Notes under the pieces: generated by a model | What the model was told of the DNA's origin: nothing | Seen by the model: only the letters and a program-made list of their open reading frames with translations | Databases searched by the model: none | Made by a program: the position numbers and the translations under genes | DNA from: an uncultured Elusimicrobiales bacterium | Lineage (GTDB): Bacteria; Elusimicrobiota; Elusimicrobia; Elusimicrobiales; Elusimicrobiaceae | Assembly: GCA_944324735.1 (NCBI GenBank) | Contig: CALUXL010000017.1 | Span: 1 to 32,368, forward strand | DNA length: 32,368 bases | Direction: 5' to 3' | Part shown: piece by piece, positions 1 to 32,368 of the stretch | How positions within the stretch are numbered: position 1 is the first letter of the stretch | Layout of the letters: the number at the start of each line of letters is the position of its first letter

Positions 1-451
1 CATTGACGAGGCGCACCACTTCCAACCCGGCAATGCGGCCGGCGTCTTTGGTGGCTTGGCGCTGGTTGTCGTTAAAATAGGCCGGCACGGTGATAACGGC
101 TTTTTCAACCGGTTCGCCCAAAAAGGCTTCGGCGTCTTTTTTCACTTTCTGCAAGACGAATGCAGACAGCTGCTGAGGCGTAAATTCCTGCCCGCGCAAG
201 TTGTATTTGTAGTTTTCCCCCATTTTGCGTTTAAAGGCGGTTACCGTCCCTTCCGGGTTGGCAATGGCCTGGCGGCGGGCCGGTTCACCCACCAAACGCT
301 GGCCGTCTTTGGTAAAAGCAACGTAAGACGGAAACGCTTTCCCCCCGATAGAGCTTCCTTCGGCAGACGGGATGATCGTCCCGCGGCCGCCTTCCATAAC
401 GGCAGCAGCCGTGTTGGAAGTGCCCAAATCAATACCAATAATCTTTGCCAT
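1..451 (-). CDS. dnaK: Chaperone DnaK (Hsp70), N-terminal part
   Basis: ATP-dependent Hsp70 chaperone of the cytoplasm, working with GrpE and DnaJ. About 150 N-terminal residues are visible; the rest lies beyond the left edge. The ATG is at 449-451 and the protein opens [13 protein letters not shown], the phosphate-1 loop of the Hsp70/actin ATPase fold. Further on come the typical AFKRKMG stretch and [19 protein letters not shown], a hallmark of the nucleotide-binding domain. It lies 33 bases behind grpE on the same strand, so it is the third gene of the hrcA-grpE-dnaK operon and should share the CIRCE-controlled promoter at 2196-2224. A GGAGAAAT-like ribosome binding site precedes the ATG. 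Identity is essentially certain; only the C-terminal substrate-binding part cannot be judged. Confidence 0.98.
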
Positions 452-484
452 ACTTATTTCTCCTTACTGTTCTGTAAAAAAATG

Positions 485-1045
485 TTAATCTTGCGATTCT
501 TGTCCAACAATTACGCGCGCCGGGCGCAGTACTTTGTCGTCCATCATAAAACCCATTTGTACTTCCTGCAGCACCAGGCCCGCCTGTTCCGAAGAGGACG
601 GAATCATGGCTACTACTTCCTGGGTGTTGGGGTCATAGGGTTTGTCTAAAACGTCCATGCGGGTGATGCCTTCTGCGGTGAAGGCTTTTTCCAGCTCGCT
701 TAAGATTAGGCGCATGCCGTCACGCAAGCTTTTTGCTTCCCCCGTAAGTTCCTGCTCCGCAGGCGTTTTATCCATTTTTTCCCGCTCGCGCAGCATTACT
801 TCGTAAGCCGGGAGCAGTTTTTCTGCAAATTGTTTTTTGCCATAGGCCAAAAAGGAGGCTTTTTCCCGCTCCGTACGCTTGCGGTAGTTGTCAAAATCCG
901 CGCTTAAACGTACAAACTGTTCGTAATAGTCCGGGCGTTCGGCCGGTTGAGGTACTTCCTGTTTGGCTGGGGCTTCTTCCTGCACAGCTTGCTGCTGCGC
1001 GGCGGAAACCTCTTCTTCTATATGATTGTGGTTTTTCTTACTCAT
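485..1045 (-). CDS. grpE: Nucleotide exchange factor GrpE
   Basis: Nucleotide exchange factor that releases ADP from DnaK. I choose the ATG at 1043-1045, giving 186 residues (MSKKNHNHIEEEV...); an upstream in-frame start exists but would lie deep inside hrcA. The N-terminus is acidic and Gln/Glu-rich, followed by the long GrpE helix (RLSADFDNYRKRTEREK) and a C-terminal beta domain with the family pattern around MGF, a variant of the usual GY/GF..., ending LRPARVIVGQ. The start overlaps the hrcA stop by 8 bases (1038-1045), so translation is probably coupled to hrcA. Its place between the repressor and dnaK is the classical arrangement of a class I heat-shock operon. Confidence 0.96.
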   Translation of the reverse strand: MSKKNHNHIEEEVSAAQQQAVQEEAPAKQEVPQPAERPDYYEQFVRLSADFDNYRKRTEREKASFLAYGKKQFAEKLLPAYEVMLREREKMDKTPAEQELTGEAKSLRDGMRLILSELEKAFTAEGITRMDVLDKPYDPNTQEVVAMIPSSSEQAGLVLQEVQMGFMMDDKVLRPARVIVGQESQD

Positions 1046-2138
1046 AATCGTCTTCTTCTTTAGCGGGCAGGGCGTTCCAGTTGCGGATGGATGCCTCCAA
1101 CAAACTGCCAATAAAGTTCACCAGGCTCATCACACGGGTATATTCCATGTGTTTGGGGCCGATGATACCCAGCATGCCCACCGTCTTGTCCCCCACTTTA
1201 TAGGCAGACGAAACAATACTTAAGTTCTTCAGTTCTTTCAGTTCGTTCTCGCTGCCGATGCTTACGTTTAACTTCTGGTTGGATTTCTGCATATCGGTCA
1301 TCTTCTCGCATAATAAAGAAGAGAACCGCTCGCGTTCTTCCACCACTTTCATCATTTGTTTCAAATCTTCATAATCGTCGGAACTGGTATTTTCCAACAA
1401 GTGCCCAAAACCTTCTATATATAACTCGTCCGCGCTGGCCTGGGGGCGTTCCATGTCTTTTAAGACTTGAACGGCCAGGTCGGCCACGTCGGCAATTTCC
1501 TTATGGCCGGAGTTAATGTACTGCCACAATACCCGCTGCGCCTGGGCCAAAGGCAAGCCGGAAATTTCCGCATTGATAAAATGGCTTAGCATACGCAGGC
1601 GGTTTGGGGACAACATATACCCAAAGCGCACCGGCCAGTGGCGTACAATGCCGGACTCCGTTACCAGCACCGCCAGCACTACCCCCGGAGCCAAGGGTAT
1701 AAAATCCAACCGCTGTACACACTGGTCTTTTACATTGCTGGTGTACACAAAACCCGCCGCGCCCGAAAGCATGGCTAACAAGCGGGATGTTTGCACCATC
1801 ATGTTGTCCACTTCGTTTACGCGCTGGTCGTATTGGCGTTCAATTTGCTGACGCTCCTGCGCGGCCATTTTTTGCACGCTGGTTAAATAATCTACATAGT
1901 AACGGTAGGCTTTATCGGTAGGGATGCGCCCGCCGGACGTATGCGGCTGGTATAAAAACCCTTCGTCCTCCAAATCCTTCAGAATGTTGCGGATGGTGGC
2001 GCTGGAAACATCCGGCAGGGCACTGTCGGCAATCATTTGGGAACCAACCGGACGGCGGGTTTCCACATATTGCTGCACTACCCAGCGCAGGATTTTTTCT
2101 TTACGCTCTTTGGCAACTTCGGGTTTTAATATTCTCAT
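1038..2138 (-). CDS. hrcA: Heat-inducible transcription repressor HrcA
   Basis: Repressor that binds the CIRCE inverted repeat and is kept active by the GroE chaperonin in the species studied. The 366-residue length is normal for the family. The N-terminal winged helix is clear (RPVGSQMIAD, SSATIRNILKDLEDEGFLYQPHTSGGRIPT at about residues 30-75), followed by the GAF-like middle domain and a C-terminal stretch with VGMLGIIGPKHMEYTRV, typical of HrcA. It is the first gene of the operon; a CIRCE element lies 30 bases upstream, so it represses itself together with grpE and dnaK. The ATG at 2136-2138 begins the conserved N-terminus. No groES/groEL genes are in the window, so whether they share the regulon cannot be seen. 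Confidence 0.97.
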   Translation of the reverse strand: MRILKPEVAKERKEKILRWVVQQYVETRRPVGSQMIADSALPDVSSATIRNILKDLEDEGFLYQPHTSGGRIPTDKAYRYYVDYLTSVQKMAAQERQQIERQYDQRVNEVDNMMVQTSRLLAMLSGAAGFVYTSNVKDQCVQRLDFIPLAPGVVLAVLVTESGIVRHWPVRFGYMLSPNRLRMLSHFINAEISGLPLAQAQRVLWQYINSGHKEIADVADLAVQVLKDMERPQASADELYIEGFGHLLENTSSDDYEDLKQMMKVVEERERFSSLLCEKMTDMQKSNQKLNVSIGSENELKELKNLSIVSSAYKVGDKTVGMLGIIGPKHMEYTRVMSLVNFIGSLLEASIRNWNALPAKEEDDYE

Positions 2139-2167
2139 AAATTTATAGAGTAGTTTTTAGGTTTATT

Positions 2168-2194
2168 TTAGCACTCTTACTACCCCACTGCTAA
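2168..2194 (-). promoter_or_regulatory. CIRCE operator (HrcA binding site)
   Basis: An inverted repeat TTAGCACTC-N9-CACTGCTAA as read on the plus strand. Against the known consensus TTAGCACTC-N9-GAGTGCTAA one arm is perfect and the other matches 7 of 9. It starts one base downstream of the -10 box of the hrcA promoter and should cover the transcription start, so bound HrcA would block initiation. Confidence 0.93.
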
Positions 2195-2195
2195 A

Positions 2196-2224
2196 ATTAT
2201 AGTCAATTATTTTATTTTTGTCAA
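2196..2224 (-). promoter_or_regulatory. Consensus promoter of hrcA-grpE-dnaK
   Basis: On the minus strand TTGACA (plus 2219-2224) and TATAAT (plus 2196-2201) are separated by exactly 17 bases: a perfect sigma-70-type promoter. The expected start is near 2189, inside the CIRCE element. A strong core promoter held down by a repressor fits a heat-shock operon controlled by HrcA. Confidence 0.9.
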
Positions 2225-2349
2225 CCCCTTTTTTAGACTGCTAGTTTTGCCCTTGTTTCCCGTCTAAAACCCTTGGGCTGCGCAGAAATAATACCCCTTC
2301 CAAACAACACCCTTTTTATACTTAAACACAAAAAGCTAAAATAATATAT
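2225..2349. other. Spacer between divergent hrcA and tatD-family genes
   Basis: Contains an 8-bp inverted repeat, TTTTAGAC at 2231-2238 and GTCTAAAA at 2262-2269, with a 23-base loop. Just before the plus-strand gene a TAAAAT box (2337-2342) sits 7 bases from the ATG at 2350, and no Shine-Dalgarno sequence is present, so this gene may be read from a leaderless or nearly leaderless mRNA. Nothing else is recognisable. Confidence 0.4.
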
Positions 2350-3162
2350 ATGAACTTTTTTATTGATTCCCATGCCCATTTAAATGACCCGGCCTTTGAT
2401 GCCGACCGGGATGAACTTCTCTCCCGCCAGCTCCCTCAGGCGGGCATAGTACACAGTTTTGAAATTGGCTGCGCCCCCAATGAGTGGCAGCCCGCCCTGG
2501 ATTTGTGCGATAAATACCCCCAACTGGTTCACGCCGTGCTGGGGGTACACCCGGAATATGCCCCCCAGTTAACCCCAGAGGGTTTAAAGCAACTGGCCGC
2601 CTTATTGCCGGATGCACGCAACACAGCCGTGGGGGAAATTGGGCTGGATTATACTTGCCAAGCCATCGCCTCCAAAGACTTACAACAAAATACCTTTATA
2701 CAAATGCTTCAGCTGGCCAACCAAACCCAAAAACCGCTGGTACTGCACGTACGCCGGGAAGGGGAAGATTACGCCTCTTATGAAGACACCTTCCAAATTT
2801 TAAAACACAACTGGAAACAGCAAACCAACACCCAACACCCGGCCGTACTGCATTGTTTCTGCGCCCGGTATGAAGAAGCCAAACGCGCGTTGGATATGGG
2901 GATGCTATTGGGGATAAACGGGTGCTTCTCTTATAAAAAGAACGAGTACATCCGCGAAGCCGTAAAAAAAGCCGGCGCCGATAAAATTATTTTGGAAACG
3001 GACTGCCCTTATTTATCCCCCCAAGGCAAACGCGGCCAAAGGAACGACCCGTCCAACATCCCGCTAATTGCCTCTTTTGTGGCGGATTATATAGGTATCC
3101 CCCTGCCGGATCTGGCAGAAATAACCACCCGCAACGCAAAAGCGTTGTACGGTTTGCCTTAA
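2350..3162 (+). CDS. TatD-family metal-dependent hydrolase (DNase)
   Basis: Probable cytoplasmic metal-dependent deoxyribonuclease/phosphoesterase of the TatD family (TatD, YcfH, YjjV group; which one cannot be decided). The 270-residue length is usual for the TIM-barrel family. Metal-ligand motifs are all present: SHAHL at residues 7-11, GEIGLDY near residue 97, VLHVRRE near 131, LHCFCA near 167 and ETDCPYLSP near 217. The ATG at 2350 starts directly before the first beta strand; no Shine-Dalgarno is visible. It is divergent from the heat-shock operon and followed 31 bases later by a lipoprotein gene that is probably co-transcribed. Family confidence is high, the exact substrate unknown. Confidence 0.92.
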   Translation: MNFFIDSHAHLNDPAFDADRDELLSRQLPQAGIVHSFEIGCAPNEWQPALDLCDKYPQLVHAVLGVHPEYAPQLTPEGLKQLAALLPDARNTAVGEIGLDYTCQAIASKDLQQNTFIQMLQLANQTQKPLVLHVRREGEDYASYEDTFQILKHNWKQQTNTQHPAVLHCFCARYEEAKRALDMGMLLGINGCFSYKKNEYIREAVKKAGADKIILETDCPYLSPQGKRGQRNDPSNIPLIASFVADYIGIPLPDLAEITTRNAKALYGLP

Positions 3163-3193
3163 AATTTGTTATATTGGCTAAAAGAGGGTTTAT

Positions 3194-3862
3194 ATGAGAA
3201 AACAACATTTTATATTTATACTGCCCGCCCTGCTGTTATTGGGCGGCTGTGAAACCGGAGATAAAATAACCGCTTTCTGGGCCGGGCAAGCCCAAAAGCT
3301 TTTGGCTACGCCTTACGGCATGGTATTGCTGGCCGGGGCCATGCAATACAAAGCCAAAGCACAAAGCAATTTAACAAAGCTGGACCTGCCCACACCCATT
3401 GAGGAGGAACTCCCCTGGTTAAAACAAGCCCAGCAAAACACTCCGGCCGCCCAAGCGGCCTCGGCAAAACCCTCTATGCCCGCGGCGGCCAACACACCCC
3501 GCCCGGCGGCCCCCAAAGCCAAACCCCAGCCGCAGGCGTTTATGGAAATTTCCATGGAAGGAGACGCGGTGGAATTTAAGGGCCAAGCCCCCGAAAAAGA
3601 CCAGCGCGTTATGCGCCAAAGCATTGATTTTATCAAAAATACCAACCAACAGGCCGTGGGTGACGTGCAGCGCCTGATGGGCAATGCCGCGCGCGACGAA
3701 GTAATCCGCCTCAACACCCGCACGGAAAAGAACTTGGAAAAAGCCAGCCTGCAAGCCAAAACCTTAAAACAATATCAGCAGCAGCAAAACGCTATCTTGC
3801 AGCAACACAAGGCCCAATTCCAGAAAATTCTGGCCAAGTATCAACATACTTTAAACAAATAA
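3194..3862 (+). CDS. Lipoprotein with Ala/Pro-rich linker and coiled-coil C-terminus
   Basis: Unrecognised 222-residue protein. It starts with a lipoprotein signal peptide, lipobox LLGGC with the Cys at about residue 19. A Pro/Ala-rich low-complexity linker spans roughly residues 75-115 (QNTPAAQAASAKPSMPAAAN). Then comes a short beta-like segment FMEISMEGD and a Gln/Lys-rich helix, probably coiled coil, to the end (LKQYQQQQNAILQQHKAQFQ). A good ribosome binding site AGAGGG lies 6 bases before the ATG. The next gene, 24 bases downstream, has the same plan: N-terminal membrane anchor, Pro/Ala linker, FI.I.ED/FMEISME segment, basic C-terminal helix ending near ILxKY. The two could be diverged paralogues or partners in the envelope. 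Function unknown. Confidence 0.85.
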   Translation: MRKQHFIFILPALLLLGGCETGDKITAFWAGQAQKLLATPYGMVLLAGAMQYKAKAQSNLTKLDLPTPIEEELPWLKQAQQNTPAAQAASAKPSMPAAANTPRPAAPKAKPQPQAFMEISMEGDAVEFKGQAPEKDQRVMRQSIDFIKNTNQQAVGDVQRLMGNAARDEVIRLNTRTEKNLEKASLQAKTLKQYQQQQNAILQQHKAQFQKILAKYQHTLNK

Positions 3863-3886
3863 TTATCTGCTACACAGGGACAGGTT

Positions 3887-4612
3887 ATGAGAAAAGGACA
3901 GCTTGTGCTTATGTTGCTGGCGGTAATGGTTGTGATGACATTGGTTACCCAAAACCTAAAAAGCATCACTCCCTTAGTACGCCAGTTTGCCCAAGTACAG
4001 CGTCAAAACCCGCCCGCTCCGGCGGATCAAAAATTATTGCAGCAGCTGGGCGCGCAGGATTTGCAGGCCCCCACCTATAAGCACCTGCAGAAAATTTTTA
4101 GCCAACTGGCACAGGCCGTGCCGGATACACCGTTAATCGCCAAACACACCCAGCCGGCCCCCCCGCCGGAAGCCAGTTTGTTTAAAGACTGGATGGACAG
4201 CGCTATCCAACAAGCCAAACACTCCGCCAAGCCAGCCCCCACGCAGGCTCCTCAAACCAAACCTCAGCCGCCGGCCGAAGCGGACAGCAACGCCAAACCC
4301 TTTATACAAATTACGGAGGATTTCCCTCCCCAAATTACCAACCCCCACTTTACTGCCCGCCAACTGCGCACCGCCCGCATCCGCCTGCGTGAAATGCGCC
4401 TAAACTACCAAGACACCGCCCGGGACGTACGCCAACAGTTTGGCCCTCAAGCGGAAGAAAAATTAAAACAAGCCGCCGCCCAGGCGGAGCAAAAAGCGGC
4501 CAGCGCCGCCCAAAACGCAAAGGATTGGAAATCGTTTGAAAAAACCCTCACCCAAATTAACACGCAATATGAGGGGCAACTAAAAAAAATTATTTTAAAA
4601 TACGTCCGTTAA
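3887..4612 (+). CDS. Membrane-anchored coiled-coil protein, partner of the upstream lipoprotein
   Basis: Unrecognised 241-residue protein. One N-terminal hydrophobic segment (about residues 5-21, LVLMLLAVMVVMTLV) has no lipobox and looks like a signal anchor, with the rest outside the cytoplasm. A Pro/Ala/Gln-rich linker (about 95-135) leads to PFIQITEDF and then Arg/Lys/Gln-rich helices (about 155-241) with strong coiled-coil character, ending KKIILKYVR. This order copies the preceding lipoprotein, suggesting duplication or a complex of an inner-membrane and a lipid-anchored protein. AGG before the ATG is a modest ribosome binding site. A terminator follows at 4633. Nothing in the sequence shows an enzymatic site. 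Confidence 0.82.
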   Translation: MRKGQLVLMLLAVMVVMTLVTQNLKSITPLVRQFAQVQRQNPPAPADQKLLQQLGAQDLQAPTYKHLQKIFSQLAQAVPDTPLIAKHTQPAPPPEASLFKDWMDSAIQQAKHSAKPAPTQAPQTKPQPPAEADSNAKPFIQITEDFPPQITNPHFTARQLRTARIRLREMRLNYQDTARDVRQQFGPQAEEKLKQAAAQAEQKAASAAQNAKDWKSFEKTLTQINTQYEGQLKKIILKYVR

Positions 4613-4628
4613 TTTACGTCCATTAATT
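4601..4628 (+). repeat. 14-bp tandem duplication over the stop codon
   Basis: TACGTCCGTTAATT (4601-4614) is followed directly by TACGTCCATTAATT (4615-4628), 13 of 14 identical. The first copy holds the last codons and the TAA of the preceding gene, so the second is a downstream copy of the gene's tail, probably from replication slippage. Confidence 0.8.
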
Positions 4629-4632
4629 TTTT

Positions 4633-4655
4633 AAGCCGGGGACCCCCGGCTTTTA
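4633..4655 (+). terminator. Intrinsic terminator of the 2350-4612 operon
   Basis: Perfect 8-bp stem AAGCCGGG / CCCGGCTT with a 4-base loop, running into a short T run. It follows the stop codon of the anchored coiled-coil gene by 20 bases. Confidence 0.85.
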
Positions 4656-4916
4656 GTTTGCCTGCCGTTTGCTTATTTAATAGCACCAATACAAAACACT
4701 TTACCTTTCTATTTTACCTGCCGTCCCAAAAAACTACGCGTTCTTTTCTCATTCGTTTTGTGTGCGTAGAAAAAGAGGATTTATAGCCTCCGTTTTTTAT
4801 ACCTGGCTACTTTTAACGAATCGTGTAAACCAAATAAGCGTAAAAATCCGCCACCAAAAACCAAAACCGTCCCCCTTAACTATATAGATACCTAACCCCA
4901 AACAAGCGTTTTATAC
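4656..4916. other. Gene-free spacer between convergent operons
   Basis: No plausible gene. On the plus strand CTACGC (4734-4739) can pair with GCGTAG (4764-4769), followed by GAGG (4775-4778) / CCTC (4787-4790) and a T6 run (4793-4798). This resembles two small stem-loops with a weak terminator and could be the end of a small RNA, but I see no strong promoter for one. Confidence 0.25.
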
Positions 4917-4949
4917 AAACAAAAAACCCCCGCCGTTAAGCGGGGGTTT
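4917..4949 (-). terminator. Intrinsic terminator of infC-rpmI-rplT
   Basis: Ten-bp perfect stem (4924-4933 with 4940-4949; AAACCCCCGC / GCGGGGGTTT), loop of six, with an A-rich tract on its left that becomes the U tract of the minus-strand transcript. It lies 19 bases after the rplT stop. Confidence 0.9.
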
Positions 4950-4968
4950 ATGTGCCTTAAAAAGAAAC

Positions 4969-5322
4969 TTAGTTGGCGGCGGCTTTTACCACGTCAACCA
5001 ATTTTTTGAAGGACACGGGGTCTTTAATCGCCATTTCAGATAACATCTTGCGGTTAAGCGTAATGTTGGCTTTGGCTAAGCCGCAGATGAATTTGGAATA
5101 GGAAAGACCTTCTTCACGCACAGCCGCGTTAATGCGGGTGATCCACATCTGGCGGTAGGTGTGTTTTTTGTCCTTGCGGTCCACATAAGCATGAACATAA
5201 GATTTGTCCAGCTGTTGGGTGGCCATGCGTAAGCGGCGGGATTTATCCCCGTAGTAACCGCTGGCGCGTTTCAAAACTTTTTTCTTTCTGGCATGTCTTG
5301 CGACGCTGAATTTAATTCTCAT
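4969..5322 (-). CDS. rplT: 50S ribosomal protein L20 (bL20)
   Basis: Large-subunit protein needed for early 50S assembly, binding 23S rRNA; in Escherichia coli and Bacillus subtilis it also represses its own operon. The 117 residues match the family length. The basic N-terminal arm (RHARKKKVLKRASGYYGDKS) and the globular end (RQMWITRINAAVREEGLSYS) are textbook. Third gene of infC-rpmI-rplT, 11 bases after rpmI. The folded infC-rpmI spacer at 5563-5632 is a candidate site for its feedback control. Confidence 0.99.
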   Translation of the reverse strand: MRIKFSVARHARKKKVLKRASGYYGDKSRRLRMATQQLDKSYVHAYVDRKDKKHTYRQMWITRINAAVREEGLSYSKFICGLAKANITLNRKMLSEMAIKDPVSFKKLVDVVKAAAN

Positions 5323-5333
5323 TTTCTAACCTC

Positions 5334-5540
5334 TTATTTGGCAACGGGGAGATACTTTTGCAAGGTCTTCCCTTTGGCGGACTCGGGCGTAATGACACCG
5401 GTCGCTCTCATATCATGCTTTCTGGAGGCAGAAACAGGCGTAAGCAAGTGTTTTCTGCCGGCTTTGCGATGTTGATATTTACCCGTAGCGGTAATGCGAA
5501 ATCTTTTTTTCGCGCCGCTGTGGTTTTTGAGTTTTGGCAT
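5334..5540 (-). CDS. rpmI: 50S ribosomal protein L35 (bL35)
   Basis: Small basic large-subunit ribosomal protein, 68 residues, opening [20 protein letters not shown] as bL35 does and rich in Lys/Arg/His. The ribosome binding site is a good AGAGGT 8 bases before the ATG. That site lies just downstream of a long-range stem (5563-5632) in the infC-rpmI spacer, so access to it could depend on how the spacer folds. It sits between infC and rplT in the conserved order. Confidence 0.98.
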
Positions 5541-5562
5541 TGTATTACCTCTCGTTTTAAAT

Positions 5563-5632
5563 GGTTCTTTTTGACCTACGGCTTACGTCAGGAGCCGACA
5601 CGCCCCGCACGTAATACTACTCCAAAAGAACC
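5563..5632 (-). promoter_or_regulatory. Folded infC-rpmI spacer, candidate L20 operator
   Basis: In the minus-strand transcript GGTTCTTTT (plus 5624-5632) can pair perfectly with AAAAGAACC (plus 5563-5571), closing a 70-base domain. Inside, ACGTAA/TTACGT (5583-5588 with 5609-5614) makes a second perfect stem, topped by GGGGC/GCTCC with one GU pair. A CGGCT segment in the inner loop can also pair with AGCCG (plus 5579-5583) beyond the inner stem, a possible pseudoknot or alternative fold. In E. coli, L20 represses rpmI translation through a pseudoknot and a stem-loop in this part of the operon. The analogy is an inference. Confidence 0.55.
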
Positions 5633-5639
5633 TGAAAAT

Positions 5640-6185
5640 TTATTTATCGTTCTTAGGAACAAACGTCATGGACATACGGTTGCCCTGAGCCTGCAAACCG
5701 CCATCCACATTACCCAAAGGTTCCAAGCGTTTGGCCGCATCGTTTAACAGCTGCATGCCCAAGTCTTTATGTTGGTTTTCACGCCCGTGGAAAACAACCG
5801 TCAGGCGTACCATGTCTTTCTTGCGCAGGAACTCTTCTATTTGTCTAAGTTTGACATCCAAATCATGCGCCGCAATGCGGGACTTAATACGCAGTTCTTT
5901 CAGCGTTACTTTTGCCTGCTTCTTTTTGGCGTCTTTGGATTTCTTCCCTTGTTCATAAACATACTTGTTGTAATCCAGTATCTTACAAACAGGAGGCTCG
6001 GCGTTGGGTGAAATTTCCACCAAGTCAAGCTCTTGCTCTTTTGCCAGGGCGATGGCTTCGGCCACCGGCTTGATACCAATCATGGTGCCGTCGGAATCAA
6101 TCAGTCTCACTTCCGGCACGCGGATGTTTTGGTTTCTTCTGTATAAATCTTTCTTAAATTCTCTTTTTATATCGTATCTGGCCAT
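5640..6185 (-). CDS. infC: Translation initiation factor IF-3
   Basis: IF-3 binds the 30S subunit, prevents premature subunit joining and checks the start codon. The 181 residues cover both domains: the N-domain (NQNIRVPEVRLIDSDG, ALAKEQELDLVEISPNAEPPVC), the lysine-rich linker helix (KQAKVTLKELRIKSRIA) and the C-domain (VRLTVVFHGRENQH). Unlike the well-known AUU/AUC start of many infC genes, the start here is an ordinary ATG (6183-6185); I see no earlier in-frame start that fits better. There is no clear Shine-Dalgarno. The transcript seems to begin only about 50 bases upstream with a hairpin at its 5' end (6207-6236). Confidence 0.98.
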   Translation of the reverse strand: MARYDIKREFKKDLYRRNQNIRVPEVRLIDSDGTMIGIKPVAEAIALAKEQELDLVEISPNAEPPVCKILDYNKYVYEQGKKSKDAKKKQAKVTLKELRIKSRIAAHDLDVKLRQIEEFLRKKDMVRLTVVFHGRENQHKDLGMQLLNDAAKRLEPLGNVDGGLQAQGNRMSMTFVPKNDK

Positions 6186-6206
6186 TTAATTATCTTTTAT
6201 GTGCAC

Positions 6207-6236
6207 AAAAAATGTCCCCCCTATACCAGGGGACAC
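6207..6236 (-). terminator. Terminator-like hairpin at the 5' end of the infC leader
   Basis: On the minus strand a 7-bp stem (plus 6213-6219 with 6229-6235; GTCCCC/GGGGAC plus a T-A pair) is followed by six U. It ends 20 bases before the infC ATG and begins almost at the start predicted from the promoter at 6241-6270. It may end transcripts arriving from the upstream lipoprotein gene, act as an attenuator, or protect the mRNA 5' end. The plus-strand side also runs into TTTT. Confidence 0.7.
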
Positions 6237-6240
6237 TTTT

Positions 6241-6270
6241 ATTATATAAACTTCCTTTCCCCCCTGTCAA
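6241..6270 (-). promoter_or_regulatory. Promoter of infC-rpmI-rplT
   Basis: TTGACA (plus 6265-6270) and TATAAT (plus 6241-6246), both perfect consensus, with an 18-base spacer on the minus strand. The TGA stop codon of the upstream lipoprotein gene (plus 6267-6269) lies inside the -35 hexamer. The expected transcription start is near 6234. Confidence 0.85.
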
Positions 6271-6686
6271 CGAGAGGAGTCCGGCGGGTTTCCCGCCTGA
6301 TAAATCAGGTTATTTCCCTGATACAAAAACCAGCCGTCCGGCATGCGTTCCAACCGAAAAGCACCCTTTTTCCAAACGGGGCCATCGGGCGTGAAGGAGC
6401 GCTGCATAACCACCGGTTCCTGCTGGGGAATAAACACTTCCGTTTGCCCGCCGTCCGCCGCAATCACCACAAAGGCCGAAGAAGTGGCCTTGGGGTCCTG
6501 CACGTTTTGCAGGCGCACGCCGGCTTCCCACAGGCGCAGGCAATCGCCGGCTACCTGGCTCCAGGTATATCCGGCCGAGGCAATGCAGCCGTAGGCGTCC
6601 CGGTCCGCACCGGTTTTTTGCAAATCCGCCCGGCAGCAGGCGCCCAATACAGAGCAGGCTGCCAGTAAAAATAATAATTTCTTCAT
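6267..6686 (-). CDS. Small lipoprotein of unknown function
   Basis: Unrecognised protein of 139 residues. I place the start at 6684-6686 because MKKLLFLLAACSVLGACC is a perfect lipoprotein signal (lipobox LGAC); an upstream in-frame ATG would only add a non-signal-like extension. The mature part has several aromatic and Cys/Gly residues, with no motif I know. There is no ribosome binding site; a TACAAT box lies six bases before the ATG, so the mRNA may be leaderless. It is divergent from nusB and its 3' end carries the infC promoter, so it is read separately from infC. Function unknown, probably envelope-attached. Confidence 0.75.
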   Translation of the reverse strand: MKKLLFLLAACSVLGACCRADLQKTGADRDAYGCIASAGYTWSQVAGDCLRLWEAGVRLQNVQDPKATSSAFVVIAADGGQTEVFIPQQEPVVMQRSFTPDGPVWKKGAFRLERMPDGWFLYQGNNLIYQAGNPPDSSR

Positions 6687-6692
6687 AAAAGC

Positions 6693-6701
6693 ATTGTAGC
6701 A
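6693..6701 (-). promoter_or_regulatory. Extended -10 promoter, probable leaderless start
   Basis: Minus strand TTGC followed by TACAAT (plus 6693-6698), i.e. TG-N-TACAAT, an extended -10 element. Exactly six bases separate it from the lipoprotein ATG, so the usual start point would be the A of the ATG. No good -35 box is present. Confidence 0.5.
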
Positions 6702-6753
6702 AAAATAGGCGGGGGCGCTATACACTTTTCGGCAAGACGCGGACGTCTTAAAT

Positions 6754-6784
6754 TTGCTAAAATTTATGTAAGATCATTTATAAT
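6754..6784 (+). promoter_or_regulatory. Putative nusB-ligA promoter
   Basis: TATAAT at 6779-6784 with a poor TTGCTA -35 at 6754-6759 (19-base spacer). An overlapping alternative is the extended -10 TTTGCTAAAAT beginning at 6753. Either would give a short leader carrying the AAGGTGG ribosome binding site of nusB. Confidence 0.5.
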
Positions 6785-6801
6785 TTTGAAGGTGGATTCC
6801 T

Positions 6802-7212
6802 ATGAGCAACAGAAGAATGGCCCGTGAAAGCGCTTTACAATCTCTTTATTATGCGGATAGCCTAAAAGACATGGATATTGACGACGTGTTGGATTACGCA
6901 CAAGACTACCGCAAAGAACTGGCGGACTGTTACCCCTTCTGTGAAGATTTGGTAAAAGGCACGTTGGAAAACCTGCCCCAGATTGATAAACTGGTATCCG
7001 CCTATGCTGAAAACTGGACGGTGGCCCGCATGTCCGCGGTGGACCGTTCCATCCTGCGCATGGCTACGTACGAGATGATCTTCAGCCCGGAAAAAACCCC
7101 GGTGCCCGCCATTATTGACGAAGCCATCGAACTGGCAAAAAAATATTCTACCGAAAACTCCAGCAAATTCATCAACGGCCTGTTAGACCAGCTTAAAAAA
7201 GAGCGCAAATAA
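6802..7212 (+). CDS. nusB: Transcription antitermination factor NusB
   Basis: RNA-binding factor that with NusE (S10) assembles the rRNA antitermination complex on boxA. 136 residues, all-helical. Family signatures are seen: RRMARESALQSLYYAD at the start (Arg-rich RNA-binding face), DLVKGTLENLPQID, and the C-terminal VDRSILRMATYEM...PVPAIIDEAIELAKKYSTENSSKFINGLLD, which is strongly conserved in NusB. A clear AAGGTGG lies 7 bases before the ATG. The ligA gene follows after 6 bases, so they are co-transcribed. Confidence 0.97.
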   Translation: MSNRRMARESALQSLYYADSLKDMDIDDVLDYAQDYRKELADCYPFCEDLVKGTLENLPQIDKLVSAYAENWTVARMSAVDRSILRMATYEMIFSPEKTPVPAIIDEAIELAKKYSTENSSKFINGLLDQLKKERK

Positions 7213-7218
7213 ACGGCT

Positions 7219-9213
7219 ATGGAATTTAACCCCAAAGAAGAGATTGAACGGCTTAAAAAGCTGGTCAATTATCATAATAATCTTTATTATAATTTGGACA
7301 ATCCCATCCTGTCCGACACGCAGTACGACGAGCTTTACAAACAATTAAAAGATTTAGAAGATAAATACCCGCAGTTTCGCACCAAAAACTCCCCCACGCA
7401 GCGTGTAGGCGGCAAGGCCAGCGGGTTATTTGCGCCGGTGGTGCATGCCGTGCCTATGATGTCTTTGGACAATTCCTACTCCGCCCAAGACATACGGGAC
7501 TGGCACTCCCGCGCCGCCAAATTGCTGGGGCGCAGTGATTTTAAAATGGTGGTGGAAGCCAAGATTGACGGCATTTCCTGCTCGCTTACCTATCAAAACG
7601 GCAAACTGATTACCGCCGCCAGCCGCGGGGACGGCAAAACCGGCGAAGACATCACCCCCAACGTACTGACCGTGCAGGATATTCCCCACACGCTTCACAA
7701 TGCCCCCGCCACCCCTTTGGAAATACGCGGGGTAATTTACCTGGAAAAGAAAGACCTGCAAGCCTTAAACGAAAAACAACGCCTGCTGGGGGAAAACATC
7801 TTTGCCAATACGCGCAACGCGGCGGCGGGGTTTCTGCGCCAGAAAGATTCTTCCATCACCGCGCAGCGGCCGCTTAAATTTTTTGCCCACTCTTTTGGCA
7901 CGGGGGACATCCAGGCGGACAGCTTTAGCGGATTTATCCAATTATGCCGCCAGTGGGGCTTTGCCGTGGGGCCGGTGCGGCTGGAAACAACCAGCTTGGA
8001 AGAAGTCATCTCTTTTTACAATCAGTTTAACTCCACCCGCCACGACCTGCCTTTTGACGTGGACGGCCTGGTGGTAAAAGTGGACCTGTTTGAATGGCAG
8101 CGCGTGCTGGGCAACACCGCCAAAAGCCCCCGCTGGGCCATTGCTTTTAAATACCCGGCCGAACAAGCCACCACCACGGTAAAAGACATTCTTTTTTCCG
8201 TAGGCAGAAGCGGCATTATCACCCCGGTGGCCGAGCTGGAACCCGTGCCCTGCGCGGGGGTAATTATTTCCAACGCTACTTTGCATAATTTTGACGAAGT
8301 AAAACGCCTGGGCGTGCGCGTGGGGGACACTGTAATTATAGAACGCGCGGGGGAAGTGATACCCAAAGTCATTAAAGTAGCCCAATCTGTAGGCACGCAA
8401 GAAGTGGTGCCACCCGCCCAATGCCCCTCCTGCGGCGGCACCGTGTATAAAGAAGAGGGTGAAGTGGGCTACTATTGCATTAACCCGTCCTGCCCGGCCC
8501 AAATACGCGCGCGCATTTTGCATTTTGCTTCCCGCGGGGCCATGGATATTGAAGGCCTGGGCGAAAACGTGGTGGACCAACTGCTGGCCAACCAATACAT
8601 CACAAATTTTACCGACATTTACCGCCTTACTTTTTTGCATTTGCTAAACTTGGAAAACTTCAAAGACAAAAAAGCGCAAAACCTGTTAGACGCTATTGAA
8701 GCCAGCAAACACCGCACTCTGGCGCGCCTGTTGTTTGCGGTAGGGATTGCTTTTGTGGGAGCCAAAACGGCCGAACTGCTGGCGGACCGCTTCCGCACGC
8801 TGGACGCTTTGATGAACGCCTCGCTGGAAGAATTGCAGTCTATCCCGGAAGTGGGCGAAGCCGTTTCCAAAAGTGTGTACGACTTTATGCGGGACCCCAA
8901 AGCCCGCCAACAGCTGGAAGAACTGCGCCAAGCGGGCCTGAATTTAACCCAACCCGCCAAGCAGCTTTCCGCCAATATTTTTGAAGGCAAAACCTTGGTG
9001 TTTACCGGCGAACTAACCACCATGACCCGCACCCAGGCCGAACTGAAAGCCAAAGAATACGGCGGCAAAACCAGTGGCAGCGTATCCAAAAAAACGGCCT
9101 ATGTGGTGGCCGGGGCCGAAGCCGGCAGCAAGCTAAAAAAAGCGCAGGAGCTGGGCGTTACCGTACTTACGGAGCAGGAATTTTTGGATATGATATCCGC
9201 CGCCGGAAAATAA
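7219..9213 (+). CDS. ligA: NAD-dependent DNA ligase LigA
   Basis: Seals nicks in DNA during replication and repair using NAD+. The 664 residues are normal length and all domains are present in order: Ia domain (YHNNLYYNLDNPILSDTQYD), adenylation domain with nucleophile Lys115 in AKIDG, OB fold, a zinc finger with Cys402, Cys405, Cys420 and Cys425, helix-hairpin-helix repeats (for example IPEVGEAVSKSV near 540), and a C-terminal BRCT domain from about residue 586 (TLVFTGELTTMTRTQAE). It begins 6 bases after nusB with a weak ribosome binding site, so translation may be coupled. A strong terminator follows. No sign of damage. Confidence 0.98.
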   Translation: MEFNPKEEIERLKKLVNYHNNLYYNLDNPILSDTQYDELYKQLKDLEDKYPQFRTKNSPTQRVGGKASGLFAPVVHAVPMMSLDNSYSAQDIRDWHSRAAKLLGRSDFKMVVEAKIDGISCSLTYQNGKLITAASRGDGKTGEDITPNVLTVQDIPHTLHNAPATPLEIRGVIYLEKKDLQALNEKQRLLGENIFANTRNAAAGFLRQKDSSITAQRPLKFFAHSFGTGDIQADSFSGFIQLCRQWGFAVGPVRLETTSLEEVISFYNQFNSTRHDLPFDVDGLVVKVDLFEWQRVLGNTAKSPRWAIAFKYPAEQATTTVKDILFSVGRSGIITPVAELEPVPCAGVIISNATLHNFDEVKRLGVRVGDTVIIERAGEVIPKVIKVAQSVGTQEVVPPAQCPSCGGTVYKEEGEVGYYCINPSCPAQIRARILHFASRGAMDIEGLGENVVDQLLANQYITNFTDIYRLTFLHLLNLENFKDKKAQNLLDAIEASKHRTLARLLFAVGIAFVGAKTAELLADRFRTLDALMNASLEELQSIPEVGEAVSKSVYDFMRDPKARQQLEELRQAGLNLTQPAKQLSANIFEGKTLVFTGELTTMTRTQAELKAKEYGGKTSGSVSKKTAYVVAGAEAGSKLKKAQELGVTVLTEQEFLDMISAAGK

Positions 9214-9245
9214 TTTTACTGGCCAGAGAGCCGACACTTATTGTT

Positions 9246-9277
9246 AAAAACCCCGGGCATTTGGCCCGGGGTTTTTT
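9246..9277 (+). terminator. Intrinsic terminator after ligA, probably bidirectional
   Basis: Eight-bp perfect stem CCCCGGGC / GCCCGGGG (9251-9258 with 9264-9271), five-base loop, extended by A5/T6 on the two sides. The T run serves nusB-ligA; the A run gives a U tract to transcripts coming from the convergent gene at 9482-10555. Confidence 0.9.
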
Positions 9278-9295
9278 AGTAGACGTGTTTATTTT

Positions 9296-9481
9296 TTAAA
9301 ATTGTATATCACACCCGGCCAAACGCCCCGCTTGGCGGTTCTTCCACACCCAAAACCTGGGTTTATAAAAACGCCAGTCCGTAAAGGCGTGAAACATTTC
9401 CTGCGGGGGCACTTCTTGCTTATACCCTGCCACTAAAAAAGAAATACACACAGTTTGGCAAAGGGGTTTTGCGCATAAACC
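9296..9481 (-). pseudogene. Remnant 3' end of a tandem copy of the ChaN-like gene
   Basis: Directly after the TGA stop of the neighbouring gene, the minus strand encodes a second, diverged version of that protein's C-terminus. Its EMFHAFTDWRFY matches EIFHSFTRGQFF, and RQAGRLAGCDIQ matches RRLARLAGFDAQ, ending in a TAA at 9296-9298. Nearer the junction NPFAKLCVFLF matches RPFKEAFVFSF but in another frame; the frame change falls near a six-base homopolymer at 9435-9440. It equals roughly residues 285-348 of the intact protein. No start codon or 5' part remains. I read this as the tail of a tandem duplicate whose front was deleted. Confidence 0.75.
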
Positions 9482-10555
9482 TCAACGCTCCAGATGTTCA
9501 GGGCGAAGCAAAATTTGCGCGTCAAACCCGGCCAGGCGGGCTAAGCGGCGGGAAGACCAGGCAATTACCCCCTGGCGGAAAAACTGCCCGCGGGTAAAGG
9601 AGTGGAAAATTTCGTCCGAATAAAACAGCTCCGGCGCGTGGCGGGGCGGAAGCGGAATAAACGAAAAAACAAACGCCTCTTTAAACGGACGGGAAACGGA
9701 AGAAGGATATTCATACCCCACATGGCCGCCGCCCGTATACACAAAAATAACGGCCTCTGGATATTTGGCCTGCCAGTCTTTAATGCGTTGCACCCAATGC
9801 GCGTTACGTGCCTGCAAACCGGCCAAGCTGTTGCCCGCTGGGCCCGCCACGGGCACAAAGGTGTGGTCTTTTAAAAAATCGATTTCTTCCAACCCGGAAA
9901 ATTGAATATTTTGCGATTCCAAAAATTCCTGAAAGTACCTTAAATACCAATGCGGCTGGCCGGGCGCCTGGCGAAAGGCGGGGTAAGAATCGGGCAGAAA
10001 TTCCGTCAGCAAAATCATTTGCTTGTGCGGGTGTTGGCGGCGGTATTCGGCCAGTAAATCAGCCACGCGGTGGCGGATGTTTTTACCGTGGTATTCCCCC
10101 AAAAAAATTAACGAGCAACCCGGAGGTATCAGCTCCACCCACTCACGCGCCGTACCTAACGGGAGCATACGAAGGCCGGATAAAAGTTCCTGCCGATGGG
10201 TTTCCAACTCTCGGGCGCGGCGCTCCCACCAAATGCGCTGGGAAATAGCCAAACGGTTGGATTGTATGGCCCACCCGTTGGAAAGCGCATACGCCGGGGA
10301 TTTTTCACGCGGGCACTCCGCCTTGGAGCGGAAATATTTATAAAACCACTCATGGCGGCGCTTGGCTAGGGCCTTTTGCACCGCGTCTAAACGGGCGGCT
10401 TCTTGCAAGCCCTTTTGGTAAGCCCCCTCTCTGCCCACACTACGCGTGGCCTCCCGGGCCGTGCGCTGGGCTTTTTGCACGGCACGCTGCCACTGCTGCC
10501 CGTAAGCGGACGCATAAAAAACAAAACAAAAAAGCAGCAGGCAAATTTTTCCCAT
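9482..10555 (-). CDS. Secreted ChaN/TIKI-superfamily-like protein
   Basis: A 357-residue exported protein with a signal peptide (about residues 1-19, ending YASAYG). Residues 23-125 are basic and helical. The rest shows motifs of the ChaN (haem-binding lipoprotein) / EreA / TIKI fold: IFLGEYHG at 150-157, LLTEF at 182-186, GLEEI at 221-225, RNAHWVQRI at 250-258 and VYTGGGHVGYEY at 272-283. In that superfamily the paired Glu and His residues form the active or ligand site. Substrate unknown: haem handling or hydrolysis are the options known for the family. It has no ribosome binding site; a TATCAT box 7 bases before the ATG may drive a leaderless mRNA. A frameshifted copy of its tail follows at 9296-9481. 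Confidence 0.6.
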   Translation of the reverse strand: MGKICLLLFCFVFYASAYGQQWQRAVQKAQRTAREATRSVGREGAYQKGLQEAARLDAVQKALAKRRHEWFYKYFRSKAECPREKSPAYALSNGWAIQSNRLAISQRIWWERRARELETHRQELLSGLRMLPLGTAREWVELIPPGCSLIFLGEYHGKNIRHRVADLLAEYRRQHPHKQMILLTEFLPDSYPAFRQAPGQPHWYLRYFQEFLESQNIQFSGLEEIDFLKDHTFVPVAGPAGNSLAGLQARNAHWVQRIKDWQAKYPEAVIFVYTGGGHVGYEYPSSVSRPFKEAFVFSFIPLPPRHAPELFYSDEIFHSFTRGQFFRQGVIAWSSRRLARLAGFDAQILLRPEHLER

Positions 10556-10603
10556 AACGTATATGATATGTTATTTCCGTTAAAAAGGGTGCAAAAATTT
10601 TAA

Positions 10604-10640
10604 ATAAAAAACCCCGCCGTTTTTAGCGGCGGGGGTTTTA
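10604..10640 (-). terminator. Intrinsic terminator of the 10657-15679 operon
   Basis: Perfect 8-bp stem CCCCGCCG / CGGCGGGG (10612-10619 with 10627-10634), seven-base loop, flanked by an A6 run that gives the U tract on the minus strand. It lies 17 bases beyond the TPR gene's stop. Confidence 0.9.
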
Positions 10641-10656
10641 AACCGGCAAGAAGTTT

Positions 10657-11991
10657 TTATTCCCACAGCGATCCGTCATCCGAACAGACGGAATAATCGT
10701 ACAGTTTATACATTTCCACCAAGGCGTTCTGCGGTACTTTTACCCGCGGGTTGCGGCGGGCCTGGGCTTCCATAAAATAATAATACGGCACGGTTTTTTT
10801 GTCTTCGTTTGAGCGGGTTAATATAAAATAACGCAAATGGTTTTTGGTAATGGGCAGAATGTATACACCCATTTTGCTGCGCAAAGTATCCAAAGAACAT
10901 TTGGTTTTGTTTTCAATATTTTTTAAGTCCGAGCGGGAAATTTCTATATACCCCGCTCTTTGCAAGTCTTTGGCGCGCTGGGCCGCTTTTTGCAAATGCG
11001 CTTTGGTGGGAGGTACCACCTCGTTAGGCAATAAAAAGGCTTTGCGGCGGTTTAGCGCTTCGGAAAAAACAAAGAAGCCGCTGTCGGTAAGGGTGGTGTC
11101 GTCATTAAAAATTTTATTGCCGCGCATATCGCGCAGTTCAAACACGTCGCGCAGCGGAACACCCACCTTTTGGAAAGCGTCAATAGCATCTTGCCCCAGC
11201 TGTTTTTGTAGCGCCTTATAACCGGTGAGGGTTAACACCTCGCGCGAAAATTCACTGTCTCTATACAATTCCACCACATAGCCCGGGGGCAGGCGGCTGT
11301 GTTTGCTTTTTAAATAGGCAACACCTTGCAACTGTTCGGCACGGTGGATTTGAGAAAAGAGGGTGCGGTCTTTTTCTTCTAATTCTTTTTTATCCGGTGC
11401 GATGGCGTAGCGCTGTTTTAAAGCGTCCAGCATTTCGGCATCGGTTAAATAATACGGCTCTAAATTAATCAAACGCTTGCGGGCCACCAGGTTCAGCGGT
11501 TCCACCGCCAAGGCGGAGCGGTACGTGTCCGACGCGCCCAACTTATCCCCCTGGTATTCCGTAATGACCCCCTTGCCTACCAGCGAGTTTACATTGGCCG
11601 CATTATAAACGAGCGACTGATTATAAAGTTTTAACGCCTCATCATACTTCTGACGTTTTAAAGCAATGTCCCCCAGCATGGAATAGGTATAAGACAAATA
11701 AGGGGAGTTGCGCTTCATATTCTTTAACGCCGCGCGGAAATGTTTGTCGGCACCGTTTAAATCTTCCTGCGTAAGCAACACCCCGGCTAAAGACAGTTCC
11801 CCATCCACTTTGGAAGGGTCCAACTTCATACAGCGGGTGAAAGTATCCTGAGCTACTAAATAGTTTTGCGCGGCAAATTGTTTTTTGCCTTTTTCCATGC
11901 AGTCGTCCCACGCGGAAGCTTCCGCCGCCCCGCAGGCTAACGCACACAAACAAATCAAACCGGTTGTTTTATAAATTTTTAAATAGCGCAT
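10657..11991 (-). CDS. Exported TPR-repeat protein
   Basis: A 444-residue protein with an N-terminal signal peptide (about residues 1-27, GLICLCALACGAAEASA). Residues about 28-185 are tetratricopeptide repeats: successive A...Y..A...F..C/L..DP-type helices such as AAQNYLVAQDTFTRCMKLDP and KRQKYDEALKLYNQSLVYN. The C-terminal half (about 190-444) has no repeat I recognise; it contains LRDVFELRDMRGNKIFND and several Tyr/Arg-rich segments. Its start overlaps the end of the synthase gene by 23 bases (11969-11991), so translation is coupled. The signal peptide supports this start. A scaffold in the periplasm is the likely role; partner and process are unknown. Confidence 0.85.
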   Translation of the reverse strand: MRYLKIYKTTGLICLCALACGAAEASAWDDCMEKGKKQFAAQNYLVAQDTFTRCMKLDPSKVDGELSLAGVLLTQEDLNGADKHFRAALKNMKRNSPYLSYTYSMLGDIALKRQKYDEALKLYNQSLVYNAANVNSLVGKGVITEYQGDKLGASDTYRSALAVEPLNLVARKRLINLEPYYLTDAEMLDALKQRYAIAPDKKELEEKDRTLFSQIHRAEQLQGVAYLKSKHSRLPPGYVVELYRDSEFSREVLTLTGYKALQKQLGQDAIDAFQKVGVPLRDVFELRDMRGNKIFNDDTTLTDSGFFVFSEALNRRKAFLLPNEVVPPTKAHLQKAAQRAKDLQRAGYIEISRSDLKNIENKTKCSLDTLRSKMGVYILPITKNHLRYFILTRSNEDKKTVPYYYFMEAQARRNPRVKVPQNALVEMYKLYDYSVCSDDGSLWE

Positions 11992-12784
11992 ACACGATGT
12001 TTTTTAACTTCTCCGTCCGGGTTAATTTAATTTTATCCTGAAACACAAAACCTGCTTTCTCTATTTTAGCAAGATTTGCCCGATATACCCACCCCATAAT
12101 GCGGCACACCAGCGCCGCCCGCCCAGGAAGGCCTTTCAACTCCTGCCCCGCTTTGCGGTACAGCACCTGGGAAAGTTGCGCCGTTTTGGCCAAGGCTTTA
12201 GCCAGTTGCTGAGGGTTTTTGTTTAAAAGGACGTCTTCGTAAGACAGGCCAAACTCTTTCAATAACTCCGCCGGTAAATAAACGCGGCCCGCGTGGGCGT
12301 CTTCGTGCACATCACGCACGATATTGGTGGTTTGCACCGCACAGCCTAACGCCAAAGAAAGCGGGACGGATTTTTGTTCATCCACGTTCATAATGTCTAG
12401 CGTGGCCAACCCCACCACCACGGCTACGCGGTATAAATACCACTCCAACTCTTTAAACGTAGCGTAGCGGCGGCCCTGCAAGTCGGCCTCCATACCTTCT
12501 ATTAAAAGGAGGAAACGGTCCTGCGGTAAACGGAAATCTTTTACTAAAGAAACCAAATCTTTCCCCAGTTCCGTTTCCGGACGGCCTTGGTAAACGCGGG
12601 TAATTTCTTCCTTCCAAAAATTCAGCTCGCCCTGCGGGTTGGGCACATCCGGTTCATCGGCAATATCGTCCATCAAACGGCAAAACGCATAATACACGGC
12701 CAGCCCACGCCGCTGTTTTTGGGTTAAGAACAAAAACGCCGGGCCAAAGCTGGATTTTTTGTAAGAATTAGTGTTTGCCTGCAT
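11969..12784 (-). CDS. Squalene/phytoene synthase-family prenyl transferase
   Basis: Enzyme of the head-to-head isoprenoid synthase family, which couples two prenyl diphosphates (for example FPP to presqualene/squalene, or GGPP to phytoene). Both metal-binding Asp motifs are present: RLMDDIADEPD (about residue 42) and TTNIVRDVHEDAHAGRVYLP (about residue 160). I choose the ATG at 12782-12784 (271 residues, MQANTNSYKKSS); the longer start would extend into coaW with an unlikely N-terminus. It overlaps the pantothenate kinase gene by 17 bases and the TPR gene by 23. No desaturase, cyclase or hopanoid gene is nearby, so the product (HpnC/HpnD-like, squalene or phytoene) cannot be decided. Confidence 0.88.
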   Translation of the reverse strand: MQANTNSYKKSSFGPAFLFLTQKQRRGLAVYYAFCRLMDDIADEPDVPNPQGELNFWKEEITRVYQGRPETELGKDLVSLVKDFRLPQDRFLLLIEGMEADLQGRRYATFKELEWYLYRVAVVVGLATLDIMNVDEQKSVPLSLALGCAVQTTNIVRDVHEDAHAGRVYLPAELLKEFGLSYEDVLLNKNPQQLAKALAKTAQLSQVLYRKAGQELKGLPGRAALVCRIMGWVYRANLAKIEKAGFVFQDKIKLTRTEKLKNIVYALFKNL

Positions 12785-13622
12785 GCGCGCCCCCGGCCTG
12801 CTTTTGCAGGAAAGACAACGCCGCCCCGGTGGCCGTGGCATAAATGGCGTTTTTGGGAATAATAAAATTTACTTTATGCATTTTTTGCAAAGCGTCAAAT
12901 ACGCGTTTGGCATACGGCACCTGGGATAAAGTACCCGTTAAAATAACGTCTTTTACCGAGTCGTTACGGCAGGCAAAAACCGCCATCATGCCCACGGTTT
13001 GAAAGGTCATATTCAACACGCCAAGCGTAATATCCTGCGCGGTGGCGCCGTCTTCCATCTTGCCAAAGTTGGAGGCGGTTGTTTCGGGCGGCAGGGTGGG
13101 GATAACGCCTTTGCTGATGTCTTCAATATTTAAATCCACACGGGCGAGTTTACCGCCCTGGCTCATTTCCACCACCGTGCGAAAAGAACTGGCCCCGCAC
13201 ATTTTGCCGCACAGGCCCAGCACCGTTCCGCCGCCCACGCCGCTACCGCCAATGTGGGTGATGCCGTCCTTCCCCGCGCGCACAAATGCCGTGCCCGTAC
13301 CCATGCTGACAATTAAACCTTCCTTCTTGCCAGACAGCGCCAGCCCGCCTAAACCAATGGCGGCAAATTCGTCCACCCCCGAAGTGGGAATGCCGTAAAT
13401 GTCTTTTTTAAATAAAGAGGCCCCTACCCCGGTTAAAATAATTTGGGTTACGTCCGTCAGGGCCAGGTTGTTTTCATTAATAAATTTACCCAAGGCGCCA
13501 TAGGCCGAGGTAAGCGGGTCGGCCGCTTCCACCTTTTGCATGGAAACTAATTTTCCGTCCACGCGGTACCCCACAATTTTAGTGGTGGAACCGCCTACGT
13601 CTATACCAATAACAACGCTCAT
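12768..13622 (-). CDS. coaW: Type II pantothenate kinase
   Basis: Probable ATP-dependent kinase for the first step of coenzyme A synthesis, of the type II (eukaryote-like, acetate-kinase-fold) class. The 284 residues start with the phosphate-binding loop GIDVGGSTTKIVGY, then TGVGASL and DEFAAIGLGG, an SMGTGTAFVRA motif (about 107-117), IGGSGVGGGTVLGL (about 122-137) and a third phosphate region, VILTGTLSQVPYAKRV. These fit CoaW/PanK rather than the related BadF or HgdC activators, which need Cys clusters absent here. A good AGGAGA lies 5 bases before the ATG, 8 bases after the M3 peptidase gene. Downstream overlap with the synthase gene suggests coupled translation. Confidence 0.85.
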   Translation of the reverse strand: MSVVIGIDVGGSTTKIVGYRVDGKLVSMQKVEAADPLTSAYGALGKFINENNLALTDVTQIILTGVGASLFKKDIYGIPTSGVDEFAAIGLGGLALSGKKEGLIVSMGTGTAFVRAGKDGITHIGGSGVGGGTVLGLCGKMCGASSFRTVVEMSQGGKLARVDLNIEDISKGVIPTLPPETTASNFGKMEDGATAQDITLGVLNMTFQTVGMMAVFACRNDSVKDVILTGTLSQVPYAKRVFDALQKMHKVNFIIPKNAIYATATGAALSFLQKQAGGAHAGKH

Positions 13623-13630
13623 AAAATCTC

Positions 13631-15679
13631 CTATTTGCTTAGCCCGATGGATTTAAGGAACGGCTTGTTGGAAACTTTGCGGCCTAAGAAATTTTCCACC
13701 ATTTCTTCTTCTTCCAGCGTGCCGCCGCGTTCCAAAATTTCCTTGCGGAATTTAAGCCCCGTCTGCGGATTGCGAAGGCCTGCTTTGGCAAACTCTCCAA
13801 AGAAATCTTCCGCAATTACTTCCGACCATAAATACCCGTAGTATCCGGCATCATACCCGCCCATCAAATGCCCAAAAGAGGCCTGCGGAATAGTGCCCGG
13901 CGTAAGCGGCAAAGCACTGCCGCGGATTTTTTTGGTTAATGAAAAATACAGTTTGGTAGAGTCCGGCGTTTTGGCGCGGGTATGCAAAGTCATATCATAC
14001 TGCGCAAAAAAGTTCTGCCGCAAATACTGCCCGCCGGCACCGTAATTTTTGGCGTCCAGCATACGTTTAATTAAATCATCCGGCAGCGGTTCGCCCGTTT
14101 TGTAATGTTTGCTGATGGATTTTAAGACGGACGGATCCCACGCCCAACGCTCCAGCATTTGGCTGGGCACTTCCACAAAATCCCCGCTTACATTCGTGCC
14201 GGACAAGGCCGAATATTTGGCCTTGGTAAGCGCATTGTGAAGCACGTGCCCAAACTCGTGAAATAAAGTTTCCACTTCGCTGTGTTTTAACAAGGAAGGA
14301 GTATCCTTGGAGGGTTTATTCATATTGGCCACAATGGCTACAAACGGGGTTTGGTAGGTGCCGTCTTCCTTCAGTTCGCCGGAGACCAAATCAAAACACG
14401 CGGCGTGTTTGTATTTGCCTTCGCGCGGGTATAAATCCATATAAAAATAGGCCAGCAGTTCTTTGTTTTGCGCGTCCACAATTTTAAAGGCTTTTACGTC
14501 CGGGTGCCAGGTGGGGATATCCGCCGGTTCAAACGCAATGCCAAATACCGTGCCAAAAAGTTCCAGCATGCCGTCCACCACTACCTGGGAAGGGAAATAT
14601 TCTTTTATTTTTTCGCTATCCAGTTCCAAATATTCTTTGCGGTATTTATTGCTCCAGTATCCGCTTTCCCACGCGGCCAGGGTTTTGGCCTTGCTGCCGG
14701 TTTTGGCGTTTTTGTAGGCAATGAGTTCTTTGTCTTCTTTTTTAGCCATGGGCTTTAATTTTTTTTCCAAATCTTTTAAGAAAGAGAAAACCGCTTCCGG
14801 GTTTTTGGCCATGCGGTTTTCCAAACGGGCGTGGGCATGGGTTTTATATCCAAGCAGTTTGGCAATTTTGCGCCGCAGGGTAACGGTGTTTTCCAGCAGG
14901 GTTACGTTTTCTTCCCCACCGCGGCGGTTGTATTTAAATTCCAGCGCTTGGCGGGCGGAGGCGTCTTCGGCGTTGAGCATAAAGGGTACATAGTCCGGGT
15001 AGTCCAGCGTAACCAGATATTTGCCGTCGGGCGTTTTTTCTAACTTATTGATGTAGTCTTCCCCCAGGCCGGCCAGCTGCTCTTTGGTAACGGGCAGAGG
15101 GTCTTTATATTCCTGCACGTTTTTATCAAACTTAATTACATATTCGGCTTTTTGTTTATTGAGGGCTTTAAAAGTTTCCAGGTCTTTGTCGTTCAAATCC
15201 ATACCGCTGTTTTTAAAACCAATTAGCATATCTTTTACCAGTTTGGCTTCTTCCCCCTCCAGTTTGGGGTGGGTGTCGGTATATTCGCGGATGGCGCGGT
15301 ACACGTCGCGCCGGGTGGCTACGTCCACCATATACTGGCTGATTTGCATTTGCAGGGCTAGGGCCGTGTCTCTAAATGCTTTATCCGGGGATACATAAGA
15401 TAAAAAACCGCTCATGCCCAGTGCGTCGCCATAGCGGTCAAAAGCTTTTTCGTAACCTAAAATGGTGTTTTCAAAGGTGCGCTCGGAAGCGGGGATGGCC
15501 ACCAAAGCGGCTAAGTCTTTTTCCAGCTGTTGGCGGGCGGCGGCTTCGGCCGGGGCCAGGTCTTCCTTGTTGTAATCAAAATGTAAAACGCCGTTTCTAA
15601 ACATGCTTTCCATACACATCACTCCCGAGGGCATCGCCCAAACCAGTAAAATCAGCAAAATTATTTTTGTCTTTTTCAT
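13631..15679 (-). CDS. Exported M3-family zinc oligopeptidase
   Basis: Zinc metallopeptidase of family M3 (thimet oligopeptidase / Dcp / OpdA type), cleaving short peptides. 682 residues. The zinc site is intact: HEFGH at residues 474-478 and the third ligand Glu503 in GDFVEVPSQ. The C-terminal FGHLMGGYDAGYYGYLWSEV is typical of M3A enzymes. Residues 1-22 form a signal peptide (IILLILLVWAMPSGVMC); the Cys at residue 22 might even serve as a lipidation site, though the preceding residues make a poor lipobox. Export suggests peptide degradation in the periplasm, as for Dcp-like enzymes. It is first in the operon, behind the promoter at 15697-15724. Confidence 0.93.
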   Translation of the reverse strand: MKKTKIILLILLVWAMPSGVMCMESMFRNGVLHFDYNKEDLAPAEAAARQQLEKDLAALVAIPASERTFENTILGYEKAFDRYGDALGMSGFLSYVSPDKAFRDTALALQMQISQYMVDVATRRDVYRAIREYTDTHPKLEGEEAKLVKDMLIGFKNSGMDLNDKDLETFKALNKQKAEYVIKFDKNVQEYKDPLPVTKEQLAGLGEDYINKLEKTPDGKYLVTLDYPDYVPFMLNAEDASARQALEFKYNRRGGEENVTLLENTVTLRRKIAKLLGYKTHAHARLENRMAKNPEAVFSFLKDLEKKLKPMAKKEDKELIAYKNAKTGSKAKTLAAWESGYWSNKYRKEYLELDSEKIKEYFPSQVVVDGMLELFGTVFGIAFEPADIPTWHPDVKAFKIVDAQNKELLAYFYMDLYPREGKYKHAACFDLVSGELKEDGTYQTPFVAIVANMNKPSKDTPSLLKHSEVETLFHEFGHVLHNALTKAKYSALSGTNVSGDFVEVPSQMLERWAWDPSVLKSISKHYKTGEPLPDDLIKRMLDAKNYGAGGQYLRQNFFAQYDMTLHTRAKTPDSTKLYFSLTKKIRGSALPLTPGTIPQASFGHLMGGYDAGYYGYLWSEVIAEDFFGEFAKAGLRNPQTGLKFRKEILERGGTLEEEEMVENFLGRKVSNKPFLKSIGLSK

Positions 15680-15696
15680 TGGAATATATTACACTT

Positions 15697-15724
15697 ATTG
15701 TATCGGTTTTGGAACCGTTTGTAA
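15697..15724 (-). promoter_or_regulatory. Putative promoter of the M3 peptidase operon
   Basis: Minus strand TTACAA (plus 15719-15724) and TACAAT (plus 15697-15702) with a 16-base spacer. A TAATAT box (plus 15686-15691) six bases before the ATG is an alternative that would give a leaderless mRNA. Confidence 0.5.
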
Positions 15725-15761
15725 CGGCAGAAAAGTCCGTACCCGGTTATAACGATAAAAT

Positions 15762-15791
15762 AAGGATTTTCCTTTTTTTATTTGTTATAAT
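15762..15791 (+). promoter_or_regulatory. Extended -10 promoter of the arginine decarboxylase operon
   Basis: TG-T-TATAAT with the -10 at 15786-15791 is a good extended -10 element about 30 bases before the first gene. Just upstream AAGGA-TTT-TCCTT (15762-15774) plus a T run forms a small terminator-like hairpin, which may insulate the promoter from upstream transcription. Confidence 0.5.
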
Positions 15792-15821
15792 TAATATTAT
15801 ATTAATTCACAATAGGAATTA

Positions 15822-16391
15822 GTGGAAAAAATAAAAATGTACGAAGCTTTTGTACCCAAAGAGATATTCCTTACCAAAGGAATCGGCAGACACAAAGAAA
15901 AACTGGCCAGCTTTGAAGAAGCGTTGAGAGACGCCAAAATTGCCAGCTTTAACTTAGTGCCTGTTTCCAGCATTTTCCCTCCCGGCTGCAAAACGGTACC
16001 TGTTGCTAAGGGCCTTAAAGAACTGCACTCGGGCCAAATTCTGCATTGCGTAATCAGCAGAAACACCAGCAACGAATACCGCCGCTTGATTTCCGCGTCC
16101 GTCGGTTTGGCTATTCCGAAAGAAGGCCAAAAAACCCACGGTTATATTTCGGAACATCACAGCTTTGGCGAAACGGACAAACAAGCCGGCGACTATGCCG
16201 AAGATTTGGCCGCCCTTATGCTTTCCACCACTTTGGGTATTGAGTTTGATAACAATACCACCTGGGACCAGAAAGAAGAAATCTGGCGCATGAGCGGCAA
16301 AATCGTCCGCACCACTAACATTACCCAATCCGCCATCTGCGTGGAAGGTATGTGGACCACCGTCGTCGCGGCTGCCGTATTTGTGAAATAA
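15822..16391 (+). CDS. Pyruvoyl-dependent arginine decarboxylase
   Basis: Decarboxylates arginine to agmatine using a pyruvoyl group made by self-cleavage, not PLP. 189 residues from the GTG at 15822, preceded by AGGA at 4 bases; an ATG at 15837 would give 184 residues and is also possible. The cleavage site is visible in NLVPVSSIFPPGC: Ser49-Ser50, where Ser50 would become the pyruvoyl group, as Ser53 does in the Methanocaldococcus jannaschii enzyme. The conserved GLAIP, HGYISEHH and final CVEGMWTTVVAAAVF also fit. The agmatinase gene follows after 16 bases, so the pair converts arginine to putrescine. The class was described in archaea and also occurs in scattered bacteria. Confidence 0.93.
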   Translation: MEKIKMYEAFVPKEIFLTKGIGRHKEKLASFEEALRDAKIASFNLVPVSSIFPPGCKTVPVAKGLKELHSGQILHCVISRNTSNEYRRLISASVGLAIPKEGQKTHGYISEHHSFGETDKQAGDYAEDLAALMLSTTLGIEFDNNTTWDQKEEIWRMSGKIVRTTNITQSAICVEGMWTTVVAAAVFVK

Positions 16392-16407
16392 TATCACCGG
16401 TAACATT

Positions 16408-17280
16408 GTGAGCGATAACGTACAAACTGATAAGTTTATGGGGCTAGAGAGCAAAAACAGCTCTCTGCCCCTTTGTAAATTTGCGGTAGTACCCGTTCCG
16501 TTTGAAAAAACGGTTTGTTACGGGCACGGCACCGCCAAAGGCCCCGCGGCCGTGATTGAAGCTTCCACCCAGATTGAACTTTGGGACGAAGAAACCAAAA
16601 CCGAAACCTGGGAACTGGGCATTCACACCTGCCCCGCGGTAAATTGCAAAGGCTCCACCAATACGGTTTTTAAAAATATTGATAAAACCGTGCGCAACCT
16701 GATGCAATACAAAGCCATTCCGTTTTATATCGGCGGGGAACACACGGTAACCCAAGCCTTGGCCCAGCCGTATATTGAAAAATATAAAGACTTGAGCATT
16801 CTGCACTTTGACGCCCATGCCGACTTGCGGGAAACCTTTGAAGGTACCCCCAAAAGCCACGCCTGCGCGTTATACCCGGCCAGCCGCCAGGTACCTGTGG
16901 TGCAGGTGGGGATTCGTTCCGTCGCCAGCGAAGAAAAGCAATACTGCAACGCCGGCAAAGTAACCACTTTTTTAATGCACGAAAACCGCGACATTAAAAA
17001 ATTGATCCCCCAAGTGCTTAAAAAATTAACAGATACGGTATACATCACCATTGACGTGGACGGGTTTGATCCCTCCGTCATCCCGGCTACGGGTACCCCG
17101 CAGCCCGGCGGTTTTATGTGGTATGAAGCGCTGGACTTGTTCCGCGAAGTCATTAAACACAAAAAAATCGTGGCGGTGGACGTGGTGGAAGCCTGCCAAA
17201 GAAAGGCAGACACTATTACGGAATTTAACGTATCTAAGTTAATTTACCGCTTAATGGGCTATTTGGCCGTAAAGAAATAA
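16408..17280 (+). CDS. speB: Agmatinase (ureohydrolase family)
   Basis: Manganese ureohydrolase, here most likely agmatine to putrescine plus urea. The 290 residues carry all metal ligands: His112 in GGEHT, Asp135/His137/Asp139 in DAHADLR, and Asp216/Asp218 in DVDGFDPS; SHA at 150-152 is also typical. The GTG at 16408 gives the full length; an ATG at 16438 is an alternative, and neither has a strong ribosome binding site. The pairing with pyruvoyl-dependent arginine decarboxylase decides for agmatinase over arginase or formimidoylglutamase. A strong terminator follows, so this is a complete two-gene operon. Confidence 0.93.
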   Translation: MSDNVQTDKFMGLESKNSSLPLCKFAVVPVPFEKTVCYGHGTAKGPAAVIEASTQIELWDEETKTETWELGIHTCPAVNCKGSTNTVFKNIDKTVRNLMQYKAIPFYIGGEHTVTQALAQPYIEKYKDLSILHFDAHADLRETFEGTPKSHACALYPASRQVPVVQVGIRSVASEEKQYCNAGKVTTFLMHENRDIKKLIPQVLKKLTDTVYITIDVDGFDPSVIPATGTPQPGGFMWYEALDLFREVIKHKKIVAVDVVEACQRKADTITEFNVSKLIYRLMGYLAVKK

Positions 17281-17300
17281 ACCCATTTAACCCTAAATAA

Positions 17301-17329
17301 AGCCCCGCTTGTAAAAAGCGGGGCTTTTT
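17301..17329 (+). terminator. Intrinsic terminator after speB
   Basis: Perfect 10-bp stem AGCCCCGCTT / AAGCGGGGCT (17301-17310 with 17316-17325), five-base loop, T run to 17329. An A-rich flank on the left may also serve the convergent beta-barrel pseudogene. Confidence 0.92.
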
Positions 17330-17357
17330 GCATGTGCGCCGTTTATGTAAATTTTGT

Positions 17358-18077
17358 TTAAAATAAATACGCCACTTTTAATAGGGCGGAAATATAGCCG
17401 TGGCGCTCTTTGCCGCTGGCACCGGGCAGGCTGTATTTGGCATTGTTAAACCAAAACGCCTGGTAGCGCATCTCCAGCCCCCAGGCAAAGTGCTCGGCAA
17501 ATTGTTTTTCCATCCCGAAACCTAAATAATAGGCAAAAGAGGTATCTTTGCCGGTGTATCTTTCGTGATTATGCACGGCAGGAAACAAGTTGTTTTCGGT
17601 TACTTCCAACGTGGCTTTGCTGCGGGCAATACCCGCGCCAAAAGGCACGTAAAAGCGAAAACCACTCTGCGGGTTGAGCGTAAAACGCCCCGCCGCCATG
17701 ATATTGTGCACGTCCATGCGGGTGTCTATATCCCGCTCCCACACGCCAAACGGCGGCAAAAAAATGCCGCGGGTTTGGGTGGCATCATCAAAGAAATTGC
17801 CATTATACTCAAGCCCCAGCGCCCAGCGCGGCTGGAAATGATATAAATATTGAACCCCGTAGGAACCGGCCAGGTTGCCCCATTCCAAAGCGTCGTTACC
17901 ATCGGAAAGAGGGTCCGCCTGTTGTTCCGTAAGGCCGGAGTGACCCAGTGCAACGGCTCCTCCCAAAAACACGCTTACAGATTATTTGGGAGCGGCTATT
18001 GCCTGCGCCTGTACGGGGGCAATATAAGATACTCCTAACAGCATCGCCACTAGGGCGGTGAACAGTTGTTTTTTCAT
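17358..18077 (-). pseudogene. Outer-membrane beta-barrel protein gene, interrupted by a stop codon
   Basis: A complete 240-codon frame from the ATG at 18075-18077 (GGAG ribosome binding site 9 bases before) to the stop at 17358, broken only by TAA at 17982-17984, codon 32. Codons 1-31 encode a signal peptide (LFTALVAMLLGVSYIAPVQA...); after the stop the frame continues SVSVFLGGAVALG and an amphipathic beta-strand series ending HGYISALLKVAYLF with the C-terminal Phe of outer-membrane proteins. That end resembles YHYLSALLKIGCRF of the barrel gene at 23339. A single C-to-T change (CAA to TAA) would explain it. A GTG at codon 36 could restart translation, but the product would lack export. Confidence 0.8.
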
Positions 18078-18187
18078 ACGTTTATTCTCCATGTCTACAC
18101 GAGTTGCTTTTTACATAAACGGCCCGTGCCCATAGACGGGCCCGGATGACTATGCAAAACGGTTTGGGGAAGCGTAATCTCCCCAAT
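18078..18187 (-). other. Upstream region of the barrel pseudogene with GC-rich hairpin
   Basis: GGCCCGT (18121-18127) pairs perfectly with ACGGGCC (18136-18142) around an 8-base loop, in the probable 5' region of the barrel gene. There is no U tract, so it is not a plain terminator; a leader structure is possible. I cannot place a convincing promoter. Confidence 0.3.
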
Positions 18188-18214
18188 AAAAAAACCCGTC
18201 AAAAGACGGGTTTT
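18188..18214 (-). terminator. Intrinsic terminator of the ankyrin lipoprotein gene
   Basis: AAAACCCGTC / GACGGGTTTT (18191-18200 with 18205-18214), a 10-bp stem with a four-base loop and A7 on the left, giving a U tract on the minus strand. It comes 5 bases after the stop codon. Confidence 0.88.
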
Positions 18215-18219
18215 AAATT

Positions 18220-19122
18220 TTATAACTTCGGGCACGGCACGGTGGAACCATCCGCCTTGCGGATAAAACATTCCCCCCGCCCGGCGCGCTTACGGGCAGC
18301 GGCTTTTTTGCGGGCCAGCAGGGCGGCATACTCCTCTACCCGGATTCTTTCCTCTTCCGCCACCAGTTTATCGGCCAACTCCTTCTGGCCGGATTTTAAA
18401 GCATAATAAGAGGCAGTATAGCCGTCTTTATCACGCTGGGTGGCATTGGCCCCTAACAAAAGCAAACTGGCGGCCAGTTTTTCTTTCCCCCGTTTTACAG
18501 CTACCAGCAAGGGGGCGTCTTCGTCACTATTGGGGCAGCCGTTAATGGGTAAAATATTGCGAATTAAAAGTGAATCCACCACCGTTTGGTTCTGGCTTAC
18601 ATAGGCCGCCGGCCAAAAACAACGGGAAGCAAAATCTGGAAAGGTTTGCGCTTTTTGCAGGAAATACTCAATCGACATTTCATTGGGATTATACGCAATC
18701 GCCCCGGATAAAGCCTGGTAAACTTCCTCGGCCTGGGCGTCGCCCGGTATTAAAAAGCGCACCAAATCCGGCGTCATCGTGCCGGCATACGCAATCCACA
18801 AGGGGCGGCCGTCTTTGCTTAAATCTTTACCGCTGGCACCGTGCTGTAATAAAAATTTTACACTGCGGTCATTATTTACCTGCAGGGCCACTTCCAACGG
18901 GCTTAACCCGGCGGAATTTAGTTCGTGCGGGTCGGCTCCTTGGTCAATTAAAATTTGCATCCAGGGTACATTGCCGGACGCGGCCGCATCATGTAAAGAC
19001 AACGCAGTTGAACTCTCCCCTTCCGAAGCCGTGCTTTGCGGGTTCTGCTGCATGGGAGTATCGGACTTGCCACACCCCACAGCAACCAGTAAACATAAAA
19101 TAAAAAAGAATGTGCGTTTCAT
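18220..19122 (-). CDS. Ankyrin-repeat lipoprotein
   Basis: A 300-residue lipoprotein with signal peptide and lipobox VAVGC (Cys at about residue 17). Residues about 42-110 are ankyrin repeats (LSLHDAAASGNVPWMQILIDQGADPHELNSAGLSPLEVAL...), with another at about 205-255 (APLLVAVKRGKEKLAASLLLLGANATQRDKDGYTASYYAL). Between them is a diverged region that may hold degenerate repeats. The last 45 residues form a charged helix (Glu/Arg/Ala) and a tail with two Cys (GECFIRKADGS...PCPKL). Ankyrin repeats mediate protein contacts; a surface or periplasmic binding role is likely, the partner unknown. It stands alone, between two terminators. Confidence 0.85.
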   Translation of the reverse strand: MKRTFFFILCLLVAVGCGKSDTPMQQNPQSTASEGESSTALSLHDAAASGNVPWMQILIDQGADPHELNSAGLSPLEVALQVNNDRSVKFLLQHGASGKDLSKDGRPLWIAYAGTMTPDLVRFLIPGDAQAEEVYQALSGAIAYNPNEMSIEYFLQKAQTFPDFASRCFWPAAYVSQNQTVVDSLLIRNILPINGCPNSDEDAPLLVAVKRGKEKLAASLLLLGANATQRDKDGYTASYYALKSGQKELADKLVAEEERIRVEEYAALLARKKAAARKRAGRGECFIRKADGSTVPCPKL

Positions 19123-19171
19123 AGTGGTTTTATATTATCCTATCAAACTCAAACCCCTTTGGCAAATAAAC

Positions 19172-19194
19172 AAAAATCCCGCCAAACGGCGGGA
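19172..19194 (-). terminator. Intrinsic terminator of the serS-TPR operon
   Basis: TCCCGCC / GGCGGGA (19177-19183 with 19188-19194), a four-base loop and an A5 run on the left giving the U tract for the minus strand. It lies 8 bases beyond the TPR gene stop. Confidence 0.85.
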
Positions 19195-19201
19195 TAAAAG
19201 T

Positions 19202-20386
19202 TTACAGCGGAGGGAGCGGCCCGGGATTGCCGCCCTGCGGCAATGTATAGGGCTCTTTTAATAGAGATTTGGCTAAATCGTCAAACCCCCATTTATCTTT
19301 AAACGATAAAACATATTTATATTGTTTCACCGCCAAATCACGCTCGCCCAATAAATCATACACCTGCCCCAGGCGCAGCTCGTTCCATAGTCCCCAACGG
19401 CTGACGGCCTGGTCTTTAAGCGCCTGGCGCCCTTGTTCAAACAAGGTACGCGCGCCCGCTATATCCCCCCGTGCCATGGCCGCCGTGCCTAAAGCAGTAT
19501 ACGCGCGGGAAATATAAATATCTTTATAAAACGGGTCCGTACCAATTAATTTTAAAAATTGGTTAGCCTGTTGGGTTACTTCGTCCAAGTTACCGGTTTC
19601 GTACAGGCAGATAATCTCCACATAGTGCATGAGCGGGTTATTGGGGTATTTGGCGCGCAGTTCGCGTATATATTCCAACGATTTTTGCGGATTATAATAT
19701 TTGCTGTCACGCACGTTTTGGATTTCAATTAAAATCAGTTTGGAACTGTCGGCCGTGAACATGGCCTTTTCACGCGAAAGGTTAAGCTGTTTTACCCCCT
19801 CGTCCGGGTTGCCTTTAATGGCCACAATTTTAGCCAATATTTTGATGACGGACGGCAAGGTTCCCGCGTAATACTGGTAAATACCCAGGCCAAAGTAAGC
19901 ATCGTAATAAGTGGGGTCCAACTCCAGGGATTTTTCCAAATTGGAAATGGCTTTGCGGCCGGAGAAATAGGCCGTTATCCAGCTGCGGTTGCGCATGCTG
20001 AACATGGCGCGCAGCCCATACAAAGCGCCAATACCCATATAGGCGTTGGGGTCATCGGGATGTTGTTTCATCCAGCGTTTAATGCCGGAGATGGAATCAT
20101 CCAAAATCTGTTCAAAAACTTTTTGTTGTTTTTCGTCGCTTTTTTCAAACTCGTATTCATAGCGGGACCAGGCAATCATCGCATTGCCAAAATGGGCAAA
20201 GGGATGATCGGGGTATTGGTCAAACACTTTTTGAATATTTTTTTGGGCGACGTCAAAATCCAGGCTATACACGCCGTTAATGCCTTCGCGCGCCTGGGCC
20301 ATTACATCGGGCGGAAGTTGAATTTCCGCATAAGACGGGGCGGCCAGTAACGCCGCCCCCACAAAACCAGCCAGCCACTTGCGCAT
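19202..20386 (-). CDS. Exported TPR-repeat protein
   Basis: A 394-residue protein with a signal peptide (AGFVGAALLAAPSYA, cleavage near residue 20) and TPR-like helical pairs over most of its length, for example LDFDVAQKNIQKVFDQYPDHP, AISNLEKSLELDPTYYDAYFGLG, ARTLFEQGRQALKD and DLLGERDLAVKQYKYVLS. The C-terminus is Gly/Pro-rich (GGNPGPLPPL). It starts one base inside the serS stop (TAATG), so translation is coupled; GAGG lies 11 bases upstream. Periplasmic TPR proteins act as scaffolds in envelope assembly; no more specific role can be read. It differs from the other TPR protein in the window in having repeats to the end. Confidence 0.85.
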   Translation of the reverse strand: MRKWLAGFVGAALLAAPSYAEIQLPPDVMAQAREGINGVYSLDFDVAQKNIQKVFDQYPDHPFAHFGNAMIAWSRYEYEFEKSDEKQQKVFEQILDDSISGIKRWMKQHPDDPNAYMGIGALYGLRAMFSMRNRSWITAYFSGRKAISNLEKSLELDPTYYDAYFGLGIYQYYAGTLPSVIKILAKIVAIKGNPDEGVKQLNLSREKAMFTADSSKLILIEIQNVRDSKYYNPQKSLEYIRELRAKYPNNPLMHYVEIICLYETGNLDEVTQQANQFLKLIGTDPFYKDIYISRAYTALGTAAMARGDIAGARTLFEQGRQALKDQAVSRWGLWNELRLGQVYDLLGERDLAVKQYKYVLSFKDKWGFDDLAKSLLKEPYTLPQGGNPGPLPPL

Positions 20387-21675
20387 TATTTTTTGGCCTC
20401 AATTTTGTCTTTGCCAAAATACGGGCGTAAAGCCTGCGGAATAATGACGGAACCGTCTTCCTGCTGGAAGTTTTCCAAAATGGCGGCAAACGTGCGGCCT
20501 ACAGCCAAGCCGCTGCCGTTCAAGGTGTGTACATATTCCAGCTTGCCCTGGGCGTTTTTAAAGCGCATGCCCATGCGGCGGGCCTGGAAGTCCAAGCAGT
20601 TGGAGCAGGAGGAAATTTCCCGGAAGCGGTTTTCGCTGGGCATCCATACTTCAATATCGTAGGTTTTGGCAGAGGAGAAACCAATATCCCCGCTGCACAG
20701 TTCCACCACGTGGTACGGCAGGCCCAACTCTTTTAATACTTCCTGTGCGTCTGACACCATAATTTCCAACATTTGGTAAGAATGCTGCGGGTGGGAAAGC
20801 ATCACCAGCTCCACCTTGTTAAATTGATGGTTGCGGATTAAACCGCGGGTGTCTTTACCATACGTGCCCGATTCTTTGCGAAAGCACGGCGTATACGCCG
20901 TTAATTTAATCGGCAGTTCCGCCTCGGCAATTACGCGGGTGCGGTTTAAGTTGGTAAGCGGAATTTCGGCCGTGGAAATTAAAAATTGTTTCGGCTCGCC
21001 CACCAGTTCATACATATCTTCGCGGAATTTGGGCAACTGGCCGGTACCCAGCAAAATTTCTTCGTTTACAATCACCGGGGGCAAAATTTCCGTATAACCC
21101 TTTTTGGCGTGCATATCCAACATAAAAGAAATAATGGCACGTTCCAGGCGGGCGCCGTCCCCCTTGTACAAAGCAAAGCGGCTGCCGGATAAAGAAGAAG
21201 CGGCGGCAAAATCCAAAATGCCCAGTTTTTCACCCACGCTTTGGTGGTCCAGCGGTTTAAAGTTAAATTTGGGCAAAGGAATGGTGCAGGGCAGATATTC
21301 CGGGTTATCCGCGTCGGACGTACCCACCGGGATATGTTCGTTGGGAATATTGGGGATAGACAAAAGCGTATCGTCAATTTGTTTTTTAAGCGGTTCCAGT
21401 TCCGCTTCTTTGGCGGCCATTTCTTCTTTTAATTTACCCACTTGGGCCATGGCTTCTTTGGCGGCTTCGTCGCCCTGTTCTTTTTTAATTTTGCCAATGC
21501 TTTTAGACATTTCGTTGCGTTTGGCGCGCAGCTCTTCCACCTTAGCTAACACCGTTTTGTATTTGGAGTACTGTTCCAACACGCCGTCAATTTGGGCGGC
21601 CAGTTCCGGCTTGCGCAAAGACAGGCGTTTTTTTACTTCTTCCGGGTTTGCAACGATATACTTAATGTCTAACAT
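20386..21675 (-). CDS. serS: Seryl-tRNA synthetase
   Basis: Class II aminoacyl-tRNA synthetase charging tRNA-Ser. 429 residues. The N-terminal antiparallel coiled-coil arm that grips tRNA-Ser runs from about 30 to 105 (many Lys/Glu, VEELRAKRNEMSKSIGKIKK). Catalytic core motifs follow: TAEIPLTNL, motif 2 YTPCFRKESGTYGKDTRGLIR, and motif 3 LNGSGLAVGRTFAAILENFQ. A good AGAGGT lies 5 bases before the ATG. It sits between two genes of unrelated envelope type in a run of minus-strand genes with small gaps, so it is probably read from the promoter of the CsgG-like gene as well as any of its own. Confidence 0.98.
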   Translation of the reverse strand: MLDIKYIVANPEEVKKRLSLRKPELAAQIDGVLEQYSKYKTVLAKVEELRAKRNEMSKSIGKIKKEQGDEAAKEAMAQVGKLKEEMAAKEAELEPLKKQIDDTLLSIPNIPNEHIPVGTSDADNPEYLPCTIPLPKFNFKPLDHQSVGEKLGILDFAAASSLSGSRFALYKGDGARLERAIISFMLDMHAKKGYTEILPPVIVNEEILLGTGQLPKFREDMYELVGEPKQFLISTAEIPLTNLNRTRVIAEAELPIKLTAYTPCFRKESGTYGKDTRGLIRNHQFNKVELVMLSHPQHSYQMLEIMVSDAQEVLKELGLPYHVVELCSGDIGFSSAKTYDIEVWMPSENRFREISSCSNCLDFQARRMGMRFKNAQGKLEYVHTLNGSGLAVGRTFAAILENFQQEDGSVIIPQALRPYFGKDKIEAKK

Positions 21676-21687
21676 AAATTACCTCTT

Positions 21688-21942
21688 TTACTCTTCTTCT
21701 TCTAATTGAATTAAATACGGCTCCGGGAAATACGGGCGGTATGGCTTTAAATTTTTGGAAGCGTACTCAATCGTAAGCGCCGTCAGCAAACGCGTGCTTA
21801 CCGGGGCAACGGAACTTTGCGCCGCCACCAACGCCGCCACCGCCAATACCACCAAAACGGTTACCGCTTTAAAAAAAATGAATATGGCCTCTGCACAAGC
21901 TTGGGCGTAGCCGCCCTCCAGGCCTTGGTTTTTGCGTTTCAT
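21688..21942 (-). CDS. Small single-pass membrane protein
   Basis: 84 residues from the ATG at 21940-21942; this start overlaps the stop of the CsgG-like gene as ATGA and gives a sensible protein, whereas longer starts would run over that gene. One strongly hydrophobic segment (about residues 20-43, AIFIFFKAVTVLVVLAVAALVAA) follows a short polar N-terminus, and the C-terminal half is soluble and ends in an acidic run (IQLEEEE). No known family recognised. The ATGA overlap implies translational coupling with, and perhaps a functional tie to, the CsgG-like lipoprotein. serS follows after 12 bases. Confidence 0.75.
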   Translation of the reverse strand: MKRKNQGLEGGYAQACAEAIFIFFKAVTVLVVLAVAALVAAQSSVAPVSTRLLTALTIEYASKNLKPYRPYFPEPYLIQLEEEE

Positions 21943-22616
21943 TGTTTTTGTAATTTGGCTAATTCTTTGGTGAAACTTTTTACCAGTACGCGGGCCAAAT
22001 AATCCGCGGCGGACAGCGCACTCGCGCCTTCGGCATCGTCCGAGCCTATCCACACCACTTCACCGGTTTCCACATCCACCAATTTGGCAATCACACCCAC
22101 CTGCGCGTTAATGGTATAGGCTTGGGGAGTGAGCTCGCTGGAGTGGGAGTATTCCGTCCCTACCCGGCGGGAATAAGCCGCGTAGGAGCCGTCCGGCAAT
22201 TGCATCACATCCTGCGTATACACGGGGCGGCTTTCGGTACGGCGCGTGGCTACCATGGTTAATTCCTTACGGGTAGGCGTATAGGCAGTTACTTCGCCAA
22301 TGAGCAGTACGTCCACCCCTAAAATTTTGCCTATTTCGCGTGTGGTTTCAGGCGATAAATAACCCGATACGGAAATGTTATGCTCCTTTAACACGCTTTC
22401 CAGCTGGGCGCGTTCCACCACTTTAAAGCCCGCGCTGATTAAGTATTTGGCAAACAGGTTTTCCACCCCTTGTAAAGAAGACCAGCTGCTTTCAAACGAC
22501 ATAATACCAATGCGCTGCATTTGGTTAAAATTATACGTGCGGCTGATAACTGTTTTGGGAGTGCACCCGGTTAATAATAGGCAAAAAGCCAAAACAAATA
22601 GGCAAAATTTCTTCAT
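21939..22616 (-). CDS. CsgG-like lipoprotein
   Basis: 225 residues from the ATG at 22614-22616, chosen because MKKFCLFVLAFCLLLTGC is a textbook lipoprotein signal; an upstream in-frame ATG lies before it. After the lipobox the protein resembles the CsgG/LpoB-like fold: RIGIMSFESSW, a GVENLFAKYLISAGFKVVERAQLESVLKE-type stretch, then EIGKILGVDVLLIGEVTAY, and later AKLVDVETGEVVW. CsgG forms the curli secretion pore and LpoB activates a penicillin-binding protein; related lipoproteins often have no known role, and no curli genes are here. The ATG lies six bases after TATAAT without a ribosome binding site, so the mRNA may be leaderless. Coupled by ATGA to the small membrane protein gene. Confidence 0.75.
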   Translation of the reverse strand: MKKFCLFVLAFCLLLTGCTPKTVISRTYNFNQMQRIGIMSFESSWSSLQGVENLFAKYLISAGFKVVERAQLESVLKEHNISVSGYLSPETTREIGKILGVDVLLIGEVTAYTPTRKELTMVATRRTESRPVYTQDVMQLPDGSYAAYSRRVGTEYSHSSELTPQAYTINAQVGVIAKLVDVETGEVVWIGSDDAEGASALSAADYLARVLVKSFTKELAKLQKQ

Positions 22617-22622
22617 AAGTTC

Positions 22623-22628
22623 ATTATA
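22623..22628 (-). promoter_or_regulatory. -10 box of the CsgG-like gene, probable leaderless start
   Basis: TATAAT on the minus strand, exactly six bases before the ATG at 22614-22616. No convincing -35 box. The usual start distance puts the transcript's first base at the start codon. Confidence 0.5.
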
Positions 22629-22662
22629 TAATTTTCCGGCAGGAAGCACACCTATAAAAAGA

Positions 22663-22668
22663 TATAAT
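22663..22668 (+). promoter_or_regulatory. -10 box of kdsC
   Basis: TATAAT on the plus strand, 16 bases before the kdsC ATG; the short leader carries AGGA as ribosome binding site. The -35 region is poor. It is divergent from the promoter at 22623-22628, only 34 bases away. Confidence 0.45.
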
Positions 22669-22684
22669 TTATATAGGAACTTTT

Positions 22685-23275
22685 ATGAATAATACGGCAT
22701 TTGAACAAAAAGCAAAACAAATTAAAATGTTTCTAACGGATGTGGACGGCGTTATGACCGACGGGACCCTCAGTTTTTTTACGGACCAAACCGGCACCGC
22801 GCGGGAAATTAAACGCTTTGAATCGTTAGACGGCATGGGTTTGTTGTTTTTAAAATACTGTGGCATTTCCACCGGTATTATATCCAAAGGCAACAGCCCC
22901 ACGCTGGAATTTTGGGCCAAAGCGCTGGGTATGGATGTTTTGTACTATAACATCTCCGCCAAAACCCGCGCGCTGGAACACGTGCAGCAAACCCGCGGTA
23001 TTTTGCCGCAGGAAATTGCCTTCGTGGGGGACGACTTGATAGACCTGGGCGTATTAAAAAAAGTAGGCCTTCCCTTAAGTGTGCCCAACGGAGTGCCGGA
23101 AGCCCAGCAAGCGGCCCTGTACGTTACCCAAAAAACGGGCGGACGCGGCGCCGTGCGCGAACTGGCGGAAAAAATACTAAAAGCACGCGGCCAGTGGCAG
23201 CAAGTGGTGCAGGATGTAGAAAGCGGCGTGTTTCAAAACCCGCAGGGGCCTTTGGCTGTGGTTCGGGGCTTGTAA
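22685..23275 (+). CDS. kdsC: 3-deoxy-D-manno-octulosonate 8-phosphate phosphatase (KdsC-like)
   Basis: HAD-superfamily phosphatase of the KdsC type, removing phosphate from KDO-8-P on the way to lipopolysaccharide inner core. 196 residues. HAD motif I is FLTDVDGVMTDG with nucleophile Asp19 and acid/base Asp21; motif II lies in TGIISKGNS (normally SGR); motif III/IV is FVGDDLIDLGVL; the end TGGRGAVRELAEKIL is a KdsC signature. The tail is a little longer than the Escherichia coli enzyme. Its presence argues for a Gram-negative cell with KDO. Related NeuA-linked phosphatases exist, but no sialic-acid gene is near. Confidence 0.88.
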   Translation: MNNTAFEQKAKQIKMFLTDVDGVMTDGTLSFFTDQTGTAREIKRFESLDGMGLLFLKYCGISTGIISKGNSPTLEFWAKALGMDVLYYNISAKTRALEHVQQTRGILPQEIAFVGDDLIDLGVLKKVGLPLSVPNGVPEAQQAALYVTQKTGGRGAVRELAEKILKARGQWQQVVQDVESGVFQNPQGPLAVVRGL

Positions 23276-23279
23276 TGTA

Positions 23280-23308
23280 TTGTAAAAATGCTTTAAAACA
23301 GTTACAAT
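23280..23308 (+). promoter_or_regulatory. Promoter of the beta-barrel gene
   Basis: TTGTAA (23280-23285), 17-base spacer, TACAAT (23303-23308). The leader of about 24 bases carries AAAGGAG before the ATG at 23339. Confidence 0.7.
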
Positions 23309-23338
23309 AATTTAACTTATTGATTGTAAAGGAGCTGT

Positions 23339-23992
23339 ATGAAAAAACTCATTTTGCTGTGTGCTGTATTAATGGTAGCGCCGCTTTCGGCCATGGCCAA
23401 AGACGCTTACCACGATTATTACGGCCTGGAAGAATATGGCCTGCGCAATAATACCACCCGCGTGGAATTTTACGGCGGTGTGGCGGAACCCCAAAGCAAC
23501 TGGACCCACAACGGGCAGGAAGTGGAAATCGGCAAGACTGGTTTCTCCGCCGGGTTGGCTTTCCTGCGCAACATTGGGCCTTTCTTCACCTTGGGGCTGG
23601 ACGGCAACTACGCCGGTTTTGCCAGCGGCGATAAATTCAACGCCGGCACCCAAAAAGCCAAATACACCTCCGGCATTGCCACGGGGTTATTAATTGGGCG
23701 TTTTAACTTTTTCCCTTCTCAACCCACCCGCTTTTATGTAACTTCCGGTTTGGGTATTGGGCATATGTTCTCCCGCGAAAAATTTGACGACGGCACCCAC
23801 GATACCGTAAACAGCACCAGCTGGGCCGGTATGCTTGGCGCCGGGGTGGAATTTGACGTAGACGATACCGTCATCTTTGGCGTGGAAGGACGCTATAACT
23901 TGGTAGACTTAGACGGCGATTATCAAGACGCTTTAGGCAAAGGCCGCTATCACTATTTAAGCGCTTTGTTAAAAATCGGCTGCCGCTTCTAA
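23339..23992 (+). CDS. Outer-membrane beta-barrel protein (OmpW/OprF-like size class)
   Basis: 217 residues with signal peptide (LILLCAVLMVAPLSAMA, cut near residue 20). The mature part is a series of amphipathic beta strands rich in Gly, Tyr and Phe, such as GFSAGLAFLRNIGPFFTLGLDGNY and FYVTSGLGIGHMF, ending YHYLSALLKIGCRF with a C-terminal Phe that fits the BAM recognition signal. Eight strands are likely from the length. Its end resembles that of the broken barrel gene at 17358-18077, so the two are paralogues, and this one may be the surviving copy. A strong ribosome binding site AAAGGAG precedes the ATG. Exact function unknown. Confidence 0.85.
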   Translation: MKKLILLCAVLMVAPLSAMAKDAYHDYYGLEEYGLRNNTTRVEFYGGVAEPQSNWTHNGQEVEIGKTGFSAGLAFLRNIGPFFTLGLDGNYAGFASGDKFNAGTQKAKYTSGIATGLLIGRFNFFPSQPTRFYVTSGLGIGHMFSREKFDDGTHDTVNSTSWAGMLGAGVEFDVDDTVIFGVEGRYNLVDLDGDYQDALGKGRYHYLSALLKIGCRF

Positions 23993-24010
23993 TCTGCACC
24001 CATTTATTAC

Positions 24011-24043
24011 AACCCGTTGCCCTACCGGACAGCGGGTTTTTTT
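24011..24043 (+). terminator. Intrinsic terminator after the beta-barrel gene
   Basis: CCCGTTG / CAGCGGG (24013-24019 with 24030-24036, one GU pair), ten-base loop, followed by T7. Confidence 0.85.
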
Positions 24044-24080
24044 ATAACCGGGCATAACGCCCTTTATACAGGAATTTTAC

Positions 24081-25139
24081 ATGGAAGTACAAACTTATTC
24101 TGCTTTTACCATGGGCGCGCTGGCCGTTATTGTGCTGGCGGCGCTTACCTTGCCGTTTTTAATTCATAAGATTGAAGAAGAACTGGAAATATTCTTACTG
24201 GTCTGCGGCGTGGCGGCCGTGAGTATTTCCGGTTTATGGTCCGGCCATTTGGTGGCGGAAGGCTTAAAAGAACCGCTTACCATTACGGCGGCTGTATTGG
24301 TGTTGGGCGTTGTGTTTAAACAGTTTGGCAATTACCTGGCCCACGGCGTGCACTGGCTGGAAAAGAAAACCGGCCCGCGCGTACTGCTGTTTTGTACGGT
24401 ACTGCTACTAGGGCTTACGTCCAGCATTATTACCGCCATTGTGGCGGCGCTGGCGGCGGCGGAAATTGTAAAACTGCTGGATTTGGAAAACCGCCTAAAA
24501 ACCAAACTGACCGTTTACATTTGTTTTGCCGTAGGGCTGGGAGCCGTATTAACCCCCATTGGGGAACCCCTCTCCACCATTGTGGTGGCCAAATTAAAAG
24601 GGGCGCCGTATTATGCCGATTTTTTCTTTCTGCTTAAACTGATGGGCGCCTGGATTTTGCCCGGTATTTTACTGTTTGCGGCCTTAGCCGCCCGCCTGGG
24701 CAAAGGGCGCCAACTTACTCAACCCGCGCAGGAAAACGCCCGTGGTGAAACGTACAAAACCATTTTAATGCGCGCCGGGAAAGTATATCTGTTTGTGGCG
24801 GCCCTCATTTGGTTGGGCGAAGGGTTAAAACCGCTGGCCGCGCAAACCATTACCAAACTTTCCAAATATGCGCTGTATTGGATTAACTCCCTATCGGCCG
24901 TGTTGGATAACGCCACCCTGGCCAGCATTGAAATTATGCCTTCTTTGGGGCAGGAAACGCTGGTGTTTTTAACCATGTCTCTCATTTTGGCGGGCGGGTT
25001 ACTGATACCGGGCAATATACCCAATATTATTTGTGCCTCCAAATTAAACATTAAAAGCAAAGAATGGGCACGGGAAGCCCTGCCGGTGGGGCTGGTGCTG
25101 ATGGTGATTTACTTTATTATAATGTCTTTGGTATTATAG
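24081..25139 (+). CDS. Predicted ion transporter (DUF1646-like, ion-transporter superfamily)
   Basis: 352-residue integral membrane protein with about 9-10 hydrophobic segments. The sequence resembles the DUF1646 group of the ion transporter (IT) superfamily, relatives of ArsB and NhaD: a repeat of GLTSSIITAIVAALAAAEIV and FAVGLGAVLTPIGEPLSTIVVAKL in the first half and LDNATLASIEIMP plus LLIPGNIPNIICASKLNIKSK in the second. Such motifs (Asn/Pro/Gly-rich re-entrant loops) bind cations or anions. I infer a cation or cation/proton transporter; substrate uncertain. AGGA precedes the ATG. A MgtC-type gene starts 4 bases after its stop, hinting at a shared role in ion balance. Confidence 0.7.
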   Translation: MEVQTYSAFTMGALAVIVLAALTLPFLIHKIEEELEIFLLVCGVAAVSISGLWSGHLVAEGLKEPLTITAAVLVLGVVFKQFGNYLAHGVHWLEKKTGPRVLLFCTVLLLGLTSSIITAIVAALAAAEIVKLLDLENRLKTKLTVYICFAVGLGAVLTPIGEPLSTIVVAKLKGAPYYADFFFLLKLMGAWILPGILLFAALAARLGKGRQLTQPAQENARGETYKTILMRAGKVYLFVAALIWLGEGLKPLAAQTITKLSKYALYWINSLSAVLDNATLASIEIMPSLGQETLVFLTMSLILAGGLLIPGNIPNIICASKLNIKSKEWAREALPVGLVLMVIYFIIMSLVL

Positions 25140-25143
25140 TGCT

Positions 25144-25773
25144 ATGGATGAACTTTTAATAAAAGTGGCTTTGTCGTTAATTTTGGGCGGGGTGTTGGGT
25201 ATGGAACGCCAATACCACGATAAACCCGCCGGCTACGCCACCAACTGCTTAATCTGCTTGGGGGCCACGTTGTTTACCATACTGTCTCAACATATGGGCA
25301 ACCAAGGTGGGGACCCGGGCCGCATCGCCGCGCAAATTGTAACCGGCGTGGGGTTTATTGGCGCGGGGTCTATCCTGCGCGACGGGAATAAAATTTCCGG
25401 CTTAACCACGGCCGCCGGCGTATGGCTGGTGGCGGCGATTGGTATGGCGGTGGGATATGGGGAATATATTTTAGCGTCTGTATTTTCCGCCTCCATACTG
25501 CTTATTCAATTAGGCGTACGCAAAACCATCAAACTGCTGGAATTTGTAAAACATTACGATACCATCTACCTGCAGTGCAGCCCCAAATGGGCCGTGGTGG
25601 ACGAAATTTGCCGCCGCATTGAAAGCCACAAAATTTCCATCTTAAAGCAAGAAGTAACCAAACAGGACAACCTGTTTGTGGTGTCCATTACGGCCACATT
25701 TACCGGGCGGGAATTTTATAAAATTACCAAAGATTTGCTGGAAATGCCCGAAGTAAAATCTTTATATAAATAA
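25144..25773 (+). CDS. MgtC/SapB-family membrane protein
   Basis: 209 residues. Four to five transmembrane helices in the first 125 residues with the MgtC signature: GGVLGMERQYHDKPAG, TNCLICLGATLF, RIAAQIVTGVGFIGAGSILRDG and GLTTAAGVWLVAAIGMAVGYG. The C-terminal 80 residues form a soluble ACT-like domain. MgtC proteins help cells survive low magnesium and, in pathogens, bind the F1Fo ATP synthase or affect membrane potential; which applies here is unknown. It follows the ion transporter by 4 bases with no good ribosome binding site of its own, suggesting coupling. The DegT gene follows after 14 bases. Confidence 0.9.
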   Translation: MDELLIKVALSLILGGVLGMERQYHDKPAGYATNCLICLGATLFTILSQHMGNQGGDPGRIAAQIVTGVGFIGAGSILRDGNKISGLTTAAGVWLVAAIGMAVGYGEYILASVFSASILLIQLGVRKTIKLLEFVKHYDTIYLQCSPKWAVVDEICRRIESHKISILKQEVTKQDNLFVVSITATFTGREFYKITKDLLEMPEVKSLYK

Positions 25774-25787
25774 CTACAGGAGCTTTT

Positions 25788-26921
25788 ATGGCAGATGATC
25801 CAATCCCATTATTTAACTTGCAAACCCAATACCAGGCCTTAAAACCCCGCCTGCACCAGGCGGTGTTGGAAGCGTTAGACTCCAACCAATGGCTTTTAGG
25901 CCCTCAAACCGCGCAGTTTGAAGAAGAGTTTGCCCAGTTAATTGGGGTGAAACATTGCATTGCCTGCTCCAGCGGGGCCAGCGCCCTGCAAATTGCTTTA
26001 CTGGCCGCCGGCATTGGCCCGGGGGACGAAGTAATCACCACGCCGTTTACGTTTATTGCCACGTCGTCTTCCATTTCCTTAACGGGGGCGCGCTTTGTAT
26101 TTGCCGATATTGACCCGCGCACCTATAACCTGGACGTACAAGACGCCGAACGCAAAATTACCAAACACACCAAAGCCATTTTACCCGTGCATTTGTATGG
26201 TTACCCCGCCAATATGGAAGCCATCATGCACCTGGCTAATGAACACGGCCTAAAGGTAATTGAAGACTGCGCCCAAGCCCACCTGGCCCAGGCAGACGGT
26301 GTTTGCGTGGGCGGCATTGGCACGGCGGGTGCGTTTAGCTTTTACCCCAGCAAAAATTTAGGCGCCTGCGGAGACGCCGGCTGCGTAACCGCCAATGATG
26401 ACGATGTAGCCGCCAAGTCACGCTCTCTGCGCCACTGGGGCCGCGCGCCGGATGAAGCCTATGAGTATATTTGCGAAGGCTCCACCCTGCGTATGGATGA
26501 ATTGCAAGCGGCCATCCTGCGTGTAAAATTGCCCCTGCTGGAACAATGGACCGACGCCCGCCGTAAAGCCGCCGCCTGGTATGAAGAAGGTTTGACCGGG
26601 GTGCCCGTTACTTTACCCCCCACACCGCCTGCCGGCTGGAGCCAACCCTTCTACTTCTACACCATCCGCGCGGAACGGCGTGATGAACTGATGGCTTACC
26701 TGCGCCAACACGGCATTGGCTGTGCGGTATATTACCCGGTTCCCTTATACAGCCAACCCGCCTACGCACACCTGCAGTTGGACCCGCAGGACTACCCCCA
26801 CACGCAACAAGCTTGCCAGGAAGTACTTTCTCTGCCGATGTTCCCGGAGATTACGCCCGAACAAGTGCAGCGCGTGTGCAATACGATACGCGACTTCTAT
26901 GAACAAGACGCTACCGTATAA
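25788..26921 (+). CDS. DegT/DnrJ/EryC1/StrS-family sugar aminotransferase
   Basis: PLP-dependent aminotransferase acting on a keto sugar nucleotide, for making amino sugars of surface glycans. 377 residues. PLP-binding features are SSGASALQIAL (about 61-71), IEDCAQAH with Asp160 contacting the pyridine nitrogen, and SFYPSKNLGACGDAG with Lys189 as Schiff-base lysine. The start AGGAG lies 6 bases before the ATG. It is the last gene of the transporter-MgtC-aminotransferase run and ends in a strong terminator. No sugar dehydratase or acetyltransferase is next to it, so the substrate (WecE-, FdtB- or WbpE-like) cannot be told. Confidence 0.92.
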   Translation: MADDPIPLFNLQTQYQALKPRLHQAVLEALDSNQWLLGPQTAQFEEEFAQLIGVKHCIACSSGASALQIALLAAGIGPGDEVITTPFTFIATSSSISLTGARFVFADIDPRTYNLDVQDAERKITKHTKAILPVHLYGYPANMEAIMHLANEHGLKVIEDCAQAHLAQADGVCVGGIGTAGAFSFYPSKNLGACGDAGCVTANDDDVAAKSRSLRHWGRAPDEAYEYICEGSTLRMDELQAAILRVKLPLLEQWTDARRKAAAWYEEGLTGVPVTLPPTPPAGWSQPFYFYTIRAERRDELMAYLRQHGIGCAVYYPVPLYSQPAYAHLQLDPQDYPHTQQACQEVLSLPMFPEITPEQVQRVCNTIRDFYEQDATV

Positions 26922-26938
26922 TCTTTCTACACCCCTTC

Positions 26939-26970
26939 ATACCCCGCTTGGAAAAGCGGGGTATTTTTTT
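26939..26970 (+). terminator. Intrinsic terminator after the aminotransferase gene
   Basis: Perfect 11-bp stem ATACCCCGCTT / AAGCGGGGTAT (26939-26949 with 26954-26964), four-base loop, then T7. Confidence 0.93.
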
Positions 26971-27018
26971 ATATTTTCCCCCATAGGCTACAAGACTCCC
27001 CGGAAGCAAGCCCATACA

Positions 27019-27050
27019 TAAAAAATCCCCCGCGCACCAAGCGCAGGGGC
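27019..27050 (-). terminator. Intrinsic terminator of the zinc-ribbon gene
   Basis: CCCC.GCGC / GCGC.GGGG-type stem around 27026-27049 with a short loop and A6 on the left, giving the U tract on the minus strand; it lies just past the stop of the zinc-ribbon gene. Confidence 0.8.
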
Positions 27051-27071
27051 AGCCAATAAAGTAGTAAAAAA

Positions 27072-27344
27072 TTAAAGGTTTTTCTTCCAGCGTTTTAAAG
27101 TGGGAAGGACCAGGCGCATCATTTCATGGGCTTGGCGGGAGGAAAGCTCCGGGTGGGCCTGCGTCATAAAAGGAATGCAGGTATCAATCATTTCGTCCAT
27201 GGTTAAATCGGCCGTAAAGTCCCCCTGTTGGTAACAGTAGGAGCAATAATCCGGGTTGGGGGTGCCGTCTTCGTTCGTTCCCAAAGAGGCCACATCCAAC
27301 AAAGGCATACCGCAACTTTGGCAAAAGGTTAATTTTTCACTCAT
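27072..27344 (-). CDS. Putative zinc-ribbon domain protein
   Basis: 90 residues from the ATG at 27342-27344 (MSEKLTFCQSCGMPLLD); a longer start seven codons upstream would precede the conserved N-terminus. Cys pairs in CQSCGMPL and YCSYCYQQGDF are the four zinc ligands of a family I know as the putative zinc ribbon (PF12674), normally with TNEDGTxNPDYC and a TMDEMIDTCIPFM helix, both present. Function of the family is not established; single-domain members occur widely in gut bacteria. No ribosome binding site; an extended -10 box six bases before the ATG points to a leaderless mRNA. Stands alone between two terminators. Confidence 0.85.
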   Translation of the reverse strand: MSEKLTFCQSCGMPLLDVASLGTNEDGTPNPDYCSYCYQQGDFTADLTMDEMIDTCIPFMTQAHPELSSRQAHEMMRLVLPTLKRWKKNL

Positions 27345-27350
27345 AGTAAA

Positions 27351-27360
27351 ATAATAGCAA
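27351..27360 (-). promoter_or_regulatory. Extended -10 promoter, probable leaderless start
   Basis: Minus strand TTGC followed by TATTAT (plus 27351-27356): TG-C-TATTAT, an extended -10 element exactly six bases before the zinc-ribbon ATG. The same layout precedes the lipoprotein gene at 6686 and the glycosyltransferase gene at 31636. Confidence 0.5.
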
Positions 27361-27687
27361 ATCAAACAGGCAAAAACGCAAAGCCTAAATTTTGTATCTC
27401 AAAAATTAGTTTAACTAACTTTATTTTACTTCTCTTTCTTTTTTAGGCATTTTGGGGCCTAAAAGTGTAAAAAAGAATCAAAATCAAGTATTTCTCCGTC
27501 GGAGAATTTTATTTTTAGCAAAACCGGGTTTATTTTTAATTTTTAAGTATAAGGCTATATACTTTCTTTGTTTTTTAAAAATAGCCGCACCATACAGCCT
27601 TTTTGACTAAAAATGCCTTTGTGGGTACTATTGGCCGTTGTAAGAAGGATGAAAACCTATTTTTTACATTTTTCCCCCCGCAAACAT
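27361..27687. other. Gene-free AT-rich spacer with several competing hairpins
   Basis: No credible gene. On the plus strand: TTTTAGGC/GCCTAAAA (27441-27448 with 27457-27464); a terminator-like TTCTCC-GTC-GGAGAA plus T-rich tail at 27492-27516; and a set of mutually exclusive stems, AAGTAT/ATACTT (27545-27550, 27559-27564), GGCTAT/ATAGCC (27553-27558, 27581-27586), and AAGGCTATAT/ATACAGCCTT (27551-27560, 27593-27602, one mismatch) followed by T's. This could be an untranslated RNA or a terminator cluster between the convergent-facing units; I see no DnaA boxes. Confidence 0.4.
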
Positions 27688-27713
27688 AAAAAAACCCCGG
27701 GTTAACCCCGGGG
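27688..27713 (-). terminator. Intrinsic terminator of parA-parB
   Basis: Perfect 7-bp stem CCCCGGG / CCCGGGG (27695-27701 with 27707-27713), five-base loop, A7 on the left giving a U tract on the minus strand, 19 bases after the parB stop. Confidence 0.9.
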
Positions 27714-27731
27714 CCCTGTAGGAAGGTTCTT

Positions 27732-28625
27732 TTATAATAATTTGGTTTTTAAACGGCCGGCAATATTATCCAGTTCATCCAAAGAATGGTAATGGATAAC
27801 CAATGTTCCTTTTTTAGGGTTCTTGCCGCACTTTACTTCCACTTTGGTACCCAGCGCGGTTTGCAGGTCAGATTCAAAAGCGGTAATCTCTACCGGTTTG
27901 GCCGCTTTCACCGGTTTGCCGGCAGGCACCATTAAGGCGCGGGCGGCATCTTCGGCCTGGCGGACGGACATTTTGCTTTTTTGCAATTTGGCAAATAAAG
28001 CGGCCTGTTTGGCGGCGTCCGTTACCATAAGAAGCGCCTTTCCGTGGCCTTCGGTAATGGTGCCGTCTTGCAGGGCCTGCTGGATGTTTTCCGGCAGTTC
28101 CAGCAAGCGCAGCGCATTGGAAACGGCTGCCTTGGATTTACCACAATAAGCGGCCAGTTCCGTTTGCGTTACATAAAATTTGCTCATCAGGCTTTTATAG
28201 CCCAGGGCGGTTTCAATGGGGTTTAAATCTTCACGCTGGATGTTTTCAATCAACGCCAAGGCACACATTTGTTTATCATCCAAATGTTTATGGATGATGG
28301 CGTCAATTTCCGTAAGGCCGGCCAACTGGCTGGCACGGAAACGGCGTTCCCCCACTACAATTTCATATTTATCCAAACCGGCGTCATACACCACCACAAT
28401 AGGCTGGGTGAGGCCGTGTTCTTTAATAGATTGGGCAAGTTCGGCCAGTTTTTCATCATTAAAAATGCGGCGGGGCTGAAAGCGGTTGGGAACAATCTTA
28501 GATACGGCAATTTTGGCTACTTGGTTTCCGTTGCCGGGGGCAGCGACCGCGGCGGGGTTTTCCACCATTTCACGGGTTTGTTTTAGCAAAGCGTCAAGCC
28601 CTTTGCCTAAAGCTTGTCTGGACAT
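27732..28625 (-). CDS. parB: Chromosome partitioning protein ParB
   Basis: CTP-dependent DNA clamp that loads at parS sites and, with ParA, segregates the origin region. 297 residues. N-terminal ALGKGLDALL is the ParA-interacting box; the CTP-binding region holds GERRFRASQLAGL and ALIENIQREDLNPIE; the parS-reading helix-turn-helix is TQTELAAYCGKSKAAVSNALRLLELP (about 150-180); the C-terminal dimerisation part ends LDNIAGRLKTKLL. Its ribosome binding site GGAGG is embedded in the last two codons of parA, five bases upstream, so the two are coupled. Two parS-like palindromes lie 0.9 and 1.9 kb away, at 29527 and 30526. Confidence 0.97.
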   Translation of the reverse strand: MSRQALGKGLDALLKQTREMVENPAAVAAPGNGNQVAKIAVSKIVPNRFQPRRIFNDEKLAELAQSIKEHGLTQPIVVVYDAGLDKYEIVVGERRFRASQLAGLTEIDAIIHKHLDDKQMCALALIENIQREDLNPIETALGYKSLMSKFYVTQTELAAYCGKSKAAVSNALRLLELPENIQQALQDGTITEGHGKALLMVTDAAKQAALFAKLQKSKMSVRQAEDAARALMVPAGKPVKAAKPVEITAFESDLQTALGTKVEVKCGKNPKKGTLVIHYHSLDELDNIAGRLKTKLL

Positions 28626-28630
28626 ATTAA

Positions 28631-29464
28631 TCAGCCTCCAAAATCGTAATTATAAGCGGACGGACCGGTAAAAGCGGCGTTTTTATAGTCGCTTACATCA
28701 ATGCCGCGGCGGCTTAAAAATTCGGCCGCTAAGTCTACATAAGCGGCGGCACCGCGGCAGGCGGGGTCATAATCAAAAATAGACTGGCCAAAGCTGGGGG
28801 CTTCCGCCAAACGGATGTTGCGCGGAATGGGTGTTTTGTATACCTTATCCCCAAAGAAATGGCTTACTTCTTCAAACACTTGTTTAGAAAGGTTCATACG
28901 GGCATCGTACATGGTTAAGATGCCGCCATCCAACTTTAAACGAGGGTTTAAAAATTGTTTAATTTTGCCAATGGTGGTCATAAAATGGGCTAAACCTTCC
29001 ATGGCATAATATTCACACTGAACGGGAGTGATAACACTGTCCGCCGCTATTAAAGCATTTAAGGTAAGTAAACCCAAAGAGGGCGGGCAGTCTATTAAAA
29101 TAAAATCATACATGGAGCGAAGCGGGTTTAAGGCTTCCGCCAGCATATTTTCGCGCCCGCGCACGTTTACCAGTTCCACTTCCGCACCGGCTAAGTTTTT
29201 GCAGGCAGGAAGTACATCCAACATTTCATTAGCGGTTTGATGTACAACATCTTCAAAACGGGCGGTTTTGGTAAGCAGATGATAAACGGATTTATCCGTT
29301 TCCCCTAACGTAACCCCCAGGCCGGAACCGGCATTGCCTTGCGGGTCAAAATCAACCAATAAAACCTGGCGGTTTAAAGTGGCCAGTGCATAAGCCAAGT
29401 TAATAGAGGTGGTGGTTTTACCCACACCGCCTTTTTGGTTGGCTATACAAATTATTTCTCCCAT
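28631..29464 (-). CDS. parA: Chromosome partitioning ATPase ParA (Soj)
   Basis: Walker-type ATPase that binds DNA non-specifically and moves ParB-parS complexes. 277 residues, short form without an N-terminal DNA-binding domain, hence chromosomal Soj type. The deviant Walker A box is KGGVGKTT (residues 11-18, signature Lys11), Walker A' LLVDFDPQGNAGSGLG, Walker B FILIDCPPSLGLLTLNAL. Strong GGAGG lies 7 bases before the ATG. A parS-like site lies about 63 bases upstream of the start codon, next to the putative promoter at 29486-29513. Confidence 0.97.
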   Translation of the reverse strand: MGEIICIANQKGGVGKTTTSINLAYALATLNRQVLLVDFDPQGNAGSGLGVTLGETDKSVYHLLTKTARFEDVVHQTANEMLDVLPACKNLAGAEVELVNVRGRENMLAEALNPLRSMYDFILIDCPPSLGLLTLNALIAADSVITPVQCEYYAMEGLAHFMTTIGKIKQFLNPRLKLDGGILTMYDARMNLSKQVFEEVSHFFGDKVYKTPIPRNIRLAEAPSFGQSIFDYDPACRGAAAYVDLAAEFLSRRGIDVSDYKNAAFTGPSAYNYDFGG

Positions 29465-29485
29465 GTAGATCCTCCGTAAGATACC

Positions 29486-29513
29486 TATATATTAAACCAT
29501 AAAAGATTAGCAA
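29486..29513 (-). promoter_or_regulatory. Putative parA-parB promoter
   Basis: Minus strand TTGCTA (plus 29508-29513), 16-base spacer, TATATA (plus 29486-29491). The parS-like palindrome at 29527-29544 starts 14 bases upstream of the -35 box, so ParB bound there could influence this promoter. Confidence 0.4.
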
Positions 29514-29526
29514 AAAGCAACCAAGC

Positions 29527-29544
29527 AGTTTTCACGTGAAAACT
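29527..29544. promoter_or_regulatory. parS-like ParB binding site 1
   Basis: Perfect 18-bp palindrome AGTTTTCACGTGAAAACT. The central 12 bases TTTCACGTGAAA equal the centre of the Bacillus subtilis parS 16-mer TGTTTCACGTGAAACA; the outer bases differ. It lies between lepB and parA, overlaps the lepB TAG stop (29543-29545) by two bases, and is about 60 bases from parA. Confidence 0.85.
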
Positions 29545-30514
29545 ATTTAATAATGCGCCAGCGGGACGCAGGCCAATGGATAAACCAGGCTTTACCTTTA
29601 ATATTGCGGCGCGGAACCGGACCCCAGAAGCGGGAATCGCAGGAATCATCCCGGTTATCCCCCATTACAAAATAACTGTCTTCCGGAACGGTTACGGGGC
29701 CCATATTGTCCCGCAGTTCCAAACCCAGTTCATTATCCAGCTGGTGCTTTTCCCACAGGACCTGATAGGCTAACATATCATATTCATCTTCCGGCTGTAT
29801 GCGTTCTACATCCTGGTACTTTTCGTAAGGGGCGGTGGGGACCTCCTGGTCATTTACCCACACACGGCCTTGGCGGATTTCCACCTTATCCCCCGGCAAA
29901 CCAATCACTCTTTTTACATAATCCTTCCCATACTGATATCCGCCGCAGTTAATTTGGTGTTTATCCAAAGCCGGGAAAGAAAAAATAACAATATCCCCTT
30001 TCTCAATATCTTTAAACTGCCCAAAGCGTATATCCGTTAACGGAATACGGAAACCATATACTGCCTTATTTACAAATAAATGATCCCCCTCCAGCAAAGT
30101 ATCACGCATAGAGGCGGAAGGTATTTTAAAGGCTTGGATAAAGAAAAACATCACAAAAGAGGCTACAAAACCGGCAAAGTAAACAGTGTTTGCCCAATCC
30201 AAATCCGCCTTTTGGATTTTTTCCTTCTGTTCGTTTTTGGCTGTATAACCGGCTTTTAAGCCATAAAAAGCGGCCGCTATAATAATTAAATAAGCCAGGG
30301 CTTGTTTGCCGGCGGGTATAGCTTCACCACCCATACCATTAGACAGGATAAAAGATATCACATACCACGCACACCCTAATATACTTACCAAGAAAGCACT
30401 GTGCCAGACAGCAAAGCGCCAAGGGGTTTTTAACAGTTCTTTTTTATTTAAGTAACAGGTAATTAGGGTAAAAGCATACATTACACAAGCAATCAAAAAC
30501 AAACGTTGTTCCAT
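29543..30514 (-). CDS. lepB: Signal peptidase I with multi-span N-terminus
   Basis: Membrane protease that removes signal peptides from exported proteins. 323 residues. Boxes of the family are all present: IPSASM with nucleophile Ser135, DYVKRVIGLPGD with general base Lys201, and the C-terminal GDNRDDSCDSRFWG. The N-terminus has about four hydrophobic segments (near 4-22, 36-58, 72-90, 109-128), more than the two of Escherichia coli, with a charged loop before the last. GGAGA precedes the ATG. It sits between a glycosyltransferase gene and parA, with a parS-like site at each end: site 1 overlaps its stop, site 2 lies before its start. Confidence 0.97.
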   Translation of the reverse strand: MEQRLFLIACVMYAFTLITCYLNKKELLKTPWRFAVWHSAFLVSILGCAWYVISFILSNGMGGEAIPAGKQALAYLIIIAAAFYGLKAGYTAKNEQKEKIQKADLDWANTVYFAGFVASFVMFFFIQAFKIPSASMRDTLLEGDHLFVNKAVYGFRIPLTDIRFGQFKDIEKGDIVIFSFPALDKHQINCGGYQYGKDYVKRVIGLPGDKVEIRQGRVWVNDQEVPTAPYEKYQDVERIQPEDEYDMLAYQVLWEKHQLDNELGLELRDNMGPVTVPEDSYFVMGDNRDDSCDSRFWGPVPRRNIKGKAWFIHWPASRWRIIK

Positions 30515-30525
30515 ACAATCTCCTA

Positions 30526-30543
30526 AGTTTTCACGTGGAAACT
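30526..30543. promoter_or_regulatory. parS-like ParB binding site 2
   Basis: AGTTTTCACGTGGAAACT, the same 18-bp element as site 1 with a single change that breaks one symmetric pair. It lies in the 27-base gap between the glycosyltransferase gene and lepB and overlaps the glycosyltransferase TAG stop (30542-30544) by two bases. Exactly 999 bp separate the two sites. Confidence 0.8.
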
Positions 30544-31636
30544 ATTTTATCAGCTTTTCATAAGCCTTTTGATAGGCTTGCTGATTGTTAATGAGTTTCT
30601 TTTCCGCTATCTGAAGGGATATTTCCCCCATCTTTTTACGCAGGGGTTCATTTACGGCCAGTTCCGTCATTACACAGCTTAACATGGTTTCATCACCGGG
30701 TTTAAACACAAACCCACTGCGGCCATGTTCCACAAATAACGGTACGTCCCCCACCTTGGTTACTAAGCAAGGCAGGCCCGCCGCTAAAGCTTCCAGCAGG
30801 GCCAGGGGCAGGCTTTCCACATGGGAAGGCAACACAAATACATCGGCACCGGATAAAAAGGTGTCTACCTGGGTTTTTTGACCTTCAAAAATTACCTTGC
30901 CGGTTAAGTCATTAGAGGTAACAAAAATCTCTAAATTATTTCTTTCCGGGCCGTCCCCCACCAACACTACACGGGCCGCCGGATGTTTGGCTAACATCTT
31001 TTTAAATGCCTTTAACAGTAATACTTGGTTCTTTTCCGGCGCCAGGCGGCCTACGCAAATAAATACCGTTTCACGCATAGATACCCCCCACTTGGCGCGT
31101 ATCTGTTGGCGTTTGGTAAAATCCCGCGCGAAACGTTTGCGGTCTATACTATTAGGCAGTAAATAGACCCGGTCTTTTAAATACTGCTGATGACCAATTA
31201 AATATTGGGCTGTATATAAAGACTCCGCAAACGACATGGCATCCATACTCTTTAAAGTACGGTCCAACGCTTGCAATAAATACGGCTGTTTGGACATATC
31301 AAAATGCGGGGTGGTTACCAGGCGGAACTTGGTTGTATAACGTAAAAAACGGCATAATTCAATGGCGCTATACAACATGGCGTGCACTAAATCCGGCTGG
31401 AAAGAAGTGATAATCTTGCGTAATTTAAGTACCTGGGCCGGTGTGGGAATCGTTTCCATATCTAAGGTTTCTACGCTAAAGCCTTCTTTGGCCAGCTGTG
31501 TCCCCACGGCACCGGGCGTGCGTAAGGATACGATTTTTACTTCCGCTTTTTGTTCCTTCATATAGGCAGCCAGCTGAGCCATGGATTGCTCCGCCCCGCC
31601 TACACAGGTGGTAGTAATAACATATAAAATTTTCAT
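30542..31636 (-). CDS. Glycosyltransferase family 4 protein
   Basis: GT-B fold glycosyltransferase of family GT4, retaining, using a nucleotide sugar; cytoplasmic or membrane-associated. 364 residues. N-terminal domain opens MKILYVITTTCVGGAEQSM with the Gly-Gly-Ala acceptor loop of this family. C-terminal domain has VGRLAPEKNQVLLLKAF, VVLVGDGPERNNLE, and VLPSHVESLPLALLEALAAGLP with the E-x7-E motif that holds the donor sugar. Likely to act in lipopolysaccharide or other surface glycan synthesis; substrate unknown. No ribosome binding site: TTGC-TATAAT stands six bases before the ATG, so it probably has a leaderless mRNA. lepB follows after 27 bases. Confidence 0.9.
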   Translation of the reverse strand: MKILYVITTTCVGGAEQSMAQLAAYMKEQKAEVKIVSLRTPGAVGTQLAKEGFSVETLDMETIPTPAQVLKLRKIITSFQPDLVHAMLYSAIELCRFLRYTTKFRLVTTPHFDMSKQPYLLQALDRTLKSMDAMSFAESLYTAQYLIGHQQYLKDRVYLLPNSIDRKRFARDFTKRQQIRAKWGVSMRETVFICVGRLAPEKNQVLLLKAFKKMLAKHPAARVVLVGDGPERNNLEIFVTSNDLTGKVIFEGQKTQVDTFLSGADVFVLPSHVESLPLALLEALAAGLPCLVTKVGDVPLFVEHGRSGFVFKPGDETMLSCVMTELAVNEPLRKKMGEISLQIAEKKLINNQQAYQKAYEKLIK

Positions 31637-31642
31637 AAACTT

Positions 31643-31651
31643 ATTATAGCA
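31643..31651 (-). promoter_or_regulatory. Extended -10 promoter of the glycosyltransferase gene, probable leaderless start
   Basis: Minus strand TTGC followed by TATAAT (plus 31643-31648), TG-C-TATAAT, exactly six bases before the ATG at 31634-31636. No matching -35 box. The best example of the recurring layout in this window. Confidence 0.6.
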
Positions 31652-31663
31652 AGTTCTTTTGCC

Positions 31664-31692
31664 TTGCGTATGAAACTTGAAAATGTTATGAT
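31664..31692 (+). promoter_or_regulatory. Promoter of the TRL-like lipoprotein gene
   Basis: TTGCGT (31664-31669), 17-base spacer, TATGAT (31687-31692) on the plus strand; the short leader carries GGAGG four bases before the ATG at 31708. Confidence 0.6.
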
Positions 31693-31707
31693 AACGCCGG
31701 AGGCATT

Positions 31708-32022
31708 ATGATAAAAAAATTATTATTTTTGTGGGTTTGCTGCTTAAGCCTGTGTGCTTGCGGTATCTATTCCACTACCCAATATAATAACACGGTGGAT
31801 ATTACCCAAACGGATTTTTCCAAAATACAAGATTTTAAAAAAGCATCTTCTTGTTCTTATGTGGTGCTGGGGTTTATCCCTTGGCCTTGGGCAGAAAAAA
31901 CACCCGATACTTTATTTGAAGCCATTGAACAAAGCGGTATTAAAAAAGTGGTGTTTATGGATAAAACCTTTGATTACCGTTTTACTTATGCCCGCTCCTG
32001 CATCAACGCATACGGTTACTAA
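31708..32022 (+). CDS. TRL-like family lipoprotein
   Basis: 104 residues with a lipoprotein signal, lipobox LCAC (Cys18). The mature part matches what I know of the TRL-like family (PF13146): DFSKIQDFKKASSCSYVVLGFIPWPW, then a helix LFEAIEQSGIKKVVFMDKTFDYRF and a final Cys near the end. The family is named after a tRNA-associated locus and its role is unknown; members are small envelope proteins, often in several copies. GGAGG ribosome binding site, own promoter at 31664 and own terminator at 32034, so it is a single-gene unit divergent from the glycosyltransferase gene. Confidence 0.8.
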   Translation: MIKKLLFLWVCCLSLCACGIYSTTQYNNTVDITQTDFSKIQDFKKASSCSYVVLGFIPWPWAEKTPDTLFEAIEQSGIKKVVFMDKTFDYRFTYARSCINAYGY

Positions 32023-32033
32023 ATAAATGATTT

Positions 32034-32065
32034 AAAAAGGCACTGCTAAAAACAGTGCCTTTTTT
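32034..32065 (+). terminator. Intrinsic terminator after the TRL-like gene
   Basis: Perfect 10-bp stem AAAGGCACTG / CAGTGCCTTT (32036-32045 with 32053-32062), seven-base loop, continuing into a T run. Confidence 0.92.
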
Positions 32066-32071
32066 GTTCAT

Positions 32072-32100
32072 AAAAAATGCTTAAATTTTAAGCGTTTTTT
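32072..32100 (-). terminator. Weak, symmetric terminator after the rubredoxin gene
   Basis: GCTTAAA / TTTAAGC (32079-32085 with 32087-32093) flanked by A6 on the left and T6 on the right, so it could act in either direction. AT-rich stem, hence weak. Confidence 0.5.
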
Positions 32101-32119
32101 TCAAAACTGCCGTTTTTAG

Positions 32120-32281
32120 CTAGTTTTGCGCCTTGAACTGGTCCTTACCTACCCCACAAACAGGGCAAACCCAGCCTTCCGGCACACTCTCCCAAGCGGT
32201 TCCGGCCGGTACGCCGTTATCCGGGTCACCCACGGCGGGATCATAAACATAACCACAAATTTCGCATACGTATTTAATCAT
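32120..32281 (-). CDS. Rubredoxin
   Basis: Small iron-sulphur-free redox protein with one Fe held by four Cys. 53 residues, too short to be noticed by length alone. Both knuckles are exact: [10 protein letters not shown] and [11 protein letters not shown], giving Cys6, Cys9, Cys39 and Cys42, and the conserved [18 protein letters not shown] lies between. The ribosome binding site GGGGAGG lies 6 bases before the ATG at 32279-32281. The gene upstream, 30 bases away on the same strand, looks like a flavin reductase, a common partner. Rubredoxin passes electrons in oxygen or nitric-oxide detoxification in anaerobes, which suits an anaerobic host cell. Confidence 0.97.
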
Positions 32282-32311
32282 TTTAAACCTCCCCTCAAAA
32301 GGGTTGTATTT

Positions 32312-32368
32312 TTAACGGTGCGTGGCACCTTCGGGCGTTTTGCCTTTAATGACTGTATGATAATATTC
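32312..32368 (-). CDS. C-terminal end of a probable flavin reductase
   Basis: Only the last 18 codons are inside the window: EYYHTVIKGKTPEGATHR and a TAA at 32312-32314. The YYH.VIKGKTP ending is what I recall from flavin reductase-like (FMN-binding split barrel) proteins, including the flavin domain of high-molecular-weight rubredoxin, where it precedes the rubredoxin domain. Here the rubredoxin is a separate gene 30 bases downstream. The short length makes this tentative. Confidence 0.55.
   Translation of the reverse strand, partial: EYYHTVIKGKTPEGATHR

Follow-up and report, generated by a model that had tools for sequence, protein, structure and literature searches.

A conserved structured RNA between infC and rpmI in Candidatus Avelusimicrobium, a candidate operator for ribosomal protein L20

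Does the infC-rpmI spacer of an uncultured Elusimicrobiales bacterium carry an operator through which ribosomal protein L20 controls its own synthesis? In E. coli, L20 represses translation of rpmI-rplT from this very interval (PMC6962249; PMC10931766). The window, by which we mean the whole 32,368-nucleotide stretch of DNA analysed here, encodes on its minus strand infC (IF3, 6185-5640), rpmI (L35, 5540-5334) and rplT (L20, 5322-4969), in that order. The first presumed target is rpmI, assigned by homology with its ATG at 5540, and the presumed repressor is the rplT product, whose C-terminal domain conserves R91-K92, equivalent to R92-K93 of E. coli. infC and rpmI are separated by a 99-nucleotide spacer (5639-5541, minus strand) that holds the rpmI ribosome binding site. 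Upstream of infC, a consensus promoter, TTGACA-18-TATAAT (6270-6241, minus strand; 12 of 12 positions), is likely the promoter of the operon. Past it, where transcription probably starts, lies a hairpin, GUCCCC...GGGGAC, with a U-run (6246-6207, minus strand), which may be read as a 5'-terminal hairpin or a weak terminator. This pattern of promoter and hairpin was matched once in the genome, and is also found in genera g1, g2, g5 and g6 with altered stems (GUCC/GGAC, GUUCC/GGAAC).

Folding of the minus-strand RNA revealed a 70-nucleotide structured element at 5632-5563, in which a long stem (P1) encloses an inner stem (P2) and, at the tip, a GC-rich stem (P3). P1 is a perfect 9-bp stem of GGUUCUUUU (5632-5624) with AAAAGAACC (5571-5563), P2 a 6-bp stem of UUACGU (5614-5609) with ACGUAA (5588-5583), and P3 a 5-bp stem of GGGGC (5606-5602) with GCUCC (5595-5591). 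All three nested stems claimed in the initial annotation were present, and together they constitute the minimum-energy fold. The element alone folds at -28.7 kcal/mol (z -4.04), and none of 200 shuffled sequences was equally stable; with flanking sequence included, the z-score was -2.3. Covariance models and fold energy place this element, designated type A, at 5633-5562. As had also been claimed, it lies just ahead of the rpmI ribosome binding site: the Shine-Dalgarno sequence GAGAGG (5553-5548), unpaired in the fold, begins about 10 nucleotides 3' of it. The infC stop codon is 7 nucleotides ahead of P1. No U-tract was found 3' of the element, and no terminator-like site within it.

Conservation was assessed in a set of spacers from 110 loci and 40 further genome stretches. 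The same architecture was present in 79 loci (duplicates of one genome included), representing 29 distinct versions that share a P1 of roughly 10 pairs, a linker on each side, one invariant A, P2, a small bulge and the tip CGGGGC-loop-CGGCUCC. This tip is almost invariant across type A versions, and 26 of the 73 columns of the type A alignment do not vary. The tip comprises in the window CGGGGC (5607-5602), of which CGGGG is invariant in the 29 distinct relatives, and the invariant CGGCUCC (5597-5591), which supplies the end of the apical loop and the 3' strand of P3. Directly 3' of P2 lies GCCG (5582-5579), which reads GNNG in relatives with both outer Gs invariant. A covariance model (R1) built from seven sequences of one sub-lineage, with the window left out, was used to search 52 loci and recovered every type A relative and the window (E 6e-9), without any further hit. 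A search of the window's whole genome with model R2 gave one match (E 3e-13).

Compensatory changes were strong in both P1 and P2. In the model alignment of the 29 distinct relatives, 97.7% of cells were paired, with two-sided changes in 9 of 21 pairs (38 cells), whereas slid-structure controls never exceeded 3 pairs and 6 cells. Such changes occurred in 5 of the 10 pairs of P1. Of the first five pairs of P2, four covary and one, the fifth, does not vary; the sixth pair is U-A in the window and U.G, U.C, C-G or A.G in relatives. Because the model alignment is biased towards its own structure, P2 was also placed by the invariant core alone, a placement that ignores pairing in all sequences but one, which has a deletion. 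Parsimony on a tree of infC+rpmI+rplT counted 18 double Watson-Crick changes, 6 in P2 and 12 in P1, the latter with the P1 3' strand placed according to best complementarity in a short tail, a procedure somewhat favourable to pairing. Under a tree-simulated null (60 simulations), one P1 pair was significant among all 1378 column pairs (E about 0), and when the null was applied to the 21 proposed pairs only, two more fell at about 0.01-0.03 and three at about 0.05-0.10. We regard P1 and P2 as established. P3 hardly varies across relatives, so covariation argues neither for nor against it, and its support rests on energy and invariance. The initial annotation had staked its proposal on covariation and on conservation of the stems in relatives, and the comparison revealed both; type A combines a conserved secondary structure with compensatory changes, as expected of a cis-acting structured RNA.

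The element is confined to one genus and occurs once per genome. Model matches were obtained in 33 of 248 Elusimicrobiota genomes, all belonging to the gut-bacterial genus Candidatus Avelusimicrobium, and each site lies directly upstream of rpmI, between infC and rpmI (as placed relative to rplT). Among the 47 members of the genus sampled, 33 carry type A, 13 carry a different element, type B, and one carries neither and gave no L20 match. Types A and B are mutually exclusive at the same operon position within the genus. Type B consists of an invariant hairpin, CCUGCCCGCGCA-NGGUU-UGCGUAGGGGAGG, with a second, variable hairpin after it; it was seen in the infC-rpmI spacers of loci L030, L061, L069, L082, L085, L086, L090, L092, L095, L140 and L152. 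One exact match to the 15-nucleotide type B pattern was also noted in a genome of another family (G220:C71:7130-7144).

One point of comparison with the E. coli operator is a pseudoknot proposed in the initial annotation, for which we examined the segments CGGCU (5597-5593) and AGCCG (5583-5579). Both are present and complementary in the window, as claimed, and with G-U allowed 93.8% of cells form a standard pair, more than with slid partners; full pairing, however, is restricted to the window and locus L005 (GCCG). The pairing itself is not supported. Two-sided changes were absent from the 29 relatives, the 5' side never varying, and 8 of the 29 lack one central pair, among them the near neighbours L002 and L003 (GCAG), where G faces A. 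Moreover, the segments take up bases of P3 and of the final P2 pair and thus cannot pair while the full nested fold is in place, and the last pair of the pseudoknot is accounted for by P2 covariation. An E. coli-like L20 operator acting through a functional CGGCU/AGCCG pseudoknot is consequently very unlikely. An alternative pseudoknot, between ACC in the loop and GGU after P2, was rejected: although the main type A lineage has the letters for it, the pairing would take up a P2 base and does not occur in the window's clade. Mimicry of the L20-binding helices H40-H41 of 23S rRNA, also suggested initially, found no backing in the window when shared sequence was assessed against 23S rRNAs of same-genus genomes, the window genome's own 23S being absent from the assembly. 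The longest string common to the window and H40-H41 is 6 nucleotides, a length reached by 1380 of 2000 shuffles and hence at chance level. The octamer UCGGGGCU of some type A members recurs in the H41 region, on its 3' strand (85 of 2000 shuffles, about 4%); mimicry through this octamer was set aside, that value applying to one member and nothing comparable being found in the window.

It is also possible that the element serves another ligand or none. A structural mRNA element, such as an RNase processing or stability stem or a spacer hairpin, could set rpmI-rplT mRNA levels apart from those of infC or isolate rpmI translation from that of infC, and a stable long stem between the gene for a low-abundance factor and two genes for high-abundance ribosomal proteins would suit such a role. 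Yet the invariant unpaired nucleotides and the 26 invariant columns exceed the needs of a plain stem, and the type B lineage retains a different core that is just as rigid, so that we consider this reading improbable. The invariant loop and core suggest a protein ligand, which might be L35 or IF3 acting by the same feedback logic, as both are encoded on the same mRNA and the element lies between their genes. L20, however, is the established repressor of the infC-rpmI-rplT operon in two phyla, and we know of no r-leader for L35 and of no intergenic IF3 site; a protein-binding leader for one of these other ligands is, in our estimate, distinctly improbable. High conservation of core and loop would likewise befit a small-molecule riboswitch or an unrelated regulatory RNA that precedes rpmI by chance, but the element occurs solely before rpmI-rplT, once per genome, and corresponds to no Rfam family at any meaningful score, which leaves this explanation extremely unlikely.

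Autoregulation by L20 is the explanation that best accommodates the position, the invariant core and the precedent, and we consider it reasonably probable. In its favour count the strong covariation, the near-invariant loop and core, the fact that a model from other species found the window copy independently, the single copy per genome that always lies between infC and rpmI with L35 and L20 encoded downstream, the apparent presence of Bacillus-type L20 leaders elsewhere in the phylum, and the conserved R91-K92. Against it count the chance-level likeness to 23S H40-H41 in the window, the accessible Shine-Dalgarno sequence, and genus g5, a sister genus in the same family, whose infC-rpmI spacers of 9-27 nucleotides have no element there. 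The candidate L20 operator of the initial annotation thus stands as a conserved, covarying RNA in an E. coli-like position, for which we infer L20 as the ligand.

The infC-rpmI-rplT mRNA would, according to this model of L20 autoregulation, contain an autogenous operator. L20 in excess of free 23S rRNA would bind the P1-P2-P3 RNA, with contacts probably at the invariant GC-rich tip, the loop and the P1-P2 junction. Binding would hold a stable structure about 23 nucleotides upstream of the rpmI start and hinder loading of the 30S subunit on rpmI, and coupling across the 11-nucleotide rpmI-rplT gap would extend the block to rplT. Since the Shine-Dalgarno sequence is unpaired and lies about 10 nucleotides past P1, steric hindrance or competition for the initiation region is a likelier mode of repression than masking. 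The short distance between the infC stop codon and P1 suggests that a ribosome finishing infC would transiently open P1. The lack of a U-tract or terminator-like site argues for control of translation, and transcription attenuation was discarded on the same ground.

In the gene tree, the window's clade branches first and type B is sister to the remaining (main) type A lineage (support 0.999); either B replaced A, or A arose twice. The two types share the operon position and an invariant GC-rich core, but they differ in strand order, and P1 is absent from type B. Type A reads 5'-UGCGU.(C)GGGG...CUCCCG.CGCA-3', whereas in type B the order is swapped, 5'-CCUGCCCGCGCA-GGUU-UGCGUAGGGGAGG-3', and type A read as 3' strand then 5' strand resembles type B. 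Against a helix-composition null this likeness gave p of about 0.001-0.045 in the better-matching comparisons; several type A members showed no significant signal, and the window showed none. Because the likeness came to attention post hoc and is missing from the window, we retain it as a speculative case only: A and B might be two versions of one L20-recognition module, circularly permuted without loss of function, for example by tandem duplication and then loss of the outer halves, an idea prompted by sequence comparison that we think unlikely, though worth stating. Two spacers of genus g2 (L120 and L121) have GC-rich hairpins of their own, ACUGCGU...GCGGUCAA and AACUUUGCGUGCC...GGCGCGCGGUCAA, which the type A model does not match; a relation to type A is possible. 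The short g5 spacers indicate that control at the infC-rpmI site is dispensable within the family. One family and one operon thus present three states (P1-P2-P3, another conserved hairpin, or a site without any element), and their occurrence among close relatives makes leader turnover and the requirements of L20 recognition testable on natural variants.

L20 leaders are built on different scaffolds in different lineages (PMC7247131). Searches of the window and its relatives against Rfam, at gathering and permissive thresholds, gave no relevant match to type A or type B. The Bacillus-type family RF00558 (L20_leader) matched nothing in the window, whether at the gathering score or with E relaxed to 10, and one weak match in the window's genome lies on another contig. 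RF00558 shares with type A the operon and the likely ligand, but has another fold, lies ahead of infC and acts by terminator-based transcription attenuation, whereas type A lies between infC and rpmI with no U-tract. Families f12, f18 and f23 together supplied RF00558-like matches of 28-44 bits (cut-off 58.7), from at least 18 genomes, about 810-1240 nucleotides upstream of rplT. Four such loci were read, and in each the match lies directly ahead of infC, accompanied by a terminator and an ACC...AAGG hairpin (L173 1501-1618, L174 1617-1501, L175 1501-1635, L176 1620-1501); these leaders are apparently missed by the Rfam cut-off. These matches make L20 control of the Bacillus kind likely in other Elusimicrobiota families. 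The initial annotation had supposed such control to be undescribed in the phylum. Our literature search found no L20 leader described in Elusimicrobiota, and Eckert and Weinberg (2020), who report one L20 candidate, from Deltaproteobacteria, do not mention Elusimicrobia (PMC7247131); the RF00558-like leaders, on the other hand, call for that supposition to be qualified.

The E. coli operator lies in the same operon and interval, where it too is a structured RNA immediately ahead of the rpmI Shine-Dalgarno sequence; its translational control is sensitive to translation of infC, as is presumed here. It differs in having a long-range pseudoknot that reaches into the 3' end of infC and a second hairpin site. 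The window has one compact 70-nucleotide P1-P2-P3 element, without a supported CGGCU/AGCCG pseudoknot and with no sequence likeness seen to the E. coli operator; the model finds one site per genome, and a divergent second site would escape it. The Deltaproteobacterial candidate has an rRNA-like signature of two G-C pairs and an AA dimer that was not located in the window element, but like type A it is lineage-specific, has its own scaffold and was predicted by comparative genomics (PMC7247131). Type A is thus a candidate L20 leader restricted to one genus and not represented in Rfam 15, and adds a candidate scaffold in a phylum that had none in the literature searched.

Follow-up and report, generated by a model that had tools for sequence, protein, structure and literature searches.

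Signs of recurrent inactivation at the locus of a predicted outer-membrane β-barrel in a clade of uncultured Elusimicrobiota

We report that a gene for a predicted outer-membrane β-barrel, interrupted by an in-frame TAA in the genome of an uncultured Elusimicrobiota bacterium, lies at a locus that appears to have been inactivated recurrently and independently in its relatives, and not through an isolated accident. Taken together, the data favor a selective process that has acted repeatedly. The window that we analyzed (the whole stretch of 32,368 nucleotides) forms contig 17 of a metagenome-type draft genome that totals 1.57 Mb in 155 contigs and is 87% complete, and the barrel gene sits 14–17 kb from both contig ends. 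A single premature stop in a draft assembly would ordinarily be disregarded, and the recurrence of loss across the genus is not visible from the window sequence alone; a repeated pattern emerges on comparison with a genus-level set of 66 genomes, from a group whose habitat we take to be the gut.

The barrel gene opens with an ATG at 18077 on the minus strand, which is followed by the signal sequence MKKQLFTALVAMLLGVSYIAPVQAQAIAAPK, with a signal peptide of ∼25 residues (coordinates of the features are given in Table 1). Codon 32 is TAA, in the context CCCAAATAATCT and outside any repeat, and 207 sense codons then lead to the terminal TAA at 17358–17360. This confirms the preliminary description, which had the gene split by the TAA between a signal in codons 1–31 and 207 open codons. 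The remainder is intact, as it had also stated: ribosome binding site, signal, barrel strands and terminal LF are all present, and the body in the window carries no further lesion. We looked for a downstream frame with its own start and its own signal, which the same description had named as evidence against a loss, and found none among the in-frame starts after the TAA; the single long one (GTG at 17972) has neither a signal peptide nor a ribosome-binding site.

Table 1. Features of the barrel locus and its surroundings in the window
Feature	Position	Strand	Basis
Agmatinase/arginase-family gene, convergent flank of the slot, conserved	16408..17280	+	
Outer-membrane β-barrel gene (whole), in-frame TAA inside	17358..18077	-	reading-frame and profile analysis
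Open body, 207 codons plus TAA, 8-stranded barrel, PF13505	17358..17981	-	profile, alignment, structure model
TAA, codon 32; Gln/Glu codons in relatives	17982..17984	-	relatives' codons compared
Codons 1-31, start codon and Sec-type signal peptide	17985..18077	-	by eye and homology to intact copies
GGAG, ribosome-binding-like site	18087..18090	-	sequence
Terminator-like hairpin, between ankyrin and barrel genes	18191..18214	-	consensus match only
Ankyrin-repeat lipoprotein-like gene, part of the hypervariable island	18220..19122	-	
TPR-repeat gene, opposite flank of the slot, conserved	19202..20386	-	
Second, distant barrel, intact in all complete orthologues	23339..23992	+	

The part of the gene behind the stop matches PF13505 (OMP_b-brl) at 43.0 bits, above the cut-off of 28.7, and aligns with four near-orthologues at 67–73% identity. 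An AlphaFold2 model computed from a 24-row alignment has a mean pLDDT of 91.8 and shows nine strand segments, which we interpret as eight barrel strands, one of them interrupted; the C terminus ends in LF. Together, the sequence and the model thus provide the signal peptide, the eight antiparallel strands and the C-terminal Phe of an 8-stranded outer-membrane barrel. The profile score, the identity to near-orthologues and the confidently modeled barrel fold take the open frame beyond chance, and the product is predicted to be a surface molecule. The best structural matches in the PDB are OmpA, Legionella porin III, Ail, OmpX and NspA, with query TM-scores of 0.41–0.68, whereas a sequence search of solved-structure chains returned no relative at E ≤ 0.1. 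The protein thus shares a Pfam family and a barrel model with the small 8-stranded barrels of PF13505 (OmpA transmembrane domain, OmpX/Ail, NspA), but without sequence kinship to solved chains and at TM-scores of 0.4–0.68 their function is not transferable.

The gene occupies a slot flanked on one side by paired genes for a pyruvoyl arginine decarboxylase and an agmatinase and on the other by a TPR gene paired with serS, an arrangement that is syntenic across the genus. Because the terminator-like hairpin lies ahead of the barrel, the gene is probably transcribed on its own. No sigma-70-like promoter was found upstream of the barrel, where the consensus says little for such organisms.

To the clade of the window belong G000 (the window genome), G041 (two contigs, with haplotypes a and b), G052, G002 and G064, each genome being one consensus per species. 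At the position of the TAA, G041a, G002 and G064 encode Gln, and G041b and G052 encode Glu. As all five other near-orthologous copies have a sense codon here, the TAA can be read as a nonsense lesion, and since the body is undamaged and constrained (see below), the proposal of a recent nonsense loss holds. The window gene is best explained as a recent OFF allele, which would have arisen by a nonsense codon at the signal/mature junction. The preliminary description had also allowed for suppression of the stop. Readthrough of the TAA, with the barrel being made, would fit the constraint on the body, but we give it hardly any credence: no UUA anticodon occurs among 37 tRNA genes (RF00005 matches in the 87%-complete genome, all typed with ARAGORN), TAA is the common stop and terminates 24 of the 32 ORFs in the window, and the lesions of the relatives differ in kind and place, with nothing programmed about them. 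The last point rules out programmed frameshifting or readthrough.

Each of the four sister lineages carries its own, different 5′ lesion in the same slot, in the form of frameshifts in or near homopolymers. The start codon of G041a is out of frame with the signal peptide across the A-run that follows the start. G041b and G052 retain the signal peptide, and their frame shifts at an Asp-Trp-Gly G-run near codon 66. The frame of G002 shifts within a T/G run at the first strand, and G064 has two lesions, which affect the signal peptide and the first strand. Six of the seven slot copies in the five-genome clade are broken; G064 holds an additional, distant slot copy that is intact and 36% identical. 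Within the body, no second lesion was found in the clade lineages. The copies of G002 and both copies of G041 lie near contig ends and call for caution, from which G000, G064 and G052 are free. The two G041 contigs, C22 (L037) and C12 (L038), represent divergent haplotypes that are both broken and that each end beside the barrel gene, and the G002 contig also breaks between the ankyrin and barrel genes. These contig breaks and the two G041 haplotypes suggest strain variation at the site.

The draft, metagenome-type nature of the assembly, with its 155 contigs and 87% completeness, would be in keeping with an assembly or sequencing error at one base as the source of the TAA. We regard such an error as very improbable, for the neighboring genes are intact, the gene lies mid-contig, the sister genomes carry independent lesions, one of them present in two separate assemblies, and a substitution that gives TAA is atypical of homopolymer error.

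A test of start, signal and reading frame across the genus scored 30 slot copies as intact and 11 as broken (n = 41). The broken copies are the six from the clade and G060B, G061B, G008 (where the start codon is substituted to ATA), G049 and G059 (internal); outside the clade, 29 of 34 copies are intact and 5 are broken. The M3 peptidase, arginine decarboxylase, agmatinase, ankyrin, TPR, serS and 23339 barrel genes from the same stretches served as controls. By a test that required an ORF length of at least 93% of the query, and that is laxer on starts than the slot test, 212 of 214 complete control copies were intact and 2 broken, with 20 copies cut by stretch ends left out. The Fisher p value for slot versus control breakage is 3e-8, or 2e-7 with G041b and G052 counted as one, and both values are indications only, as they assume that related genomes are independent. 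Sequencing error, which the preliminary description had listed as well, is unlikely at the level of the family given two broken copies in 214 controls. The two controls scored as broken, which may be genuine lesions or assembly errors, are the agmatinase in G037 (L068) and the M3 peptidase in G031 (L059). The barrel at 23339, which had been called a paralogue that might make the loss tolerable, does exist as a second barrel, but it is distant (31% identical to the interrupted barrel over the aligned part), sits at a separate conserved locus and is intact in 23 of 23 complete copies.

The five clade genomes contain 37 PF13505 matches, 7 in the slot and 30 elsewhere, and of the latter 28 are intact, one is cut by a contig end and one is a doubtful sub-threshold match. 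We examined 68 non-slot family members in the genus. With one that is cut by a stretch end set aside, 67 are left, of which 6 are broken (G047:C51, G013:C49, G051:C18, G044:C1, G008:C27 and G062:C3), a rate that is biased, since G044:C1 and G008:C27 were picked for short-looking open frames. Slot and non-slot breakage differ at p = 0.03. The start/signal test had flagged 12 of 48 non-slot copies; on re-reading, 8 were intact (ATG and signal present, the SD motif alone missing), 3 broken and 1 cut by an end.

The lesions are not spread evenly along the gene. Eight of 11 distinct slot lesions fall within the first 40 of ∼240 codons (p = 6e-5, positions assigned by eye). An early block may be preferred, since an exported but truncated barrel could be harmful. 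Among 14 frameshifts with clear sites in the family (G049, G059 and the signal-peptide change of G008:C27 being left out), 12 coincide with or adjoin a run of 6–8 equal bases. In a paralogous group, the Trp-Gly tract could be located in 25 of 32 loci. Twenty-one of these have a run of G4 or G6 and keep the frame at the tract, three have G7 or G8 and change frame at that point, and one is without a run. The Trp-Gly G-run of G044:C1 (L208), G008:C27 (L209) and G013:C49 (L195) is a candidate slippage tract.

These tracts bear on programmed phase variation, by which reversible slipped-strand mispairing in short homopolymers (the A-run after the ATG and the Asp-Trp-Gly G-run) would switch the gene and the stop in the window would be an extra lesion. 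The association of frameshifts with runs and the in-frame and frame-changed lengths of the Trp-Gly tract speak for such switching, as do runs of six or more G or C in the first 210 bases, which are slightly more frequent in slot barrels (0.81 per kb) than in controls (0–0.63). We nevertheless judge it improbable. The window TAA lies in no repeat, the start codon of G008 was lost by substitution, two of the three G7/G8 copies also carry another frameshift, and the tracts are short. Runs of six or more A or T are no denser in slot barrels (1.73 per kb) than in control genes (1.16–4.76), which rules out denser homopolymers as the sole cause. With run densities near the control level, hypermutability alone is probably insufficient, and selection or tolerance would have to contribute; slot barrels have an excess of lesions over controls, yet their run density is little raised, and the excess may reflect mutability, selection or both. 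A search for a switch element (repeat or invertible DNA) at the window lesion found none, whereas homopolymers do occur at lesions elsewhere in the family. As the repeat element fails at the lesion, the sequence gives us no ground to file the window gene as phase-variable. The earlier suggestion of phase-like on/off variation stands in so far as broken copies occur in all sister lineages, though not for the TAA of the window itself.

We next consider constraint on the body. Pairs that include the window have a dN/dS (NG86) of 0.11–0.17, the G000–G041a pair being synonymously saturated. The value is 0.072 between G002 and G064, both of which are broken (39 synonymous and 13 non-synonymous changes), and 0.07–0.15 between slot-A copies outside the clade. 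The bodies of G041b and G052 differ by only three changes, so their dN/dS of 0.54 is uninformative. The low values indicate that, until very recently, the body was evolving like that of a functional protein, and the window gene shows neither the relaxed constraint nor the body lesions of a decaying pseudogene.

One-way pseudogenization, in which the barrel would be redundant in the clade, each lineage would have broken it once at random and decay would lie ahead, seems to us rather unlikely. It can draw on the fact that all sister lineages are broken and that the clade near-orthologues include no intact copy, on the two lesions of G064 and on the other barrels present in each genome, and lineage-specific decay of a surface gene is described for Campylobacter capC in the consulted part of a published report (PMC7168839). 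Against it, the body dN/dS of 0.07–0.17 is as low as that of intact copies, the clade bodies lack a second lesion, the lesions are skewed to the 5′ end, most copies elsewhere in the genus are intact (29 of 34), and recent independent loss would be needed in all lineages.

The barrel and ankyrin genes (17358–19122) form a sharply bounded hypervariable island with conserved neighbors on either side. DNA identity between G000 and G052 drops from 0.90–0.96 to 0.68–0.83 within the ankyrin and barrel genes and recovers to 0.95–0.98 in the agmatinase. In the same pair, dS is 0.20 for the agmatinase, 0.21 for the M3 peptidase, 0.32 for serS, 0.42 for the TPR gene and 0.56 for the barrel at 23339, and within the island it reaches 1.08 for the ankyrin gene and 1.50 for the interrupted barrel. 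Among the regions searched, only those of the window's clade contain the ankyrin gene. G041b and G052 have one broken allele in common, on a tract of at least 1.35 kb with 99–100% identity per 150-base bin, while their identity outside this tract is 0.80–0.98. The tract would represent the transfer of an already broken allele. The G041 contig C12 (G041b) could instead join sequence from two strains as a chimera; in both cases, assemblies of two samples contain the same lesion. Extracellular loops are more variable than other positions among the clade alleles (48/76 versus 50/125, p = 0.002, with loop limits set by hand from the structure model).

We consider it moderately likely that the gene encodes a surface-exposed barrel under fluctuating selection, that small mutations inactivate this gene recurrently, and that selection and allelic exchange preserve it in the long run. 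The long-term state of the gene would be functional, as suggested by its low dN/dS, its fixed place in the genome and its intact signal peptide and body. Populations would lose the barrel repeatedly through single small mutations near the 5′ end, which would be a nonsense change in the window, frameshifts in the sister lineages and a lost start codon further out. From the window allele, no barrel would reach the membrane. Loss may be favored at times when the exposed loops are a liability, as a phage receptor or a host-immune target, and function could return through allelic exchange or through back-mutation in single-base runs, so that ON and OFF alleles may coexist. The two lesions of G064, which point towards decay, count against fluctuating selection, as does the absence of a long homopolymer at the window lesion, long homopolymers being the usual engine of switching. 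More tentatively, the small outer-membrane barrels of this genus might form an ON/OFF system that operates without long repeats, through recurrent hits in short homopolymers and codons before or at the first strands (the A-run behind the start codon, a G-rich first strand and the Asp-Trp-Gly G-run) that spare the body, with OFF alleles recombined between species and most of the sampled populations of the window's clade OFF; we hold this to be possible and short of likely.

Several known systems resemble the barrel locus in part. According to the consulted text of Bayliss et al. (PMC11868660), phase variation demands reversible, high-frequency switching, contingency loci are defined more loosely, and "mutation-prone adaptive variation" is used where reversal has not been shown, as for homopolymer indels of Mycobacterium tuberculosis. 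The barrel resembles the phase variation and contingency loci treated there in being a predicted surface protein with putative ON/OFF small mutations, some of them in homopolymers. It differs from them in that the window lesion is a nonsense codon outside a repeat and the tracts of the family are short (6–8). With mutation-prone adaptive variation it has in common a gene-specific excess of loss-of-function changes, many at homopolymers, but the barrel losses are seen between species and not within a population, together with a recombination-like hypervariable island. Frameshifted genes at homopolymers are discussed in the consulted text of PMC3711429, which names surface proteins among phase-variable genes. 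The Campylobacter autotransporter genes capC and capD, as presented in the excerpted text of PMC7168839, are likewise surface genes, intact in some lineages and disrupted by stops and frameshifts in others; progressive decay is described there, whereas the body of the barrel is constrained and otherwise undamaged. A literature search of titles and abstract openings returned no report of the barrel gene or of phase variation in Elusimicrobiota.

A conserved surface protein that is inactivated in every sister lineage while its body is still under selection points to strong fluctuating selection on the surface, by phage or host, in an uncultured gut group. Annotation pipelines will label such genes pseudogenes or split ORFs and thereby hide the signal. 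The loci named here are specific ones whose ON/OFF ratio is readable from existing metagenome reads.

Two observations concern the flanks of the slot. Close to its 3′ end, the TPR gene of G022 (L075) gives two matches that overlap but differ in register, which may mark a frameshift on which the length test is silent. The pyruvoyl-dependent arginine decarboxylase and the arginase-family gene lie side by side at 15822–17280, are conserved throughout the genus and are likely an agmatine/polyamine pair.
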